Origin: Nitrospirota bacterium
Lineage (GTDB): Bacteria; Nitrospirota; Thermodesulfovibrionia; Thermodesulfovibrionales; JdFR-88
Length of the DNA: 64,000 nt
NCBI GenBank assembly: GCA_021789935.1
Contig: JAJYIR010000004.1
Coordinates: 1-64,000 of the forward strand
Direction: 5' to 3'
Shown here: in pieces, positions 1-64,000 of the stretch
Numbering within the stretch: position 1 is the stretch's first letter
Layout: each line of letters begins with the position of its first letter
Position numbers and translations under genes: made by a program
Notes under the pieces: generated by a model
What the model saw: the letters and a program-made list of their open reading frames with translations, nothing else
Told to the model about the DNA's origin: nothing
The model's database searches: none

Positions 1-4
1 GATC

Positions 5-1216
5 TTACAGCGTAACATCGGCACCCCCCCCCGTGAACGTCTGGCCGGCAGTATAAGTGGTCCCGCTTCCGTTGGCCGCCGTGTTCCAGCCGGAAAATAC
101 ATAACCGGTCTGCGTGAGATTGCCGGTGTTGCCCAGGACGGTTACGGTCTGCCCCTGCTGGTAGTTATTCGGGTCCACCGGTACGCTGCCGCCGGTTGCC
201 CCGTTTCCGTTGTAGGTAACGGTATATACGACCGTCCACTGCGCGTACAGCGTGACATTGGCAGGCCCCATAGTAAACTGCTGCCCGCCGGTATAGGCAG
301 TGCCGCTTCCGTCAGCCGCCGTGTTCCAGCCGGAAAACACATAACCTGTATTTACCAGAAGTCCGGTGTTGCCGCTGACCGTAACGGACTGGCCATTCAG
401 GTAATTATTCGGGTCCACCGGCACGCTGCCGCCGGTTGCCCCGTTTCCGTTGTAGGTAACGGTGTATGTGGGGAGGGCCGTCCATGAGGCGTACAGCGTG
501 ACATTTGCCGCCCCCATCGTGAACTGATGCCCGCCGGTATAGGCGGCGCCGCTTCCGTCAGCCGCCGTGTTCCACCCCACAAACGTATAACCGTACCTTG
601 CCAGATTACCGTTGTTGCCGATAACCGTGACGGGCTGGCCCTGCTCGTAATTGGTTGAGTCCACCGGCACGATGCCGCCGGTTGCCCCGTTTGAGTTGTA
701 GATAACGGTATATGTGGGGTTGGCCGTCCATTTGGCGTACAGCGTAACGTTTGCCGCCCCCATCGTAAACGTTTGGTTCTGGGTATAAGCAGCGCCGCTT
801 CCATCGGCTTGGGTGTTCCAGCCTGCAAACGTATAATTGGTCTTCATTATGTTGCCGGTGTTGCCCAGGACGGTTACGGTCTGGCCGTTCTGGTAATTGT
901 TCGAATCCACCGGGACGGCCCCGCCTGTCGCCCCGTTTGCGTTGTAGGTAACGGTGTATGTGGGATCGTATGTCCATTTGGCGTACAGCGTGACGTTTGC
1001 CGCCCCCATCGTAAATACCTGCCTGCCGGTGTAGGTAGTGCCGCTCCCGTCAGCCGCCGTGTTCCAGCCAGCAAACGCGCAGCCTGGCGTGGTTGTATTT
1101 ACCAGATTGCCGTTGTTGCCAAGGACCGTTACTACCTGCCCCTGCGTATAACTGTTGGGATCAGTTGGAATACTGCCGCCGGTTGCCCCGTTTGCGCTGT
1201 AGCTTACGGTATAAGT
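5..1216 (-). repeat. Five tandem coding repeats of about 246 bp
   Basis: Five consecutive units of 240-255 bp (about 74-85 codons) lie inside the lipoprotein gene. Read on the minus strand they start near 1216, 961, 715, 469 and 229. Each encodes a unit beginning with a YTVxYNxNGATGG-type motif and ending with an NVTLYAxWT-type motif. The two units nearest the window start are the most alike at nucleotide level, which suggests recent duplication or conversion. These are protein repeats, not a CRISPR array: there are no spacers and the frame is kept throughout. Confidence 0.9.
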
Positions 1217-1354
1217 TGCAGTGGCCGGGTTGTTGCTGCCGCATGCCGCAAGAGCAAATATCATGACCGCCGTTAAAGAGAAAATAAACAGTTTCCCTTG
1301 GTGGCCCATCCAAACGGCCCTATACAGATCAATATATTTTCCAGACCTGCCCAT
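5..1354 (-). CDS. Lipoprotein made of five InlB/Flg_new-type beta repeats
   Basis: This 449-residue protein is a probable surface or periplasmic lipoprotein. A hydrophobic segment ends in a lipobox, LAAC, at about residues 35-38, followed by five repeats (about 47-131, 132-213, 214-295, 296-375 and 376-449) of the Listeria-Bacteroides (Flg_new, InlB B-repeat) type. The family is found in adhesins and envelope proteins; a binding partner cannot be read from sequence. The start at 1354 has a strong GAGGAGG ribosome site just upstream; a later Met at 1309 would give a more usual signal peptide. The last repeat stops where the others have the Tyr of TLYAxW, so it lacks its final strand. That repeat also holds a run of nine G (minus strand) absent from the others. 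The gene follows a two-component pair in the same direction. Confidence 0.8.
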   Translation of the reverse strand: MGRSGKYIDLYRAVWMGHQGKLFIFSLTAVMIFALAACGSNNPATATYTVSYSANGATGGSIPTDPNSYTQGQVVTVLGNNGNLVNTTTPGCAFAGWNTAADGSGTTYTGRQVFTMGAANVTLYAKWTYDPTYTVTYNANGATGGAVPVDSNNYQNGQTVTVLGNTGNIMKTNYTFAGWNTQADGSGAAYTQNQTFTMGAANVTLYAKWTANPTYTVIYNSNGATGGIVPVDSTNYEQGQPVTVIGNNGNLARYGYTFVGWNTAADGSGAAYTGGHQFTMGAANVTLYASWTALPTYTVTYNGNGATGGSVPVDPNNYLNGQSVTVSGNTGLLVNTGYVFSGWNTAADGSGTAYTGGQQFTMGPANVTLYAQWTVVYTVTYNGNGATGGSVPVDPNNYQQGQTVTVLGNTGNLTQTGYVFSGWNTAANGSGTTYTAGQTFTGGGADVTL

Positions 1355-1454
1355 ATTCCTCCTCGATCTCCCTCATAAAATCAAAATCGCTTCACCGGAA
1401 CGTCAACCTTGAAATTCAAGGCGGAGCAACCCGCAGTACTAAATCCGAAAGAGT

Positions 1455-1502
1455 GTGATAGAACTATCACATTTACTGATTTAAACGTGATAGTTCTATC
1501 AC
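1455..1502. promoter_or_regulatory. Pair of palindromic operator-like sites
   Basis: Two 16-bp sites, GTGATAGAACTATCAC at 1455-1470 and its exact reverse complement at 1487-1502, are separated by 16 bp. Each is itself a palindrome with 7-bp arms and a 2-bp centre, so their centres are 32 bp apart, about three helical turns. They lie between the end of the sigma-54 activator gene and the lipoprotein gene, about 100-150 bp upstream of the lipoprotein start. That is where an NtrC-family activator would bind to switch on the next gene. A convincing -24/-12 promoter is not visible; the closest is a GG-N10-GC match near 1430-1445. A terminator is unlikely because no T tract follows on either strand. 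Confidence 0.55.
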
Positions 1503-1509
1503 TAACTTT

Positions 1510-2913
1510 TCAATCATCTTTCTCCAGCATCGCATCGGGGAACTGAAGGTCGCGCATCTTTTTCCAAAGCGTTCTCCTGCATATTCCGAGTTTTTCGGCG
1601 GCGGCGGACTTTTTCCAGCCGGTCTCTTCCAAGGCCCTGGAGATAAGGTCTTTTTCGAATATCCGCACACGCCCGGCGAGCGAGATGTCATTCCCCTTAT
1701 CACAGTTTTCGTTTGTGCATTCAAATTCCCTCAACTCCGGGGGGAGATGGCAGTCCTTGATGGACGGTTCCGTGCAGACGGTCACGGCCATTTCTATGGC
1801 GTGTTTAAGCTGCCTGACATTGCCGGGATAATCATAGTTCATCAGAAGGGCGGCGGCGGGTTCGGAGAAGACCATTCCGGATTTCCCGTATTTTCCGCTG
1901 AACAATTCAAGGAAATGGGCCGCAAGAAGCGGGATGTCCTCCCTCCTTTCCCTGAGCGGCGGGATATGCAAAGGCAGGACATTAATCCTGTAATACAGAT
2001 CATTCCTGAATGCCCCGGCCTTTACGGCCACCTTCAGGTCCCTTGCCGTTGCATACAGGAACCTGGCGTCAATATTTACATACTCGTTGCCGCCGACGCG
2101 GCATACCTTTTTCTCCTCGAGGACCCGCAGGAGTTTTGCCTGTACCGGAAGCGGCATGTCCCCTATCTCGTCGAAAAGTACCGTGCCGCCCTCCGCGGCT
2201 TCAAGCTTCCCCTTTTTCCGTTGGAGCGCCCCCGTGAAAGCCCCTTTCTCATACCCGAACAGCTCGGCCTCAAAAAGGGTGTCGGGTATCGCGGCGCAGT
2301 TTATTTTTATAAACGGCCTTTCATCCCTGGCGCCAAGGGCAAAAAGGGCGTCCGCAACCAGTTCCTTGCCTGTCCCGGTCTCCCCGTAAATGATGACTGA
2401 ACTGTCGGCCCCGGCGATCGTCCGGACCGTCTCTCTCAGTTTTTTGATTTCGGGGCTCTCACCCAGAATATTCTGGAATTCCATGTTCTGCCTGAGTTCA
2501 TTCCTCAGAGCCACGTTTTCCTCTTCGATCTTTCTCTTGGAAATAAATTTGTCGATCACGATCATGAGTTCTTCGGGGACAAAGGGTTTGGATATATAAT
2601 CGAATGCGCCCAGTCTCATCGCCTCCACGGCGGTTTTTACCGTCCCAAACGCGGTCATGATAATGACCCCCGTTTCAGGGGAAATTCCCCTTACTTTATC
2701 CAGGACCTCCATGCCACCCCCACCGGGCATCACAAGATCGGAGATGACGATATCATGGCGGCCGCGATAAAAGAGATCCATTCCATCGGCGAGGCATCCG
2801 GCGGATTCGGCAGTGTGGCCCACCTGCTTGAGAACGTTCGTGAGGCCAAGCCGGATAGAGGGCTCGTCTTCAATCACCAATATTTTCACGCGGTTTTTCA
2901 TTGCAAGGTCCAT
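1510..2913 (-). CDS. NtrC-family sigma-54-dependent response regulator
   Basis: A 467-residue transcription activator. The receiver domain (about 8-125) has the acidic pocket IEDE, the phospho-acceptor Asp at about 59 and Lys at about 109. The AAA+ domain has Walker A GETGTGKE (about 177-184), the sigma-54 contact loop GAFTGA (about 224-229) and Walker B LFDEIGD (about 246-252). A Fis-type helix-turn-helix lies near the C-terminus (about 430-454). Phosphorylated members form hexamers that open sigma-54 promoters. The gene follows the kinase by 7 bp, so the two are almost certainly a cognate pair. Met1 or Met5 could be the start; neither has a strong ribosome site. The palindromic sites just downstream are candidate targets. 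Confidence 0.95.
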   Translation of the reverse strand: MDLAMKNRVKILVIEDEPSIRLGLTNVLKQVGHTAESAGCLADGMDLFYRGRHDIVISDLVMPGGGGMEVLDKVRGISPETGVIIMTAFGTVKTAVEAMRLGAFDYISKPFVPEELMIVIDKFISKRKIEEENVALRNELRQNMEFQNILGESPEIKKLRETVRTIAGADSSVIIYGETGTGKELVADALFALGARDERPFIKINCAAIPDTLFEAELFGYEKGAFTGALQRKKGKLEAAEGGTVLFDEIGDMPLPVQAKLLRVLEEKKVCRVGGNEYVNIDARFLYATARDLKVAVKAGAFRNDLYYRINVLPLHIPPLRERREDIPLLAAHFLELFSGKYGKSGMVFSEPAAALLMNYDYPGNVRQLKHAIEMAVTVCTEPSIKDCHLPPELREFECTNENCDKGNDISLAGRVRIFEKDLISRALEETGWKKSAAAEKLGICRRTLWKKMRDLQFPDAMLEKDD

Positions 2914-2920
2914 GCCTGAT

Positions 2921-4819
2921 TTACTTCAGAGGCAGCTTGATATAACATGTTGCTCCCCCGGCAGGCCCGCTCTCCAATTTGATTGTGCCGCCATGCTCCT
3001 CGACGATCCTCTTGCTCAGCGAAAGGCCGAGCCCCGTGCCCTCTCCGTATGCCTTGGTGGTAAAGAAGGGGTCGAATACCCGTGGCATATCGGCTGGCGC
3101 GATGCCTTTGCCGGTGTCGGATATGCGGACCTCGCACCACTTCCCGTCCTTTCCGGTATGAACGGTAAGCGTCCCCCCGCCGGACATAGAATGGGCCGCG
3201 TTAAGCACCACGTTTGCAAACACCTGCCCCATTCTGGTTTCGTCAATGTCCATAACCGGCAGGTTGCTCGAAAAGCCGGTTACTATATTGATATTCTCTT
3301 TGGTTAACTGATACTTGCAGAGAAAAAGCACATTCTGGAGCATGGCATTTATATCGGACGGCCTTTTTCCCAGCGAGGATATCCTTGAGAAATTCAGCAA
3401 TTGGGCCACGGTATCCTTGATCTTCACAAGCCCGGTTTCAACCGCATCGATAAGGCCTTCTCTTTCGGGATCGCCTTCCTTCGTCTTCTTCAGTCCCTGG
3501 AAGCAGAGGATAATCCCCGCCAGCGGATTGTTCACTTCATGGGCCACTCCGGCGGCCATTTCTCCGATCAGCCCAATGGCGCCGGCCCTGGCCGCTTCCG
3601 CCTCGGCCTTCTCTTTTTCCTGCCGTATAATATTGACACGGTCCGCCAGCGCCAGGGACAGCAGCACAATATCCAGGACGGAACCTGGGAGCATGCCGTA
3701 CCATGTAAAGAAATTGTGCCGGTGAAGAATGGTGTCTCCGATAACGAAGGCAATGATGCTGACATAAAGGCAGGCGCGCGCAACCAGGTAATAACGGGCC
3801 GGTTTGTAGCCTCTTATATAGCACACGATGCCGGTTGACGCTGAAAGAAGGGGAGTTAGCGCCGTATTGACGTCGGCAATAACAAGGTACGCAAATCCAG
3901 GGACAACGAATGCCAAAGGGACCAGGAAGGCATCTGTAATAATAAGGCCGCCAAGCACTTTGTCCATGAATGGCGCATAATGGCTGGATTTCAGGAACCG
4001 GCGGGAAAAAAGCAACGAGCACAAGGCCGTAGTGATAATAAGCAGCCGCATCGCGTAATTATCGGCAACAGGGTCCGATGTAAAGAGGAATTGGCGGCTG
4101 AACCCGTGGCTGACCATTTGAACAAATGCGAAACTGCAGGCATATAACACATAATAAAGATAGGTCCGGTTCTTCAGGAAAAGAAATAGATAGAAATTAT
4201 ATAGGGCCATGGCCAGCATAACCCCTAAATACAGGCCATAGCCAAGAAGGCTTGCCGTGTCCCTCTTATAAAATTTATCCGGCGAGAGTATATAAATAGG
4301 AAAAGCCATTAAACTTTTCGCCGAGGCCCTTATGTAAAAAGTCTTTCCTTCGGCATCCACCGTCAAGGGAAATACTGGGTCTCTGTTGGGCACCACCCTT
4401 TCTGAAAAGGGCTCCATCTTACCGGCCCTCATTACGCTGAAGGAGCCGTCCGGACGGGGCACGTAAAGGTCAAAGTAGTCCATCAGGGGAAAACTTTCTT
4501 CAAGCAGCCACTTCCTTCCAGCCGGGCCCGTATCTTTTACCGTAAATCGCAGCCAGAACACGGAATCCGCCAGGCCGAAACCCGGCGTCTCTTTTTCATT
4601 GGAGGCAAATCTGGACTGGTACGAAGGAGAAGTAACATCTCTGATCGTCAGTTTGCCTTCTTTATCCTTAAGAATTTCCATATGCCGGCCGAGGGTATAA
4701 AAATCCTTGCCGACATGGAGGATAAGTCCGTCTGACGCCCACGCATTGCGAAGCGGAAAGAGCGCCCAAAGAATTGCGGCCAGGAAAAGTCCAGTTTTTA
4801 AAGGTGTCGTTTGCGGCAT
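2921..4819 (-). CDS. Sensor histidine kinase with 7TMR-DISM input module
   Basis: A membrane kinase. Reading from Met at 4819 gives a clear signal peptide, then a periplasmic DISMED2-type beta domain (about 50-200 of the longer form), about seven membrane helices (210-415), a coiled coil, a HisKA box with HEVNNPL (His about 448) and an ATPase domain with N box NVVLNAAHS, G1 DTGKGI and a GTGLGLS box. DISMED2 domains usually bind carbohydrates or other small ligands outside the cell. An in-frame Met at 4882 would add 21 residues before the signal peptide; I prefer 4819, which has AAGGA upstream. It is the first gene of the pair with the sigma-54 regulator. The signal sensed is unknown. Confidence 0.92.
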   Translation of the reverse strand: MPQTTPLKTGLFLAAILWALFPLRNAWASDGLILHVGKDFYTLGRHMEILKDKEGKLTIRDVTSPSYQSRFASNEKETPGFGLADSVFWLRFTVKDTGPAGRKWLLEESFPLMDYFDLYVPRPDGSFSVMRAGKMEPFSERVVPNRDPVFPLTVDAEGKTFYIRASAKSLMAFPIYILSPDKFYKRDTASLLGYGLYLGVMLAMALYNFYLFLFLKNRTYLYYVLYACSFAFVQMVSHGFSRQFLFTSDPVADNYAMRLLIITTALCSLLFSRRFLKSSHYAPFMDKVLGGLIITDAFLVPLAFVVPGFAYLVIADVNTALTPLLSASTGIVCYIRGYKPARYYLVARACLYVSIIAFVIGDTILHRHNFFTWYGMLPGSVLDIVLLSLALADRVNIIRQEKEKAEAEAARAGAIGLIGEMAAGVAHEVNNPLAGIILCFQGLKKTKEGDPEREGLIDAVETGLVKIKDTVAQLLNFSRISSLGKRPSDINAMLQNVLFLCKYQLTKENINIVTGFSSNLPVMDIDETRMGQVFANVVLNAAHSMSGGGTLTVHTGKDGKWCEVRISDTGKGIAPADMPRVFDPFFTTKAYGEGTGLGLSLSKRIVEEHGGTIKLESGPAGGATCYIKLPLK

Positions 4820-5591
4820 GGTCCAGAGTATCCTTATGATATTGCTTAAAAAGGGCTTATTGAATATACAGGAAATCCGCATTCGGCGGCCAGTTGCCGG
4901 CCAGTGCGAATTTACGAAAATAACAATTACTTCTTAAAGAAATTACTTTTTGCAGAATTGAGGATGGATTTCAGTATCGGTCAAATGCCTTTGATGGTGT
5001 GGAATGGAAGGGGAACACCGCACCGGGTCCGGGCCGGCAAGGATATTTCTTCCCGAAGAAACCTGTGCGCGCGGCAAAGGCTATTACATACAGATTCCAG
5101 CCCTCGCAAGTGCCCGGGGGGTGGCGGGTTCGTTAAAAAAAAAGAAAATTAGCCGCTGAGGACTCCAGGGCGAAGCGCATCCTGAACATTTAGCGTCTGC
5201 AAAATAGGTCAAATTGTATCTTTTTCATAAACTGTTTATGCGGACAATACCGTGGCGCGGCGGATTATGATGAGAACGGAAGGGCTTTTCATTGATCTTC
5301 CCTGCGGTAAGCCGCGTGAGGTGCTTTTTATATGTAAGGAGGTTTTTGTTTATTTATCATATTGGCTCGCTTGACCCCGTGGCAAGCCCGGGGAATACGC
5401 TCGCTAACATTTTAAAAGCCGAAGCCGGAAAAGAGTTTGAACAAAATGTAGGGGGTTTGAACAGCCTTGGCTAAAAAACGATTTAAAAACGGGAAGTTAA
5501 AATTATTATCTTGAACAAAAAAACACAAAAAAGGGATGACGCAGTCCAATAAGGATTCGAATGCTCCAGAGGCGCGCAAGCTGTCTCATTG
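4820..5591. other. Gene-poor intergenic region between divergent operons
   Basis: About 770 bp separates the minus-strand kinase from plus-strand ileS. Only short open frames occur and none shows a recognisable domain. One weak candidate runs from a TTG at 5346 to 5474 (42 codons) behind an AAGGAGG at 5336-5342, but the spacing is only 3 bp and the peptide is not recognised. No T-box, tRNA or terminator hairpin was found. The region should hold the promoters of both flanking operons. Confidence 0.5.
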
Positions 5592-5600
5592 TGTTAAAAT
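5592..5600 (+). promoter_or_regulatory. Extended -10 element upstream of ileS
   Basis: The sequence TGTTAAAAT carries the TG of an extended -10 and a TAAAAT hexamer 39 bp before the ileS start. No good -35 box is visible, as is common for extended -10 promoters. The same TTAAAAT element occurs upstream of mqnB and truA in this window. Confidence 0.35.
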
Positions 5601-5639
5601 GAGTGGATAACCAAAACCAGGGAGATTTTATTTTTTGCG

Positions 5640-8483
5640 ATGAGCGATAAAGAAGAAAAGGATTATAAAGACACCCTCAACCTGCCCGCAACAGATTTCC
5701 CGATGAAGGCAAGCCTGCCCCAGAAAGAGCCCCAGATGCTCAGGATGTGGCAGGAAACCGGCCTTTATGAAAAATTGCTTGCCAAAAACCAGGCCGGGCC
5801 CAAATATATCCTGCACGACGGACCGCCCTACGCAAACGGCCACATACACATGGGGCATGCCCTTAATAAAGTACTTAAAGACATCATCATTAAATATAAG
5901 ATAATGAAGGGTTTTTCCAGTCCATACGTCCCGGGCTGGGACTGCCATGGGCTGCCGATAGAAACCCAGGTGGACAAAACCCTGGGGGCCAGGAAAGACG
6001 AGACCAGCGTGCTGGAGAAACGGAAGCTGTGCCGGGAGTACGCGGCAAAGTTCGTGGACATCCAGCGCGAGGAATTCATGAGGCTTGGCGTCTTCGGACT
6101 TTGGGGCGAGCCTTACCTCACGATGACCAATGACTACGAAGCCGCCATAGTGAAGGAATTCGGCCAATTTTTGAAAAAAGGGTATGTTTACCAGGGGAAA
6201 AAACCGGTGCATTGGTGCCCGAACTGTGTTACGGCCCTCGCCGAGGCCGAAGTGGAACATGCCGAAAAGGAATCCCCCTCCGTTTATGTGCGCTTCAGGC
6301 TTGCGGATGAGGACGCGGCCAGGCTGGGATTAAGCGGCGCGGCGTATCTGGTCATCTGGACGACCACGCCCTGGACCCTTCCGGCAAACCTTGCCCTCGC
6401 CGTAAACCCGGAAACCGATTACGTTGCAGTCTCCCAGACAAGCGGCGAAAAGGAAAAGGGGAAAACCCACATACTCGCGGCGGCGCTCTATGAGTCTCTT
6501 AAGGAGCCGCTGGGCATCGAGGGAAAGATAACCAACACGATAAAGGGGCATGAGCTTAAGGGTATAAAGGCGATGCACCCTTTCATAGACAGACTGTCGC
6601 CGGTAATAACCGGCGAGTTCGTGACGACGGAGGAAGGGACCGGGGTGGTGCATATAGCCCCCGGACACGGCGAGGATGACTACAGGGCGGGCCTTGAAAA
6701 CGGGCTTCAGGTGTACGCTCCGGTTGACGACGGCGGAAAGTTTTCCGGCACGGGGATAGAGCGGCTGGACGGGCAGTTCGTCTTCAAGGCAAACGCGATC
6801 ATCATAGAGATGCTAAGGGAAAAAGACGCCCTTCTTCTTGAAAAAAAGATAACCCACTCCTACCCGCACTGCTGGAGATGCAAAAAGCCCGTCATCTTCC
6901 GGGCCACGGAGCAGTGGTTCATCTCCATGGAGCACAACGGGCTGCGGCAAAATTGCCTCTCCGAAATAGAGAAGGTCCGGTGGGTCCCTGAATGGGGCAG
7001 GCAGCGGATAGAGGGCATGGTGCAGAGAAGGCCGGACTGGTGTGTTTCAAGACAGAGATCCTGGGGCGTCCCGATTGCCGTCCTTAAATGCGCAGACTGC
7101 GGGAAAGCGGTGACCGGCGACGCCGTTCTGGACAGGACAGAGGCGCTCGTGCGCAGCCACGGCTCTGACGTGTGGTTTGAAAAACCGGCCCCGGATTTCA
7201 TTCCCGAGGGTTTTTGCTGCCCCTCTTGCGGCGGCAAGGAGTTCATCAAGGAAAAAGATATACTGGACGTCTGGTTTGACTCCGGCGTCAGCCATGCCGC
7301 GGTGCTCGACCAGAGACCCGGACTGGCCTGTCCGGCGGACATGTACCTTGAGGGCTCGGACCAGCACAGGGGCTGGTTCCAGAGCTCGCTTATCACCGCC
7401 ACCGGCATCAAAGGCGGGGCGCCTTACAAGGCAGTCCTTACCCATGGTTTCGTCGTGGACGGCAAGGGGAGAAAGATGTCAAAGTCCCTTGGGAATGTCG
7501 TTTCCCCGGAGGACATCATAAAGAAAAACGGCGCGGAGATATTGAGGCTTTGGGTCTCTGCGGAGGACTACAGGGACGACATAAGGCTATCCTCCGAAAT
7601 AATAGAGCGCCTGACGGACGCCTACCGTAAAATAAGAAACACCGCCAGGTTCCTTTTGGGCAACACTAGCGGCTTAAATAGCGGGGATGGCGCTGATTAC
7701 GCCCCCGCCCTTCTGGAGATAGACAAGTGGGCGCTATCGAGGCTGCAGGGCCTTATCTCCGGCATCGAGTCGGCATACGAGAATTTTGAGTTCCATGAGG
7801 TCTATCACAGGCTTTACAATTTCTGTGTGGTGGACATGAGCTCCTTTTACCTGGATATCCTTAAAGACAGGCTTTATACCTTCAGGAAGGACTCCTTGCA
7901 ACGGCGGGCGGCCCAATGGGTGCTGAAACAGATACTGGTTTCGATGACAAAACTGATGGCCCCTGTCCTTTCCTTCACCGCGGAGGAGATATGGGAGCAG
8001 ATAAGGAAAAGTGAGGCCTGCTCCGGAGGGAAAAACATGGAGGAAAGCGTGTTTCTCTCCGAGTTCCCGGCGGCAGGACACAGGGACCCCGCCCTTGAGG
8101 AAAAATGGGCGCGTATCATCAGCGTGAGAAACGAGGTAAACAAGGCCCTTGAGATAAAAAGGCAGGAGCGCATGATAGGCAATTCCCTGGAGGCGAAGGT
8201 CACCCTGTACGTCCAGGAGGACATATTTGCATTGCTTAAGGACTATGCCGGCTTCCTTCCGGTGCTGTTCATCGTATCTCAGGCGGAGATGAAACGCCGG
8301 GAGGACGCCCAAAAGGAAATTCCTGAAGGGGCATATGAGTCCGGGGAGGTAAAGGGGCTCATCGTAAGCGTCCAAACCGCGGAGGGCGAAAAATGCCGCA
8401 GGTGCTGGACAAGGAGCGTTACCGTGGGCACGATGCCCGGGGCCCCGGATATCTGCGACCGCTGTTACGGGAACATCTCATGA
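5640..8483 (+). CDS. ileS: Isoleucine-tRNA ligase
   Basis: This cytoplasmic class I aminoacyl-tRNA synthetase charges tRNA-Ile. It has 947 residues, the usual bacterial length. The HIGH signature appears as HMGH at about 70-73 within a GPPYANGH context, the CP1 editing domain follows, and KMSKS lies at about 612-616 in GRKMSKSLG. The C-terminal zinc finger is complete, with CRRC about 20 residues before CDRC, typical of the bacterial (non-mupirocin-resistant) type. The ATG at 5640 has a GGGAG 15 bp upstream, rather far. The stop overlaps the lspA start by the tetranucleotide ATGA, so the two are translationally coupled, a common ileS-lspA arrangement. Confidence 0.98.
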   Translation: MSDKEEKDYKDTLNLPATDFPMKASLPQKEPQMLRMWQETGLYEKLLAKNQAGPKYILHDGPPYANGHIHMGHALNKVLKDIIIKYKIMKGFSSPYVPGWDCHGLPIETQVDKTLGARKDETSVLEKRKLCREYAAKFVDIQREEFMRLGVFGLWGEPYLTMTNDYEAAIVKEFGQFLKKGYVYQGKKPVHWCPNCVTALAEAEVEHAEKESPSVYVRFRLADEDAARLGLSGAAYLVIWTTTPWTLPANLALAVNPETDYVAVSQTSGEKEKGKTHILAAALYESLKEPLGIEGKITNTIKGHELKGIKAMHPFIDRLSPVITGEFVTTEEGTGVVHIAPGHGEDDYRAGLENGLQVYAPVDDGGKFSGTGIERLDGQFVFKANAIIIEMLREKDALLLEKKITHSYPHCWRCKKPVIFRATEQWFISMEHNGLRQNCLSEIEKVRWVPEWGRQRIEGMVQRRPDWCVSRQRSWGVPIAVLKCADCGKAVTGDAVLDRTEALVRSHGSDVWFEKPAPDFIPEGFCCPSCGGKEFIKEKDILDVWFDSGVSHAAVLDQRPGLACPADMYLEGSDQHRGWFQSSLITATGIKGGAPYKAVLTHGFVVDGKGRKMSKSLGNVVSPEDIIKKNGAEILRLWVSAEDYRDDIRLSSEIIERLTDAYRKIRNTARFLLGNTSGLNSGDGADYAPALLEIDKWALSRLQGLISGIESAYENFEFHEVYHRLYNFCVVDMSSFYLDILKDRLYTFRKDSLQRRAAQWVLKQILVSMTKLMAPVLSFTAEEIWEQIRKSEACSGGKNMEESVFLSEFPAAGHRDPALEEKWARIISVRNEVNKALEIKRQERMIGNSLEAKVTLYVQEDIFALLKDYAGFLPVLFIVSQAEMKRREDAQKEIPEGAYESGEVKGLIVSVQTAEGEKCRRCWTRSVTVGTMPGAPDICDRCYGNIS

Positions 8484-8926
8484 TAATGTGGGCCCTTTCC
8501 ATAATTCTGGTGGCACTGGACCAGGCGTCAAAATATCTCGCCCACAACCTTGTGGGGCTGGATGGTTCCAGGCGCCTGGCGCCGTTTCTGAACATAGTTC
8601 ATCTCAATAACCCGGGCGCCGCCTTCGGGATACTTCAGCATGTGGGGAACCTCTTTTTTGTTATTATCTCGGTGGCTGCCATAGCCGCGGTGATCGTAAT
8701 ACTCGCAAAATCCCGAAAAAAGCCGTTGGGGCTGGTCCTTGTCCTTTCAGGCGCGGCGGGCAATCTTATTGACCGTCTGGCCCTGGGACATGTGAGGGAT
8801 TTCATAGACGTACATGCGGGAAGCCACCACTGGCCGGCCTTCAACTTTGCGGACTCCTATCTGAGCATAGGCATCACCCTCCTGCTTATCAGCTCTTTCC
8901 TGCAAACCAAAAGCGGGCAGGACTAG
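8480..8926 (+). CDS. lspA: Lipoprotein signal peptidase (signal peptidase II)
   Basis: This inner-membrane aspartyl protease cleaves signal peptides of prolipoproteins after lipid attachment. The 148-residue frame has four hydrophobic segments and the family motifs NNPGAAFG, GNLIDRL followed by VRDFIDVH, and FNFADSYLSIG; the two catalytic Asp lie in the last two. I place the start at the ATG at 8480, which overlaps the ileS stop (ATGA); an ATG six bases later would also do. Frames extending into ileS lack any family similarity. It would process the repeat lipoprotein seen at the start of the window. Confidence 0.96.
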   Translation: MIMWALSIILVALDQASKYLAHNLVGLDGSRRLAPFLNIVHLNNPGAAFGILQHVGNLFFVIISVAAIAAVIVILAKSRKKPLGLVLVLSGAAGNLIDRLALGHVRDFIDVHAGSHHWPAFNFADSYLSIGITLLLISSFLQTKSGQD

Positions 8927-9226
8927 TGTAGTGTCCCTGACACTTCTTTACATTTGTTTCCATCTTGGTTTCCGCCATTTCTCTTTTTGTCCTGGCCTGT
9001 TCCATCTCGATCTCCGTCAATGGTGCCGTTTATGAGCCGGGTTTTGTACGTATCGGCAAGCGGGTATTACGCAATTTACGGGCAGCCTCAGGCCGCGGCG
9101 ATCATGAGGACCATGGCATTGGGATGGGAAGGGGAATGGGGCGAAGGGACTGTTGCTCCGGTGAGCGCTTGATTTGCCCTTTTGGCTGGGATTATTTATC
9201 CCCTCTCCTCGGGGGGGGAAAGCGGA
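8927..9226. other. Intergenic region between convergent lspA and ilvH
   Basis: About 300 bp with no supported gene. A frame from a TTG at 8965 encodes a hydrophobic stretch ending LFVLAC, but lacks a ribosome site, turns low-complexity and resembles no family I know. A short perfect inverted repeat, AGTGTC-CCT-GACACT (8930-8944), follows lspA but its T tract is poor, so it is at best a weak terminator. A C/G-rich hairpin near 9198-9222 may serve ilvH. Confidence 0.4.
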
Positions 9227-9712
9227 CTACTGCTTGTATCCTTCCCTGAGAATAGCCACCTTGCCCGTGCGCACAAGGTCCTTTATGCCCATAGGCTTCA
9301 TAAGCCCGATGAACGCCTCTATCTTTTTTTCGTCGCCGGTCACTTCTATGGTGTAGGTGTTTTCGGAGGAATCGACCACCCTGCCCCTGAATATGCCGGC
9401 AAGGTTGAGGACCTCGGTCTTTTTCTCAGGCTTCGGGGTGACCTTTATGATGATCATCTCCCTCTCCACGTGTTCGAACTCCGTCACGTCCGTGACTTTT
9501 ATGACATCCACGAGCTTGTTCAGCTGCTTCGTTATCTGCTCTATTATAAGGTCGTCCCCGCTGGTGACTATGGTCATCTGCGAGTACTCGGGGTCTATCT
9601 CCTCACCGACCGAAAGGCTTTCTATGTTATATCCCCTGCCGCTAAAGAGCCCGGATATCCTTGAAAGTACCCCGAACTTGTTTTCGACAAGCAGCGTTAT
9701 CGTATGCCTCAT
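9227..9712 (-). CDS. ilvH: Acetolactate synthase small (regulatory) subunit
   Basis: This is the regulatory subunit of acetohydroxyacid synthase, which binds valine and stimulates the large subunit in branched-chain amino acid synthesis. It has 161 residues, normal for bacterial IlvH. An N-terminal ACT domain opens with [19 protein letters not shown], followed by [13 protein letters not shown], and a C-terminal ALS_ss_C domain follows from about residue 80. Its ATG overlaps the ilvB stop by ATGA, which implies coupled translation and a 1:1 complex. Confidence 0.97.
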
Positions 9713-11463
9713 TTAACCACCTTCAGTCTTTTCTTTTTCTCTTCCTTTACCTCATCTTCCTCGAAGAGCATATGGTCTATCGGCGCACCTGAGGGGACCA
9801 TCGGGTACACCTTTTCTTTCCAGTCCACGGAAAAATCCATGAAGACGGTCTTTTTTATCTTGAAAAGCCCTTCCTTGAGCACGTCCTCCACCTCTGAGGG
9901 TTTCGTTGCCCGCAGGCCCGCGGCCCCGTAAGCCTCGGCCACTTTTACAAAATCCGGAACAACGTCCAGGCGGCTGTAAGAATAGCGCTCGCTATAGAAG
10001 AGCTCCTGCCACTGCCTGACCATACCAAGGAAACCGTTATTGAGGATGACCACCTTTACCGGAAGCTTGTTTAAAACCGCGGTGGCAAGCTCCTGTATGT
10101 TCATCTGTATACTTCCGTCTCCGGCGATATCGATGACGAGCTTGTCCGGGAAGGCAAGCTGCGCCCCTATGGCGGCGGGGAAGCCAAAGCCCATGGTCCC
10201 AAGGCCGCCGGAGGTTATGAAGGAGCGGGGGACGTCATACTTATAGAACTGCGCGGCCCACATCTGGTTCTGGCCCACCTCTGTGGTTATAATGGCGTCC
10301 CCTTTTGTGAGCTCATATATTTTTTCGACCACGAACTGCGGTTTTATGGTCGCTTCGCTTTTCGTATAGGTAAGCGGCCTTTCTTTTTTCCAGTCGTCTA
10401 TCTGCTTCAGCCAGGCCTTCCTTACCTGCCCCCACTGGGCCTTTACATCGGTTTTCAAAGTCTTGTTGAGCACGGTGAGGACCCGCTTGACGTCACCCAC
10501 TATAGGTATATCCACCCGCACGTTTTTCCGTATCGAGGTGGGGTCTATGTCTATATGGATAATGCTCGCGGTTGGGGCAAAGGAGTCCGTCTTTCCGGTA
10601 ACGCGGTCGTCAAACCTCATCCCGAGGGCTATCAGCAGGTCCGACTCCTGTATGGCCTTGTTGGCGTAATACGTGCCGTGCATCCCCGGCATCCCCAGGG
10701 AAAGTTTGTTGGTCTCCGGGAAGCCGCCAATGCCCATGAGGGTAGTGGTTACAGGCACCTGGGTATGTTCGGCAAGCTCGCGCAGTTCCTTGTAAGCGCC
10801 CGATATGATAACGCCGCCGCCCGCCACGATGACAGGCTTTCTGGCCTTCTCTATCATATGGGCGGCCTGGTTGATCATCCATTTGTTGCCTTCAAGCTTG
10901 GGCTTGTACCCCGGCAACCCGACCTTCTCGGGCCATACGAAATCCGTTTTGCCTACCGTGACATCCTTTGGCAGGTCTATAAGCACCGGGCCGGGCCTGC
11001 CCGTAACAGCTATATGAAAGGCCTCCTTGACGACAACAGCCAGGTCGTTTACGTCTTTCACAAGGAAATTGTGCTTGGTGCAGGGGCGTGTTATGCCGAC
11101 AATATCCGCCTCCTGAAACGCGTCATTGCCGATAAGCATTGTGGGGACCTGGCCGGTTATCACGACCAGGGGCACGGAGTCCATGGATGCTGTGGCAATG
11201 CCGGTTACGGTATTGGTTGCGCCGGGACCGGAAGTCACCAGTACGACACCGGGCTTGCCCGTGGCCCTCGCATAGCCGTCAGCCGCATGCACCGCGCCCT
11301 GCTCGTGCCTGGTGAGGATCAGTTTTATGTCCTTGTCATCATAAAGCATGTCGAAGATGTTCAGCACAACCCCTCCGGGATAACCGAAGAGGTGCTTTAC
11401 ACCTTCACGCTTGAGACATTCTATCAGTATCTCGGAACCAGTAAGTTTCATTCCCGCTTTCAT
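9709..11463 (-). CDS. ilvB: Acetolactate synthase large (catalytic) subunit
   Basis: A thiamine-diphosphate enzyme that condenses pyruvate into 2-acetolactate or 2-aceto-2-hydroxybutyrate, the first common step to valine, leucine and isoleucine. The 584 residues hold the N-terminal TPP domain with GYPGG and the catalytic Glu at about 54 ([19 protein letters not shown]), the central FAD/binding domain, and the C-terminal TPP motif GDGSIQMN followed by LNNGFLG. The ATG at 11463 has GAGGA upstream; an ATG four codons later is possible. The gene is first of the ilvBH pair and separated from ilvD by a terminator-like hairpin, so it likely has its own AT-rich promoter near 11475-11510. Confidence 0.98.
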
Positions 11464-11587
11464 AAATATCCTCTTAAATTAAATATGTGCTTGATATATT
11501 ATCATATCCGGCGGATGGGAAACCAGACCCGGGCTTTGAAGGCAAGGCTGCCGGACAGCACTGCCCGTGCTATCAAAAGAGGACGCC

Positions 11588-11627
11588 GGCCGGAAAAAAG
11601 GAAAAGCCGCCATCGGCTGGCGGCTTT
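11588..11627 (-). terminator. Rho-independent terminator or attenuator between ilvD and ilvB
   Basis: A 9-bp perfect stem (11603-11611 with 11619-11627) closes a 7-base loop. On the minus strand it is followed by a T-rich tract, TTCCTTTTTTCC, as expected for intrinsic termination after ilvD. It also lies about 140 bp upstream of ilvB, so an attenuation role in the ilvB leader is an alternative. No leader peptide rich in Ile, Val or Leu codons was noticed. Confidence 0.7.
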
Positions 11628-11663
11628 CTAATTTTATAAATAATAAAATGTTTTTGGCAGAGA

Positions 11664-13382
11664 TCAGCTAAGCACCGCGCCGCGGGCGGCCGAGCTTACG
11701 TTTCTTGCGTAACGGGCCAGCCATCCTTTGGTTATCTTCGGTTTTGGCTTTTTCCAGCCTTCAAGCCTTTTTGCGATCTCCTGGCCGCTTATCTCCACAT
11801 TGATCTTCCTGCCCGGTATGTCTATGGAGATGATGTCGCCCTCCTGGATTACCGCTATCGGACCGCCCTCCATCGCCTCCGGCGATACGTGGCCGATGCA
11901 CGGCCCGCGTGTGCCGCCGGAGAACCTGCCGTCCGTGATGAGGGCGACCGACTCCGCAAGCCCCATCCCCGCTATAGCGGCGGTAGGGGAAAGCATCTCC
12001 CGCATGCCGGGGCCGCCCTTTGGGCCCTCATAGCGGATAACGACAACATCCCCGGATTTTATTTTCCCGTCCATTATCGCTTTCATGGCCTTTTCCTCGG
12101 AATCGAAAACCCTTGCCTTTCCCTTGAAGCGCATCATTGCCGGGCTGACGGCAGATTGCTTTACGACAGCCCCATCGGGCGCAATGTTGCCCGAAAGTAC
12201 GGCGATGCCGCCCTCCTTGTGATATGGCCGGTTTACGGGCCTTATGACCTCCGGGTCCTGCACCTCTGCGCCCTCCGTAATCTCGAAGACCTTTTTGCCG
12301 CATACGGTTATATGGTCCGTGAGAAGGCCTTTCAGGCGCTTCATCACGGCGGGTATGCCTCCCGCGTAGTCCAGGTCCTCAAGATAATGTTTTCCGCCCG
12401 GCAGCATATCGGCAATGTGAGGGGTCTTTTTGGACAGCCTGTCAAAGGGCTCAATGGTCATATCTATGCCCGCCTCCCGTGCAATCGCGGGCAGGTGCAG
12501 GCATGTGTTGGTGGAGCCGCCCAGGGCAAGGTCTATCACAATAGCGTTTTCAAGGGACTCCCTTGTAACCACCTTTGATGGCCTTACGCCCTTTTTGACA
12601 AGCTCCACGACGCGCCTTCCGCTTTCAAAGGCTATCCTTTTTTTCTGCGCGGAGACGGCCAGGGCGGTCGCGCAGTACGGCAGGCTCATGCCCATCGATT
12701 CCGTGAGGCAGGCCATCGTGTTGGCCGTATACATCCCCTGGCAGGAACCGGCTCCCGGACAGGCGCAAAGCTCAAGCTCCTCCACCTGGCTGTCGCTTAA
12801 GAGGCCGTTTTTATACTTGCCCACAGCCTCAAAGGCGTCGTTCACAAGAGAGAGACGCTTGCCCCTCAGATGGCCAGACATCATGGGGCCGGCCGTAACC
12901 ACCACAGTTGGCACGTCCACCCGGAGCGCGCCCATGAGCATCCCGGGGGTTATCTTGTCGCAGTTCGTAAGAAGCACAAGGCCGTCCAGCTTGTGGGCCT
13001 CCATCACCGTCTCTATCATGTCCGCGATAAGCTCGCGGGAAGGCAGCGAATAGTGCATGCCGCTGTGCCCCATGGCTATGCCGTCGCATATGCCCGGAAG
13101 ACCGAAAAAAAACGGATAACCGCCCCCGGAATGCACGCCCTTCTCAATGAACCGTTCCAGGTCCCTCATGCCGGCATGGCCCGGTATTATGTCCGTGAAA
13201 CTGGAGGCCACCCCGATAAAAGGCTTGTCCATCTCGGACTTGGGAATGCCCGTGGCGTACAAAAGCGCCCTGTGCGGAACACGCTCTATCCCTTTTTTGA
13301 TCTGCTCTGACTTCAGCTTCCCTGAAACAGGTTTTTTAGTCTTTCCTGACACGGCTTTAGTCTTCCCTGAAAAGCGGGCCAT
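11664..13382 (-). CDS. ilvD: Dihydroxy-acid dehydratase
   Basis: An iron-sulfur dehydratase that turns 2,3-dihydroxy-3-methylvalerate and the isovalerate analogue into the matching 2-keto acids, the third step of branched-chain synthesis. The 572 residues carry the family blocks [26 protein letters not shown] and [20 protein letters not shown], which hold the cluster Cys and Mg-binding residues. About 20 extra N-terminal residues contain three copies of an SGKxK-type unit, basic and probably disordered, not usual in IlvD. Its nearest downstream neighbour is ilvBH in the same direction, across a terminator-like hairpin. No ilvC is present in the window. Confidence 0.97.
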
Positions 13383-13447
13383 TTTGCAAAAACACTCCTC
13401 CCCTTCTGTTTTAAAAACAACGCAGGCGTTAAAAAAAGAAAAACGGC

Positions 13448-13678
13448 TCAGTTAATAGAGTGGTCTTTCCTGTATCTTGTTATCAGCTCCTCCATCTGGT
13501 CTTTTTTGAGGAGCTTGAGCTTCTGTGTTTTCTTTTTTTCAATCTCTTCTTCAGTGTTAAGGTAATGCTTTCCAGAAAAATCTGCAATCCGGGTGTCCAG
13601 GCGCTTGTGCTCGCTCATAAGCTTCTTGAACTCGTAATTCTCCCTGGTCAGGATCTCCGCGATCTGCTCGTCTCTCAT
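13448..13678 (-). CDS. DUF465 (YdcH-like) small coiled-coil protein
   Basis: A 76-residue, highly charged helical protein matching the DUF465/YdcH pattern: an N-terminal helix, a central stretch with the family's [25 protein letters not shown] core, and a lysine-rich second helix with [18 protein letters not shown]. Members form antiparallel helical hairpins of unknown function. An AAGGAGG ribosome site lies upstream of the ATG. It follows hemG by 72 bp in the same direction, so it may be the last gene of the haem transcript or separately transcribed. Confidence 0.85.
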
Positions 13679-13750
13679 GCCGGCCCTCCTTTTTTACACT
13701 GTTTATACTTTAATGAAAAAGTAACACACAAGTCATTGAAAAAACAATAT

Positions 13751-15139
13751 TCAGAAGCCGCCAATTATATTTTGTGACAGTTTGAAGGAATTGTCGATGC
13801 AATCGTTCATAGAGATTCCCCTGAAGGCGTTCCCGGCGATGAACAGCCCCCGGTGTGCGGCAACCATTTCATCCATCTTTTTAAGCCTTTCCGAATGCCC
13901 CAGCGGGTACTGCGGTATGGCCTTCTCATGACGGAAAATCCTGAGGAAATCAGGGTCCGCCTTGAGCCCCAGCATGCCCCCAAGCTCCTCCATAACTGCA
14001 GACAGCAGTTTTTCGTCAGGGAGCATCGCCAGCCCCGAAGCCCTGGCCCCCCCAACCATGACCCTTAAAAGCACGTGGCCCGCCGGGGCGCGTTCCGGGA
14101 AGACGCTCGAATCATAAAGGGTGCCAAGTATCTTCCTTCCCTCTTTGAAAGGCACAAGGAACCCGAAGGCATCGGCATCAAAATGTATTTTTTCCTTTTT
14201 AAATCCTAAACTCACCACGGAAACCGCGGGGTAATAAATGTCCCTGATGAGCGTTGAGAGACCCTTGTCAAAATCCTTCAGTATCAGGGACGCCTCATAA
14301 GCCGGGCAGGCAAGTACCACATATTCGGCCTCCACGGAAAGATTCTCTGCCCCTCCGATATGGACCCTGTAGCCGGTTTTCATTTTTTCAAGGCCTTCCA
14401 CCCTGCTGCAAAGTTTCACCCTTTCATCTCCGAGGGCTGTTTTGGCGGCGGTTATCAGCTGTTCCAGCCCGCCGGGGAAAGAGGACAATATCCCCCCGGG
14501 GCCCGCCCCTACAGGACCCTTCCCGGCTTTTTTTGCCTCCTTGCCCAGCCTGATCATGCCCTTTATGAGGCCCCCGTACTCTCTTTCTATCTTTTTTATC
14601 TTTGGAAAACAGCTCTCCACGCTCATTTTTGCGGGGTCTCCGGCAAATATGCCGGAAGCCATGGGGTCTATAAGATTTTCAAAGGCCTGCCTGCCCAGGC
14701 GCCTCGTTGCGAAAGCGGCCAGCGTCTCGTCGTCCATTTTTGCGGGGATAAAGGGTTCAAGCGCGATGCGCAGCTTGCCCAGGGGGCTGAGGACGCTGGA
14801 GGCCAGGAAGGCCTTAGGGGTCTCGGGAAGAAGTTTCAGCCTACCTTTAAGAAAAATGAACCGCTTCCTTGAGGCATCGGAACTCCTCAGGGGTTTAAGC
14901 CCAAGGCCCTCCGCAAACTCGATGGTGCGGGGCCTGTTGTCAAGAAAACCGTTTGCACCCCATTCAGGCAGGTAGCCGACGGCCCTCTCTGTCCGTATCT
15001 TGCCTCCCGGCCTGTCTTCGGCCTCCAGGACGACGGGCTCTACCGGGTTTTTTTTGCCTGGCTTGGAGCCTGCCATAAGAAACCATCCAAGCGAGAGCCC
15101 GGATATGCCTCCCCCCACGATCGCTATTTTCAAGCTCAC
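13751..15139 (-). CDS. hemG: Protoporphyrinogen/coproporphyrinogen oxidase, HemG/HemY type
   Basis: An FAD-dependent oxidase of the late haem pathway, converting protoporphyrinogen IX to protoporphyrin IX (or the coproporphyrin equivalent). The 462 residues begin with the Rossmann motif VGGGISGLSLGWFL, then EAEDRPGGKIRTER and EWGANGFLDNRP, and end with FAGN-like IAGNAFRGISMNDCI, all typical of the PPOX/amine-oxidase fold. The start is a GTG at 15139 that overlaps the hemH stop (GTGA). As the last of radical SAM-hemE-hemH-hemG it is translationally coupled. Sequence alone does not decide between proto- and coproporphyrin routes. Confidence 0.93.
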   Translation of the reverse strand: MSLKIAIVGGGISGLSLGWFLMAGSKPGKKNPVEPVVLEAEDRPGGKIRTERAVGYLPEWGANGFLDNRPRTIEFAEGLGLKPLRSSDASRKRFIFLKGRLKLLPETPKAFLASSVLSPLGKLRIALEPFIPAKMDDETLAAFATRRLGRQAFENLIDPMASGIFAGDPAKMSVESCFPKIKKIEREYGGLIKGMIRLGKEAKKAGKGPVGAGPGGILSSFPGGLEQLITAAKTALGDERVKLCSRVEGLEKMKTGYRVHIGGAENLSVEAEYVVLACPAYEASLILKDFDKGLSTLIRDIYYPAVSVVSLGFKKEKIHFDADAFGFLVPFKEGRKILGTLYDSSVFPERAPAGHVLLRVMVGGARASGLAMLPDEKLLSAVMEELGGMLGLKADPDFLRIFRHEKAIPQYPLGHSERLKKMDEMVAAHRGLFIAGNAFRGISMNDCIDNSFKLSQNIIGGF

Positions 15140-16122
15140 CAGTCAAGCTCCTTTTTCCTGCGCAATATCATTTCCTTGAAAGCCCCGATCAAAAGCGGGT
15201 GGGAGTTTAAGGCGGTGGTGCGCCTTAAATCCATCCCCAGCCCGGATGCAAGCCTTTTATATAATATATCTATTTCATAAAGGGTCTCAATGTGGTCTGA
15301 AACGAAACTTACCGGTACGACAAGGACCTTCTTCACCCCCTGGCGGCCAAGCTCCCTAAGCATCTCGTCCGTATAAGGGGAGAGCCATTTTACCGGTCCG
15401 GTCCGCGACTGGTAGCTTAAAGCGTACTGCACGGGGGACTCTTTTGTTTTTATTTTCTCTGCCACGGCATCTATCGTGCGGCGGATGTGCTCCGCATAGG
15501 GATCGTTTCTGGCAATCTTCACCGGCAGACCATGAGCGCTAAACAGGATGAATATGTCATCGCCCCCGAAAGAGGCGATCCCTTTTTTTATCGTATCGGC
15601 CAGCGCCTCGATATAAAGCGGATGGTCGCACCAGTGGTCTATGGACCCCAGATCCATAGAATATTTTTTTGTCTGGAGGCCAAGCTCGTGCATGGATGAG
15701 CCGGTTGTCGCAATGGAATAATGAGGATAAAGTGACAGGGCTATGACCTTTCGTATGCCGTCCTTGTCCATCTCCCGGACGGCCTCCGATATATACGGGC
15801 GCCAGTAGCGCATACCGGAATAGACCCGGAAATCGCCCTCCCCTTCAAGAGACTCCCGAATCGCCCGGGCCTGGGAATAAGTGAATTCGTTCAGGGGGGA
15901 TTTGCCGCCTATGAGGGCATATGCCCTTCTCGCCTTGCCTGCCCGCGCTGTGGCGATGGCCCAGGCTATGGGCTTTTGCAGGGAGGCAGGCCCTGGAAAC
16001 CTCATTATCATCCTGTCTGAAAAAAGGTTCAGAAGAAAGGGCTTCACCGAATCAAGGCTGTCCGGCCCTCCGAGGTTAAGGAGCAATACGCCTATGGGGA
16101 GGTTCCCGTTTTTTTCCGTCAG
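15136..16122 (-). CDS. hemH: Ferrochelatase, probable CTG start
   Basis: This enzyme inserts Fe2+ into protoporphyrin IX (or coproporphyrin III). Motifs include LLLNLGGPDSLDSV near the N-terminus, the metal-site His in FSAHGLPV and the Glu in SDHIETLYEID. The first standard start codon is a TTG at 16086, which would begin in the middle of the first conserved beta strand and has no ribosome site. The open frame continues upstream to a CTG at 16122 followed by the codons for TEKNGNLPIGV. This CTG overlaps the hemE stop as CTGA, exactly like the ATGA and GTGA overlaps of its neighbours, and has GGAAAGG about 10 bp upstream. I therefore annotate 328 residues from CTG. Confidence 0.9.
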   Translation of the reverse strand: MTEKNGNLPIGVLLLNLGGPDSLDSVKPFLLNLFSDRMIMRFPGPASLQKPIAWAIATARAGKARRAYALIGGKSPLNEFTYSQARAIRESLEGEGDFRVYSGMRYWRPYISEAVREMDKDGIRKVIALSLYPHYSIATTGSSMHELGLQTKKYSMDLGSIDHWCDHPLYIEALADTIKKGIASFGGDDIFILFSAHGLPVKIARNDPYAEHIRRTIDAVAEKIKTKESPVQYALSYQSRTGPVKWLSPYTDEMLRELGRQGVKKVLVVPVSFVSDHIETLYEIDILYKRLASGLGMDLRRTTALNSHPLLIGAFKEMILRRKKELDW

Positions 16123-17156
16123 CTGGCGATGGCCTTTCCGCTTAGCTCGTGTACAAGCTCCACAAGGGCCTTCGCGTTTTCAACCGGTATCTCAGGGAGT
16201 ATTCCGTGGCCCAGGTTGAATATATGGCCCTTCGCGGCCCCGCGCACCTTGTCAAGGATGTCCTTTACTTTCTCCTTCATTACTTCACGCGGCAGAAGGA
16301 GCGCGCATGGGTCCAGGTTTCCCTGGATGACCGTCTTTTTGCCAAGCTTCCGGGCCGCCTCGCCTATATCGACCCTCCAGTCTATGCCGATGGCCTCGGC
16401 GCCGGATGTCTTTATGTCTTTCAAAAGACCGGCGCACCCATTGACGAAATAGATGATGGGGGCGCCTTCGTTTTTCAGCTCTTTTATTATCCGCTTCACA
16501 TAAGGGAGCGCAAACATGCGGTAATCGTCCGGCGAGAGCACTCCGGCCCACGTATCGAAAAGCTGCACGGCATCAGCGCCGGCCCTTATCTGTGCCCTCA
16601 GGTAGGAAATAACAGTGTCCGTTATCTTTTCCATGAGGCCGCTGAAAACGCCGTGGTTCTGATACATGACCCTCTTTGTGAACAGGAAATTCTTTGAACC
16701 CCCGCCCTCTATCATGTAGGTGGCCAGGGTAAAAGGTGCGCCAGAAAATCCTATCAGGGGCACTTTCAACTGGGATTTCAATATCTTTATGGTCTCGCTC
16801 ACAAAAGGCAGATCGTCTTCAGGGTCCGGAACGGACAACTTTTCAAGCAGCGCCCTGCTCCTGATGGGCTCAGAAAGGGCCGGTCCGTGCTTTTCGGAAA
16901 ATTCAAGCTTCATCCCCATGGCCTCGACCGGAATCAGTATGTCTGAAAAAAGGATGGCGGCGTCCACTCCAAGGATGTCCACCGGCTGAAGCGATACCTT
17001 TGCGGCAAGCTCAGGGGTCTTGCAGAGGGTAAGGAAATCCACGCTCTCCCTGACCTGCCTGTATTCCTTCAGGTATCTGCCCGCCTGGCGCATTATCCAG
17101 ATTGGCGTGTAAGGCGTATCTTCGCCTCTTAAGGCCTTAAGAAAAATATCATTCAT
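16119..17156 (-). CDS. hemE: Uroporphyrinogen decarboxylase
   Basis: A cytoplasmic enzyme that removes four carboxyl groups from uroporphyrinogen III to give coproporphyrinogen III. The 345 residues open with the family signature PIWIMRQAGRYLKEYR, containing the invariant Arg residues at about 23 and 27, then FSDILIPVEAMG, GFSGAPFTLATYMIEG, and QLFDTWAGVLSP. The length is normal. It is second in an operon with a radical SAM gene 44 bp upstream and ferrochelatase downstream, overlapping the latter. Confidence 0.98.
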   Translation of the reverse strand: MNDIFLKALRGEDTPYTPIWIMRQAGRYLKEYRQVRESVDFLTLCKTPELAAKVSLQPVDILGVDAAILFSDILIPVEAMGMKLEFSEKHGPALSEPIRSRALLEKLSVPDPEDDLPFVSETIKILKSQLKVPLIGFSGAPFTLATYMIEGGGSKNFLFTKRVMYQNHGVFSGLMEKITDTVISYLRAQIRAGADAVQLFDTWAGVLSPDDYRMFALPYVKRIIKELKNEGAPIIYFVNGCAGLLKDIKTSGAEAIGIDWRVDIGEAARKLGKKTVIQGNLDPCALLLPREVMKEKVKDILDKVRGAAKGHIFNLGHGILPEIPVENAKALVELVHELSGKAIAS

Positions 17157-17200
17157 GAATTAAAAACCCCCCGCCTTGAATATGATGAACTTTTACTTTT

Positions 17201-18283
17201 TCAAGAAGAACTTTTGCGCTTTTTATCAGTCAGCTTAAAAGGGACATGGCTGCAGAAAGGCTCCTCGGCCATGTAATCGCCATGCACGGAATAGGCCCTT
17301 GCCCTGCACCCGCCGCAGACGTTTATATATTCACAGGCGCCGCACTTGCCCTTGTAGCTCTTGAAGTCCCTCAAGTCCCTGAAAAGCCCCGAATTCTCCC
17401 AGATGTCCTTGAAAGAAGTCTCTCTTACGTTGCCGGCCGGTTTAGGGAAATAGCTGCACGGAAGGACATTTCCGTCCACGTCCAGCAGGCATATGAGTTG
17501 CCCCGCTATGCAGCCCTTCGCTCCGCCGGTGGAGAATTTAAGCGTCCTTCTCTCGAATTTGGATTTTTCGTCTTTTGCCCGCTGCAGCACCACCCTGTAG
17601 TAGTGAGGCGCGCAGGTGGGGCGCACAAGCATATTTTTTTCGTCCATTTCCATCTGATAGTGCCACTCCAGTATCTCCTCATACTGCTCCTTGGAGATAA
17701 GCTCGTTCATGATCTCCTCGCCTCTGCCCGTTGGTACTATCATGAACATGTACCAGGCGGTGGCGCCAAGCTCCTTGGCCAGCCTGTAGACCGCAGGTAT
17801 CTCCTCCTGGTTACGCTTGGTGAAGGAGGAGTTGATTATGAACTCTATGCCGTGTTTTTTGAAAAGCCCTGTAGCGTTCGTGATGCCAGCGAACGCTCCT
17901 TTTACGCTCCTGAAATCGTCATGCACGGCCTCCGTGGAGCCGTCAAGGCTCAGGGAGACTATCCTTATGCCGGAGTCCTTTATATTTACGCAAACTTCAT
18001 CCGTAACGAGCATGCCGTTTGTGGCCAGGCACATCCGGAGCCCAAGGCCCGTTCCATGCTTCGCTATATCGAAAACGTCATTTCTTAAAAGGGGCTCCCC
18101 TCCCGACAAAACAACAACAGGCTTGGCGTAAGAGGCGATGTCCTCAAGCACCCTGTATGCCTCTGAGCTGTCGAAATCGGGATGGCCATCCACTTCCGCC
18201 TCCGAACAGGAGCGGCAGTGCACGCACCTAAGGTTGCACCTCCTGGTGATCTCCCAGGCTATCCATTTGGGTGCGAATTCCAT
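17201..18283 (-). CDS. Radical SAM/SPASM protein of the AhbC/AhbD/NirJ type
   Basis: A 360-residue iron-sulfur enzyme. The radical SAM cluster motif is CNLRCVHC (Cys 16, 20, 23), followed by the SAM-binding GGEPL. The C-terminal SPASM region has [18 protein letters not shown], very like the Ahb/NirJ proteins that act on sirohaem-derived tetrapyrroles (side-chain decarboxylation or removal). It heads the hemE-hemH-hemG operon, which supports a tetrapyrrole role. Because a full protoporphyrin route lies downstream, its exact reaction is unclear: an alternative haem branch, haem d1-like chemistry or an oxygen-independent step are all possible. A TATAAT box 8 bp before the ATG and no ribosome site suggest a leaderless mRNA. 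Confidence 0.82.
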
Positions 18284-18291
18284 GACGGTCT

Positions 18292-18297
18292 ATTATA
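18292..18297 (-). promoter_or_regulatory. -10 box placed for a leaderless haem operon mRNA
   Basis: On the minus strand a perfect TATAAT sits 8 bases before the ATG at 18283. Transcription starting 6-8 bases after the box would begin at or next to the A of the ATG. No Shine-Dalgarno sequence precedes this ATG. The -35 region is weak. Confidence 0.45.
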
Positions 18298-18359
18298 CCT
18301 TTATTCCAGCAGGATTTTCATTCATTTCAGTTCATTTCCTGGCGCCCGTCCCGATATCA

Positions 18360-19988
18360 TCACACCACATTTCCCGCGTGTTCTTCCCACACGGTCCGCT
18401 CCAGACTCTCCAGCAGGGGGCCCAGGGTTGAAGGTTCGCGGGCGGATATCATGATGGCCCCGTAACGGGTCTTGAGGGCCGAGGCCTCTTCGGCGGGGAT
18501 CCTGTCCGCCTTGTTAAAAACGAGGATTCTCGGTTTTCCAGAGAGGTCCAGGTCCTCCAGTATCTTCAAGACAGAGTCTATGTGCTGCTGGAACCTGGGG
18601 TTGGAGGCGTCCACAAGGTGCAGAAGAAGAGCGGCGTCCTCCAGTTCCTCCAGCGTTGCCTTGAAGGCCGTCATAAGATCCTTCGGCAGGTCCCTGATAA
18701 AACCGACCGTATCGGTTATGATAAGCTCCCTCTCCCTGGGGAACCGGATGCGCCTGCTTGCGGTATCCAGGGTGGCAAACATCCTGTCCTCTACGGCGGT
18801 GGAAGATCGGGTGAGCGTATTTAAGAGAGTGGACTTGCCCGCGTTCGTGTATCCGACTATGGAAACTATGGGCAGACCTTTTTCGACCCTCCTGTGTTTC
18901 CTCTGTTTCCTTGCCAGAGACAATGCCTTCAGCTGGCGTTCCAGAAAGTGGATGCGGTCTCTCACACGGCGGCGGTCTACCTCCAGCTTGCTTTCACCGG
19001 GCCCCCTGCCGCCGATGCCGCCCATGAGCCGGGACATGGCAGTACCTTTCCCTGTGAGCCTCGGCAGGAGATATTTAAGCTGGGCCAGTTCCACCTGGAC
19101 TTTGCCTTCGCGGCTCCCGGCCCTCTTCGCAAAGATATCCAGTATCAACTGGGAACGGTCTATTACCTTCAGCTCCGTAAGCCCGGTTATGGATTTTATC
19201 TGGGAGGGGCCCAGGTCCTGGTCGAACACAAGGAGGGTCGCCCCTTTGTCCAGGGCGTCTATGACCAGGTCCTTGATCTTTCCTTCACCCATCAGGTACT
19301 TCGGGTTTATCTCCTTAAGCCTCTGTATAACGGTGCCAAGGACAGCAATGCCTGAGGAATGTCCCAGCTCTTTCAGTTCCTCCATAGATTCCTCAAGCTC
19401 GTATTTGGGCCGCGTGGACACGCTTATAAGTATCGCCCGCTCTCTTTTGTCCGCCTGGTCGAAGACAAAAAGCCTCTGCCGCTCCATTTCGCTTTCCAGG
19501 GCGGATACGAACTCCCCGAAATCAAACCTGAGCCCCCCGGCAAGCCGGCCAATATCCGGAAAATCCATGATCTCTATCTTTTTCCGGTCTTCCCGCTGGG
19601 GCAGCAGATGGGCCAACTGCACCGCACCAGGCTGGCCCTCCTCCCGCACCCCTATGGCCGCGATCAGGTCCAGCCTGAGAAGGGCAAGGTCCGTAAGATC
19701 ATCACGCGTGAGATTTTTGTCTTTTAAATGCGTATGGACCAGTCTCAGGCCCCTCAGGGCCTTTCGGCCGAGCGGATGGTCTTCGAGGGAGGGTATCAAT
19801 ATGCCGCCGGAGTCCCCAACTATCACCTGTAAAACCGTCCCGCGCCTGTTTATGAGGACGCCTATCTGCCTGCCCAACCGGTAGGAAAGCGCCGCCAGCT
19901 GCCTGGCAAGCTCGAAGGTGACAACCTCGGCCGGGGGTACTTTTCTCCGGGAAAGCCTTTCCAGAAGGTGGAGTTCGCTCCCCCTCAA
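18360..19988 (-). CDS. hflX: Ribosome-associated GTPase HflX, 5' end probably frameshifted
   Basis: HflX binds the large ribosomal subunit and splits stalled ribosomes after stress. The 542 residues have an extended N-terminal domain, the glycine-rich linker GGIGGRGPGESKLE, a helical region, and the GTPase motifs GYTNAGKSTL (G1), DTVGFIRDLP (G3) and NKAD (G4). The first usable start in frame is a TTG at 19988, but the family's usual beginning (GNxSGL) is encoded upstream of it. An ATG at 20037 reads MKES and would join that region if a run of five T on the minus strand (20022-20026) had four. A promoter is visible upstream. It lies 141 bp after soeC in the same direction. Confidence 0.93.
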   Translation of the reverse strand: MRGSELHLLERLSRRKVPPAEVVTFELARQLAALSYRLGRQIGVLINRRGTVLQVIVGDSGGILIPSLEDHPLGRKALRGLRLVHTHLKDKNLTRDDLTDLALLRLDLIAAIGVREEGQPGAVQLAHLLPQREDRKKIEIMDFPDIGRLAGGLRFDFGEFVSALESEMERQRLFVFDQADKRERAILISVSTRPKYELEESMEELKELGHSSGIAVLGTVIQRLKEINPKYLMGEGKIKDLVIDALDKGATLLVFDQDLGPSQIKSITGLTELKVIDRSQLILDIFAKRAGSREGKVQVELAQLKYLLPRLTGKGTAMSRLMGGIGGRGPGESKLEVDRRRVRDRIHFLERQLKALSLARKQRKHRRVEKGLPIVSIVGYTNAGKSTLLNTLTRSSTAVEDRMFATLDTASRRIRFPRERELIITDTVGFIRDLPKDLMTAFKATLEELEDAALLLHLVDASNPRFQQHIDSVLKILEDLDLSGKPRILVFNKADRIPAEEASALKTRYGAIMISAREPSTLGPLLESLERTVWEEHAGNVV

Positions 19989-20065
19989 GCCGGATATATT
20001 GCCGGATATGGAAGGTATCTTAAAAACTCTCTTTCATGCGTTTTTTCTATTTACATTTTATCACA

Positions 20066-20094
20066 AGTTTATTAATAACCTTCTCTGAATTCAA
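20066..20094 (-). promoter_or_regulatory. Possible sigma-70 promoter of hflX
   Basis: On the minus strand TTGAAT and TAAACT are separated by exactly 17 bp, each matching four of six consensus bases. The predicted start would leave a leader of about 20 bases before the ATG at 20037. A second -10-like sequence, GATAAAAT, lies slightly downstream. Confidence 0.35.
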
Positions 20095-20129
20095 GCAGAT
20101 CAAGCATCTCAATATTGCGGGTTTCCCTA

Positions 20130-21137
20130 TTATTTCACAGGGACGGGAGTACCCTTTTTCGCCTTGCTGAGCAACGGGTTTCGGGCCGCGTTGCCTCGGA
20201 ATCTTGAATAATACAGGTTTTGCAGGTGATTGCCCTCAATGAAAAAGAGCCTGCGTTCAATCAGCAGTCCCGCAATCATCGACAGCGCCGCCAGGATCGC
20301 AAATATCTTTGCGGCATCTGGCCGCGCCGGCACGGCCATCCATAATATCAGCGGGATTATAAAAGCAAGGAAAAGGCTTGTAATTTGAATGGAGCGGATC
20401 TGCGCGTCTGAAAGCCCGGAAGAGTACTCTTTAGTGTTGTAGTGTTCATAAGATGTGCCCGTGCTCATGAGCCTGATATTCGGGTCATTCATCACGAGGG
20501 CATTTTTTATGTTCGTTGGGACATAAACGTTCTTATTAAAGATAAACGCAAACGTCTTTAAAATGAGGGACCCCGCTCCAAGCACAATCATTATTTCTCT
20601 CAAGGCAGCGTAATTAATGCCCATCAGGCAGAGTATCGCATATGAAACGGCCCCTCCGGATGTGAGTCCGAAGATAATGAAGTTCGGTATAGTCAGTTTA
20701 TTGGACCATTCCCTGATGAACCTGATTCTGGCATAGAGCATTGCCGACGATATGTAAAGGGCAATGGCGGCGCAGATTCCCGCAATACCAACCATGGCCC
20801 TTATGCCCCCGGGCGCTTTAATGAAATACAGCAATGGATATAGCGCGGCGGCGGCGCTGAAAAGCCCCATGGAAACGGCCTCACGCGAAAGCCATGAGCT
20901 CTGCCATCTAAGGACCGCTTTCCAGCCGCGCTGAGGATTTCCCAGGTGGAATAAACTCGCGGCCATTCCCGCAAAGGTGAATGCGAGCGAAGAGGCGCCG
21001 AGCGAATAGATTACCGCCGGCCGGACCCCGTCTATAAGGTGCGGAACAAAAATATCCATAACGGCAAGAAAAACGAATATCCCCTGCCCTGCCCCCGCAA
21101 GGACAAGCAGCAATACCAATGATCTTTCAGGGCGCAT
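20130..21137 (-). CDS. DmsC/SoeC-type membrane anchor subunit
   Basis: A 335-residue polytopic membrane protein with about eight or nine hydrophobic helices. The segment SLFHLGNPQRGWKAVLRWQSSWLSREA is typical of the DMSO reductase anchor family DmsC (also SoeC of sulfite dehydrogenase). Such subunits hold the catalytic and electron-transfer subunits at the inner membrane and exchange electrons with the quinone pool. It lies 18 bp downstream of the iron-sulfur subunit, completing a three-gene set. No haem-binding motif is evident. Confidence 0.9.
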   Translation of the reverse strand: MRPERSLVLLLVLAGAGQGIFVFLAVMDIFVPHLIDGVRPAVIYSLGASSLAFTFAGMAASLFHLGNPQRGWKAVLRWQSSWLSREAVSMGLFSAAAALYPLLYFIKAPGGIRAMVGIAGICAAIALYISSAMLYARIRFIREWSNKLTIPNFIIFGLTSGGAVSYAILCLMGINYAALREIMIVLGAGSLILKTFAFIFNKNVYVPTNIKNALVMNDPNIRLMSTGTSYEHYNTKEYSSGLSDAQIRSIQITSLFLAFIIPLILWMAVPARPDAAKIFAILAALSMIAGLLIERRLFFIEGNHLQNLYYSRFRGNAARNPLLSKAKKGTPVPVK

Positions 21138-21155
21138 GCTTTTTTATATCTCCCG

Positions 21156-21884
21156 TTACGGCGACATGAAGTCGTCGAATATCTGCTCTTTGTACGATGT
21201 AATCTTCTTCTCTATTGTTACGATAGCGAGGGGTTTCACATACAGTTCGTCTTCATCAAGCTCGACTTTCACCTTCCTCTGCGGAAGGTAGTGCGTTGAG
21301 GGGTCCGCGCCAGCTTCAGGGAGGAGTTTGTAGCCGTGCTTTTCGCGGATCGCCCTTGACGCCTCGCTTTCGGGGTCGTCGATGTCTCCAAATATCCTGG
21401 CCCTTGTCGGACACGCTAGCACGCACGCCGGTTTCCGCTCCTCTTCGGGCAGATTTTCATTATATATCCTGTTTACGCACAGCACGCATTTTTTCATTAC
21501 GCCATCATGCTCGTCAAACTCCCTGCATCCGTAAGGACAAGCCCAGGAGCAGTATTTACATCCGATGCAGTCGGCATAATTCACGAGCACTATGCCGTCC
21601 TCCTCGCGCTTGTATGAAGCGCCTGTGGGGCAGACTTCAACGCACGGCGCGTTTTTGCAATGCATGCAGGATTTTGGAAAGTTGATTACCTCGGTTTTCG
21701 GGTATTTGCCCACCTCGTATGTCTGCACGCGATTGAACCAGACGCCTTCCGGCTGCTTCCCGTAAGGCTCCTTGTCCGTAAGGGGGCCGAACTCTCCGGC
21801 GGTATTCCATGCCTTGCAATTTGTCGCGCAGGCATGGCATCCGACACATTTATTAAGGTCTATTACCAGCGCCAGTTGGCTCAT
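21156..21884 (-). CDS. Four-cluster ferredoxin-like subunit, SoeB/DmsB type
   Basis: A 242-residue electron-transfer subunit. Four cysteine groups are visible: CVGCHACATNC, CMHCKNAPCVEVC, CIGCKYCSWAC, and CVLC with a later CVLAC, the pattern that binds four [4Fe-4S] clusters in DmsB, PsrB, NrfC and SoeB. It would pass electrons between the molybdenum subunit and the membrane anchor. There is no signal peptide. Its ATG overlaps the catalytic gene's stop by 4 bp, so the two are made together. Confidence 0.95.
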   Translation of the reverse strand: MSQLALVIDLNKCVGCHACATNCKAWNTAGEFGPLTDKEPYGKQPEGVWFNRVQTYEVGKYPKTEVINFPKSCMHCKNAPCVEVCPTGASYKREEDGIVLVNYADCIGCKYCSWACPYGCREFDEHDGVMKKCVLCVNRIYNENLPEEERKPACVLACPTRARIFGDIDDPESEASRAIREKHGYKLLPEAGADPSTHYLPQRKVKVELDEDELYVKPLAIVTIEKKITSYKEQIFDDFMSP

Positions 21885-24754
21885 TTTTTCCTCTCATCCA
21901 CCGTATACCGCAGTATATCCGGACGTTTCTCCATGTGCGGAAGCGGCTCTATTGGCTTGAATACGGGATAAAGCCCGGGTTCACTGGATTTGCTTATCCT
22001 CACTTTAAGGTCAAACCACGCCGCCTGCCCCGAAACAGGATCACTGTTTGAGATCATCCCGCCTCCTTCCTGAGGCAGCTCTTCCGTAATAAGATGGTTT
22101 AACAGAAACCCTTTTGCCGCTTCATGAGCTTCAGGGTCAAGGTTCCATGCGCCGGGGTATTTCCCCATGGCATTCCATGTCCATACGGTGTCCGTCTGCA
22201 CCGCCTCCGACAGTTTGACCTGGACCTTTATCTTCCTTCCCCACGGGGATTCGACCCATACCCAGTCAAGGTCATTGATGCCCATTTCTTCAGCCCTGGC
22301 CCTGTTCATGTAAAGGAAGTTCTGCCCCATGATCTGCCTCAGCCACGCGTTCTGGCCGTCCCAGGAATGATAGTGCGGCATTGGCCTCTGGGTTATGGCG
22401 TAAAAGTTGTATTTGCCCTTATCAGTAAGCTCGTGCTCCAGAGGATCATACCAGAATGGAAGAGGATCAAAAAATCTTAGTATCCGTTTTTTCTGGGCCT
22501 CTGTTTTTGGCTGTCTCCCCTTGCGCTGTCCTTTCGCGGCCAGGCGGAAACGCTGCATGACCTCGGAATAAAAATGCATGATGATAGGCTCATTGTCTCT
22601 CTTCAGCTTCATGTTCTGGGCCCAGTTGAGATAGCCCTGATTTATGGTGCGGTTATATTTAATTGAATCTTCAAGCTGGATCTCCCAGAAGGATTTGTTC
22701 TTGATGTACATTTCCCACTGGTTGGGATTTGGCTCTCCGAGCATGTGTTTTGTTCCGTCCGCGCCGCGCCAGCCCGCGAGGAACCCCACATTTGCCCCCG
22801 GCGACGGCATCCAGTTCGTTATAAATTCAGGATAGGTCTTATATACCGGTTTTCCGTTATCATCACAAAAACCAGGCAGTCCAAGGGCGTTCGCCAGGTC
22901 TATGATGGTCTGCTGGAAGGGTCTGCAATCCCCTTTGGGAGGCAGTATGGGATGCCTTATCGCATCAGCGGCTTTCGAATAGTCGCAGATCGGCCTGTCA
23001 AGCAGCGATATCACGTCATGCCTCTCAAGATATGTCGTATCGGGCAGAACAAGGTCTGCGAACGCTACCATCTCGCTGAAAAAAGCGTCACTGACAGCAA
23101 TGAACGGGATGACATAATTACCGTCCTTGTCTTTTTGCCTCAGCATATCCATAACGCCGCTCGTGTTCATGGTGGAGTTCCAGGCCATGTTCGACATGAA
23201 TAACAGCAGGGTATCTATATGATAAGGGTCTCCCTTTGAGGCGTTTGTAATGACATTTTGCATCATGCCATGGGCCGTGAACGGGAACTCCCAGCTGAAC
23301 GCCTTGTCTATTCTCATGGGATTACCGTCCTCATCAACCGCCAGATGCTCCGGCATGGACGGGAACCCGAGTTCGGGGGCCGGAAGGGGGGTGTTCGGCT
23401 TTATCTGGTCCGCTTTGTTGACCGGCTTGGGACACGGCGGCACGGGCCTTGGGAACGGAGGCTTGTACCTGAACCCTCCCGGACGGTCAATTATGCCCAA
23501 AAGCATCATCAGCACGCTCAATGCCCTGACAGATTGAAACCCGTTAGAGTGCGCGGCAAGCCCTCTCATGGCGTGCACGGATACAGGGTGTCCGGTCGTA
23601 GTTTTGTGCTCATTCCCCCACGCGTCTATCCAGGGAATGGGGAGGGTTACGGTGTTGTCTCTCGCGGTAATGCCAACCTCAAGGGCAATTCGTTCAATCG
23701 TCTTTGCAGGTATGCCGCAAATGGAAGCGGACTTTTCGAGATAATCCTCTTCCATTACCCGCTCGACCAGGAGCTGGAAAGCAGGTTTTAATGTCTTTCC
23801 TTCACAGCTCTTGAATTCTCCCAGAAGAGCAGGGTCATTGTCCTTTAAATGGGCCTCCCTGATGCCGCCCGTCTTTCTGTCCCACACGGTGCTCTGGGTA
23901 TTTACCATATCGCGCTCATGGAGCAGGTAAAACATGCCTTCGTCCTCACCGCCTTCATCAAGGGTCACGAGATAAGCGGCATTGGTGTGGCTTAGAAGGA
24001 AATCCCTGTCATAAAGTCCGTTTTTCAGAAGGACATGGATAAGCCCCAGGATGAACGCCCCGTCCGTTCCCGGCTTTATCGGCAGCCATTCGTCGGCGAT
24101 TGCGCCGTAACCGGACCTCACGGGATTAATGACTACAACCTTCCCCCCATGCTCGCGCATCCTGCCCAGTCCCAGTTTCATGGGGTTGCTGTCATGGTCT
24201 TCCGCTACCCCAAAGAGGAGAAAATACTTTGTCCTCTCATAATCCGCGCCGCCGAATTCCCAGCTGCTTCCGCCTATGGAATAGATCATGCCGGTGGCCA
24301 TGTTGACCGAGCAAAAACCGCCGTGGGCCGCGAAATTGGGCGTGCCGAACTGTTTGGCGAAATAGGAAGTGAGCGCCTGCATCTGGTCCCTGCCTGTAAA
24401 AAAGGCGAATTTTTTTGGGTCTTCCTCCCTGATCTTTTTAAGGCGGGTGACGAGTATGTCCATGGCCTCATCCCATGTAATCTCATCGAACTGCGCCTCT
24501 CCGCGCTGGGCGTTCTTTTTACGGAGGAGAGGTTTGGTGATGCGCGCCGGGCTTAACTGCTTCATTATCCCGGATGAGCCTTTGGCGCATATGACGCCCT
24601 GGTTGGTCGGATGTGCCGGATTTCCCTGGATATAGCGTATCTTTCCGTCTTTTAAAGTGATTTTTATGCCGCACCGGCAGGCGCACATATAACAGGTCGT
24701 ATACTGGATATCTTCGCCTTCCTCAAGCAGATGACCGTGTTTTTCCTTTTTCAT
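21881..24754 (-). CDS. Molybdopterin oxidoreductase, SoeA-like catalytic subunit
   Basis: A 957-residue member of the DMSO reductase family. Cys 21, 24, 28 and 56 form the N-terminal [4Fe-4S] motif, followed by the molybdopterin-binding domains and the C-terminal dinucleotide-binding domain. There is no twin-arginine signal: the Cys motif begins 20 residues from the start. The complex therefore probably faces the cytoplasm, as in the quinone-linked sulfite dehydrogenase SoeABC, whose three-subunit layout and sizes it matches. Periplasmic thiosulfate, polysulfide or tetrathionate reductases would carry a Tat signal. Sulfite oxidation to sulfate is my first guess; the substrate is not proven. 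AAGGA precedes the ATG. Confidence 0.88.
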   Translation of the reverse strand: MKKEKHGHLLEEGEDIQYTTCYMCACRCGIKITLKDGKIRYIQGNPAHPTNQGVICAKGSSGIMKQLSPARITKPLLRKKNAQRGEAQFDEITWDEAMDILVTRLKKIREEDPKKFAFFTGRDQMQALTSYFAKQFGTPNFAAHGGFCSVNMATGMIYSIGGSSWEFGGADYERTKYFLLFGVAEDHDSNPMKLGLGRMREHGGKVVVINPVRSGYGAIADEWLPIKPGTDGAFILGLIHVLLKNGLYDRDFLLSHTNAAYLVTLDEGGEDEGMFYLLHERDMVNTQSTVWDRKTGGIREAHLKDNDPALLGEFKSCEGKTLKPAFQLLVERVMEEDYLEKSASICGIPAKTIERIALEVGITARDNTVTLPIPWIDAWGNEHKTTTGHPVSVHAMRGLAAHSNGFQSVRALSVLMMLLGIIDRPGGFRYKPPFPRPVPPCPKPVNKADQIKPNTPLPAPELGFPSMPEHLAVDEDGNPMRIDKAFSWEFPFTAHGMMQNVITNASKGDPYHIDTLLLFMSNMAWNSTMNTSGVMDMLRQKDKDGNYVIPFIAVSDAFFSEMVAFADLVLPDTTYLERHDVISLLDRPICDYSKAADAIRHPILPPKGDCRPFQQTIIDLANALGLPGFCDDNGKPVYKTYPEFITNWMPSPGANVGFLAGWRGADGTKHMLGEPNPNQWEMYIKNKSFWEIQLEDSIKYNRTINQGYLNWAQNMKLKRDNEPIIMHFYSEVMQRFRLAAKGQRKGRQPKTEAQKKRILRFFDPLPFWYDPLEHELTDKGKYNFYAITQRPMPHYHSWDGQNAWLRQIMGQNFLYMNRARAEEMGINDLDWVWVESPWGRKIKVQVKLSEAVQTDTVWTWNAMGKYPGAWNLDPEAHEAAKGFLLNHLITEELPQEGGGMISNSDPVSGQAAWFDLKVRISKSSEPGLYPVFKPIEPLPHMEKRPDILRYTVDERKK

Positions 24755-24854
24755 GAACGCTATCCTTATTGGTTTTTTAACTTTTTTATTATTTTGGGGT
24801 TATTCTTCTTTTGTAAAATTTTAAAGACTCTTATTCAGTAAAGTAAACGAAACA

Positions 24855-24877
24855 ACTCATTAATAAATCAAATGAGT
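24855..24877. promoter_or_regulatory. Inverted repeat upstream of the soeABC-like operon
   Basis: ACTCATT and AATGAGT form a perfect 7-bp inverted repeat with a 9-bp AT-rich spacer, about 100 bp upstream of the molybdoenzyme start. Its size and place suit a dimeric regulator's operator. It may equally govern a plus-strand transcript running toward katA. Confidence 0.35.
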
Positions 24878-24929
24878 AAATCAACCGGGGACAAACGGCG
24901 GTTTATTTAAGTATCTTAAGTATGAAATG

Positions 24930-25104
24930 CCGCTGATAAAACAATGCTAAGTGCGAGGTGAATCTGAAAACTTGGGAAGGAATCGAGGCTTCACAAACGC
25001 TTACGCAGGTTATCAGGATTTAAAACTATCGAGGATTCACGAAAGAAATTGATAGGACTAAAGTGCGCCTGAAGCTGCGGAAGCAGTCCTTCAGGCGCTT
25101 TTTT
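24930..25104 (+). ncRNA. Candidate small RNA between soeA and katA
   Basis: A strong intrinsic terminator on the plus strand (25065-25104) has no plus-strand gene in front of it, since soeA and katA are both minus-strand. The roughly 170 bp before it hold no credible reading frame. They contain two similar 16-base units, ATCGAGGCTTCACAAA (24982-24997) and ATCGAGGATTCACGAA (25028-25043), which would give an RNA repeated single-stranded motifs. The 5' end is a guess; no strong promoter is visible. It matches no RNA family I can name. Confidence 0.3.
25065..25104 (+). terminator. Intrinsic terminator with a GNRA-type loop, plus strand
   Basis: GCGCCTGAA (25065-25073) pairs with TTCAGGCGC (25090-25098). 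Inside, CTGC pairs with GCAG around a GGAA tetraloop. Six T follow at once (25099-25104). On the minus strand the hairpin is preceded by A and followed by a poor T tract, so it is not a good terminator for katA. Confidence 0.8.
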
Positions 25105-25175
25105 AGGCCTTATGCTATAACGCCCTTAAAGTCAACATCGGCCCCTATCATCTGGAACTCAATAATCGGGGAACG

Positions 25176-26654
25176 TCAGGCACTGTGCGATGCTGAAACC
25201 AGCCGGGCGTTCACGCCTTCGGCAATGCGGTCGCCGATCTCCTTGTCGATGTTGCGCCAGTATTCGAACGCACGCTTCAGCACTGGCTCTGACACGCCTT
25301 TTTTGAGGTGTCCGACGATATTGGACACTAGGCGGTCGCGCTGCGCATCGTCCATGACTTTGCGCACCAACGTTCCGGCCTGGCCCCAGTCGTCGTCATC
25401 CTTGCGCAAGGTATAGGCTGCGCGGATAAACTCGCCGCTTGCATTCCAGACCTCCACCGCGGGATAGCGCTTGCCGTCTGCCTGCGGACCTCCTTTCGAG
25501 TTCGGCGCATATACGGGGTCGGACACGTTCTGGACCCGCATCACCCCGTCCTTGCTGTAGCTGTGCACCGGTACTTTTGGACGGTTGACCGGGATCTGCT
25601 TGTAGTTGACCCCCAGGCGGGCACGGTGGGCGTCAGCATAGGAGAAGAGGCGGGCGAGCAGCATCTTGTCCGGGCTGGGACCGATCCCCGGCACGAGGTT
25701 GTTCGGTTCGAACGCAGCCTGCTCAATCTCGGTGTGGAAGTCGGCAGGGTTGCGGTCCAGCGTTAGCCGGCCGGCCTCATGCAGCGGGTAGTCACTGTGC
25801 GGCCACACTTTGGTCAGGTCGAAGGGGTTAAACCGGTAGGTCTCGGCCTCTCCGAAAGGCATGATCTGCACCTTCAGCGTCCAGCTGGGGTAGTCACCCC
25901 GCTTGATCGCCTCGAACAGGTCACGCCTGTGGTAGTCGGAGTCAATACCGGCTATCCGGTCGGCCTCCTCCTGTGTGAGGAAATCGATGCCCTGGTCGGT
26001 CTTGAAGTGGTACTTCACCCAGAAGCGCTCGCCAATTGCGTTGACCCACATATAGGTGTGACTGGAGTAACCATTCATGTGCCGCCAGGTCTTGGGAATC
26101 CCGCGGTCGCCCATCAGCCACGTGACCTGGTGGGCCGACTCGGGCGAAAGGGTCCAGAAGTCCCACTGCATGTCGTGGTCGCGCAAGCCGTTGTCCGCAC
26201 GGCGTTTCTGCGAGCGGATGAAATGCTGGAACTTAATGGGGTCCCGTACGAAGAATACCGGGGTGTTGTTCCCCACCATGTCGTAGTTGCCCTCGCTGGT
26301 GTAAAACTTCAGCGCGAAGCCGCGCGGGTCGCGCCAGGTATCTGGGCTGCCACGCTCGCCGGCCACCGTGGAGAACCGGATTAACGTGTCTGTCCTGGTG
26401 CCCGGCTGGAATACCGCAGCCTTTGTGTAGGCGCTGACATCTTTGGTTACTTCGAAGTGCCCAAAGGCCCCGGAACCCTTTGCGTGAGGCTGTCGCTCCG
26501 GAATCCGTTCGCGGTTGAAGTTGGCCATCTGCTCGATGAGATAGTGGTCCTGCAGCAGGATGGGGCCGTCAGGCCCCACGGTCAGCGAGTACTCGTCGCT
26601 GGATACAGGGATTCCGGCATCGGTGGTTGTTGGTTTGCGGCCGTCGTTCTTCAT
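25176..26654 (-). CDS. katA: Monofunctional haem catalase, probably horizontally acquired
   Basis: This enzyme breaks down hydrogen peroxide to water and oxygen. The 492 residues are the small-subunit (clade 3-like) length. The distal His lies in [12 protein letters not shown], the distal Asn in [11 protein letters not shown], and the proximal haem Tyr in [15 protein letters not shown] strong AAGGAGG lies 8 bp before the ATG. Codon use is visibly richer in G/C third positions than in flanking genes, with many CGC, CTG and GTC codons, and the gene sits alone within about 1.3 kb of non-coding DNA. This suggests transfer. No PerR or OxyR site was recognised. The haem operon nearby would supply its cofactor. 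Confidence 0.97.
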
Positions 26655-27559
26655 GGTAACACCTCCTTATTTCCCATGGTCCCTTCTTCTTTCATCTTGA
26701 GTTAAATTGTTTAATGGCCCGGGCATCGATTTCATGTCTACTGCGACCTTCCCACATCCCATACAAACCAGATACAGTTCTTTTATCAAAACGCCTTTTT
26801 TTGAAGAAATCAAGCGCGTAGCAGACCGTGAACAGTCTTGCAGAAGGGGCCTTACGTCGAGCCGTCTTCAGGGTCCCGCGTGCGCTCGTATGGCTTCGAT
26901 TTCCTAAGAGGACTTCAATAACTGCCCGGTGACCTTGAGGTTGTTTTTTGAGGGATTCTACCAGTTTCCTTTTGATTTTCCCGGGAGTATTGTTGTTTTC
27001 TCTTGGCTTATCCGGAACCGTTCCTGTTTTAGAGGCTATCACCCGCAAATTTTCATGTCAACCAACCGGCCCAGGAAGTCATGTTTTTTTTGGAAATACG
27101 CGCGAGTTTAGAGTCCCCGGGACTGAGGACTTTCATGTGCAGTTTTTATGGGGGCCACGATTAATACGGGCGCAACCTGCGTTCTGCCGGGAATCGGGGC
27201 CGCATGGTTATAGGCCATAAATCAATTCCAGAGGTGAACCCCTTATTTTGATGATTTGAAGGGGTGGGAAGCCTTCAGCTGGCATTTATCTGCTTTAAAA
27301 GAAACCGGCGGTTAAAAATTGCCTCTATCTGCTGCTTCAAGGATTCCCGTGCTACTTCATGGCGGGAATTCAGGACGTTCTTTTCGGAAGAGTTTTTTAC
27401 CGGCCATTAAAAAGGGATGCCATTCACCTTTCCCATTGCTGGTGCATCTGGGTTAAAATAATTAGCGAGTGTATCCCGAAGGGGAAGCGGGCGAATTTAA
27501 ATAAACAAAAAAATCAAAATCCTGCCATTGAGATTCCATAGGGACAGCGAAATTTTACG
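26655..27559. other. Long non-coding or decayed stretch between katA and truA
   Basis: About 900 bp without a supported gene. A 118-codon minus-strand frame (26692-27048) ends 37 bp before katA; it is rich in Lys and Arg, has no ribosome site or family resemblance, and its composition is typical of chance. Plus-strand frames over the same region are equally unconvincing. A TTAAAAT element at about 27454-27460 may be part of the truA promoter. The low information content fits a junction scar around an acquired katA. Confidence 0.45.
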
Positions 27560-28366
27560 ATGAGGAAAATAAGGCTTTTGATCGAATATGACGGCACCCG
27601 ATATGCCGGATGGCAAAGCCAGAAGAAGATGCCCGTGTGTGCCGCGGGGCCCGGCATACGCACCATTCAGGAAGAGCTCGAAGACAAGATAAAGCGTCTC
27701 CTTAAACCGCAGGAGGTTTCCCTTGTCTGCGCCGGCAGGACGGACGCTGGTGTTCACGCCCTGGGACAAGTGGCCGCCTTCAGGGCGGGCGCCGGTTTCA
27801 CTCTTTCGCCCGATGTGGTAAAGAAAGCCCTGAACGCGATGCTTCCTGATGACATACGTATAACGGAGGCAGTAGATTGCCCGCCGGATTTCCATCCGCG
27901 GCATGACGCGTTCAAAAAGACCTATTTCTACCTTATGGCCCTGACTCCTTATCCGCCGGTCTTCATGAGGCGGTATTCGTGGGACATCCCATGGCGGATG
28001 GACATGGAGGCCATGAGGGACGCCTCCGCCTTAATTTTGGGCAAAAGGGATTTTTCTGCCTTCAGGGCCTCCGGATGCGGCTCAAAAACGCCGGTAAAAG
28101 AGATTTTTTCTGTTGAAATAGACAGGCTGGAAGAGGTCGGTTTTCTAACGGCTTCCTTTAAAGGGGAGTTTCTCAGGATAAGCCTCACTGCAGACGCTTT
28201 CCTCAGGCATATGTGCAGGAACATCGTGGGAACGCTGGTGCTGGTTGGAAGGGGCCGGATATCCCCGGAGGGCGTAGAGCAGATCATTGAATCCTGTGAC
28301 AGGAGGCTTGCGGGCCCCACCGCTCCAGCCCGCGGCCTCTTTCTTGAACGGGTTTTTTATACCTGA
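27560..28366 (+). CDS. truA: tRNA pseudouridine(38-40) synthase
   Basis: TruA isomerises uridines 38-40 in the anticodon stem-loop of tRNAs. The 268 residues start with the typical RLLIEYDGTRYAGWQ, and the catalytic Asp (about 62) lies in CAGRTDAGVHALGQV. Later blocks RHDAFKKTYFY and FLRHMCRNIVGTL match the family. The gene stands alone on the plus strand, ending 10 bp from the convergent dksA-like gene. The ATG at 27560 has no strong ribosome site. Confidence 0.97.
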   Translation: MRKIRLLIEYDGTRYAGWQSQKKMPVCAAGPGIRTIQEELEDKIKRLLKPQEVSLVCAGRTDAGVHALGQVAAFRAGAGFTLSPDVVKKALNAMLPDDIRITEAVDCPPDFHPRHDAFKKTYFYLMALTPYPPVFMRRYSWDIPWRMDMEAMRDASALILGKRDFSAFRASGCGSKTPVKEIFSVEIDRLEEVGFLTASFKGEFLRISLTADAFLRHMCRNIVGTLVLVGRGRISPEGVEQIIESCDRRLAGPTAPARGLFLERVFYT

Positions 28367-28376
28367 GGACGGTTTT

Positions 28377-28943
28377 TTAAAGGCCTGACTCCCGTTCCAT
28401 GGCCTCTATGACTTCACGCCTCTCCTGGTCCTCTTTGCAGAATATGGCAAAGGGCATAACCTTCAGCCTCTCGATATCTATCTCCTCGCCGCAATCCTCA
28501 CAAATGCCGTAAGTCCCCTCGGCAAGTTTTCTCAAAGCCTCATCGATCTTGGTAAGATTCTCGCGGTGAGTGCTTAACTGCTTGAAGCTTATGTCCTCGG
28601 AAAGGTCAACGACCGACCAGTCTCCGTCATCCAGAGCGGTTTCGACGATCTGCCTGTTTTCCCCGCTGATAATCCTGCTTATTTCCTTCTTTGCCTCACC
28701 CAAAATCGCATCTCTCTGCCTGAGCAGCTCTTTTCTCAGCCGGAACGTCCTGTCAGAGAGCATATCCTCTATCGCCTGCTTTTGTGCAGGCGTATACTGC
28801 TCAGGGGCCTCTTGTTTCGCAGCGGGCCTTTCCTTTGCCGCGGACTTTCTGGTTGCCGCAGCACCGGCAGGCTTGTTCTTTTCCGCGGGCTTTGGTGCGG
28901 GTGCGGACTTCGCTTTTGGCTTTTCGTCTTTCTTGGAGGGCAT
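28377..28943 (-). CDS. DksA/TraR-family zinc-finger protein with a changed fourth ligand
   Basis: DksA-type proteins bind the RNA polymerase secondary channel and adjust rRNA and amino-acid promoters with ppGpp. This 188-residue protein has a Lys/Ala/Pro-rich, probably disordered N-terminus (about 1-55), a coiled coil (about 60-135) and a C-terminal finger. The first pair is CEDC, but the second reads CKED, where family members usually have CxxC, so Asp replaces the fourth Cys. A zinc site with three Cys and one Asp, or loss of zinc, is possible. It is last in the rpsB operon, 2 bp after a 46-residue gene. Confidence 0.9.
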   Translation of the reverse strand: MPSKKDEKPKAKSAPAPKPAEKNKPAGAAATRKSAAKERPAAKQEAPEQYTPAQKQAIEDMLSDRTFRLRKELLRQRDAILGEAKKEISRIISGENRQIVETALDDGDWSVVDLSEDISFKQLSTHRENLTKIDEALRKLAEGTYGICEDCGEEIDIERLKVMPFAIFCKEDQERREVIEAMERESGL

Positions 28944-28945
28944 AT

Positions 28946-29086
28946 TTATTTTTTCTCCTGCCGCGCGGTGTCGTTCTCCTTGTATATTTCCTGTATGCTC
29001 TTTATCTTGATGCCGGCCTGCTGCAGCGCCTTCTGTATGTCTACGCCCTTTGCGTCCTCAACTTTAACCATGAAGTTGGATTTCAT
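28946..29086 (-). CDS. 46-residue small protein between frr and dksA
   Basis: A short frame reads MKSNFMVKVEDAKGVDIQKA and continues with an AGIKIKSIQEIYKE-like end, 46 residues in all. It starts 5 bp after frr and ends 2 bp before the dksA-like gene, both in the same direction. GGAGG at the end of frr provides a ribosome site 10 bp upstream. Codon use looks like its neighbours. The beta-strand/helix/beta-strand look (FMVKVED, then a helix, then IKIKSIQEIY) resembles half of an ACT- or PurS-like fold, but I do not recognise a family. Tight packing inside a ribosomal operon is the main support. Confidence 0.72.
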   Translation of the reverse strand: MKSNFMVKVEDAKGVDIQKALQQAGIKIKSIQEIYKENDTARQEKK

Positions 29087-29091
29087 GACCC

Positions 29092-29649
29092 TTAAACCTC
29101 CATTATCTCTTTTTCCTTTATATGCAACAGATCATCGACCTTCTTGATGTAGGCGTCCGTCATCTTCTGGACTTCGTCAATGGTCTTTTTAACTTCATCC
29201 TCGCTTATGTGCTGGTCCTTTTCAAGTTTCTTGACGTGCTCATTCATGTCCCTGCGGATGTTCCTCAACGCGACCTTTGTTTCTTCGGACCTTTTTTTCA
29301 CTATCTTCACAAGGTCCTTCCTGCGCTCCTCCGTCAGCGAAGGCACGGGAAGCCTTATTACTTTTCCATCATTGGCCGGCGTAAGGCCCAGGTCCGATTT
29401 CATAAGGGCCCGCTCTATCTCCGGAACCAGTTTCTGTTCCCAGGGCTGGATAAGTATGAGACGGCTGTCCGGAACGGAAAGGGCCGCGACCTGCTGAAGG
29501 GGAGTTGGCACATTGTAATAATCAACCATTACGCCCTCAAGCAGTGCCAGGGACGCCCTGCCCGTTCTGACGGAACCGAATTCCTTCCGCAGTGCCTCTA
29601 TTGCGCCGTCCATCTTGTGCTGCAGTTTGTCTTTCAGGGCTTTTTCCAT
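29092..29649 (-). CDS. frr: Ribosome recycling factor
   Basis: RRF, with EF-G, splits the post-termination ribosome so the subunits can be reused. It is 185 residues, the normal length. Recognisable blocks are the N-terminal helix with LRKEFGSVRTGRASLALLEGV, the YYNVPTPLQQVAALSVPDSR beta domain and the long C-terminal helices with IRRDMNEHVKKLEK and DEVKKTIDEVQKMTD. It follows pyrH by 63 bp in the standard rpsB-tsf-pyrH-frr order. Confidence 0.98.
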   Translation of the reverse strand: MEKALKDKLQHKMDGAIEALRKEFGSVRTGRASLALLEGVMVDYYNVPTPLQQVAALSVPDSRLILIQPWEQKLVPEIERALMKSDLGLTPANDGKVIRLPVPSLTEERRKDLVKIVKKRSEETKVALRNIRRDMNEHVKKLEKDQHISEDEVKKTIDEVQKMTDAYIKKVDDLLHIKEKEIMEV

Positions 29650-29712
29650 ATTAATTTTCCAGTGCCTTGTCCATTTTGTTCTTTCAGGGTTCTTTGTTTT
29701 TCGTTCCCCGCA

Positions 29713-30435
29713 TCACTCTATTATAGTGCCTATTTTTTTACCTGCAATAAGACCCGATATACTGCCCTTACCCTTGAGATTAAATACCACAATGGGCATA
29801 TGATTGTCCATACATAAAGTTATGGCGGTTGAGTCCATCACCTTGAGCCCTTTCTTTATCACATCAAGGTAGCTGATCCTGTCAAACTTCCTGGCCTTGG
29901 GGTCCTTCACCGGGTCCGCAGTGTAGACACCGTCCACCTTGGTGGCCTTGCAGATAACGTCAGCTCCGATTTCCATGGCCCTCAGAGCGGCGGCCGTATC
30001 TGTGGTGAAATAAGGGTTCCCCGTTCCGGCCGCGAAGATGACAACCCGGCCTTTTTCAAGGTGCCTTACGGCCCGCCTTCTTATATAGGGTTCGGCAAGC
30101 TCGCGCATCTCTATTGCGGTCTGGACCCTCGTGGGTATGTTCCGCTTCTCGAGCGCGTTCTGTACGGCAAGCGAATTTATTACAGTGGCCAGCATGCCCA
30201 TGTAATCCGCCGAAGAGCGCTCAATGCCCTGCGCCGCGGCCTCGACGCCCCTGAATATATTGCCCCCGCCTATGACGAGGGCCAGCTGCGCGCCTGACTT
30301 TACCGCCTGGCCTATCTCACGGGCTATGAAGTCCACCGTGTCAGGGTCTATGCCATATGTCCGGCCGCCCATCAGGGCCTCGCCGGAGAGTTTTATCAGC
30401 AGGCGGTTGAAAACCCTATTTTGCTGTTTCGCCAA
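29713..30435 (-). CDS. pyrH: UMP kinase
   Basis: This cytoplasmic kinase phosphorylates UMP to UDP and is allosterically controlled in bacteria. It belongs to the amino-acid kinase fold. The 240 residues contain [22 protein letters not shown], the [19 protein letters not shown] nucleotide-site segment and the [13 protein letters not shown] block. It overlaps the end of tsf by 20 bp, and frr follows. Confidence 0.98.
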
Positions 30436-31012
30436 GCTGGTACCTTGTAAAACGCCTTACCAGGATATTTTCGCCGACCTTGGCCACCTTTTCGGTGATA
30501 AGGTCCTTTATCTTCTTTTTACCCTCCGGGTCCTTTACGAATATCTGGTCCGGAAGGCATATCTCTTCATAAAATTTTTCGAGCTTGCCCTGGATTATCT
30601 TTTCCACAACGTGCCCGGGCTTTCCCTGGACCTGGGTTTTATAGATTTCCGTCTCCCTGTCGATGATCTCCTGGGGGACTTCCTCTCTTTGCAGGTAGGT
30701 GGGGCTGGCTGCGGCAATATGCATTGCTATGTCCTTCACGAGCTCCCTGAAGTCATCGGTGCGGGCGACAAAGTCCGTCTCGCAGTTCACCTCTATAAGG
30801 ACACCTATCTTGTCCATGTGAATGTAAGACGTCACCAGGCCCTGAGAGGCCGTGCGCGCCGCTTTTTTCTGCGCAGTGGCTATGCCCTTACGCCTGAGGG
30901 CGTCCAGGGCTTTTTCCATGTCGCCGCCGGTTTCCTCCAGGGCCTTCTTGCACTCCATCATGCCGGCGCCCGTCTTTTCTCTAAGGTTCCTGACCAGCTC
31001 GGCGGTGATCAT
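30416..31012 (-). CDS. tsf: Translation elongation factor Ts, short form
   Basis: EF-Ts exchanges GDP for GTP on EF-Tu. It is 198 residues, the compact form with a single core repeat found in several phyla rather than the 280-residue enterobacterial form. The UBA-like N-terminus reads [19 protein letters not shown], and the EF-Tu contact block reads [25 protein letters not shown]. It overlaps rpsB by ATGA-like spacing and pyrH at its 3' end. Confidence 0.98.
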
Positions 31013-31821
31013 TGGGGCGCCCCCTCACTGGCTGGAGCAGCCGCCTCCGCCGGCGCCTGCGCGGGCGCTTCAACGGACTCGGTAACCGCTATCTTTTCCT
31101 CTATCTTGGATTCCTCGGTCTTCTCCGCAGTCTTCTTGTTGTATATGTCCCGGCCTGCGATAACAGCCTCGGCCATCTTGGAGGATATCAGCGTTATCGC
31201 CCTTATGGCGTCATCGTTCCCAGGTATTACATAATCAATCTCGTCGGGGTCGCAGTTGGTATCAACGATCGCGACGCACGGAATGGAGAGTTTCTTTACC
31301 TCGGCAACCACTATCCTTTCCTTCCGGGGGTCCACGATAAAGACGGCGCCGGGAATAGCGGGCATGTCCTTTATGCCGCTGAGGTATTTATCCAGTTTGC
31401 CGCGCTCCTTCTCAAGCCGCGATATCTCTTTCTTTGTAAGCCGGTTATAAGTGCCATCCTCCCGCATCGTCTCCAGCTTCCTGAGCCTCTCGATGCTCTT
31501 CTTGATGGTCTTGAAATTGGTGAGCATGCCGCCCAGCCAGCGCTGGTTCACAAAGTACGCGCCGGCCTTTTTGGCCTCTTCCGCTATCGAATCCTGGGCC
31601 TGCTTCTTCGTGCCCACAAACAGGATGGGCTGGTTGGTTGCAGCCACTTCCCTTATGAAATTGTAGGCCGCCTCAAGCCCTTTCAGGGTCTTCTGGAGGT
31701 CTATTATGTAGATGCCGTTTCTCTCGCCGAAGATGTAACGTTTCATCTTCGGGTTCCACCTCTTGACCTGATGTCCAAAATGGACGCCGGCCTCAAGGAG
31801 CTCCTTCATTGTAGCTACCAT
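31009..31821 (-). CDS. rpsB: 30S ribosomal protein S2
   Basis: S2 is a late-assembling protein of the small subunit. The 270 residues open with the family start [41 protein letters not shown], and contain the conserved ALFIVD-like [33 protein letters not shown] segment. About 30 C-terminal residues are Ala/Pro/Glu-rich and probably disordered, an extension seen in some phyla. A GGAGG-type ribosome site precedes the ATG. It heads the rpsB-tsf-pyrH-frr-small ORF-dksA operon. Confidence 0.98.
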
Positions 31822-31865
31822 TTCTTTTACTCCTCCTTAACGGTTTTTTCCTCCGCCCTCGTCCC

Positions 31866-31885
31866 GGTACCCCTTAAAGGGGACC
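31866..31885 (-). promoter_or_regulatory. Hairpin in the rpsB leader
   Basis: On the minus strand GGTCCCC and GGGGTACC pair around a five-base loop (one bulged T), with outer CCC/GGG pairing possible. It lies about 45-65 bp upstream of rpsB and is not followed by a T tract, so it is a leader structure rather than a terminator. Autoregulation by S2 is known for rpsB leaders in other bacteria; the match here is only positional. Confidence 0.3.
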
Positions 31886-32000
31886 AGCCCGGGTACGTTT
31901 TTGCAGGCGTGTGTAAGTTAGCTTAATACTCTAGCATGTAACCCTCCTTTTTACAAGATTAATTAAGGGTTTTACTTTATGCCCGCCGCTTGCCGCTTCA

Positions 32001-32009
32001 TGTTAAAAT
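32001..32009 (+). promoter_or_regulatory. Extended -10 placed for a leaderless mqnB mRNA
   Basis: TGTTAAAAT ends 7 bases before the ATG at 32017. Transcription would begin at or beside the A of this ATG. No ribosome site precedes the gene, which supports a leaderless message. No clear -35 box is present, as expected for an extended -10 promoter. Confidence 0.45.
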
Positions 32010-32016
32010 CATCGTC

Positions 32017-32757
32017 ATGATAGGGCTCATATCATCCGTCGCCTTCGAGGCCGGCCTTATAACAGCACAGCTTAAAGGGGAAAAAATCCCGCGCCCGGCC
32101 TTAGGCCACATTGCTGAAGGCTCTATAGGCGAAAAGCGTGCGGCCTTCATATGTTCCGGCATCGGCGCCGCGAATGCGGCCCGCGCCGTTGCCATCCTGG
32201 CGGAGAGAAAAAAGCCGGCGGCCATAATCTTTTTTGGCATTGGGGGCGCATACCCCTCCTCCGGCCTCCAGAAAGGCGGCCTGGCCGCAGCAGAGATGGA
32301 AATCTACGCCGATTGCGGCCTTTGGGCGGGAGGGAAAACCGGAAGACCGGCTCTGCCGGATACGAGGGGGCCAAAAGGCGGATTTGAGGCGCTTGGTTTT
32401 CCGCTTCTTAAAATGGGCAAAAAGGAATATTTTGACAGTTTCCCCCTGGACAAGATTCTCCTTGCGAAGGCAAAAAAACAAAAAAGCATGTCCAGCCTTG
32501 CTACCGGGGCGTTCCTCACCGTATGCGCCACTGGGAGGCCAGCCGCAATGGCAGCGCGGCTGGGCGAAAGATACGGGGCCATCGTGGAGAACATGGAGGG
32601 GGCTGCGGCCGCTCAAACGGCCCTGTTCTATGGCATACCGCTTCTTGAAATAAGAGGCATAAGCAATATCACTGGCGAGCCTCCCTCAAAATGGCTCAAG
32701 GAAGAGGCTGCGGCGGTCTGCCAGGAGGCTGTGCTAAAAATCCTGCAGGTCCTTTAA
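32017..32757 (+). CDS. mqnB: Futalosine hydrolase
   Basis: MqnB splits futalosine into dehypoxanthine futalosine and hypoxanthine, a step in the alternative menaquinone pathway. The protein (246 residues from the ATG at 32017) has the purine nucleoside phosphorylase fold, with SGIGAANAARA, FFGIGGAYPSSGL, and the VENMEGAAAAQTALFYGIPLLEIRGISN active-site block where the catalytic acid lies. A frame from a TTG at 31990 is longer but contains the likely promoter and is rejected. A related 5'-methylthioadenosine nucleosidase is the alternative, though the sequence blocks favour MqnB. Its 3' end overlaps thiE, convergent, by 24 bp. Confidence 0.85.
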   Translation: MIGLISSVAFEAGLITAQLKGEKIPRPALGHIAEGSIGEKRAAFICSGIGAANAARAVAILAERKKPAAIIFFGIGGAYPSSGLQKGGLAAAEMEIYADCGLWAGGKTGRPALPDTRGPKGGFEALGFPLLKMGKKEYFDSFPLDKILLAKAKKQKSMSSLATGAFLTVCATGRPAAMAARLGERYGAIVENMEGAAAAQTALFYGIPLLEIRGISNITGEPPSKWLKEEAAAVCQEAVLKILQVL

Positions 32758-33435
32758 AACTTCCAGAAACCTTTTGGCGTTCTCCCGGATGTCCCCGGTA
32801 TATATCGCGCTGGAGACAGCCACTGCACCGGCCCCGGCGTCAATAGCATCCCTGGCGTTTTGCAGGGTGATGCCGCCGATGGCGACGACGGGTATTTTTA
32901 CGGTCTTGCAGACCTCCGCAAGCGCCGGTATCCCTTTTGCCGGGCCCGCATCTTTTGTGACGGTCCGGCAGACGGGACCAAAGCCTATGTAATCCGCACC
33001 GCCGCGCCAGGCTGCCTCCGCCTGCGCCATGTCGTGAGTGGATATCCCTACAAGTTTCCCGCCTAAAATAAGCCGGGCCTCTTTCAGCGGCAGGTCATCC
33101 TGCCCAAGGTGCACACCGTCCGAACCCGATGCGATGGCAACGTCCGCGTAATCGTTTATTATCAGGGCCGCCCCCTGTTCGCGCGCAAGCCCGCTCAAAT
33201 AAAGTGACGCCTCCCACACCTCTCTGCGGGAGGCGTCTTTCATCCTCAGCTGCACCCACTTTATGCCCGCCTCAAGGGCCGCCCGCGCCTGACCGGCCGC
33301 TCCGAGGCCGCAACGGGACGGCTCGCCGGTAAGGAAGCATAATCCTCCAAAATACAGGGCGGTTTTTTTGAGTTTTCCGCCGGTCTGCTGTTTTTTGTTT
33401 TTATCGATTGTAATAGCTGGGGCCTTTCCCGGCAA
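32734..33435 (-). CDS. thiE: Thiamine-phosphate synthase
   Basis: ThiE joins the pyrimidine pyrophosphate and thiazole phosphate to make thiamine phosphate. The TIM-barrel motifs are present: WVQLRMKDASRRE, LIINDYADVAIASGSDGVHLGQDDLP, IGFGPVCRTVTKD and IPVVAIGGI. The N-terminus is uncertain: the frame begins with a TTG at 33435 and carries about 25 Lys-rich residues not typical of the family, and no ATG occurs before the first barrel strand. Its product is the cofactor of acetolactate synthase. It follows accC by 51 bp in the same direction. Confidence 0.93.
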   Translation of the reverse strand: MPGKAPAITIDKNKKQQTGGKLKKTALYFGGLCFLTGEPSRCGLGAAGQARAALEAGIKWVQLRMKDASRREVWEASLYLSGLAREQGAALIINDYADVAIASGSDGVHLGQDDLPLKEARLILGGKLVGISTHDMAQAEAAWRGGADYIGFGPVCRTVTKDAGPAKGIPALAEVCKTVKIPVVAIGGITLQNARDAIDAGAGAVAVSSAIYTGDIRENAKRFLEVLKDLQDF

Positions 33436-33486
33436 ACCGGCGGGTCTGGGTCATAAAAAGCCTGCTTTTTTATTTTTTGCCTTACA

Positions 33487-34830
33487 TCAAGCGGCCGGAT
33501 TATTGAGCCTGTCTATGAACCCGGTATCTATCCTGCCTTCTATGAAGTCCTTGTTTTCAAGCACCCGCTTGTGAAAAGGTATCGTGGTCTTGATCCCCTC
33601 GATAACAAATTCATCCAGTGCGCGCCTCATGCGGGCGATGGCTTCCTGCCTGTTGCTGCCGTAAGCAATAAGTTTGGCTATCAGGGAATCGTAATGGGAA
33701 GGCACTGTCCAGCCGCAATACGCGGCAGTGTCCACCCTGATTCCAGGGCCTCCGGGCTGGTGCATGAACTCTATTTTCCCCGGGCAGGGGATGAAGCGGT
33801 CCGGGTCTTCCGCGTTTATCCTGCATTCTATGGCGGCCCCCCTCGGCTTGAACACCTTTTTTGCCGTGATGGGCTGGCCCGACGCAAGGAGTATCTGCTG
33901 TTTTACCAGGTCCATGCCCATGACCATCTCCGTTACGGGATGTTCAACCTGCACCCTTGTGTTGAACTCCATGAAATAGACTTCCTCTTCAGGGGTGACG
34001 ATGAACTCCACAGTCCCTATGTTCCTGTACTTGATCGCCCTGGCCGCCTTGATAGCCAGTTCACCCAGGCGTTTGCGCAGCTTCTCCGTCACGAAACATG
34101 AAGGGGCTTCCTCGATGAGCTTCTGGTGCCTGCGCTGAATGGAGCACTCCCGTTCGCCAAGGTGGATGATCCGCCCCTTGGAGTCCGCAAGAACCTGCAC
34201 CTCTATATGCCTTACGTTGCGCAAATATTTTTCAATGTACAGCTCCGAGGAGCCAAAGGCGGCAAGCGCCTCTCTTTGGGCCATGAAAAAGGCATCCTGT
34301 ATCTCTTCTTCGTTGTTGATTATCTTCATACCCCTGCCCCCGCCTCCCATTGAAGCCTTGATGATGGCAGGGAAACCTATCTTTTTGGCGATCTTCACGG
34401 CGGAGTCGGTGCCGCTCAGCGGCCCGTCGCTGCCTGGCACCACCGGGACCCCCCTTCTTTTCATCACCTGCTTGGCCTTGGACTTGTCACCGCCAAGCCG
34501 GATGTTCTCTGGCGTAGGGCCTATAAAGGCAATGCCCGAAGCGGCGCACGCCTCGGCAAACTGGGGGTTCTCGGAAAGAAATCCGTAGCCGGGATGTATG
34601 GCCTCTGAATCCGTTATCTCGGCAGTGGTCAGTATGGCGGGAACATTCAAGTAACTCTGTTCGGCGGAGGCAGGACCTATACAGATGGTTTCATCCGCAA
34701 GCCTCACATGCATATTTGTCTTGTCCGCCTCGGAATAAACGGCCACTGTGCGTATGCCAAGCTCACGGCATGCCCTTATCACCCGGACCGCTATTTCTCC
34801 CCGGTTTGCAATGAGTATCTTTTTGAACAT
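33487..34830 (-). CDS. accC: Acetyl-CoA carboxylase, biotin carboxylase subunit
   Basis: This subunit carboxylates biotin on the carrier protein at the expense of ATP, the first half of malonyl-CoA formation. The 447 residues begin FKKILIANRGEIAVRVIRAC and contain the ATP-grasp region with MGGGGRGMKI, ECSIQRRHQKLIEEAPS and EFIVTPEEEVYFMEFNTRVQVEHPVTE. The length is normal. It is 25 bp downstream of accB. Its partner needs biotin; bioD lies about 14 kb away. Confidence 0.98.
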   Translation of the reverse strand: MFKKILIANRGEIAVRVIRACRELGIRTVAVYSEADKTNMHVRLADETICIGPASAEQSYLNVPAILTTAEITDSEAIHPGYGFLSENPQFAEACAASGIAFIGPTPENIRLGGDKSKAKQVMKRRGVPVVPGSDGPLSGTDSAVKIAKKIGFPAIIKASMGGGGRGMKIINNEEEIQDAFFMAQREALAAFGSSELYIEKYLRNVRHIEVQVLADSKGRIIHLGERECSIQRRHQKLIEEAPSCFVTEKLRKRLGELAIKAARAIKYRNIGTVEFIVTPEEEVYFMEFNTRVQVEHPVTEMVMGMDLVKQQILLASGQPITAKKVFKPRGAAIECRINAEDPDRFIPCPGKIEFMHQPGGPGIRVDTAAYCGWTVPSHYDSLIAKLIAYGSNRQEAIARMRRALDEFVIEGIKTTIPFHKRVLENKDFIEGRIDTGFIDRLNNPAA

Positions 34831-34855
34831 TTTATTTTATTTTATTTTCTCTTTT

Positions 34856-35296
34856 TTATACCGAGGGTTCTATCAGGAAGAGGGGTTCCCCGTATTCGAC
34901 AGGCTGGCCATTTTCGACAAGCGCCTTTACGATCACCCCGTCCGCTTCGGACTCGATTTCGTTCATGAGCTTCATCGCTTCCACGATACAGAGCACCTGG
35001 CCTTTTTTCACAATGGTGCCCACCTCCACAAAGGCCGGGGCCTCCGGCGAAGATGCCCTGTAAAAAGTCCCTACCAGCGGGGCCGTTACCGTCACCAGGC
35101 GCTCAGTGCCGGCCTCCTCCACATGTTTTAACTGCGGAGGGGCGGCAGGCCCCGGCCCCTGCTGCGGCATTTCTATGGCAGCGTAGAACCTGCCGCGCGT
35201 TATTTTTACCTTGGATCCTTCCTTCTCCAGCTCCAGTTCCGTTACATCGGTTTCCTTGAGCAGTTCAAGAAGGGCCTTTATGTCCTCGATCTCCAT
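34856..35296 (-). CDS. accB: Biotin carboxyl carrier protein of acetyl-CoA carboxylase
   Basis: AccB carries biotin between the carboxylase and transferase subunits. The 146 residues have an N-terminal dimerisation part, an Ala/Pro/Gln linker (about 44-58), and a C-terminal biotinyl domain with EAMKLMNEI, the Lys at about 109 being biotinylated. The usual thumb-like insert precedes it (APLVGTFYRASSPEAPAFVEVG). It abuts efp directly and accC follows. Confidence 0.98.
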   Translation of the reverse strand: MEIEDIKALLELLKETDVTELELEKEGSKVKITRGRFYAAIEMPQQGPGPAAPPQLKHVEEAGTERLVTVTAPLVGTFYRASSPEAPAFVEVGTIVKKGQVLCIVEAMKLMNEIESEADGVIVKALVENGQPVEYGEPLFLIEPSV

Positions 35297-35857
35297 TTAC
35301 TTGACCCTTTCGACGTATTCCCCGGTCCTCGTGTCAACCCGGATAGTGTCCCCCACGTTTATGTGAAAAGGGACTTTTATGGTGGCCCCCGTTTCAAGCT
35401 TGGCGGGTTTGTATCCTCCGGCGGCGGTGTCCCCCTTGAAACCCGGTTCGGCCTCCGCGATCTGCAGCACCACAAAGGTAGGCAGTTCCACCCCTATCGG
35501 AAGGCCTTTGTATGAGAGGACAGCTGCAACCGTGTTTTCTTTTAGAAACAACCTTGCGTCACCCAGCTGCGCCTCGGTGAAGGGCAGCTGCTCATAACTT
35601 TCCGTGTCCATAAAATAATATAACCCGTCCTGGAAATACAGGTACTGCATCGTCTTTTGCTCCAGTTCCGGCCGGTCGAATTTCTCACCGGAACGGAACG
35701 TGTCTTCCAGGACATTTCCGGTTTTCAGGCTTTTCATTTTGGTCCGTATCACGGCTCCGCCGCGGCCCATCTTCACGTGCTGGAAATCGACTATCTCGCA
35801 AGGCTCGCCCTTATAAACTATCTTCATCCCTTTTCTGAAATCACTGGTGGAAATCAA
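35297..35857 (-). CDS. efp: Elongation factor P with Arg at the loop tip
   Basis: EF-P relieves ribosomes stalled on polyproline. The 186 residues form the three usual barrels (KOW, OB, C-terminal). The modified loop between strands of domain I reads VKMGRGGAVIR, with Arg at position 32 where E. coli-type EF-P has the modified Lys (GKG). Arg at this place is known from EarP-type EF-P, where it is rhamnosylated; no earP is present in this window. The order pepP-efp-accB-accC is common in bacteria. Confidence 0.97.
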   Translation of the reverse strand: MISTSDFRKGMKIVYKGEPCEIVDFQHVKMGRGGAVIRTKMKSLKTGNVLEDTFRSGEKFDRPELEQKTMQYLYFQDGLYYFMDTESYEQLPFTEAQLGDARLFLKENTVAAVLSYKGLPIGVELPTFVVLQIAEAEPGFKGDTAAGGYKPAKLETGATIKVPFHINVGDTIRVDTRTGEYVERVK

Positions 35858-35908
35858 GTCTTATGGAACCTCCCCGAATCTTTTTTGAAAATGTTGAGAA
35901 CAAAAAAA

Positions 35909-37150
35909 CTAAATCTTAGCTTTGGGCAGGCTGGTAAGCACTTCCGGCCGTCCGGGCGCAATATAAACCATGTCTTCTATCCTCACGCCGCCCATCCCCG
36001 GCACATATATCCCTGGTTCGATCGTAACAACCGCGCCTATGGGCAACGGCTTATTATCCCTGCCTCGCGGGGAAAGACCTGGTTGTTCATGCACCTCCAG
36101 GCCTACGCCGTGCCCCGTCCCATGCCCGAAAAGCTCCCCATAGCCTGCCTGTTTTATAACATATCTGGCTGAATTGTCAATATCTTTTGGCCTCTTGCCG
36201 ATGCCGTCATCCCGGGTTATAAAGGCTATGGCGTTAAGCTGCGCTTCCAGCACCGTGCGGTAAATCTTCCTTTTTTCCGCAAGACGCTGCACGCCGCCGC
36301 CGCTTGAAAGATCCCCTTTCAGCAGGAACGTCCTGGTCATGTCGGAGAAGTAGCCCTCATACTCGCTGCCCCAGTCTATGACAACCAGGTCCCCGGGTTG
36401 CATTCTGCGCTGGGATGGCCTGGCATGGGGGATTGCCGAGTTCACGCCCGATGCCACTATCGCCGGGAAAGGAAGCTTCGAGGCCCCACCTCTCAAGAGT
36501 GCCTCCTCAAGACGCGCGGCAAGGGCCTTCTCGGTTACGCCCGGTCTTATATGGGCCTTTATCCTGCCGAATGCCTCTTCTGCCCGTTTCACGGCCTCTT
36601 TCATGCACATGATCTCATAGCCGTCTTTTGAAACCCTGAGCCCCTCAACCAAATTCCCACTCGGGACCAGGAAACCCTCGCCGAAAACGCTCCTCAGTTT
36701 TTCATAAAACGCATAGGATGCGGTATTTTCAAACCCCAGTTTTTTAATGCCCATTTTCCTTGAGACCCGTTTTAAAAGCACCCAGAAATTGCCCTTTAAA
36801 ACAATGGTCTCATAAAGGGCCGCCGCCCGGCCCAGGGCGCCCCCGCCATACCTGGAATCGGTAAGGAAGACAGCCCCTGTCCGGGAAACAAGCACGTGGC
36901 CCGCGGAACCGGCAAAACCGGTCAGATAACGGACATTGGGCATATTGCTTACCAGCAGGGCATCCGCTTTTTTAAGCGATTTCCTCAGCGCGGACAGTCT
37001 TTTTTGAAGCGATGCGTTTAAGGGAAGGCTGTCAGGCCTCTGAAGGTCATTACGTTTCAGGACGGCATCCCTCGCGTTTCTTCCTGTTTTTTCATTCAGC
37101 GGTATCCGGCTCTGCGCCCATGAGTATTTTTTGGGCGGCCCTGAGCGCAA
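35909..37150 (-). CDS. pepP: Xaa-Pro aminopeptidase (M24), start uncertain
   Basis: A dinuclear metal peptidase that removes N-terminal residues next to proline. The C-terminal M24 domain has [20 protein letters not shown] (two metal Asp), [14 protein letters not shown] (metal His), and TIEPGIY plus GVRIED (metal Glu). The N-terminal creatinase-like domain starts near [19 protein letters not shown]. The frame opens with a TTG at 37150 well inside aroQ, which is implausible, and no ATG precedes the domain. An ATG overlapping the aroQ stop (ATGA, 37093-37095) would give [10 protein letters not shown] if the following six-A run (minus strand, 37087-37092) had seven A. I suspect a homopolymer miscall or real slippage. 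Confidence 0.9.
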
Positions 37151-37544
37151 GCATATAACTGCCGGGCCCGAAACCGCTTATCTGCCCAAGAGCGACCTCA
37201 GCAATGAAAGAGTGCCTGCGAAACTCCTCGCGCTTATGTATATTTGACAGGTGGACCTCGATGGCCGGCTTGGCCACTGCCGCTATCGCGTCCCTTATGG
37301 CGATGCTGGTGTGCGTGTAGGCGGCAGCGTTTATTATGAGAAGGTCATAATCGGATTTTTGTATGGAATCAACGATCTCCGCCTCGCTGTTTGTCTGCAT
37401 GGACGAAATTTCCAGGCCGAGCCGGCCCGCCAGATTTTTCATGGCTGAATCTATTTCCGCCAGGGCGACAGTGCCGTAAACCAGCGTCTCCCGCTTTCCA
37501 AGCAGGTTCAGATTTGGCCCGTGTATGACCTTTACCTTTGGCAT
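37092..37544 (-). CDS. aroQ: Type II 3-dehydroquinate dehydratase
   Basis: AroQ dehydrates 3-dehydroquinate to 3-dehydroshikimate in the shikimate pathway. The 150 residues contain [12 protein letters not shown] followed by the catalytic Tyr (LVYG), the lid, [16 protein letters not shown], and [18 protein letters not shown] with the catalytic His. The shikimate pathway also feeds the futalosine route through chorismate. It lies 1 bp after copZ. Confidence 0.97.
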
Positions 37545-37545
37545 T

Positions 37546-37752
37546 CTAGTCCTTCACCACCTTGTACCCAGCCTCCGTTATGGCACGCTCTATCTCTTCA
37601 GGCACGACCTTCCCCTCCTCATACTTTACGGTGGCCTTTCCCAACTCGACATGCGCGCTTTGCACTCCCTTGAGCCCTTCCACCGCCTTTTTCACCGCCA
37701 TGACGCAGTGCTGACAGCTCATTCCCTCTATCCTGAAGGCAGCTTCCCGCAT
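37546..37752 (-). CDS. Heavy-metal-associated domain copper chaperone, CopZ-like
   Basis: A 68-residue single HMA domain with the metal motif GMSCQHC (Cys 13 and 16), a ferredoxin-like fold that carries Cu(I) to P-type ATPases or regulators. It has no signal peptide and should be cytoplasmic. It heads the aroQ-pepP-efp-acc run; no copper ATPase is nearby, so its partner is unknown. Confidence 0.93.
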
Positions 37753-37886
37753 TTGACCGCTCCTTCCTGAGAAAAAGAATTTTGAGAATTAAACGAGATT
37801 GCTCAAGCCGGGCATTATACAGATACAAAATGCCGCAATCATTATATAGGATGAACGGCTCTTTTTGAAGGTTTTTTTATTTCTTA

Positions 37887-39062
37887 TCAGGAGTTTTCCG
37901 GCGGCCCGTTCTTTCTTTTCTGCGCCGATTGAAGAAAGGACTCCAGCATAGAGGTCCTGATCTCATTCTCCAGGCCAAGTAGCCTGATAAGAACTTTCAG
38001 CTCTTCAAGCTTTTGCATGGCAGGCATGTCTGCGGGAAAAAGCTCCAGCCTCCTTCTAAGGACCATAAACCCCCGGGCGTATTCTCCGCTGCGGACAAGA
38101 TCATCGGCCCTCTTTAAGTCCTTTCCTCCGTCATCTTCTTCCAGCACGTTTTTTTCCGCTTCCCCATATGCCTCCTCTTCACTTGAAGGCCCTTCGATCA
38201 ACCCCGACGCCTCAGGCCGCACGCCTTCAGCTTCATCAAGAACCGCCTCAGGCTGCCCGCCCCCGGCTTCATCAAGGACGCTTTCAAGTACCCTGTCAAA
38301 AGGCGGGCACGCCCCAATGTTTTCTTCATGGAGAATTTCCTCGCCCTTGAATACATCCGCAGGGCCGGAAGGGGCGGACTCGTTAAACCAGTTGGATATG
38401 TCATGCTGGGGCTCCAAGCCTTCCTCTGCGGGCAGCTCTTCCACTTCTTGCCACCTGTTTTTCATCCCAGCTTCTTCACTGAAAGGGCCCTCCGCCGTTT
38501 CCCCGTGGGGAAAATCTTCATTTGCCGGCTCCTGCGGCCCTTGCCCTTGAATATACTGCCGGGACACCTCTTCCGAAAGGACAAAGGGCTTGTTTTCGGG
38601 AGTTTCTGTTTTTGTTTCCACTTTCATTTCGTGCAGGTCGCCTTCATGCGAAGACTCCGGCAAAGCGGAGTCCTTCAACTTTTTAAGGGCCGCTTCCGCC
38701 TCGGTGTCAAGCGGATTAAGGCGAATGACCGTCTCGTATGCCTCCCTCGCCTTTTCTGCGTCTTCCATCATCATATATATATCGGCGAGCTTTCTTTGCG
38801 CAAACAGGTTGCCGGGTATTGCTTTTGCGACCAGGCTGAATTCGGTAAGGGCGTTTTCGAGCTTGTTTTCCTCGAGGTATATCTTGCCGAGCGCAACGCG
38901 TGCGCTCATGTAATCGGGCTGTCTCTCCAGGCCTTCCGTAAGGACATGCACAGCCTCTTCAACCATTCCTTCTTTCCTGTAGAGGTCAGCAAGGGGGATG
39001 AATGACCTGGAGTTGGGGTCTCTCCGTACCCTTTCCTTTAATCTCTCCAGTTCGCCGGACAT
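37887..39062 (-). CDS. TPR-repeat protein with acidic linker
   Basis: A 391-residue soluble protein. Residues 1-130 form three to four tetratricopeptide repeats (RSFIPLADLYRKEGMVEEAV, ARVALGKIYLEENKLENAL, AQRKLADIYMMMEDAEKAREAYETVI). The middle, about 145-320, is rich in Glu, Pro and Gly and includes near-duplicate VLDEAxGxxPEA units, so is probably disordered. A C-terminal helical part (about 320-391) resembles another TPR-like pair. No signal peptide is present. It is the last gene of the yicC-gmk-rpoZ-coaBC transcript, 41 bp after coaBC. Function unknown; a scaffolding role is usual for such proteins. Confidence 0.8.
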   Translation of the reverse strand: MSGELERLKERVRRDPNSRSFIPLADLYRKEGMVEEAVHVLTEGLERQPDYMSARVALGKIYLEENKLENALTEFSLVAKAIPGNLFAQRKLADIYMMMEDAEKAREAYETVIRLNPLDTEAEAALKKLKDSALPESSHEGDLHEMKVETKTETPENKPFVLSEEVSRQYIQGQGPQEPANEDFPHGETAEGPFSEEAGMKNRWQEVEELPAEEGLEPQHDISNWFNESAPSGPADVFKGEEILHEENIGACPPFDRVLESVLDEAGGGQPEAVLDEAEGVRPEASGLIEGPSSEEEAYGEAEKNVLEEDDGGKDLKRADDLVRSGEYARGFMVLRRRLELFPADMPAMQKLEELKVLIRLLGLENEIRTSMLESFLQSAQKRKNGPPENS

Positions 39063-39103
39063 ATCTAGATTCTTAAATAACCATGCCTAAAAAATCAAGT
39101 GTT

Positions 39104-40324
39104 TTAAAAGGTTTCTTTATCTTTATCCCGGACCGCCAAGGCCAGTATCCTGTCCAGGATAAGATGGGCGAGGTCTTCTTTTTCCATAACAGGGACGTCC
39201 TCCCGCCGGTCGTCCCGCCCAAAAATGGAAACCTGATTCGTATCGCAATCGAAACCAGCCCCGGCCTTCGTAACGTCATTGAATATGATCATGTCCAGGT
39301 CCTTTTTCTCAAGCTTCTCCTGGGCCCTTTCGAAAAGGCGCCCTGTTTCAGCCGCGAATCCCACAGTAAAGGGCCTTCGATTCAGCCTTGAGACCTCAAG
39401 TAAAATATCATGTGTTGCTTTAAGTCTTAAGTCGTATGTATCTGATTTTACAATTTTTCTTGCAGAAGATACTTCAGGGGTAAAATCGGACGGGGCGGCC
39501 GCCATAATAAGTATCCGGGAAGACGGGGCCTCTTTAAGGACGGAATCCTTCATCTCGCTTGTGGTTTCAACCCTGATGAGCTTTTCGACTGGCGGGGGCG
39601 TCAGAGCCGTGGGGCCGGTCACCAGGGTAACGGCAGCGCCCCTTGAGGCGGCCGCCCTTGCAAGGGCAAACCCCATTTTACCGCTTGATCGATTAGATAT
39701 GAACCTTACCGGGTCAAGGGGTTCTCTTGTGGGGCCTGCGGTCACAAGCACGCTTTGCCCTTCCAGGTCCTTTGGAGTAAAGGCGCTCCTGGCGGCGTCC
39801 ATGATCCTTTCAATCCCGGCCATCCGCCCAACGCCTTCAACTCCGCAGGCGAGCGCTCCGGTTTCGGGCTCTATTTCAGTCACGCCAAGGGACCTTAAAA
39901 ATTCCAGGTTTTTCCCGAATGTTTTATGCGTGTACATGCCGGGATTCATGGCCGGAGCGATTATAGTGCCGCCATGCCAAGCCAGGAAGAAGGCGGAAAT
40001 AAGGTCATCGGCGATGCCGTTTGCCAGCTTGCCCAAGGTATTGGCAGTGGCCGGGGCTATGATGAAAAGTTCGGCCCAGGACGCGAGGTTTACATGGGCC
40101 AAAGGCTCCTCCCAGAGCCCTGTCAGCGGTTTTTTTGCCGCTCCGCTTGCCAGCTCCAGGGAAAGGGGCGTTATAAAATTCAATGAAGCAGATGTCATCA
40201 TTACTCTGACATCCGCTTCTTCGTCTTTCAGCCTCCGGACGAGCTCCACCGCCTTGTAAGCGGCAACGCTGCCCGTTACGCCAACCAGAAGTCTTTTATT
40301 CTTTAGTGGGCTCCTCTTCGGCAT
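39104..40324 (-). CDS. coaBC: Bifunctional phosphopantothenoylcysteine decarboxylase/ligase
   Basis: CoaBC makes 4'-phosphopantetheine from phosphopantothenate and cysteine in CoA synthesis. From the ATG at 40324 the protein has 406 residues, the normal size; it begins with the flavin-site strand LLVGVTGSVAAYKAVEL. The CoaC half has PATANTLGKLANGIADDL, PAMNPGMY and the catalytic Cys in GALACGVEG. The CoaB half starts at VLVTAGPTREPLDPVRFISNRSSGKMG. The frame stays open for another 60 codons upstream inside rpoZ, but those residues are Arg/Ser-rich and not part of the family. The start overlaps rpoZ by 28 bp. Confidence 0.95.
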   Translation of the reverse strand: MPKRSPLKNKRLLVGVTGSVAAYKAVELVRRLKDEEADVRVMMTSASLNFITPLSLELASGAAKKPLTGLWEEPLAHVNLASWAELFIIAPATANTLGKLANGIADDLISAFFLAWHGGTIIAPAMNPGMYTHKTFGKNLEFLRSLGVTEIEPETGALACGVEGVGRMAGIERIMDAARSAFTPKDLEGQSVLVTAGPTREPLDPVRFISNRSSGKMGFALARAAASRGAAVTLVTGPTALTPPPVEKLIRVETTSEMKDSVLKEAPSSRILIMAAAPSDFTPEVSSARKIVKSDTYDLRLKATHDILLEVSRLNRRPFTVGFAAETGRLFERAQEKLEKKDLDMIIFNDVTKAGAGFDCDTNQVSIFGRDDRREDVPVMEKEDLAHLILDRILALAVRDKDKETF

Positions 40325-40703
40325 CCTTTTCAGTAAACAGCTCCTCGAGCCCTTCCTTGCCCTTTTCCTCCTTCTCATGGAGATAGACCCTGAGGTCGCG
40401 TTCCAGCTCGGAGAGCTCCTCCGTCCTGGCTTCGCGCTTCTTAGTCTCCAGGAGCCTCCGGATATCGAGCTTTTTGGCCTCTTCGAGTGCCGTGCGGGCC
40501 TCATCCCCTACCAGAAACTCAAGCTGGTCTTCCACCGCCTCCAGTATGCCCTGGGAAGCCATCTTCTTGTATTTGCTGGCGAGCTTTGGTTTTGCGCCGT
40601 AAGAGAGCTCCTTGGCCCTCTGCGACGCAATGGTTACAAGGCGGAACCTGCTGTCTATTTTTTTCTTGTCCATCTTGACGGGAAGCGAAATTATATCCAT
40701 CAT
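40296..40703 (-). CDS. rpoZ: RNA polymerase omega subunit
   Basis: Omega helps assemble and stabilise RNA polymerase by clasping the beta-prime C-terminus. The core is DSRFRLVTIASQRAKELSYGAKP, the standard omega motif, at about 17-39. At 135 residues the protein is longer than the usual 70-90: a charged helical extension from about 70 onward is rich in Glu, Lys and Arg. It overlaps gmk by 4 bp. The gmk-rpoZ-coaBC order is widely conserved and supports the call. Confidence 0.95.
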   Translation of the reverse strand: MMDIISLPVKMDKKKIDSRFRLVTIASQRAKELSYGAKPKLASKYKKMASQGILEAVEDQLEFLVGDEARTALEEAKKLDIRRLLETKKREARTEELSELERDLRVYLHEKEEKGKEGLEELFTEKDAEEEPTKE

Positions 40704-41398
40704 TCAGGTACCTCCTTTTTTTCGGAAAAATTGAAATTACCATGCACCCAGGCCCGGTCAACCCTTTTGAGTGACGACCTGTCCGCAAGTATAACAGCTT
40801 TCAGGCGCTCCAGCGCATCATCAAGCCTGTCGTTCACTATAACATAATCGTACATTTCATACTCTCCTATTTCTCCAAGCGCGTTCTGGAGCCTTAAGGC
40901 GACCTGCTCCTCCCCCTCGGTATCGCGCGCCTCGAGTCTCTGCCTGAGAACCTCCAGTGAAGGCGGCAGAATGAAAATATAAACCGCCCCGGGAAACGGC
41001 CCTTTCGTCTTGAGCTGTTTCGCGCCCTGAGTGTCTATGTCCAGTATGACGTCCTCGCCGCGGGCCATGATAGCCTCCAAATCCTTGCGGGAGGTCCCGT
41101 AGTAATTCCCGTGCACTCTCGCGCTTTCAAGGAATTCGCCATTTCCGGCCATGCGAAGAAACTCTTTCTGAGAGACAAAATTGTAGTCCACCCCGTCCGC
41201 CTCGCCGGCCCTGGGCTTCCTAGTGGTGTAAGAGACAGACTCCTTCAGGCCTGGGACCATCTTCATGATCTCGCGGCCAAGCGTGGTCTTGCCGGCGCCG
41301 GAAGGCGCGGATATTATGAAAAGCCCTCCGCCTGTCGTCCGTGCGTTTGAGGGTCTGTCCCCCGGTCCGGGGCCGCTGGTTTTATGGTTGCCGCTCAT
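40700..41398 (-). CDS. gmk: Guanylate kinase
   Basis: Gmk converts GMP to GDP. The P-loop is [11 protein letters not shown], followed by [22 protein letters not shown] and a LID with QGAKQLK and [18 protein letters not shown]. The 232 residues include about 25 extra, Gly/Pro-rich N-terminal residues before the first strand. It overlaps remA by 4 bp and rpoZ by 4 bp, so the block yicC-remA-gmk-rpoZ is translationally linked. Confidence 0.97.
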
Positions 41399-41673
41399 TC
41401 CGCTGGGATGGGTTTGCCCAGGAATCTCTGGGTGATCGTTTCTGCCTGAAGGGCAGAAAGTATAATATGGTCGCTGTCGGTAACAAGGATGGAGCGGGTG
41501 CGCCTGCCTTCGGTGGCGTCGACGAGCTTGCCCCTGTCGCGGGCCTCTTCCCTAAGGCGCTTTATGGGCGCAGAGCCGGGCGTCAGAATGGCAACCACCT
41601 TCGCCCCGGCAACCATGTTGCCGAAACCTATATTCACAAGTATGGGGGACAGATCGTCTTTTTTAACGGTCAT
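41395..41673 (-). CDS. RemA-like (DUF370) protein
   Basis: A 92-residue protein of the DUF370 family, related to Bacillus RemA, which regulates extracellular-matrix genes and binds DNA. Typical blocks are [25 protein letters not shown], and [30 protein letters not shown] start at the ATG at 41673, 1 bp after yicC; a longer frame to 41757 runs back into yicC and does not fit the family. A DUF370 gene between yicC and gmk is a recurrent arrangement. Confidence 0.92.
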
Positions 41674-41674
41674 A

Positions 41675-42523
41675 TTACTGAAGATTCTGGGCCTGCTGCC
41701 TGATCCTTTCCACCTCAGTCTTGAACTGGATGTCCCTGCCGGTGATCTCCATCTCACCGGTCTTGGAGCCTACAGTGTTGGCTTCCCGGTTGAGCTCCTG
41801 CAGCAGAAAATCGAGTTCCCTTCCCATTTTATCATTTTTCCCGTTGATCATTCTTTTCATGTGCTCCAGGTGTCCGGTTATTCTGGTGAGCTCCTCAGCT
41901 ATGTCCGCCTTTTCAGCCAGCACCGCCGCCTCCTGTGCCACACGCACCTCATCGATGCCAGCCTCGGCCATCATCGCCCTTATCTTGGCTGCGAACTTTT
42001 CCCTGAGGGCCTGCGCCGTTTTGGGCAGAAGCTCCTTCATCTCGCCGTTTAAGCGCTCCAGAATATCAGCGCGAAAGGAGATGTCCTCTCCTATGATTCG
42101 CCCTTCATTTTGCCTCATCGCCTCCACCTTGGACAGGGCCTCGTCAAAAGCTTCTTTTAAAGAGGCAAGGTCGTAACCGGACTCCTCCGAAAGGAAAAGG
42201 TCCTTAAGCACGATCAGCTCCGCCATGGAAGGGGGCTCAGCGATCTGGAGCTCACGCCTCAATTCATCCAGCCGTGCGTAGAGCTCTTTTGCCACCCTCG
42301 CATCAAGGTTTACCGTCCTTTTCCCCGCCTTTATGTTTACGAACACATCGATCCTGCCGCGGGCGAATTTCTCTTTTATGATGTTCCTCAGCTGGACTTC
42401 CTGCTCCATCAAACCGCAGGGCAGCCTCAGGTTCATCTCCAGGTACCTGCCGTTTAAGGAGCGTATCTCTACCCGGAAATCGCCTTTTTCACTGGACCCG
42501 AAGCCTGTCATCCCTTGAAGCAT
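41675..42523 (-). CDS. yicC: YicC-family endoribonuclease
   Basis: The 282 residues begin [12 protein letters not shown], the family hallmark, followed by [18 protein letters not shown], and end with the DUF1732 region containing [21 protein letters not shown]. coli YicC has RNase activity and promotes small-RNA decay. It is the first gene of the gmk-rpoZ operon. Length is normal. Confidence 0.95.
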
Positions 42524-42855
42524 AGATAAAATATTAAATCAGGCGAGGGAGTTAGTCAAAGGAAATGTATAGTGAGCGTGTCCTGCAGGGCAGCGAACGA
42601 ACCACGATAAACCGGATTTCCCTGCATTCGATTCCCAAAGGGAATAAAACGTTCAACGGAAGCAAATCAATACATTCGCTTCCAGAAGGACGCAAAAAAG
42701 GCTGCCATAATTAACCGATGGGGCCACAGGGGCCAAAAAAATTATCAAAATGTTTGACAGGCCTTAAATTGACAGAAATCCTGATAAATTTATATAATTT
42801 GTCGTATTTTCCATCAAATAAAAAAAATCAAGGAGGGACGGGAAACGAGGACATT
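42524..42855. other. Intergenic region between divergent yicC and dsrE-like operons
   Basis: About 330 bp with no gene. It contains a near-consensus promoter for the plus-strand sulfur operon, an ATTCCC-AAA-GGGAAT palindrome (about 42628-42643), and a GGAAGC...GCTTCC inverted repeat (about 42658-42683). AAGGAGG at 42829-42835 lies too far (about 20 bp) from the first ATG, which uses GAGG nearer by. Confidence 0.55.
42769..42798 (+). promoter_or_regulatory. Near-consensus sigma-70 promoter of the dsrE-like operon
   Basis: TTGACA (42769-42774) and TATAAT (42793-42798) match consensus exactly and are 18 bp apart. The leader to the ATG at 42856 would be about 50 bases. A second TTGACA lies 15 bp upstream as part of a TTGACAG direct repeat. 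It is the strongest promoter seen in the window, which suggests high constitutive expression or a repressor. Confidence 0.75.
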
Positions 42856-43158
42856 ATGAAAATAGGAATGCTCATCACACAAACCACTCACGCCGGCAAG
42901 ATCGTGGAGATCACCAAAGAGGCTGTAAAAAGAGGTCATAGCGTGAGCATATTCATGACTGACGACGGCATCTACCTGGTAAAAAACTGTGCGATTACGG
43001 ACTTGAGAAAGCTTGAAAACGTGGACTTGAGCCTCTGTAATTACAGCGCAAAAGGCAGATACCTGGAAGAAAAGGAAATCCCCGAAGGCATTATAAACGG
43101 CACGCAATACCAGAACGCGCTTATTCACAACGAGTGCGACAAGGTACTGGTTTTTTAG
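42856..43158 (+). CDS. DsrE-family sulfur carrier-like protein
   Basis: A 100-residue cytoplasmic protein with the DsrE/TusD Rossmann-like pattern: MKIGMLITQ strand, helix with IVEITKEAVKRGHSV, SIFMTDDGIYLV, and the segment VDLSLCNYSAKGR, where the Cys at about 60 corresponds to the DsrE sulfur-binding Cys; it ends NECDKVLVF. DsrE-type proteins take persulfide sulfur from TusA. GAGG precedes the ATG by 6 bp. It is first of three small genes with spacings of 11 and 14 bp, like a reduced dsrEFH/tusDCB set. Confidence 0.8.
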   Translation: MKIGMLITQTTHAGKIVEITKEAVKRGHSVSIFMTDDGIYLVKNCAITDLRKLENVDLSLCNYSAKGRYLEEKEIPEGIINGTQYQNALIHNECDKVLVF

Positions 43159-43169
43159 GAGGGGCGGAT

Positions 43170-43442
43170 ATGGCGAGAAAGATAGCTATTTTAGTGAGAG
43201 ACAGGCAAAGCGAGGCATTCAGGATCAGCGCTGGCCTTATCGTTCTGGACGACGTGATAGATATATTCGTCCTCGACAGGAAGGTGGAAACGGACCCTGA
43301 CACGCAGAGAAATTATGAGCTTTGCAGGGATATGGACCTGAAGATATTCACCAACAACAGGGAGAACCCGGAGATGGAGTTCCTGGCCACGGACGCCATG
43401 GCAGACAAGCTCACCGAGTACGATTTCATAGACCCTTACTAG
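43170..43442 (+). CDS. DsrF/TusC-like small protein
   Basis: A 90-residue protein starting MARKIAILVRDRQSEAFRIS, followed by IVLDDVIDIFVLDRKVE and DMDLKIFTNN, a DsrE/DsrF-like alternating strand-helix pattern. One Cys (about 50, in YELCRDMD) is present; the usual central Cys position is not obvious, as in many TusC/DsrF. AGGAGGGG lies upstream of the ATG. The frame could extend 12 codons upstream, overlapping the previous gene, but the ribosome site favours 43170. Its place between DsrE- and DsrH-like genes drives the call. Confidence 0.68.
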   Translation: MARKIAILVRDRQSEAFRISAGLIVLDDVIDIFVLDRKVETDPDTQRNYELCRDMDLKIFTNNRENPEMEFLATDAMADKLTEYDFIDPY

Positions 43443-43456
43443 GCAGGAGGCTACCC

Positions 43457-43621
43457 ATGAAGATATTATATATTTTAAAGAAGGACCTGGACGCGACCGG
43501 CCAGCAGATCCTGGAGAGGCATAAGGCGGCCCAGCAGGTAACAGTCGTCAGGCTCAATGAAAAATCCGCCTCCGAAATACTCGACCTGATAGAGTCCAAT
43601 GACAAATTGATCATGTGGTAA
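43457..43621 (+). CDS. 54-residue DsrH/TusB-like protein without cysteine
   Basis: A short protein reading MKILYILKKDLDATGQQIL with a second strand VTVVRLNE and an end LIESNDKLIMW. The opening strand, helix and closing strand resemble a shortened DsrH/TusB, the smallest subunit of the DsrEFH hexamer. It contains no Cys, whereas many DsrH carry one. GGAGG lies 8 bp before the ATG. It is the third gene of the operon and is followed by a strong terminator. The family call rests mostly on context. Confidence 0.6.
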   Translation: MKILYILKKDLDATGQQILERHKAAQQVTVVRLNEKSASEILDLIESNDKLIMW

Positions 43622-43690
43622 GAGTTTTTTGATTTTTGATTTTTGTTTTTTTCGAGTTTTTTGCTCAAGGGCTTTTAAAAAGTAAAATAA

Positions 43691-43722
43691 AAAAACGGGC
43701 AGGAAAACCTGCCCGTTTTTTT
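43691..43722. terminator. Bidirectional intrinsic terminator between two sulfur operons
   Basis: CGGGCAGG and CCTGCCCG form an 8-bp perfect stem around AAAA, with an A tract on the left (43691-43695) and seven T on the right (43716-43722). It thus works for the plus-strand dsrE-like operon and the minus-strand tusA-SQR-DUF1641 operon that converge here. Confidence 0.92.
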
Positions 43723-43744
43723 ATAGGTTTTTTCCTACTCTTTT

Positions 43745-44542
43745 CTAGGACTTGTCGTATGCGCTCATAAGGCAGTGGCGCATATTTCTCGCCAATCTGG
43801 CCATGAACTGCAACCCCATCTGCACATCGGGGTCCCTCATGGTGGACAATAAGGCTTTGATCCCCGGCTTCGGGGGGTCGGCCTTGGCCTCATCCACGGT
43901 ATTGGACACGCACCTGATCGTGCTCCTTATAATATCCGTGAGGTGAGGGGCGGAAACCTCCTCGACAAATGCCGCGGCGAAAGAGGCAAGCCTGTTGACC
44001 ATGCTGTCCGTGACCGCGTCTGTCATGAAGCTCGCCATGTACGAGGCCCCAGCCAGGTTTTTAAGGTTCCCGGATTTTTGGAGGCCCTTGAGCTCCCGGA
44101 CCGCCTCAAGCAAAGAGGGGTCTGCAGCCTCGTTGGCAATGCTGTAAAGCACTTCCATGATGGCCGCGTTTCTTTCAACCATCTTGGTGGTAGTAGAATT
44201 CAACATGAAAGAGATGTTGTCTGTCAGCTCAAAAAGGTCCGTGAGCTTCCCCGTTCTGTGGATCTCCTTCAGCTCCTTCAGAGACGCCAGTATCTCGGGG
44301 CTTGCGGCCTCCGAGGCGATCTCCATCAGGTTCTCCGCCATGGCGGCGTTCTTGTTGACCATCGTGTCTGTCATGCCGTCTTTCATGAAACCGATGGCCT
44401 GCACCGCCTGGAAAAAGGAGTCCATAACGCCCGTGGACTGCAACTCCGTCAGCCGGTCAATCAGGCTGCTAAGGGCGTTAATAGTGGCCGGGTCAGACAG
44501 CTTTTCTGCCAGCTGGGTGCCCGAGTTTTTTCCTTCTTCCAT
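43745..44542 (-). CDS. DUF1641 protein with three helical repeats
   Basis: A 265-residue helical protein of the DUF1641 family. Three repeats of about 60 residues are visible (about 18-79, 80-139, 140-200), each with an LKELxxxxxTGxLxDLF-like helix, an ISFM segment and a VxxNAAxxExL helix ending near A-S/D-P. The function is unknown. DUF1641 genes are often found beside SQR-like flavoproteins in sulfur-metabolising bacteria and archaea, and here the gene overlaps the SQR-like stop by 1 bp, which suggests a complex or membrane-recruitment role. There is no signal peptide or clear membrane span. Confidence 0.85.
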   Translation of the reverse strand: MEEGKNSGTQLAEKLSDPATINALSSLIDRLTELQSTGVMDSFFQAVQAIGFMKDGMTDTMVNKNAAMAENLMEIASEAASPEILASLKELKEIHRTGKLTDLFELTDNISFMLNSTTTKMVERNAAIMEVLYSIANEAADPSLLEAVRELKGLQKSGNLKNLAGASYMASFMTDAVTDSMVNRLASFAAAFVEEVSAPHLTDIIRSTIRCVSNTVDEAKADPPKPGIKALLSTMRDPDVQMGLQFMARLARNMRHCLMSAYDKS

Positions 44543-45681
44543 TACAATACCCCCCTCGCAGACAACCAGTACATTCTGTTATAGCCCAGCTTCATCCAGT
44601 GGAGCATCTTTGAAGGCGGGGTAGGCTTGGGCGGGTTCTTATAATTGAACCACACATAGGTGGCCTCATCGAAGCCCGTCTCGACGAAACAGACGACCTT
44701 GCCATCGTACTCCGTCATGGTTCCGCCTTCCTGTATCTCGGAGGCGATCCGCTCGGCCACGACATCGGATTCGAAGTGCGCCGTTGATCCGGCCTTGCTT
44801 ATCGGTATATCCGTCGTGTCGCCGACCACGTAGACATTGTTGTGGCCTTCGTTCCTCAGTGTCTGCTTGTTGGTGGCAACCCAACCGCCCTTGCCCATTC
44901 CGGAATCCTCGATGACCTGGGCTCCCTTGTGGGGGGGAACCGCGATGAGGAGGTCATAATTCAGATGAGTGCCCTCCATGGACTTGAGGATCTTCTTTTC
45001 AGGGTCCACCTCTTCCATGTTGAAGAGCACCTCATACTTTATGCCCTTCTTTTCAAACTGCGGCGCGGCCCAGTTGGCAACCGGCTCAAGGGCGTGCACC
45101 CTGTTGATGGGATAGGTGTAATAAATCTCAACCTTGTCCAGCATTCCTTTTTGCTTGAAGTAGTCATAGAGCATGAAGGTAATCTCCAGGGGGGCGACTG
45201 GGCACTTGTGCGGGACACCCACGGCGATGACCACCCTGCCTCCTTCAAAACCTTTAAGGGCCTCCCTGAGCTTCTGCGCACCCTGAAGATCATAGAACCA
45301 ATGGGCGCCCTCTTTCAGGCCCGGGATGGCCTCGGGGACTATCCGGGAGCCGGTGGCAACAATAAGATAATCGTACGGGAATTCCTTGCCGCTTTTGGTA
45401 ATGACGACGTTTTTTTCCCTCTCTATCTTTACCGCCGGGTCAATAAAGAGGTTTATGTGCGGATCGAGCAGGTCCTGTTGTTTCCTGATGATCTCTTCCG
45501 GGCGGACCTTGTCAAAAGCGATATACAGGAAGCCGGGCTGGTAGACATGCTCCGGCTTGTCCGTGATCATGTTGATGACAACCTGACCGTTCTCTATCTG
45601 GTGATGCAGATTCCTTGCCAGCAGATTACCGGTTATCGTCCCGCCGGCGCCACCCCCTACAATGACTATCCTCTTTGGCAT
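44542..45681 (-). CDS. Sulfide:quinone oxidoreductase-like flavoprotein
   Basis: A 379-residue FAD protein. The N-terminal Rossmann motif is VIVGGGAGGTITGNLLARNL; a second nucleotide block is YDYLIVATGSR, and NVYVVGDTTDIP contacts the flavin. Cys 160 (VPHKCPVAPLE) and Cys 331 (GKVVCFVETG) match the two redox Cys of sulfide:quinone oxidoreductases; the third Cys found in some SQR is absent. The C-terminal WMKLGYNRMYWL helix suits monotopic membrane binding. Enzymes of this type oxidise sulfide to persulfide or polysulfide and reduce quinone. tusA lies 25 bp upstream and DUF1641 downstream, suggesting sulfane sulfur is passed to TusA. Confidence 0.9.
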   Translation of the reverse strand: MPKRIVIVGGGAGGTITGNLLARNLHHQIENGQVVINMITDKPEHVYQPGFLYIAFDKVRPEEIIRKQQDLLDPHINLFIDPAVKIEREKNVVITKSGKEFPYDYLIVATGSRIVPEAIPGLKEGAHWFYDLQGAQKLREALKGFEGGRVVIAVGVPHKCPVAPLEITFMLYDYFKQKGMLDKVEIYYTYPINRVHALEPVANWAAPQFEKKGIKYEVLFNMEEVDPEKKILKSMEGTHLNYDLLIAVPPHKGAQVIEDSGMGKGGWVATNKQTLRNEGHNNVYVVGDTTDIPISKAGSTAHFESDVVAERIASEIQEGGTMTEYDGKVVCFVETGFDEATYVWFNYKNPPKPTPPSKMLHWMKLGYNRMYWLSARGVL

Positions 45682-45706
45682 TTTCCCACTTGTCCTTTCT
45701 TTGTTT

Positions 45707-45946
45707 TTATTTTATTTTTTTCGCAATGATGCTCCAGTAATCGCCTCTTTCCTCAACTTTCACCAACTCCTGCCCAACTTTCTGCAGCCAGGCCGGTGCG
45801 TCCACGCTGGTCCCCTTTTCCGAGGACAAAATCTCAACTACAGTCCCGATACTCTCCTGTTTCATCGCCTTGATAAGCTCCATAAGAGGGCCGGGGCACG
45901 CCGCTCCGCGCGCATCGACAGTCTTGTCAATTTTAATATCGGCCAT
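45707..45946 (-). CDS. TusA-family sulfur carrier protein
   Basis: A 79-residue TusA-like protein with the family CPxP motif in DARGAACPGPLMELIKAMK; Cys 17 is the persulfide carrier. Such proteins receive sulfur from sulfurtransferases and hand it to DsrE-type proteins or molybdenum-cofactor and tRNA-thiolation enzymes. I start at the ATG at 45946 behind AAAGGAGG; a Met seven codons upstream lies within the ribosome site. It heads the tusA-SQR-DUF1641 operon. Confidence 0.95.
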   Translation of the reverse strand: MADIKIDKTVDARGAACPGPLMELIKAMKQESIGTVVEILSSEKGTSVDAPAWLQKVGQELVKVEERGDYWSIIAKKIK

Positions 45947-46741
45947 TTTTACCTCCTTTCCCCCCAAATTTTATGTCTAGTTTATTTAAAAAGCGAAATT
46001 TTAGCAATAGTTTCTCTGGATGCCCGATCAGCCAGCCGGAATCGCTCTCAGGAAGACCGGAAACTTCTCTGCCCGTCCGCCAAAACGATCAGAGGACCTT
46101 GAATTGAAATCCGGGCAAAGGATATTCCGGAGAGGAACTGGAAAAACCCGCTCAAGGGCACTTGAAAGCAGCGCGGGGACGAAGGATTTATACCATAAGT
46201 CTTTTATTTATAACAATTAAATCCATTCGGCAATTAAGGACAAACCAGTCTTTTCAGGCAGTTAGGCATTATGCCGTCTTGCTGACCAATGACGGCGGAT
46301 CTTATTATTGTCCTTCCAGAAAGCACAGTGAGGGCGCTCAGGCCCATCCTGAAGCACTTTCATGAACGGCATTTCCCAATGAGCATCATACATGATAGCT
46401 ACAAGTTCAGACACAATGGCGATAGGCGACTGTATGGGCATCGGCCGTATGGCCATCCGTAAGTGAAAAATTAAGATGCAATAGTCAAAAAAACGGCATT
46501 ATCGATGCCCGGCACTTAAAAATTTGTTTCCAAATTCATGCGCCATATCCGGCATGGATTGACAACGCACCAGAGGGTGTTAGATTTTAATCAGGCATAA
46601 GAGTGAACAGTTCCGTTCCCGGACGCGGCATCCACAGCAACAAAATCTTCAAGCAAAAACAAAAACACGTAGACACCCTGTAAGCAAAAAAACTGAAAAC
46701 ATAAGCCTCCTGGCAATTCGCAAAGAAAAAAGGCCAGTCCG
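45947..46741. other. Long intergenic region before the hexahaem cytochrome gene
   Basis: About 790 bp with no firm gene. A 64-codon minus-strand frame (46262-46456) has a plausible composition (Trp, His and Met residues) but no ribosome site and no family match. The last 250 bp before the cytochrome are AT-rich. I looked for a c-di-GMP riboswitch, which often precedes cytochrome genes in metal reducers, and did not find the conserved core. Confidence 0.45.
45979..46007 (-). promoter_or_regulatory. Possible promoter of the tusA-SQR-DUF1641 operon
   Basis: On the minus strand TTGCTA and TAAACT are 17 bp apart, each matching four of six consensus bases. The -10 hexamer is the same as that proposed for hflX. 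The leader to the tusA ATG would be about 25 bases. Confidence 0.35.
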
Positions 46742-48037
46742 ATGAGAAAAAAAACCTTGGGACTCTTTTTCTTATTGACCGCACTTGCCCAGCCTTTCTT
46801 TGCGCGGGCCGCCTTTCACAACGGCGGGGTGGGGGAATGCAACGGCTGCCACACCGTTCACCGGGCGCCCTCAATCGCCAGCGGCACGGCAACCCAGAGC
46901 GGCCCGTATTTGCTCAGGGGGACAGACCAGGGCTCGACATGCCTGAACTGCCATGAGATGGTCAACCAGTCAGGCCCCTCGGCGCAGTACATTAGCACCC
47001 CTGAATCCAAGATGCCCGCAGGCGTTCCGCCACAACAGATGACCCCCGGCGGGGACTTCGGATGGCTCAAGAAATCCTACAGATGGATGTCCGGCACGGC
47101 CGTATACACAGACCCCGGGTATATGCACGGGCATAACATAGTGGCAGTCGATTACGGTTACACCGCCTACCCGGCCGGTTCCCAGGCCCCGGGCGGAACG
47201 TACCCTTCGGCAGACCTTACCTGCATTAGTTGCCATGACCCTCATGGAGAGTACAGAAGGACCTCGGGCGGCTCAATCGTCATAGGAGGGACGCGCCCTT
47301 GCGCCTCCGGTTCCTACGATACAAGCCCGGACCCAACCCAGGCCTGCCCTGTTGGTGATTACCGGCTTCTCGGGGGCATAGGATACCAGCCGGTCAGCGT
47401 GCCCGGCTATCCTTTCACTTCGGGTCCGCCCGCAGCCATTGCACCTTCCATCTATAACAGGTCGGAAGCCGTTACTCAAACCCGTGTAGCTTATGGCCAG
47501 GGGATGTCCGAATGGTGCGCGAACTGCCATCCGGCATTCCTTAATGCCCAGCCAAACACCCCTGGCGCCTACCGCCATCCGGCCGGAAACGGGGCAAAGC
47601 TGGGCTTGCTGGCCAGAAACTACAATTCATACGTGAAAACCGGGGACTTCTCCGGTACAAAAGCAACCTCATATCTTTCCCTCGTCCCCTTCGAAGAGGG
47701 CACGTCAGACTACACCACACTGAAATCCCACGCAAAAACTGACGATTCCTATCTTGCCGGGCCTGATGGAAACAGCAATGTAATGTGCCTGACCTGTCAC
47801 AGGGCACATGCCTCCGGCTGGGATTATATGCTCCGTTTCGATCCCGGAGGCCAGACCTTTATCACCGCGGATCCCGGCGGCCAATCCGTCTGGCCGGGAA
47901 TAGATGTGCCCGGAGACGCATCCCAGGCCATGGGCCGGACCTCGGCCGAGACCAGCAGAGCGTATTATGATATTCCCGCAAGCAGGTTTTCTCCGTGGCA
48001 GCGTTCCCTATGCAACAAATGCCACGCCCAGGATTGA
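46742..48037 (+). CDS. Secreted hexahaem c-type cytochrome
   Basis: A 431-residue exported protein. The signal peptide covers about 1-23 (RKKTLGLFFLLTALAQPFFARA). Six CxxCH haem sites are present: CNGCH (33-37), CLNCH (67-71), CISCH (161-165), CANCH (259-263), CLTCH (349-353) and CNKCH (424-428). The wide spacing with Gly/Pro/Ser-rich stretches between is typical of extracellular or periplasmic multihaem proteins of metal reducers and Nitrospirota, not of a defined small tetrahaem fold. No enzyme-specific domain was recognised, so electron transfer is the likely role. The gene is alone, after a long intergenic region. Confidence 0.92.
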   Translation: MRKKTLGLFFLLTALAQPFFARAAFHNGGVGECNGCHTVHRAPSIASGTATQSGPYLLRGTDQGSTCLNCHEMVNQSGPSAQYISTPESKMPAGVPPQQMTPGGDFGWLKKSYRWMSGTAVYTDPGYMHGHNIVAVDYGYTAYPAGSQAPGGTYPSADLTCISCHDPHGEYRRTSGGSIVIGGTRPCASGSYDTSPDPTQACPVGDYRLLGGIGYQPVSVPGYPFTSGPPAAIAPSIYNRSEAVTQTRVAYGQGMSEWCANCHPAFLNAQPNTPGAYRHPAGNGAKLGLLARNYNSYVKTGDFSGTKATSYLSLVPFEEGTSDYTTLKSHAKTDDSYLAGPDGNSNVMCLTCHRAHASGWDYMLRFDPGGQTFITADPGGQSVWPGIDVPGDASQAMGRTSAETSRAYYDIPASRFSPWQRSLCNKCHAQD

Positions 48038-48168
48038 ATTTTTCGTGCGAATGTACCACGGGGCATTGTCAGCTTTACTGCCAGTGAGGAAGGAAAAATT
48101 TTCTTTCCGGGGCTTATGTTTAAATTTTTGCCCGGGGATGACGAATTCCGGACCTTTTCAGCGTTTTG

Positions 48169-48900
48169 CTAAAGAAGAAAGGCCTTCAAACGGGAAAAAT
48201 CGATGTTCTTCCGCGCCGCGTTCCCTACCGCGCCGGCCGACAGATCATCCAGGTACGGGAACTCCCCTATAACGGGAACAGGTGAAAGTTCTTTAATTGC
48301 CCCGGGATTTGTCATTTCCGCCAGGCCCTCTGCGGGGCTTTGATGGTTGATGATCACCCCGGCCACCTTCGCCCCCGCATCAAGGGCGCACCTGACCGTC
48401 AAAAGCGTATGGTTTATCGTCCCTAAAGAGAGGCCCGCCACAATAACAAGCGGCAGGCCCAGCTCCAATGCCAGGTCCAGTACGTAATATCCTCCCCCGA
48501 CCGCAGGAAAATAATCGCGCGTTATCGGGACGAGCAGCCCCCCTACCCCTTCCACCACTACAGCTTCATACCGGCCACCCAGCCTTGCAAACTGGTCTTT
48601 TATCTTTTTCACGTCTATCCGTGCCCCCTCGATTTCAGCAGCCGCCATCGGGGCAAGAGGGGCCTCAAAGCTATATGGGACCACCTCATTTACGGCCTCT
48701 TGCATCTCCGCCATTTCTTTTAAAAAAATTCCGTCCGCGGGGACCAAAGCCCCATCCCCACTTCTCAGGCATCCGGACTCCAGCGGCTTCATGGCCGCCG
48801 TCTTGAAACCCTTGTCCTTCAAAAGCCGGATGAGCGCTCCGGTCACGACCGTCTTTCCTACGCCCGTACCGGTCGCCGTGATGAAAAAACCTTTTGCCAT
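48169..48900 (-). CDS. bioD: Dethiobiotin synthetase
   Basis: BioD closes the ureido ring of biotin using CO2 and ATP. The P-loop is TATGTGVGKTVV at the N-terminus; MKPLESG and VEGVGGLLVPI are the diaminopelargonate-binding and catalytic blocks. From the ATG at 48900 the protein has 243 residues; an ATG 33 bp upstream is less consistent with the family. It follows the FabG-like gene closely, and no other bio gene is in the window. Its product is needed by AccB. Confidence 0.95.
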   Translation of the reverse strand: MAKGFFITATGTGVGKTVVTGALIRLLKDKGFKTAAMKPLESGCLRSGDGALVPADGIFLKEMAEMQEAVNEVVPYSFEAPLAPMAAAEIEGARIDVKKIKDQFARLGGRYEAVVVEGVGGLLVPITRDYFPAVGGGYYVLDLALELGLPLVIVAGLSLGTINHTLLTVRCALDAGAKVAGVIINHQSPAEGLAEMTNPGAIKELSPVPVIGEFPYLDDLSAGAVGNAARKNIDFSRLKAFLL

Positions 48901-48933
48901 TTTTTCCCCCCGCGGGAATCCAATGCTATCCAT

Positions 48934-49656
48934 TCAAAACACCCTGCTTTCGATCGGATAGACCTGGCCGGTCACGCATTTCATTCCGGCCAGCTCCACT
49001 ATGAAAAAGGCCGCTTCTTCTATATCCGACAGCGTGCCCAAAAAACTGTCTTCCCGGGCCTTTTTCATTGCCGCCTCCGCGCTTGCTCCCATGCGTGTGG
49101 GCATAAAGCCCGGCAGGACGGCGTTGACACTGATATTGTACCGGCCAAGCTCCGCGGCCGCGCTTACGGTAAGCCCAGCAAGGGCGGCCTTGGAGGCGCT
49201 GTACGCGGCTTGCCCCTTCTTCCCCTTCATCCCTGAATAAGAAGATATGTTTATTATGTGCCCGCTTCCGGCCTCAATCATAAGGGGGGCAAATGCCTTT
49301 ATCGTATTGAAAGCGCCGGTCAGGTTCGTCCTGATGACCTCGTCCCATAAGGAGGCCTGCAGTTTTACAAGAAGGGTGTCCCTTGTTATTCCGGCACAGT
49401 TGATAAGCGCGTCAAGCCCCCCCCATCTGCTTCTAACGGTCCGGGCCATCTCCTCCACTTGCCCCTGGTCTCCCACGTCCGCCTGAAGGCAGATGGCCCC
49501 GCCGCCTATCTCCTTCAGGAGCCTTTCCGCCCCCTCTTTGTCCCTGTGGAAATTTATGGCGACACTATACCCTTTTTCGGCCAGCCTGGCTGCAAGCCTG
49601 CTTCCAAGTCCGCCCGTGCCTCCCGTGATAAGGGCCGTCCTTCCGGTTCCGCTCAT
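48934..49656 (-). CDS. Short-chain dehydrogenase, FabG-like
   Basis: A 240-residue classical SDR. The NAD(P) motif is TGGTGGLGSRLA, NAG appears as INCAGITRD, and the catalytic Ser-Tyr-Lys is ISSYSG with YSASKAA. It resembles 3-oxoacyl-ACP reductase. Placement just before bioD suggests it may serve pimeloyl-ACP reduction for biotin, but a general fatty-acid or other role cannot be excluded. The start at 49656 is chosen because upstream codons are hydrophobic and unlike the family. A TATATT element lies only 5 bp before this ATG. Confidence 0.88.
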   Translation of the reverse strand: MSGTGRTALITGGTGGLGSRLAARLAEKGYSVAINFHRDKEGAERLLKEIGGGAICLQADVGDQGQVEEMARTVRSRWGGLDALINCAGITRDTLLVKLQASLWDEVIRTNLTGAFNTIKAFAPLMIEAGSGHIINISSYSGMKGKKGQAAYSASKAALAGLTVSAAAELGRYNISVNAVLPGFMPTRMGASAEAAMKKAREDSFLGTLSDIEEAAFFIVELAGMKCVTGQVYPIESRVF

Positions 49657-49739
49657 GCTGGAATATATCAGATGCAAAAAACATTTTAAAAGCAAAAATC
49701 AAAAAACTCATTTGAATAGTTGCCGGAATATCGGTTATC

Positions 49740-50630
49740 ATGAAAACCTGCGATATGAAAGCGGTGGAAAAAACAGAGATAGAGGGCGCGCCCAAGCCAA
49801 GGCGCGGAAAGGTTAGGGACGTTTACGACCTTGGCGACAGGCTGCTCATTGTGGCCACGGACAGAGTAAGTGCCTTTGACGTTATACTGCCGGACGCCAT
49901 ACCCGAAAAAGGCAAGATACTTACAGCCATATCGCTTTTCTGGTTCCGTCAGACGGAAGACATAATCGAAAACCACGTAATCTCGGCGAAAGTTACTGAT
50001 TTCCCTGCGCCCTTTAACAGCCACCCGGAGCTTCTCGAAGGCAGGAGCATATTGGCAAAAAAGACCACTGTACTGCCGGTTGAATGCATAGTGCGGGGAT
50101 ATCTATCAGGCACCGGCTGGAAGTCTTATAAGCAGACAGGCTCAGTCTGCGGCATAAAGCTCCCTTCAGGGCTTAAGGAATCCTCCAGGCTCCCGGAGCC
50201 TGTCTTCACCCCAAGCACAAAGGCAGATGAAGGACACGACGTAAACATCTCGTTTGAGGAATGCCAGAGAACGGCAGGGACCAGGGAGGCCGGATTGCTG
50301 AAGGACTACTCCCTTAAAATATATGAACGCGCCCGCTCCATAGCCGCAAAAAAAGGCATCATCATAGCTGACACCAAGATGGAATTCGGGCTCCTGGACG
50401 GCAGAATTATTCTTATAGATGAGCTCCTTACGCCAGACTCCTCCCGGTTCTGGTCCGCCCAGGGCTATCGCGAGGGTGCGGGGCAAGACAGCTTTGACAA
50501 ACAGATAATAAGAGATGCCCTTTCGGCTATGGACTGGGACATGACGCCCCCGGCCCCCAGACTATCCGAAGAGGTGCTCCTCAAGGCCACTGCAAGGTAC
50601 CGGGAAATACTTAAGACCCTCACCGCCTGA
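49740..50630 (+). CDS. purC: SAICAR synthetase
   Basis: PurC ligates aspartate to CAIR in purine synthesis. The 296 residues match the longer bacterial/yeast-like form, with RGKVRDVYDLGDRLLIVATDRVSAFD, VECIVRGYLSGTGWKSY, and DEGHDVNISFEE. The C-terminal block IADTKMEFGLLDGRIILIDELLTPDSSRFW is diagnostic. The start may be 49740 or the Met five codons later. Its stop overlaps the ABC ATPase start (TGATG). Confidence 0.98.
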   Translation: MKTCDMKAVEKTEIEGAPKPRRGKVRDVYDLGDRLLIVATDRVSAFDVILPDAIPEKGKILTAISLFWFRQTEDIIENHVISAKVTDFPAPFNSHPELLEGRSILAKKTTVLPVECIVRGYLSGTGWKSYKQTGSVCGIKLPSGLKESSRLPEPVFTPSTKADEGHDVNISFEECQRTAGTREAGLLKDYSLKIYERARSIAAKKGIIIADTKMEFGLLDGRIILIDELLTPDSSRFWSAQGYREGAGQDSFDKQIIRDALSAMDWDMTPPAPRLSEEVLLKATARYREILKTLTA

Positions 50631-51610
50631 TGCCCCCGGTAATCAGCGTAGAGGGACTCACCAGGAAATTCGGACAGCTTACCGCGGTCGACAATATATC
50701 CTTTCAGGTCGAGGAAAAGACCATATTCGGTTTCCTTGGTCCAAACGGCGCGGGCAAGACCACGACCATAAGCATTCTCTGCACGCTCCTTAACCCGACT
50801 TCCGGCAAGGCGATGGTAAATGGTCACGATTGCAAAAAGGACCCCCGGCTTGTAAGAAGCTCCATTGGCGTAGTGTTCCAGGACAGCACCCTGGACAAGG
50901 ACCTAACCGCTTACGAAAACCTCGTGTTTCATGCCTACATATACGGCGTTCATAAAAAGGAGATCAAAAACAGGGTGGAAGACGCCCTGCGCTTCATGGG
51001 CCTTTTTGAAAGAAAGCACGACCTGGTAAAAAAGTTCTCGGGAGGGATGAAAAGAAGATTGGAAGTGGCCAGGGGCCTCATCCACAGGCCCAAAGTGCTT
51101 TTTATGGATGAGCCCACCCTGGGACTGGATCCGCAAAGCCGCTCCCATCTTTGGGAGGCCATTTCGGAGCTGCCGAAAGAGCATGGCGTAACCGTGTTCA
51201 TGACCACCCATTACATGGATGAGGCGGAAGTATGCGACGGCCTTGCGATAATAGACGGAGGCAGGATCATCGCCCGGGGCAGCCCGGAGGACCTCAAAAG
51301 GTCCCTTGGCGGAGACGTCATTTTCCTCAAAACGAAAGACAACAGGGCGGCGGGGCTTAAAATAAAGGAGATACTGGGCATTGTTCCGGAAGAAAACGAA
51401 GACGAACTTTTCCTTACAAGCGGACGGGCCGAGGAGCAGATACCGGCCATCATAAAGGCATTGCCGGACATGGTCCTTTCCGTGAGGTTCCAGCGGCCCA
51501 CACTGAATGACGTTTTCCTCAAGTTCACGGGCAGGGAGATCAGGCGGCAGGACGTCACGGGGCAGGATTCCCTGAAGGAAGACCTGCGGGCTTATGTGAG
51601 GAGACATTGA
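50630..51610 (+). CDS. ABC transporter ATP-binding protein, DrrA/ABC-2 type
   Basis: A 326-residue ATPase. Walker A is GPNGAGKTTT, the signature is FSGGMKRRLEVARGL, Walker B is KVLFMDEPTLGLDP, and a C-terminal DUF4162-like tail follows. It drives the ABC-2 permease encoded next, with which it overlaps by 4 bp. This class exports drugs, lipids or polysaccharides; the substrate cannot be told. The linkage to purC by overlapping codons is unusual functionally but fixed here by the layout. Confidence 0.95.
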   Translation: MPPVISVEGLTRKFGQLTAVDNISFQVEEKTIFGFLGPNGAGKTTTISILCTLLNPTSGKAMVNGHDCKKDPRLVRSSIGVVFQDSTLDKDLTAYENLVFHAYIYGVHKKEIKNRVEDALRFMGLFERKHDLVKKFSGGMKRRLEVARGLIHRPKVLFMDEPTLGLDPQSRSHLWEAISELPKEHGVTVFMTTHYMDEAEVCDGLAIIDGGRIIARGSPEDLKRSLGGDVIFLKTKDNRAAGLKIKEILGIVPEENEDELFLTSGRAEEQIPAIIKALPDMVLSVRFQRPTLNDVFLKFTGREIRRQDVTGQDSLKEDLRAYVRRH

Positions 51611-52374
51611 CCGACCTGAACGCCATATACGTAATAGTCATGAGGGAACTCAAGAAGTTCGTCAGGGAGAAAAGCCGCCTCGTCTCTTCCATCGCCAGGC
51701 CCCTCATATGGCTGTTCCTTGTGGGGGCCGGCATGAGCAGGCTTGTGAGCCCTCGGGCGGGGATGCCATATACCCGGTTCATCTTCCCGGGGATACTCGG
51801 AATGACCATTCTTTTCAGCTCCATATTTTCCTCTATATCGATAATCTGGGACAAGGAGTTCGGTTTTTTAAAGGAGATACTCGTGGCCCCAGTGCGGAGG
51901 TCCTCCATAGTTATAGGCAAATCCTTAAGCGGAACGGCGGTGTCTTCCATACAGGTTTTTATCGTGCTCATGGTGTTTCCCGTGATAGGCGAAAAGCTTT
52001 CTTTCTTCCAGGTTCTGGCCACCCTTCTGATAGGGATGCTGGTGGCGTTTTCCATAGCTTCCTTTGGAATAGTAATCGCCACTTTTTATGAAAATTACGA
52101 AAGTTTCAGCGTGATAATGAACTTCATCATTATGCCCATGTTTTTTCTGTCCGGGGCGATGTACCCTATCAAGCTCCTGCCCTCCGCGTTAAGGTGGGCC
52201 TCCAGGCTGAACCCGCTTACCTACGGAGTGGACGCCATTAAAAATATCATGTTCCGGGCACAGGCGGGCCCGATGGGCCCGGATTTCAGTTTCACCGCAG
52301 ACATACTCGTGATTGTGCTCAGCTCCGTGGCCTTTGTTATTCTGGCTTCGGTCTTCTTTGAAAGGAAGCAATAG
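51607..52374 (+). CDS. ABC-2 type transporter permease
   Basis: A 255-residue inner-membrane protein with about six helices and the ABC-2 signature region FIIMPMFFLSGAMYPIKLLP followed by NPLTYGVDAIKN. It starts at a TTG (51607) that overlaps the ATPase stop as TTGA. It pairs with the preceding ATPase as an exporter of unknown substrate. Length and topology are normal for DrrB-type permeases. Confidence 0.94.
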   Translation: MTDLNAIYVIVMRELKKFVREKSRLVSSIARPLIWLFLVGAGMSRLVSPRAGMPYTRFIFPGILGMTILFSSIFSSISIIWDKEFGFLKEILVAPVRRSSIVIGKSLSGTAVSSIQVFIVLMVFPVIGEKLSFFQVLATLLIGMLVAFSIASFGIVIATFYENYESFSVIMNFIIMPMFFLSGAMYPIKLLPSALRWASRLNPLTYGVDAIKNIMFRAQAGPMGPDFSFTADILVIVLSSVAFVILASVFFERKQ

Positions 52375-52380
52375 GTATTT

Positions 52381-53022
52381 ATGATAGGCCGTTTCATAGA
52401 CATGTTTCTCCATCTGGATGTGAGCCTGGGGGCGGCGATCCACCACTACGGCCACTGGGTCTACCTGCTTCTTTTTTTGATAATCTTTTGCGAGACCGGA
52501 CTTGTTGTCACGCCCTTCCTGCCCGGCGATTCCCTGCTGTTTGCCGCCGGCATGTTTGCCGCCTCGGCCGCGCTGGATATGAAAATCCTGTTTCCGCTTT
52601 TGTGCGTCTCAGCCGTTGCAGGCAACATGCTTAATTACCAGATAGGATATTTTGCCGGGCCAAGGGTCTTTCATTCCGGGAAGATCCGCCTCCTGAACAG
52701 GAAACATCTTGAGGAGACCCATCGTTTTTATGAGAAATACGGGCCCATGACCATTGTAATATCAAGATTTTTGCCCATAATACGCACATTTGCGCCTTTT
52801 CTGGCAGGCGTGGGCAGGATGGGTTTTGTCCGTTTTCTTATTTACAACGCGGCGGGCAGCCTGGCTTGGGTGTCCCTGTTCATTTTTGCCGGTTATTTTT
52901 TCGGCAATGTCCACTTCGTGAAGAAGAATTTTTCCGCGGTAATAATGGCCATAATAGTTATATCCCTGCTTCCTTCGATAATAGCGTTTCTGCGCAGGAA
53001 AAAAAAATCTGATCCCGCCTGA
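52381..53022 (+). CDS. DedA-family membrane protein
   Basis: A 213-residue polytopic protein with the DedA/VTT domain: CETGLVVTPFLPGDSLLFAAG, the amphipathic FAGPR region, and RFLPIIRTFAPFLAGVGRMGFVRF, which carries the functional Arg residues. DedA proteins act as phospholipid (undecaprenyl phosphate or PE) flippases linked to proton motive force. It follows the ABC permease by 6 bp. A Lys-rich C-terminal tail ends the protein. Confidence 0.94.
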   Translation: MIGRFIDMFLHLDVSLGAAIHHYGHWVYLLLFLIIFCETGLVVTPFLPGDSLLFAAGMFAASAALDMKILFPLLCVSAVAGNMLNYQIGYFAGPRVFHSGKIRLLNRKHLEETHRFYEKYGPMTIVISRFLPIIRTFAPFLAGVGRMGFVRFLIYNAAGSLAWVSLFIFAGYFFGNVHFVKKNFSAVIMAIIVISLLPSIIAFLRRKKKSDPA

Positions 53023-53068
53023 AATAAAAGGGCCCCTGACAACTTAAAGACGCCGCCCGGTCCCACGG

Positions 53069-53096
53069 TTTACAAACCCGGATTTTCTGATAAAGT
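53069..53096 (+). promoter_or_regulatory. Promoter giving a leaderless radical SAM mRNA
   Basis: TTTACA (53069-53074) and TAAAGT (53091-53096) are 16 bp apart, with a TG one base before the -10. The box ends 7 bases before the ATG at 53104, so transcription would start on the initiation codon. No ribosome site is present. Confidence 0.5.
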
Positions 53097-53103
53097 TTTT
53101 CGT

Positions 53104-54534
53104 ATGGGCATTAAACGTATAGCCTTCATAGAACCTAACACGCCGGGAAGGCATGTTTTCAGCAAAATAAGGATACCCAGGCTGGGCGCGCTTATGCTTG
53201 CCACCATATTGAAGGCCCGGGGATACGAGACCCGCGTCTTCCTTGAGGACCTTGCCGAGCCGGACTGGTCCTATATAGAAAACTCCGACGTCCTTTGCAT
53301 CTCAGCGATCACCAACACCGCCCAGCGCTCCTACTCCATAGGAGACAGGTTCAGGAAACTGGGCATGCCTGTAATAATGGGCGGGGCGCATCCTTCCTTC
53401 ATGCCGGGGGAGGCTCTGGACCACGCCGATTTCGTGGTGAGGCAAGAGGGCGATGAAAGCCTGCCAGAGCTTATAGACTACCTTGACGGGGGCAAAAGCA
53501 GGCTTGAGGAAATAAAAGGCATCTCGTATAAAAAAGCGGGCCAATTAATTCATAACCCTCCCAGGCCCTACATCTCCGAGCTTCTCAATGTCCCTAGCCC
53601 CGATTTCTCCCTTGCCCACGGCTGGAAGCCGGGGGATGTCTACCCAGTTTCCAGTTCAAGGGGCTGCCCGTTTCAGTGCAGGTTTTGTTCCGTAATCCAG
53701 ATGTTCGGCAAGAGGTACCGTTTCCGGACCGTTGAGGCCACCCTGACGGACTTAAAGTCTCTTAAAGGCACCAAGGGCACGGTATTTTTTGTGGACGACA
53801 ATTTCACGGCGAACAAATCCCGCACAAAACAGTTGCTGCGCGGAATTATCTCTGAAGGACTGAGCATCCGGTGGTCGGCGCAGGCCAGGGTGGACGTGGC
53901 AAGCGACCCCGAGCTGCTAAGGCTCCTTGCGGATGCAGGCTGCTCAAAACTTTTCATAGGGTTTGAGTCCATAAATCCCCGCACCCTGGAGCTCTACAAC
54001 AAAAAACAGGACCTGCACCAGATAAAAGATTGCATAAGCGCGTTGTCCGCGCACGGCATAGGCATACACGGAATGTTCGTGCTGGGTGCGGACACGGACG
54101 ACGTCCAGACAATCAGAAAGACGGCCGAGTTCGCGAAAGTGCTCAGCCGCGGGACGCTCCAGTTCATGATGCTTACGCCCTATCCGGGCACCCCGATATA
54201 CGAGGAACTCGAATCCCAGGGAAGGCTGCTTCATAAAAACTGGCTTAAATATGACGGACTGAACGCCGTATACCGGCCGGCCCTGATGAGCCCGGAGGAA
54301 CTCCATATTGAGACGCTGAAGGGGCTTAAGAAATTCTATTCCTGGAAATATATAATGGGCCACATACAGGGTTTGGACTTCTACCACGCCGCCATTGGCC
54401 TATATGGAAAACATACCGTCCGCCTTGCCCTTAAAAACGCAAAAAATTACCTTGATGAAGCAGTAATGGGCAAAATGGCGTCACGGTTCCCCTCGAATGC
54501 CTTCCGGAACGAGATCCCTCGCAGAGCGAATTAA
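53104..54534 (+). CDS. B12-binding-domain radical SAM protein
   Basis: A 476-residue enzyme. Residues 1-140 resemble a cobalamin-binding fold with RLGALMLATILKARGYE and VIMGGAHPSFMPGEAL. The radical SAM core follows: SSRGCPFQCRFCS holds the CxxxCxxC cluster at about 185-195, then FFVDDNFTANKSR and KLFIGFESINP. The C-terminal region of about 110 residues is not recognised. Members include methyltransferases and hopanoid or tetrapyrrole enzymes; the substrate here is unknown. The cobalamin part lacks an obvious DxHxxG motif, so B12 would bind base-off without a His ligand, if at all. It stands alone on the plus strand. Confidence 0.88.
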   Translation: MGIKRIAFIEPNTPGRHVFSKIRIPRLGALMLATILKARGYETRVFLEDLAEPDWSYIENSDVLCISAITNTAQRSYSIGDRFRKLGMPVIMGGAHPSFMPGEALDHADFVVRQEGDESLPELIDYLDGGKSRLEEIKGISYKKAGQLIHNPPRPYISELLNVPSPDFSLAHGWKPGDVYPVSSSRGCPFQCRFCSVIQMFGKRYRFRTVEATLTDLKSLKGTKGTVFFVDDNFTANKSRTKQLLRGIISEGLSIRWSAQARVDVASDPELLRLLADAGCSKLFIGFESINPRTLELYNKKQDLHQIKDCISALSAHGIGIHGMFVLGADTDDVQTIRKTAEFAKVLSRGTLQFMMLTPYPGTPIYEELESQGRLLHKNWLKYDGLNAVYRPALMSPEELHIETLKGLKKFYSWKYIMGHIQGLDFYHAAIGLYGKHTVRLALKNAKNYLDEAVMGKMASRFPSNAFRNEIPRRAN

Positions 54535-54565
54535 CCGAAGGGAAGCTTTTTCTTTTTTCGTTTTT

Positions 54566-54949
54566 TCAGCTTCGGTCAATGCTCAACGGGCCTGAACCGA
54601 AACTGGCGATCATTAAGGCGGCCCCAAGCATGGATAGGTTTTTCATGAAATTTATGTACTGTATCCGGGCCTGAACGGGATCGGCAATGGCCCAGAAGTT
54701 GTGGATCATGAGGGTAACGGGCACCAGGAAGATCACAAGCAGCCACGCCCCGAGTTTTGCCTTGTACCCGAGGAGGACGCTCAACCCGCCCAGGAAGCAT
54801 ATCACCCCGGCCAGGGGCACCGCAAGATGAGCTATCGGCACCCCTTTGCCAGCGGCGAATGAGATCATTTTTCCCGTGAAATGGCCGGGAGCTGAAATCA
54901 GGAATATCGCGGCATACAGAATTCTTCCAGCCAATACCAGGTATTTCAT
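54566..54949 (-). CDS. DoxX-family membrane protein
   Basis: A 127-residue protein with four hydrophobic helices and the DoxX pattern: LAGRILYAAIFLISAPGHFTGK, GGLSVLLGYKAKLGAWLLVIFLVPVTLMIHNFW, and MKNLSMLGAALMIASFGSGPLSIDR. Family members act in oxidative-stress or thiosulfate:quinone systems, but most are uncharacterised. A GGAGGATTC-type ribosome site precedes the ATG. It is convergent with the preceding radical SAM gene. Confidence 0.9.
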   Translation of the reverse strand: MKYLVLAGRILYAAIFLISAPGHFTGKMISFAAGKGVPIAHLAVPLAGVICFLGGLSVLLGYKAKLGAWLLVIFLVPVTLMIHNFWAIADPVQARIQYINFMKNLSMLGAALMIASFGSGPLSIDRS

Positions 54950-55063
54950 GGCGAATCCTCCTTTTTTCCGCTAACCGGATTCCGCAAAGGCCGGGGCCGT
55001 TTCTTGCCTGCGAGGGTCCCGCGGCCAGCCCCGTTAAAAAATTGGAGACAGTATTATTTGCGT

Positions 55064-55354
55064 CTATTTTTTGCCGAGAATGGAGTCCTTGGCCGCTTTC
55101 GCAACGCGGAACTTCACGACCTTCTTTGCCGGTATCTTTATGGCCTGTCCGGTCTGGGGGTTTCTTCCCGTGCGGGCCTTGCGCTGCACAAGCACGATCT
55201 TGCCGATGCCGGGAAGCGTGAAGGAATTTTTGGCCTCCTTGTAGGCAAGCTTCGCGATCTCTTCAAGGACAGCCACCGCCTGTGTCTTCTTGATCTCCAC
55301 CTTCTTTGCAATGTGCTCCGCAATCTGAGACTTGGTCATCGCCTTTGCTGCCAT
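55064..55354 (-). CDS. HU-family DNA-binding protein
   Basis: A 96-residue histone-like protein that bends DNA. It shows the HU dimer core TKSQIAEHIAKKVEIKKTQA, the saddle GIGKIVLVQRKARTGRNPQTG carrying the DNA-inserting Pro, and IPAKKVVKFRVAKAAKDSI. The C-terminus is more Lys-rich than in E. coli HU. GAGGAGGGT-like sequence precedes the ATG. A clear sigma-70 promoter lies about 45 bp upstream. Confidence 0.96.
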   Translation of the reverse strand: MAAKAMTKSQIAEHIAKKVEIKKTQAVAVLEEIAKLAYKEAKNSFTLPGIGKIVLVQRKARTGRNPQTGQAIKIPAKKVVKFRVAKAAKDSILGKK

Positions 55355-55398
55355 TATGTACCCTCCTCATTAAATGATAATTAAAAAATAGATAACCT

Positions 55399-55427
55399 AT
55401 AGTATAGGGAATTCATCCAAAAATCAA
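55399..55427 (-). promoter_or_regulatory. Sigma-70 promoter of the HU gene
   Basis: On the minus strand TTGATT and TACTAT are separated by 17 bp, four and five consensus matches. Transcription would start near 55392, giving a leader of about 38 bases that contains the ribosome site. It faces the sensor operon on the plus strand. Confidence 0.65.
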
Positions 55428-55490
55428 ACCCTCTTTCCTTGAAAAACAACAGTTTTAATGGTACAGATTAAAATAGGGAGAAAGTCATCC

Positions 55491-57188
55491 ATGAAAAGAA
55501 CCGAACTGACAAAAGATCAGCTGATTGAAGAACTGAACGAGATGAGCCGGAAGATGGCGGAGGTGGAAAGGTGCCGCAAGGACTTTTTGGCAGTCCAGGA
55601 CAAATACCACGGGCTGCTGGACGCCTCTCCGGACCCGATGATATTCGTGACCAGGGATTATGAGATCGTATTCGCAAATGCCCAGGCGGAGGAGCTGTTC
55701 GGATACAAACAGGAGGAAATGGTCTGCCAAAGCTTGAATAAGCTCATACCCCCAAGGTATCACAGGATGCACAGTATCTTCGTGGAAGGGTTCTTCTCGG
55801 ACCCGAGAAGACGCCCCATGGGAGTGGGGCTCAAGCTCTACGCGATAAAGAAAAGCGGAGAGGAATTCAGGGTGGACATAAGCCTGAGCCCGATCAGGCT
55901 TAATGGGGAACTGGTCACGGTGGCTGCGGTCAGGGACATAACCGACCGCATAAAAGAACAGGAGATGATAGAAAAGAATTACTACTTCCAAAAGGTCCTG
56001 GACTCCATACTCAAGATCTCGCTTGAAACGGCCCCTTTAAACCATAAGCTTTCAAGTGCCCTGGAACTTATCCTCTCAGTGCCTCACCTGGCGCTGAAGA
56101 TGAAAGGCGCCGTCTACCTGGTCTCCAGGGAAGCCGGGGAGCTTATCCTGGCCGCAGACAGCGGCTTTAGCGAGGCGCAAATAGCCTCCTGCTCCAGGGT
56201 GCCCCTCGGGAAATGCCTTTGCGGGAAGGCGGCGCAAAAATGCGAACTCCTTTTTACGGACTGCCCTGGAGAGGGGCATGAGATACAGTTTGAAGACGGC
56301 TTCCCCCACGGCCATTACTGCGTCCCCATAGTCTCGGGGGGCAGGCCCCTGGGTCTGATAAACGTCTACCTGCGCGAGGGGCACAAGAGGGACGCGGATG
56401 AGGACAACTTTCTTATCTCGGTTTCGGACGCCTTCGCGGGCATGATAGCCAGGGAGGAGACCGAGAGGGAGAAGGAAAGGCTGCAGGCGGACCTTGCCCA
56501 GGCGGAGAAGCTGGCCGCCGTGGGAAGGATCACCGCAAATGTGGCACATTCCATCAGAAACCCCCTCACGTCGGTGGGGGGATTTGCCAGAAGACTCCAA
56601 AAAAAGCTTGAAACGGGCAGCGCCGGACGGGAGTATGCGGATTTCATCGTTGAGGAAGTGGCGGCCCTGGAAAAGATACTTTCGAGCGTCCTTTCCTATT
56701 CCCGGACGTCCCCGGCGCACCTGGAAGAGCAAGACATGCGGGATGTGGCCGACTTCGTTATTACGATGTACGGGGACGCCATGAAGGAGCATTCAATAAC
56801 CGTCACAAGGTCCTACAAAGAAGTCCCTAAATTGCTCATAGACAGGCAGCGAGTGCAGGAGGCCCTGGAAAATGTCCTTATAAACGCCATTGACTCCATG
56901 TCGCAGGGCGGGAAGCTCACTGTGGAGGTGACCGGGATGACCGTGAAGAAGAGGCCCTATGTAGTTGTCAAAATAAAAGATACCGGCCAGGGGATGGATA
57001 AGAAAACAGCAGGCAGAATATTCGAACCGTTTTTTTCGACGAAAACAGAAAGAGGGGGCTACGGACTTGGACTGTCCATCAGCAGGAAGATAATAGAGGA
57101 GCATGACGGGTTCATATCCGTAGAAAGCAAGCCTGGGGAAGGCTCGGTTTTCTATCTCTATTTTCCGGAAAGACACCGGCTGGAATAA
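55491..57188 (+). CDS. PAS-GAF sensor histidine kinase
   Basis: A soluble kinase of 565 residues from the ATG at 55491 (GGGAGAAAG upstream). Order: short coiled coil (about 1-35), PAS domain (about 35-155), GAF domain (about 170-320), coiled coil, HisKA with NVAHSIRNPLTS (His about 353), and an ATPase domain with NVLINAIDSMS, DTGQGM and GYGLGLS. The GAF domain has a cluster of Cys around GKCLCGKAA and a later HGHYCVPI, a pattern I know from many proteobacterial sensors; a metal or thiol role is possible. No membrane helix is present. It is the first of three sensory genes in one direction, and the only one with a complete His box. Confidence 0.94.
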   Translation: MKRTELTKDQLIEELNEMSRKMAEVERCRKDFLAVQDKYHGLLDASPDPMIFVTRDYEIVFANAQAEELFGYKQEEMVCQSLNKLIPPRYHRMHSIFVEGFFSDPRRRPMGVGLKLYAIKKSGEEFRVDISLSPIRLNGELVTVAAVRDITDRIKEQEMIEKNYYFQKVLDSILKISLETAPLNHKLSSALELILSVPHLALKMKGAVYLVSREAGELILAADSGFSEAQIASCSRVPLGKCLCGKAAQKCELLFTDCPGEGHEIQFEDGFPHGHYCVPIVSGGRPLGLINVYLREGHKRDADEDNFLISVSDAFAGMIAREETEREKERLQADLAQAEKLAAVGRITANVAHSIRNPLTSVGGFARRLQKKLETGSAGREYADFIVEEVAALEKILSSVLSYSRTSPAHLEEQDMRDVADFVITMYGDAMKEHSITVTRSYKEVPKLLIDRQRVQEALENVLINAIDSMSQGGKLTVEVTGMTVKKRPYVVVKIKDTGQGMDKKTAGRIFEPFFSTKTERGGYGLGLSISRKIIEEHDGFISVESKPGEGSVFYLYFPERHRLE

Positions 57189-57272
57189 GCCTACCGCCCG
57201 CGGGTATTGAAAGCATGCCCCGCACATGATAAATATTAATCATCAGCTCGTTCCTGAAAGGAGGAATCGGCA

Positions 57273-57740
57273 ATGAAAAAACCCGCAGAGAAGAGCGACG
57301 CGTTTTTAGACCTCATGGTGGACTGGCAGACAATTGAAGGCGATATGATGCAATATGCCGAAGAGGAGGCGGCAAAGACCCTGAACACTCTTGAAAAAAC
57401 AATGGCCCAGGTAATAGGCCTTGAGGCCCGCAAACGCTGCGTAATACAGCAGATGATAGTTGAGAGCGTAAAGAAAGAAGCGGCCCACCTGGACCCGGAG
57501 GAGATACAAAGCCTTATCGGCCACATCAACCATTTTGTGGAAACCGAGGAGAAGGAGTTGCCCATGGCGGAAGCCGCGCTCCAAAAAAGCGAACTGTTCC
57601 TGTCCAGGTATCTGCTTTCTTATCTCATTGCCGACCTCAAAAAGGGAAACGTGCTGCTCCGGAAGTTTGCCGATGAGCTGAAATCCGCCACTATTTCCAC
57701 ATCCGTGACATCAAAGATATACGGACCAGGTTCGGAGTGA
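57273..57740 (+). CDS. Helical protein, possibly a degenerate ferritin-like bundle
   Basis: A 155-residue, all-helical soluble protein, lying between two kinases (84 bp after the first, 17 bp before the second). Four helices can be drawn: about 12-48, 49-78, 80-112 and 113-140. The last two (HINHFVETEEKELPMAEAAL, then SRYLLSYLIADLKKG) resemble ferritin-like bundles in which that final motif is usually DEKKHH. Here the expected Glu and His are replaced by Leu, Gly and Asn, so a di-iron site would be lost. I do not recognise a named family. A structural or signalling-adaptor role between the two kinases is the simplest reading. GAAAGGAGG precedes the ATG. Confidence 0.7.
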   Translation: MKKPAEKSDAFLDLMVDWQTIEGDMMQYAEEEAAKTLNTLEKTMAQVIGLEARKRCVIQQMIVESVKKEAAHLDPEEIQSLIGHINHFVETEEKELPMAEAALQKSELFLSRYLLSYLIADLKKGNVLLRKFADELKSATISTSVTSKIYGPGSE

Positions 57741-57757
57741 GGAGGCAGGGCTGAAGT

Positions 57758-58930
57758 TTGGCGGGCATGAGATACGAGGCCCTTTCCCTATCCGTCCCTT
57801 ATGGCAAGCTCAACGCGCTCAAGGAGCAGCTTGGCTTGACAGGGGACGCCCTCGCGGTATTGGCCCCTTACAGGAAGGCCTTTATCGAAAACAGCGTGGC
57901 CTTTGCCGGTTATTTTTACAAAATCTTCATGGGCATATCCGACACCAGAAAGATTATTGAGGGGCTTGAGAACCCACAATCGCTTAAAGACGCGTGGGCC
58001 AACTGGTTCAGGACCGTGTTCATGCTGGAACTGGACGAAAACTTCCTGGCATACCTCTGGAGGATCGGCATAAGACACGTGGAGGTAAACCTGGACCAGA
58101 GATACACGAACCTGGGTTTTTCCGTCGTAAGGCAGTTTTGCCGGGATGTGATCCGGAAGGAAGTTGCGCCCGCCGATGCCGCCCAGGCGGCTTTCGTGAT
58201 AGACAATATCCTTGACCTGTGCCTGCTTACGGAGACCAGCGCCTTCATAGAGGCATCGAGCAGGTGCGACATAGAGATAATAAAGGGAATAGCGGACAGG
58301 ATAAGAAACCCCATAACCGTAATCGGGGGCAACCTGAAGCGCATACAGAAGCTGCTCGACATAAAAGACCCCTCGTACTGCGTTGTGGAGGACATCATAG
58401 CCCAAAGCTCGAAATGCGAGTCCATGGTTGCCGACATCAAGACCTACATAGACATGTTCCAGAAGGAGTCCTACCCCGTCAAGATATCGCTTCCGGACCT
58501 TGTAAGACTCGTCCTGGAAGATATTCAGGCAAAACCGGAGGCGCAAAGGGTGAGCATGGAGACAGTCCTGGACCCTATGACAAACTCCATCGAGGCCGAC
58601 CCCCCGGACATAAAAGCGGCCTTATACCAGGTGCTTGAAAACGCCCTGGAGGCGGCGGCCACCGCCCCGGACCCGCGTATCCGCATCTCTTCAGGACCTT
58701 ACAGGGCGCCTTTCAAGGCAGTAAAGATAAGCATATTCAATACGGGGGTCCCCCCAAGGGCTGAAGACATGGAAAGACTTTTCTCCCTGTTTTATTCCAC
58801 CAAGCCCGGCGGCTCCGGCTTCGGTCTGCCCATAGCGCGCCTTGCCGTCAGAAAAAACCTGGGAAGGATAACCGTGGAGGCCCTGCCCGGCGAAGGAACC
58901 AGGGTAACCATAGTGCTCCCAAAGAGTTGA
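57758..58930 (+). CDS. Protoglobin-coupled histidine-kinase-like protein lacking the phospho-acceptor His
   Basis: A 390-residue soluble protein. The N-terminal 165 residues are a protoglobin/globin-coupled sensor domain; His 107 in IGIRHVEVNLDQRY fits the proximal haem ligand. The kinase part begins at about 170. Its H box reads GIADRIRNPITVIGG, where the usual GIAHEIRNPL has His: Asp 180 takes the acceptor place. The ATPase domain has the N box (QVLENALEAA), a G1-like FNTGVPP with Asn for the usual Asp, and GGSGFGLPIA. It may be a phosphatase, an allosteric partner of the upstream kinase, or a heterodimer subunit. The start is a TTG at 57758 (GGAGG 12 bp upstream) or an ATG at 57767. Confidence 0.88.
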   Translation: MAGMRYEALSLSVPYGKLNALKEQLGLTGDALAVLAPYRKAFIENSVAFAGYFYKIFMGISDTRKIIEGLENPQSLKDAWANWFRTVFMLELDENFLAYLWRIGIRHVEVNLDQRYTNLGFSVVRQFCRDVIRKEVAPADAAQAAFVIDNILDLCLLTETSAFIEASSRCDIEIIKGIADRIRNPITVIGGNLKRIQKLLDIKDPSYCVVEDIIAQSSKCESMVADIKTYIDMFQKESYPVKISLPDLVRLVLEDIQAKPEAQRVSMETVLDPMTNSIEADPPDIKAALYQVLENALEAAATAPDPRIRISSGPYRAPFKAVKISIFNTGVPPRAEDMERLFSLFYSTKPGGSGFGLPIARLAVRKNLGRITVEALPGEGTRVTIVLPKS

Positions 58931-58947
58931 AAACAGGATAGAGGTTT

Positions 58948-60687
58948 TTATTTACGCCTAAAAAACATCTTCTTCAGCTCTTCGAGCCCCAGGATTATCC
59001 TTGTGGGCCTTCCATGAGGGCAGTGTCCGGGGTTCTCGCAGCCTTCAAGCGCTTCAAGAAGCTCTTCCAGCTCGGGCACGCTTAAAACATCGCTGCCGCG
59101 GACGGATGAATGGCAGGCAAGCCGTGCCGCCACCTTTTTTTTAAGCTCTCCTTTTTTAAGGTCATCGGCGCTCCCCTTCTCTTCCATCAGCTCAAGGGCC
59201 GTATCGGAAAGAAGCCGCGTATAATCCAGGTCCCCTTTTTTCAAAAATTCCTCCGGGGCGCCCCTTAGAAGAAGGCTTCCGCCGCCAAAATCCTCTATCT
59301 CAAACCCAAGCTCCGAAAGCAAATCCTTGTGCGCAAGGACCGCCTGGCGCCAGGCAGGCGCAAGCTCCAGAGGCCGCGGGAAGAGGAACCGGCCAGTATC
59401 CGGCCCCACATTGCGCAGAAGCCTTTCGTACATTACCCGCTCGTGCGCGGCGTGCTGGTCCAGCAATATCACGCCGCCGCCATCGCTGTACGCGTAAAAC
59501 ATCTCGCCAAGCCTGATGAAGGCGCGGGGGTTTTTAAGGGACTGCACAAAGGGCAGTCCGTCAGCGGCGATATACGCCGGCGGGCCGCTGCCTGTCTCCG
59601 GGTACGCGTAATCCCGTTCTGGCCGTCCTTCAGCACCTTGCGCAAGCCCCCCTGCAAAACCATCTGTCATGCGGGGGGCATCTGCCATGGAGGGACCGCT
59701 TCCCATATGGCTTATAAATGCCTCTTTCACCGCGGACCTTACCAGCCTGTAAACCTGCTCTTTGTCCTCGAAGCGGACCTCTTCTTTCTTGGGGTGCACA
59801 TTCACATCGAGTGAGCACGGGGCCGACTCCAGGAAGATAAAAAATACCGGGTGCCTTCCGGATGGCAGCCCTGATATGGCCGCGTAGACGGCATGCCCCA
59901 GAGAGGCGTCCTTAATGGGCCTTCCGTTTACGAAGACAAACTGGTGGCTGCGGGAGCCCCTCCAGTTGCCCTCTTTTGAAAAAAACACCTTCAGCCTTAA
60001 TCCGGACACCTCACGATCCTGCTCCATGAGCCCCTCAAGAAATTGGGTGCCGTATATTTGCAATATCCTTTCCCTGTTGCCGGCAGCCCTCTCCAGCTCC
60101 ATGCATGTCCTGCCGTCTATATAAAGCGAGAAACCGGCGGCCGGATGCGCGAGGGCCTGTTTTGTAAGGACGTTTATGATCTGAAAGTTCTCCGCTGAAT
60201 CGGACTTGAGGAATTTTTTTCTGGCCGGGGTATTGAAAAAAATCTCCCTCACTTCCACCCTGGTCCCGGAGGCCGGGGCAGGCCGGCTCTCTGTAACCTG
60301 TCCGGCCTTCGCTTCTATTCGCACGCCTTCAGAGGCCCCCCTGGGGGCCGTAATTACGGTAAGCTCCGAGACAGAGGCTATCGATGGCAGGGCCTCTCCC
60401 CTGAAGCCCAGCGTCTTTATATCAAAGAGGTCCTGGGCGCCCTCAAGTTTGCTTGTCGAATGCCGGTCCAGGCTCAAGAGAGCGTCCTCCGGGCCCATAC
60501 CGTCCCCGTCGTCCATGACCGATATGAGTCTTTTGCCCCCCTTTTTTACCTCCACGCGTATATGGGAGGCCCCCGCGTCCACGGAGTTTTCAATAAGCTC
60601 CTTCAAAGCGGAGGCCGGCCTTTCGACCACTTCCCCTGCCCTGAGCCTGTCAACGACCTCTGGCGGCAGCACCTTTATCTTTCCCAT
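58948..60687 (-). CDS. mutL: DNA mismatch repair protein MutL
   Basis: MutL couples mismatch recognition by MutS to strand removal. The GHKL ATPase has AGEVVERPASALKELIENSVDAGA, DDGDGM and TLGFRGEALPSIASV. The C-terminal domain has the endonuclease motif DQHAAHERVMYE plus ACHSSVRG and CPHGRP, the zinc-site blocks, so this MutL should nick DNA itself, as in bacteria without MutH. The 579 residues are normal. The ATG at 60687 follows the APS-kinase-like gene by 17 bp. No mutS lies in the window. Confidence 0.97.
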   Translation of the reverse strand: MGKIKVLPPEVVDRLRAGEVVERPASALKELIENSVDAGASHIRVEVKKGGKRLISVMDDGDGMGPEDALLSLDRHSTSKLEGAQDLFDIKTLGFRGEALPSIASVSELTVITAPRGASEGVRIEAKAGQVTESRPAPASGTRVEVREIFFNTPARKKFLKSDSAENFQIINVLTKQALAHPAAGFSLYIDGRTCMELERAAGNRERILQIYGTQFLEGLMEQDREVSGLRLKVFFSKEGNWRGSRSHQFVFVNGRPIKDASLGHAVYAAISGLPSGRHPVFFIFLESAPCSLDVNVHPKKEEVRFEDKEQVYRLVRSAVKEAFISHMGSGPSMADAPRMTDGFAGGLAQGAEGRPERDYAYPETGSGPPAYIAADGLPFVQSLKNPRAFIRLGEMFYAYSDGGGVILLDQHAAHERVMYERLLRNVGPDTGRFLFPRPLELAPAWRQAVLAHKDLLSELGFEIEDFGGGSLLLRGAPEEFLKKGDLDYTRLLSDTALELMEEKGSADDLKKGELKKKVAARLACHSSVRGSDVLSVPELEELLEALEGCENPGHCPHGRPTRIILGLEELKKMFFRRK

Positions 60688-60704
60688 GGACTCCTCATTC
60701 TAAA

Positions 60705-61247
60705 TCACTCACGGCGGCTTTTGGCAAGTCTCCTTAAAAGCCCGTCAATGAGGCGGGCCGACTCCCTGATGCCGGTGTGGTCCGTTTCAATCACCAGTTC
60801 CGGGTTTTCAGGCTCCTCATAAGGAACGGAAATCCCGGGCACCGGCCATCCTTTTTTTGCCTTGGCGTAGATGCCGGCCGGGGCCCCGCGTCTTTTCATC
60901 CTCTTTTTTTCCCTCCGCATGGCAATATCCAGAGGGCATTTAAGATATACCTCCGCAAACCGGGAGATCTCCCTTCGCGCCAGCTCGCGCCACCTGCGCA
61001 GGTTTCCGGTCGCGTCGATGGCGGCATCATGGCCAAGGCCCGAGAGGGTCTTTGCCGCATACACCATGGCCCGGTACATCATTTCCCTCTCGGCTTCGGA
61101 ATAGGTGGGCTGCGGGGTGGCAAGCCTCCTTAGCTCATCCATACGGAGGACTGCCATCCCCGGCCGCCTTTTTTTGAGGGCGCTTGCGATGGCGCTCTTC
61201 CCGCTTCCGGGGAGCCCCGTTATCCAGACGACCCTGCCTTCTCTCAT
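60705..61247 (-). CDS. Adenylylsulfate-kinase-like protein
   Basis: A 180-residue P-loop kinase. GLPGSGKSAIA is the Walker A, RMDELRR takes the place of the usual LDGDxxR, and FAEVYLKCPLDIAMRREKKR followed by IYAKAKKGWPVPGISVPYEEP matches the APS-kinase lid and substrate region. APS kinase makes PAPS from adenylylsulfate. The DGD block is changed (MDE), and an Arg-rich insert (KKRMKRRG) is present, so a related carbohydrate or nucleotide kinase is possible. It lies between a kinase gene and mutL, not in a sulfate assimilation operon. Confidence 0.78.
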   Translation of the reverse strand: MREGRVVWITGLPGSGKSAIASALKKRRPGMAVLRMDELRRLATPQPTYSEAEREMMYRAMVYAAKTLSGLGHDAAIDATGNLRRWRELARREISRFAEVYLKCPLDIAMRREKKRMKRRGAPAGIYAKAKKGWPVPGISVPYEEPENPELVIETDHTGIRESARLIDGLLRRLAKSRRE

Positions 61248-61294
61248 GTCCCGGAAAGTTTATATCCCGCCACCCAGGGTTGCAACATCAAACG

Positions 61295-61327
61295 AAAAAA
61301 AAGGGCTTCCTCAAGCTGGCGAAGCCC
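61295..61327 (-). terminator. Intrinsic terminator after the membrane histidine kinase
   Basis: On the minus strand GGGCTTC and GAAGCCC form a 7-bp stem (61321-61327 with 61303-61309) around an 11-base loop, followed by eight T (61295-61302). It begins 1 bp after the kinase stop, so it separates that gene from the APS-kinase-like gene. Confidence 0.85.
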
Positions 61328-61328
61328 C

Positions 61329-62378
61329 TTATTTCCGAATTTCCCGCTGCAGACCCGGCTCATAAGGCAAAACAATTTTTACCTCCGTTCCTTTCCCGGG
61401 CTCGCTGTCTATTTCAATTTCACCCTTGTGCTCCTCAATGATTTTTTTAACTATGGGCATGCCAAGGCCTGTCCCGCTCTTCTTTTTTGTGTAGAAAGGG
61501 ACAAAGACATTGGCAAGGGTCTCTTTGTCCATACCCTCCCCCTCATCCTCTATCCTCACCATCAAACGGGATTTGTGCAGCGCTGCGCTTATTACAATGG
61601 TTTGCCCCGCCTTTGAGGCCTCGATCGAATTGTTGACAAGGTTCATGAGGGCCCTTTCCATGAGAAGGGCGTCAATGCTCATGTACACGGGGGCGGGAGG
61701 AAGCTCCATCAGCAATTTAATCCCCTTTTCCACTGCCCTGACCTTGCATAAACCGTACACCCGTGAGATGACCCGGCAGATATCCTCCGTCTTTGAATCC
61801 AGGCGCAGGGGCTTTGAGAAATCAAGCACATTGTCCACTATTTTCTGCATGCTCCGGGCGGCGGACGATATCTCCTGCAAAGCCTCATCGGCATCCCCCT
61901 TGCCTTCCCGCATGCGTTTTGAAAAGCCCAGGATCGTTATGAGAGGGTTTCTCAGATCATGTGCTATGGTTGTCGCGACCTGGCCTAGGCCTGCCAGGTA
62001 TCTGAGCTTTTCCGCCCTGTCCCTTATCCTTCTTTCCCTCTGGGAGACCAGGCCCACAAAAACCGCAAACACCCCCTGCAGTATGAGGTTGTACAGCCTG
62101 ACCACCTCTGGAATGAATCTGCCTGACCATCCAAAGATGATGAAGGGGCTGTCGAAAATAAGGACCATTAGGTAAACAAAAAGGGACCCCCGCAGCCCCC
62201 ACATCATCGCGCCAAAGAAAAGCGGGATGTAATACAGCCCCGAGTAGAAGCTGTGCAGCGGATACAGCGTAGGGATGGTCGTGTAATGCAGAAATGTTAT
62301 GCACAAAGTAACGGCCATAATGATTAGCGTCCTGTATTTTTTTAAAAATCCGGATATCATCTTGTCTTTTCTTTTCAC
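61329..62378 (-). CDS. Membrane sensor histidine kinase
   Basis: A 349-residue kinase with four or five N-terminal membrane helices (about 15-115) and very short loops, so it likely senses within or near the membrane. A short coiled coil leads to the His box TTIAHDLRNPLITILGFSKR (His about 149), then an ATPase domain with NLVNNSIEAS, DEGEGM and GTGLGMPIV. No response regulator is adjacent. Start at 62378 or Met 7. It ends at a strong terminator. Confidence 0.93.
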   Translation of the reverse strand: MKRKDKMISGFLKKYRTLIIMAVTLCITFLHYTTIPTLYPLHSFYSGLYYIPLFFGAMMWGLRGSLFVYLMVLIFDSPFIIFGWSGRFIPEVVRLYNLILQGVFAVFVGLVSQRERRIRDRAEKLRYLAGLGQVATTIAHDLRNPLITILGFSKRMREGKGDADEALQEISSAARSMQKIVDNVLDFSKPLRLDSKTEDICRVISRVYGLCKVRAVEKGIKLLMELPPAPVYMSIDALLMERALMNLVNNSIEASKAGQTIVISAALHKSRLMVRIEDEGEGMDKETLANVFVPFYTKKKSGTGLGMPIVKKIIEEHKGEIEIDSEPGKGTEVKIVLPYEPGLQREIRK

Positions 62379-62539
62379 GAAGAACGTGAAGCAACCTGAT
62401 TTTATTTATCTTAGCACTATAATCGCCGCTTTTAACGGCATTGATAATGCTTCTGCCTGAAAACGGAAATGCTGGGTAAGGAAAACAAAAAATGCTAATA
62501 TTATAAAAACAGATCAAATCAAATCAAAAAGGGGGGAAA

Positions 62540-63757
62540 ATGAATTCTGTCTCTCTGAACCAGGACGTTTACTGGGTAGGTGTCATAGACTGGGCGATAA
62601 GGGATTTCCACGGCTACATCACCCCAAAGGGCTCCACATACAATAACTATCTCATCCTGGATGAAGAGCCCACCCTTATAGACGGCGTGAAACTGGAGTT
62701 CGTGGACCAGTCGATACAAAATATCCAGGCCCATATAGAACCGGCAAAGATAAAGCACCTTGTTGTAAACCATATAGAACCGGACCATGGTGGAGGGCTT
62801 TCGAGGCTCATGGAGCTGATGCCCGGGGTCCCCGTATATTGCACCCAGAAAGGCAGGGAAGGGCTTGCCCGTTACCACGATACAAGCAGATGGAATTTCA
62901 AGGTGGTCAAGTCCGGCGACAAGCTAGGGATCGGCAGGCGCACCCTGCTTTTCATAGAGACGCCCATGATCCACTGGCCGGACTCCATGATGACCCTTTG
63001 CATCGAGGACGGCATCCTTTTTTCCCAGGACGGCTTCGGCCAGCACCTGGCAAGCTCCCAGCGGTTCGATGACGAGTTTGTGGCCTGCGCCTCCGAGGCG
63101 GACCTTGAGGATTCTGTCTGGGACTATTACGCCAACATCCTCATGCCCTTCGGGGGACTTATAAAAAACAAGATAGAGGAGATAGCGAGGCTTGGGGTCC
63201 CCATAAGCATGATAGCCCCGGATCACGGCGTGATCTGGAGGAAAAGGCCCGGCAGGGTCCTGGATATGTACCGGGACATGGCAAACGGCAAGACGGATGA
63301 GAGGGTTGTCATCATCTATGACACGATGTGGGGCGGCACGGGGCAGATGGCCCAGCCCATAATGCAGGGGCTTAAGGAGGAGGGGATGGACTGCAAGGTA
63401 ATAAAGCTCAGGGCCACCCCGCTTTCTGTGGCGATAAAGGAGTTTTGGAGGGCCAGGGGGTGCCTGCTGGGCTCCCCGACTCTTAATAATAACCTTTTCC
63501 CTTACGTGGCCGAGTTCCTCGCGTATCTCAAAGGTTTAAGGCCTAAAGACCGGATCGTGAGCGCCTTTGGCAGCTATGGCTGGGCGGGAGGGGCGGTAAA
63601 GCTGGCACTGGAGGAGTTCACCGCCATGAAGCTTGAGGTCTACGGGGAGATGCTTTCCACCAATTACAAGCCTTCTTCCCAGGAGCAAAAGAACGGGTTC
63701 GAATTTGGCAGGAAGTTTGCCGTCGCGACCCGTGAGTTCCACAAGAGGTACGTGTGA
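62540..63757 (+). CDS. Flavodiiron protein, FprA type
   Basis: A 405-residue A-type flavoprotein that reduces O2 to water and/or NO to N2O in anaerobes. The metallo-beta-lactamase-like domain (about 1-250) has the di-iron ligands in NHIEPDHGG, then FSQDGFGQH and APDHGVIWR. The flavodoxin domain (about 255-400) has the FMN loop IYDTMWGGTGQMAQ, SPTLNNN and SYGWAGGAV. AAGGGGGGAAA precedes the ATG. It overlaps the next gene by GTGA. The ligand block ETPMIHWPDSM has the His/Asp pattern of the family. It would protect oxygen-sensitive metabolism; the usual donor is rubredoxin, not seen here. Confidence 0.96.
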   Translation: MNSVSLNQDVYWVGVIDWAIRDFHGYITPKGSTYNNYLILDEEPTLIDGVKLEFVDQSIQNIQAHIEPAKIKHLVVNHIEPDHGGGLSRLMELMPGVPVYCTQKGREGLARYHDTSRWNFKVVKSGDKLGIGRRTLLFIETPMIHWPDSMMTLCIEDGILFSQDGFGQHLASSQRFDDEFVACASEADLEDSVWDYYANILMPFGGLIKNKIEEIARLGVPISMIAPDHGVIWRKRPGRVLDMYRDMANGKTDERVVIIYDTMWGGTGQMAQPIMQGLKEEGMDCKVIKLRATPLSVAIKEFWRARGCLLGSPTLNNNLFPYVAEFLAYLKGLRPKDRIVSAFGSYGWAGGAVKLALEEFTAMKLEVYGEMLSTNYKPSSQEQKNGFEFGRKFAVATREFHKRYV

Positions 63758-64000
63758 AGACCGCGGTATTTATGGGCAGCCCCAGGAGCAAGGGTAACAC
63801 GCAGCTTCTCCTTGAGGAGGCGATGCGCGGGGCCGGGCAGAAAGGTGCCCAGATCACCCTCTTTGAATTAAACGCCATGAAAATAAGGGGCTGCCAGGAC
63901 TGCGGGGGGTGCGTCGAATCCGGCATCTGCGCAATGGAAGACGATATGGAAAAGATATATCTCGCCATAAGAGAGTACAGCAGGTTCATCCTTGCCTCGC
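63754..64000 (+). CDS. NADPH-dependent FMN reductase-like iron-sulfur flavoprotein, cut by window end
   Basis: The frame starts with a GTG at 63754 that overlaps the flavodiiron stop as GTGA and continues past the window end, with 82 codons visible. It begins with the flavodoxin-like FMN loop VFMGSPRSKGNTQLLLEEA, then has CQDCGGC followed by a Cys and DDM (about 48-64), the compact cysteine motif of iron-sulfur flavoproteins and related oxidoreductases. It probably passes electrons to the flavodiiron protein. The C-terminus is missing only because the window ends. Confidence 0.85.
   Translation, partial: MKTAVFMGSPRSKGNTQLLLEEAMRGAGQKGAQITLFELNAMKIRGCQDCGGCVESGICAMEDDMEKIYLAIREYSRFILAS

Follow-up and report, generated by a model that had tools for sequence, protein, structure and literature searches.

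A globin-coupled transmitter with aspartate at the phospho-acceptor position in Nitrospirota is a candidate haem-controlled phosphatase

Transmitters with altered acceptor sites

In HisKA histidine kinases the first Asn of the N box pairs with the acid that follows the phospho-acceptor His (position +1), and both residues position phosphotransfer. The effect of removing single residues of this kind has been described for CrdS, whose acceptor motif reads AHEIRNP (PMC3510030). The H371A mutant has lost kinase activity but continues to dephosphorylate its regulator, with a half-life of 2.6 min compared with 0.7 for the wild-type enzyme and 53.5 in the enzyme-free control; the E372A mutant likewise has no kinase activity, its phosphatase activity being undiminished, and Asn-375 is needed for the phosphatase reaction only. 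The CrdS mutants and the protein reported here both lose the acceptor His or the +1 acid in an AHEIRNP-type motif and keep the Asn at +4, but the CrdS changes are engineered, single and leave the CA domain unchanged, whereas here they define a natural class. DrBphP, the Deinococcus phytochrome, is a natural light-controlled phosphatase with no detectable kinase activity, in which His takes the place of both the +1 acid and the N-box Asn; the same study reports that a His at +1 goes with loss of N-box conservation (PMC8292422). Our protein resembles DrBphP in having a HisKA transmitter, a joint replacement of the +1 acid and N-box Asn, and a polar +4 residue. It differs in that DrBphP retains its His, has Glu at +4 and senses through a bilin, whereas we find Asp, a +4 Asn and a haem globin.

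DivL from Caulobacter (PMC4211667) is likewise a HisKA-fold transmitter with a non-His acceptor residue, but this residue is Tyr rather than Asp, and DivL lacks phosphatase activity and is a weak ATP binder. As summarised in PMC3510030, CheZ and NarX need a DxxxQ motif for phosphatase activity, and CheX uses ExxN. The acid and amide at positions i and i+4 of one helix recur here as Asp177-x-x-x-Asn181, but the amide is Asn rather than Gln, the CheZ fold is unrelated, and NarX keeps its phospho-acceptor His. The combination of an N-terminal protoglobin with a DHp-CA transmitter is shared with AfGcHK (Anaeromyxobacter) and NmpU (Myxococcus), both of which need their haem-ligand His, NmpU H96A losing haem (PMC8697598, PMC11841059). 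AfGcHK and NmpU autophosphorylate, whereas the acceptor His, +1 acid and N-box Asn are gone in our protein; and the nmpU operon contains receiver genes, whereas no receiver gene adjoins the gene described below.

A globin-coupled protein with Asp in place of the acceptor His

The window, a stretch of 64,000 nucleotides from a Nitrospirota bacterium, encodes a globin-coupled, Asp-type histidine-kinase-like protein of 387 aa (57767..58930, + strand, defined by ORF and Pfam evidence). The ATG at 57767 is the start common to close orthologues; an alternative TTG at 57758, nine bases 5′, would add three residues. A protoglobin domain (residues 14–141, 57806..58189, + strand) matches PF11563 with 49.2 bits against a cut-off of 25, and a whole-genome search returned this protein as the sole protoglobin match in the 2.47 Mb genome (50.8 bits). 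HATPase_c covers residues 278–386 with 58.6 bits (cut-off 26.4), whereas the HisKA match at residues 171–226 stays below its curated cut-off (22.3 versus 26.9 bits). Among the 24 full-length family members defined below, the HisKA profile matches 20 at E ≤ 0.1 and HATPase_c all 24. The globin-coupled histidine kinase architecture proposed in a first-pass annotation is thus borne out, with a sub-threshold HisKA core.

His104 (58076..58078, + strand), the predicted proximal haem ligand, is invariant in 24/24 members and lines up with chain position 93 in the GsGCS globin 2w31. Tyr51 is, by its spacing, the likely B10 aromatic residue, in a column that is not invariant (Y15, H5, F2, T1, N1). With a protoglobin above cut-off and a proximal His, the protein classifies as a globin-coupled sensor, and haem and gas binding are predicted. 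An AlphaFold2 model computed from nine sequences (mean pLDDT 83.7) contains a single unbroken helix, residues 135–196, that runs from the globin into the DHp, and a second DHp helix at residues 202–232. Conservation and the model together delimit DHp helix α1 to residues 166–199 (58262..58363, + strand). The solved folds nearest to the model are histidine kinase transmitters, among them DivL (4q20, TM-score by target 0.67–0.74), RetS and ZraS (up to 0.79 by the same measure).

Positions 58268–58330 (+ strand) encode DIEIIKGIADRIRNPITVIGG, residues 168–188. The alignment with Thermotoga ThkA (PDB 3a0r, E 2.7e-19) pairs GIADRIRNPIT with RVAHEIRNPIT without a gap, and we therefore assign Asp177 (codon GAC, 58295..58297, + strand) to the phospho-acceptor His position, an assignment also supported by the family alignment, and Arg178 (58298..58300, + strand) to +1, where kinases have their catalytic Glu or Asp (the column reads R 17, K 6, M 1; n = 24). 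The annotated exchanges of His for Asp and Glu for Arg hold; the label Asp 180 had named the right residue, counted from the TTG, and becomes Asp177 from the ATG. Asn181 (58307..58309, + strand), the HisKA phosphatase residue at +4, is kept in 24/24 members.

Alignment of the CA domain shows the N box at residues 288–292 (58628..58642, + strand), with Gln288 for the first Asn and Asn292 kept. The G1 box reads N-T-G (58739..58747, + strand), with Asn325 for Asp (Asn in 24/24; N-x-G is also found in ThkA) and Gly327 kept. The F and G2 boxes, FYSTKPGGSGFG (58790..58825, + strand), supply the ATP lid and glycines, with Phe342, Thr345, Gly351 and Gly353 invariant. The N box and GSGFGL motif had been annotated as kept: both are present, as is the F box, but the first N-box Asn and the G1 Asp are replaced. 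Asn292, Gly327, Gly351 and Gly353 are invariant across the globin family and, together with the HATPase_c score, they uphold the earlier suggestion of ATP binding; the CA domain is predicted to bind nucleotide and probably does so. As judged from its residues, the protein does not qualify as a HisKA histidine kinase: acceptor His, +1 acid and first N-box Asn are all missing, and the profile score falls below the cut-off.

Relatives were drawn from a genome contig collection, from the taxonomic family of the window and from 396 genomes of the phylum Nitrospirota. In the phylum search, a gap separates the weakest match to the globin family (E 6e-60) from the best of the remaining globin matches (2e-20); where inspected, the latter form a separate family that combines a protoglobin with a PsiE-like membrane domain. 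Such proteins of about 300 aa (L075–L083 and further phylum matches) are apparently common in the phylum and represent a type of globin-coupled sensor whose output part lies in the membrane. The genome contig scan, made with one single-sequence query of limited reach, found full-length globin relatives in Nitrospirae records only. Our alignment comprises 24 full-length members including the window's own, to which the others are 39–86% identical.

Ala176, Asp177, Arg180 and Asn181 are invariant in all 24. Across the globin-coupled members found in Nitrospirota, the acceptor site is Asp in 25/25 and His in none. The 25th copy (L065, G150:C21:9502-9987) is truncated or frameshifted, with an open frame of 205 aa that ends shortly past the H box; it still reads ADRVRN. 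Mean conservation is 0.87 for residues 170–190, compared with 0.65 for the globin as a whole and 0.62 for the CA domain, and the best-conserved stretches are the H-box segment and the haem-ligand segment around His104. Among members of the genus, dN/dS is 0.11–0.12 for the gene and 0.02–0.10 for helix α1, and the Asp change is therefore held by purifying selection. A sequencing error or a pseudogene is ruled out by the Asp in 25/25 members and the low dN/dS. The first-pass annotation had named homologues with His, or a conserved His elsewhere in the helix, as observations that would count against it; neither was encountered among the globin-coupled members. No substitute His is conserved in the DHp, the commonest His column elsewhere reaching 5/23 globin members, and another His in the acceptor helix is ruled out likewise. 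One genome holds two diverged copies of the globin-coupled Asp-type protein (G170:C23 and G170:C29; L073, L105), the second close to a superoxide dismutase-like gene.

Asp-type transmitters with other sensors and a coupled residue switch

We ran a DNA pattern for A-D-x-[IV]-R-N over the genome of the window and one for ADxxRNP phylum-wide. The window's genome contains a second Asp-type transmitter, with the core VADRVRNP (G000:C14:77963-78580, locus L164, outside the window). It is a membrane-anchored protein encoded by an ORF of 381 aa, VADRVRNPATIIGA, with a membrane N-terminus and a conserved C-terminal tail PGEPxxxGL. Its orthologues occur in five related genomes, two of them without a globin-type protein. 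Forty regions of the same order (L219–L258) yielded 36 kinase-like proteins (for example at L230, L237 and L253), one of them truncated, with AD[RK]xRNP motifs such as ERTMSLMALTVADRVRNPAAVIG. The ADxxRNP pattern also matched in many Nitrospirota families outside the order, but thirty inspected loci from there proved to be other frames of unrelated genes and held no kinase-like protein; pattern matches outside the order were therefore discarded. About 40 further non-redundant, non-globin proteins of the lineage share the AD[R/K]xRN core. Their N-terminal sensors include receiver, dCache plus HAMP and Tll0287 haem-c-type domains and transmembrane regions; several of the 36 kinase-like proteins are receiver-DHp-CA fusions with an Asp-type core. 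Our literature searches returned no described His-to-Asp transmitter class, and the globin protein belongs to a conserved class that is apparently new to the literature. Both the invariant globin family and this much larger class had escaped the first-pass annotation.

A profile of Asp-type cores, run over all ORFs of the sampled loci, gave 130 cores after removal of near-copies. The acceptor column contains His in 67 and Asp in 63, and no other residue. His-type cores have the +1 acid in 62/67 cases and Asn as first N-box residue in 65/67. Non-globin Asp types instead have Arg or Lys at +1 (37/40) and His at the first N-box position (36/40); these proteins were mostly found by a pattern demanding Asp and Asn in the H box, and their H-box frequencies are biased because the search already required both residues. 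No such selection on H-box residues applies to the N-box residue, which lies about 110 residues away, or to the globin family as a whole. Globin-family cores have Arg or Lys at +1 in 22/23, with a first N-box residue that varies (H 9, Q 6, Y 3, R 2 and three others, with E, C and N seen) and is Asn in 1/23. Counted by rows, His, acid and N-box Asn occur together in 63, and Asp, a basic residue and an N-box residue other than Asn in 63 of 69 Asp rows, counts that are not independent events because the rows are related by descent.

Conservation of the second N-box Asn and of the G2 glycines is 100% in the His-type, non-globin Asp-type and globin groups. At the G1 position, the non-globin Asp types retain Asp and the globin-family members have Asn. 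The +4 Asn is retained in 62/63 Asp-type cores and also in 50/67 His cores; one Asp-type protein, L033, has lost it. The acid/amide pair DxxxN at i and i+4 is thus present in 62/63 Asp-type cores, with Asn for the Gln of DxxxQ; the two residues may pair in catalysis.

A tree built after masking the two trait columns recovers the globin family as one clade (100%) and the main non-globin Asp group as another (98%), their joining being weak (79%). Further Asp types occur in the family of the PAS-GAF kinase encoded upstream of the globin gene, where H boxes read AHEIRNP (five orthologues), AHSIRNP (genus of the window) and SHAIRNP (L120), and where L122, L123 and L128 read ADEIRNP or ADEFRNP. Two of these Asp members are in the tree and group with His members at 99%; L122, L123 and L128 share sensor regions with the His members. 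Because of the shared sensor regions and the 99% branch we read the data as at least two origins of Asp types, noting that the best tree holding all Asp types together is 18.7 log units worse with p-AU 0.165, so that a single clade is not formally rejected. In the ADE members the +1 acid is still present, and L128 has the N-box Asn as well, which looks like a preceding step along the same path. As its orthologues vary between AHEIRNP, AHSIRNP, SHAIRNP and ADEIRNP, the upstream-kinase family seems to lose kinase residues repeatedly.

Gene neighbourhood and possible functions

The globin gene is the third of a putative three-gene operon. The first gene encodes the PAS-GAF-HisKA-HATPase histidine kinase (55458..57188, + strand; ORF and Pfam), whose H box AHSIRNP has Ser for the +1 acid; the second, directly upstream of the globin gene, encodes a 155-aa four-helix protein (57273..57740, + strand; low-confidence model, pLDDT 59). 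The genes are separated by 84 and 26 bases, and their order is kept in four genomes of the genus; in two genera the 155-aa gene is the immediate neighbour of the globin gene, and in a third a single gene separates them. The 155-aa protein has no Pfam match. A histidine phosphotransfer domain was considered and rejected, as the protein has no invariant His. Its model returned no fold match under E 0.1. The family occurs in 19/21 globin-protein genomes of the phylum sample and 60/396 overall, counted irrespective of kinship. It has conserved ends, with other loci at L099:7134-7589 and L101:6067-6633. An Fe/Mn superoxide dismutase gene immediately precedes one paralogue, and cytochrome bd genes are found close to another, neighbours that fit an oxygen-related role.

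In the families examined, no receiver gene lies beside the globin gene and neighbours differ between families, and we dropped the attempt to find a partner by gene neighbourhood. The window's genome contains 72 receiver matches; together with the missing adjoining receiver gene, this indicates that the target should be sought in trans. In one lineage (L007, L008 and L103), genes for an ECF sigma factor and a zf-HC2 anti-sigma-like zinc finger are located directly 3′ of the globin-coupled gene (L007:4998-7750 and L103:6542-9347), and the open frames touch in L007.

The first-pass annotation had listed a phosphatase, an allosteric partner or the use of another residue as possible outcomes, a shortlist that we retain, and the residue pattern favours its phosphatase branch, because the altered H site goes together with loss of both the +1 acid and the N-box Asn and with retention of the +4 Asn. 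We consider the chances slightly better than even that the protein is a haem-controlled, kinase-dead response-regulator phosphatase, a reading based on sequence analysis. The +4 Asn is common in His cores too, and its retention is therefore consistent with, rather than unique to, phosphatase function. Arguing against a phosphatase are the retained ATP site of the CA domain, which a pure phosphatase might not need, the lack of a response regulator gene beside the globin gene, the loss of the +4 Asn in L033, and the precedent of DivL, a His-less transmitter without phosphatase activity (PMC4211667). The transmitter could instead be an allosteric platform, neither kinase nor phosphatase, that recognises a (phospho-)receiver or another kinase, an explanation that we regard as possible though distinctly less probable. 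DivL, whose H site is occupied by Tyr, lacks both activities and acts as a sensor of DivK~P (PMC4211667); it is among the closest fold matches of our model, which likewise places a non-His residue at the acceptor position of a conserved, folded transmitter; and in the window's genus a histidine kinase gene is found two genes upstream in the same orientation. Yet every globin-family member, and almost every protein of the Asp-type class, has the +4 Asn, and the residue that recurs at the H site is Asp, never Tyr, Asn, Gln or Ala, which suggests a chemical role over simple loss. That upstream kinase might be an obligate partner, forming heterodimers with the globin protein or engaging in trans phosphorylation, with the globin adding O2 control. 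Such an arrangement would agree with the gene order conserved in four genomes and with the kinase/pseudokinase heterodimer reported for HrrS-ChrS (PMC9491836). We think it unlikely, however: the kinase orthologue and the globin gene are on different contigs in genus g3 (G004), G005 has no match to the kinase sensor region at E 1e-25, no histidine kinase gene lies directly beside the globin gene in other families of the order, and the upstream protein itself has no +1 acid and is therefore a doubtful kinase.

Readings in which the CA domain still transfers phosphate fare worse. Phosphorylation of Asp177, followed by an Asp-to-Asp relay, would make use of the conserved ATP-site residues (second N-box Asn, G1 and G2 glycines, F-box Lys/Arg) and of an acceptor position that is always His or Asp, but both residues responsible for positioning the transfer, the +1 base and the N-box Asn, have been replaced. 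To our knowledge no such chemistry is known, and our literature searches returned no report of it; we judge an aspartyl autokinase very improbable. The same low probability attaches to its extension, in which the Asp-type DHp would be a separate catalytic class, an acyl-phosphate transmitter under haem, receiver, Cache and other sensors in the Nitrospirota lineage. Least probable of all appears to be a CA domain that phosphorylates another residue or protein in the manner of pyruvate dehydrogenase kinase: mitochondrial PDK chains do match the CA part weakly (E 0.006–0.026), but the matches span the common GHKL fold only, and the first N-box residue, which takes part in transfer, is variable in the globin family.

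A sensor phosphatase thus fits best and an allosteric protein of the DivL kind second. The phosphatase would be a cytoplasmic, dimeric sensor of O2 or another gas, with the ligand bound at the haem of the globin and the signal passing along the continuous helix into a HisKA-like DHp core that does not phosphorylate itself at the usual site. Its output would be the binding and dephosphorylation, in trans, of one or more response regulators; Asp177 and Asn181, one helical turn apart, may place the attacking water as the DxxxQ residues do in CheZ and NarX. The CA domain could then act as a nucleotide-dependent conformational clamp, and ligation of the globin would turn its activity as a phosphatase on or off. 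The term 'kinase' is probably a misnomer here.

His-less transmitters have so far mostly been treated singly, as with DivL and similar proteins, whereas here they form a lineage-wide class under many sensors. The same three positions in two domains are switched together while the phosphatase residue is kept, a natural test of the determinants of kinase versus phosphatase activity. Where Asp-type genes are automatically labelled 'sensor histidine kinase', the annotation may have the sign of their activity wrong, and our findings suggest that some of the presumed 'kinases' in these bacteria serve solely to turn signals off.
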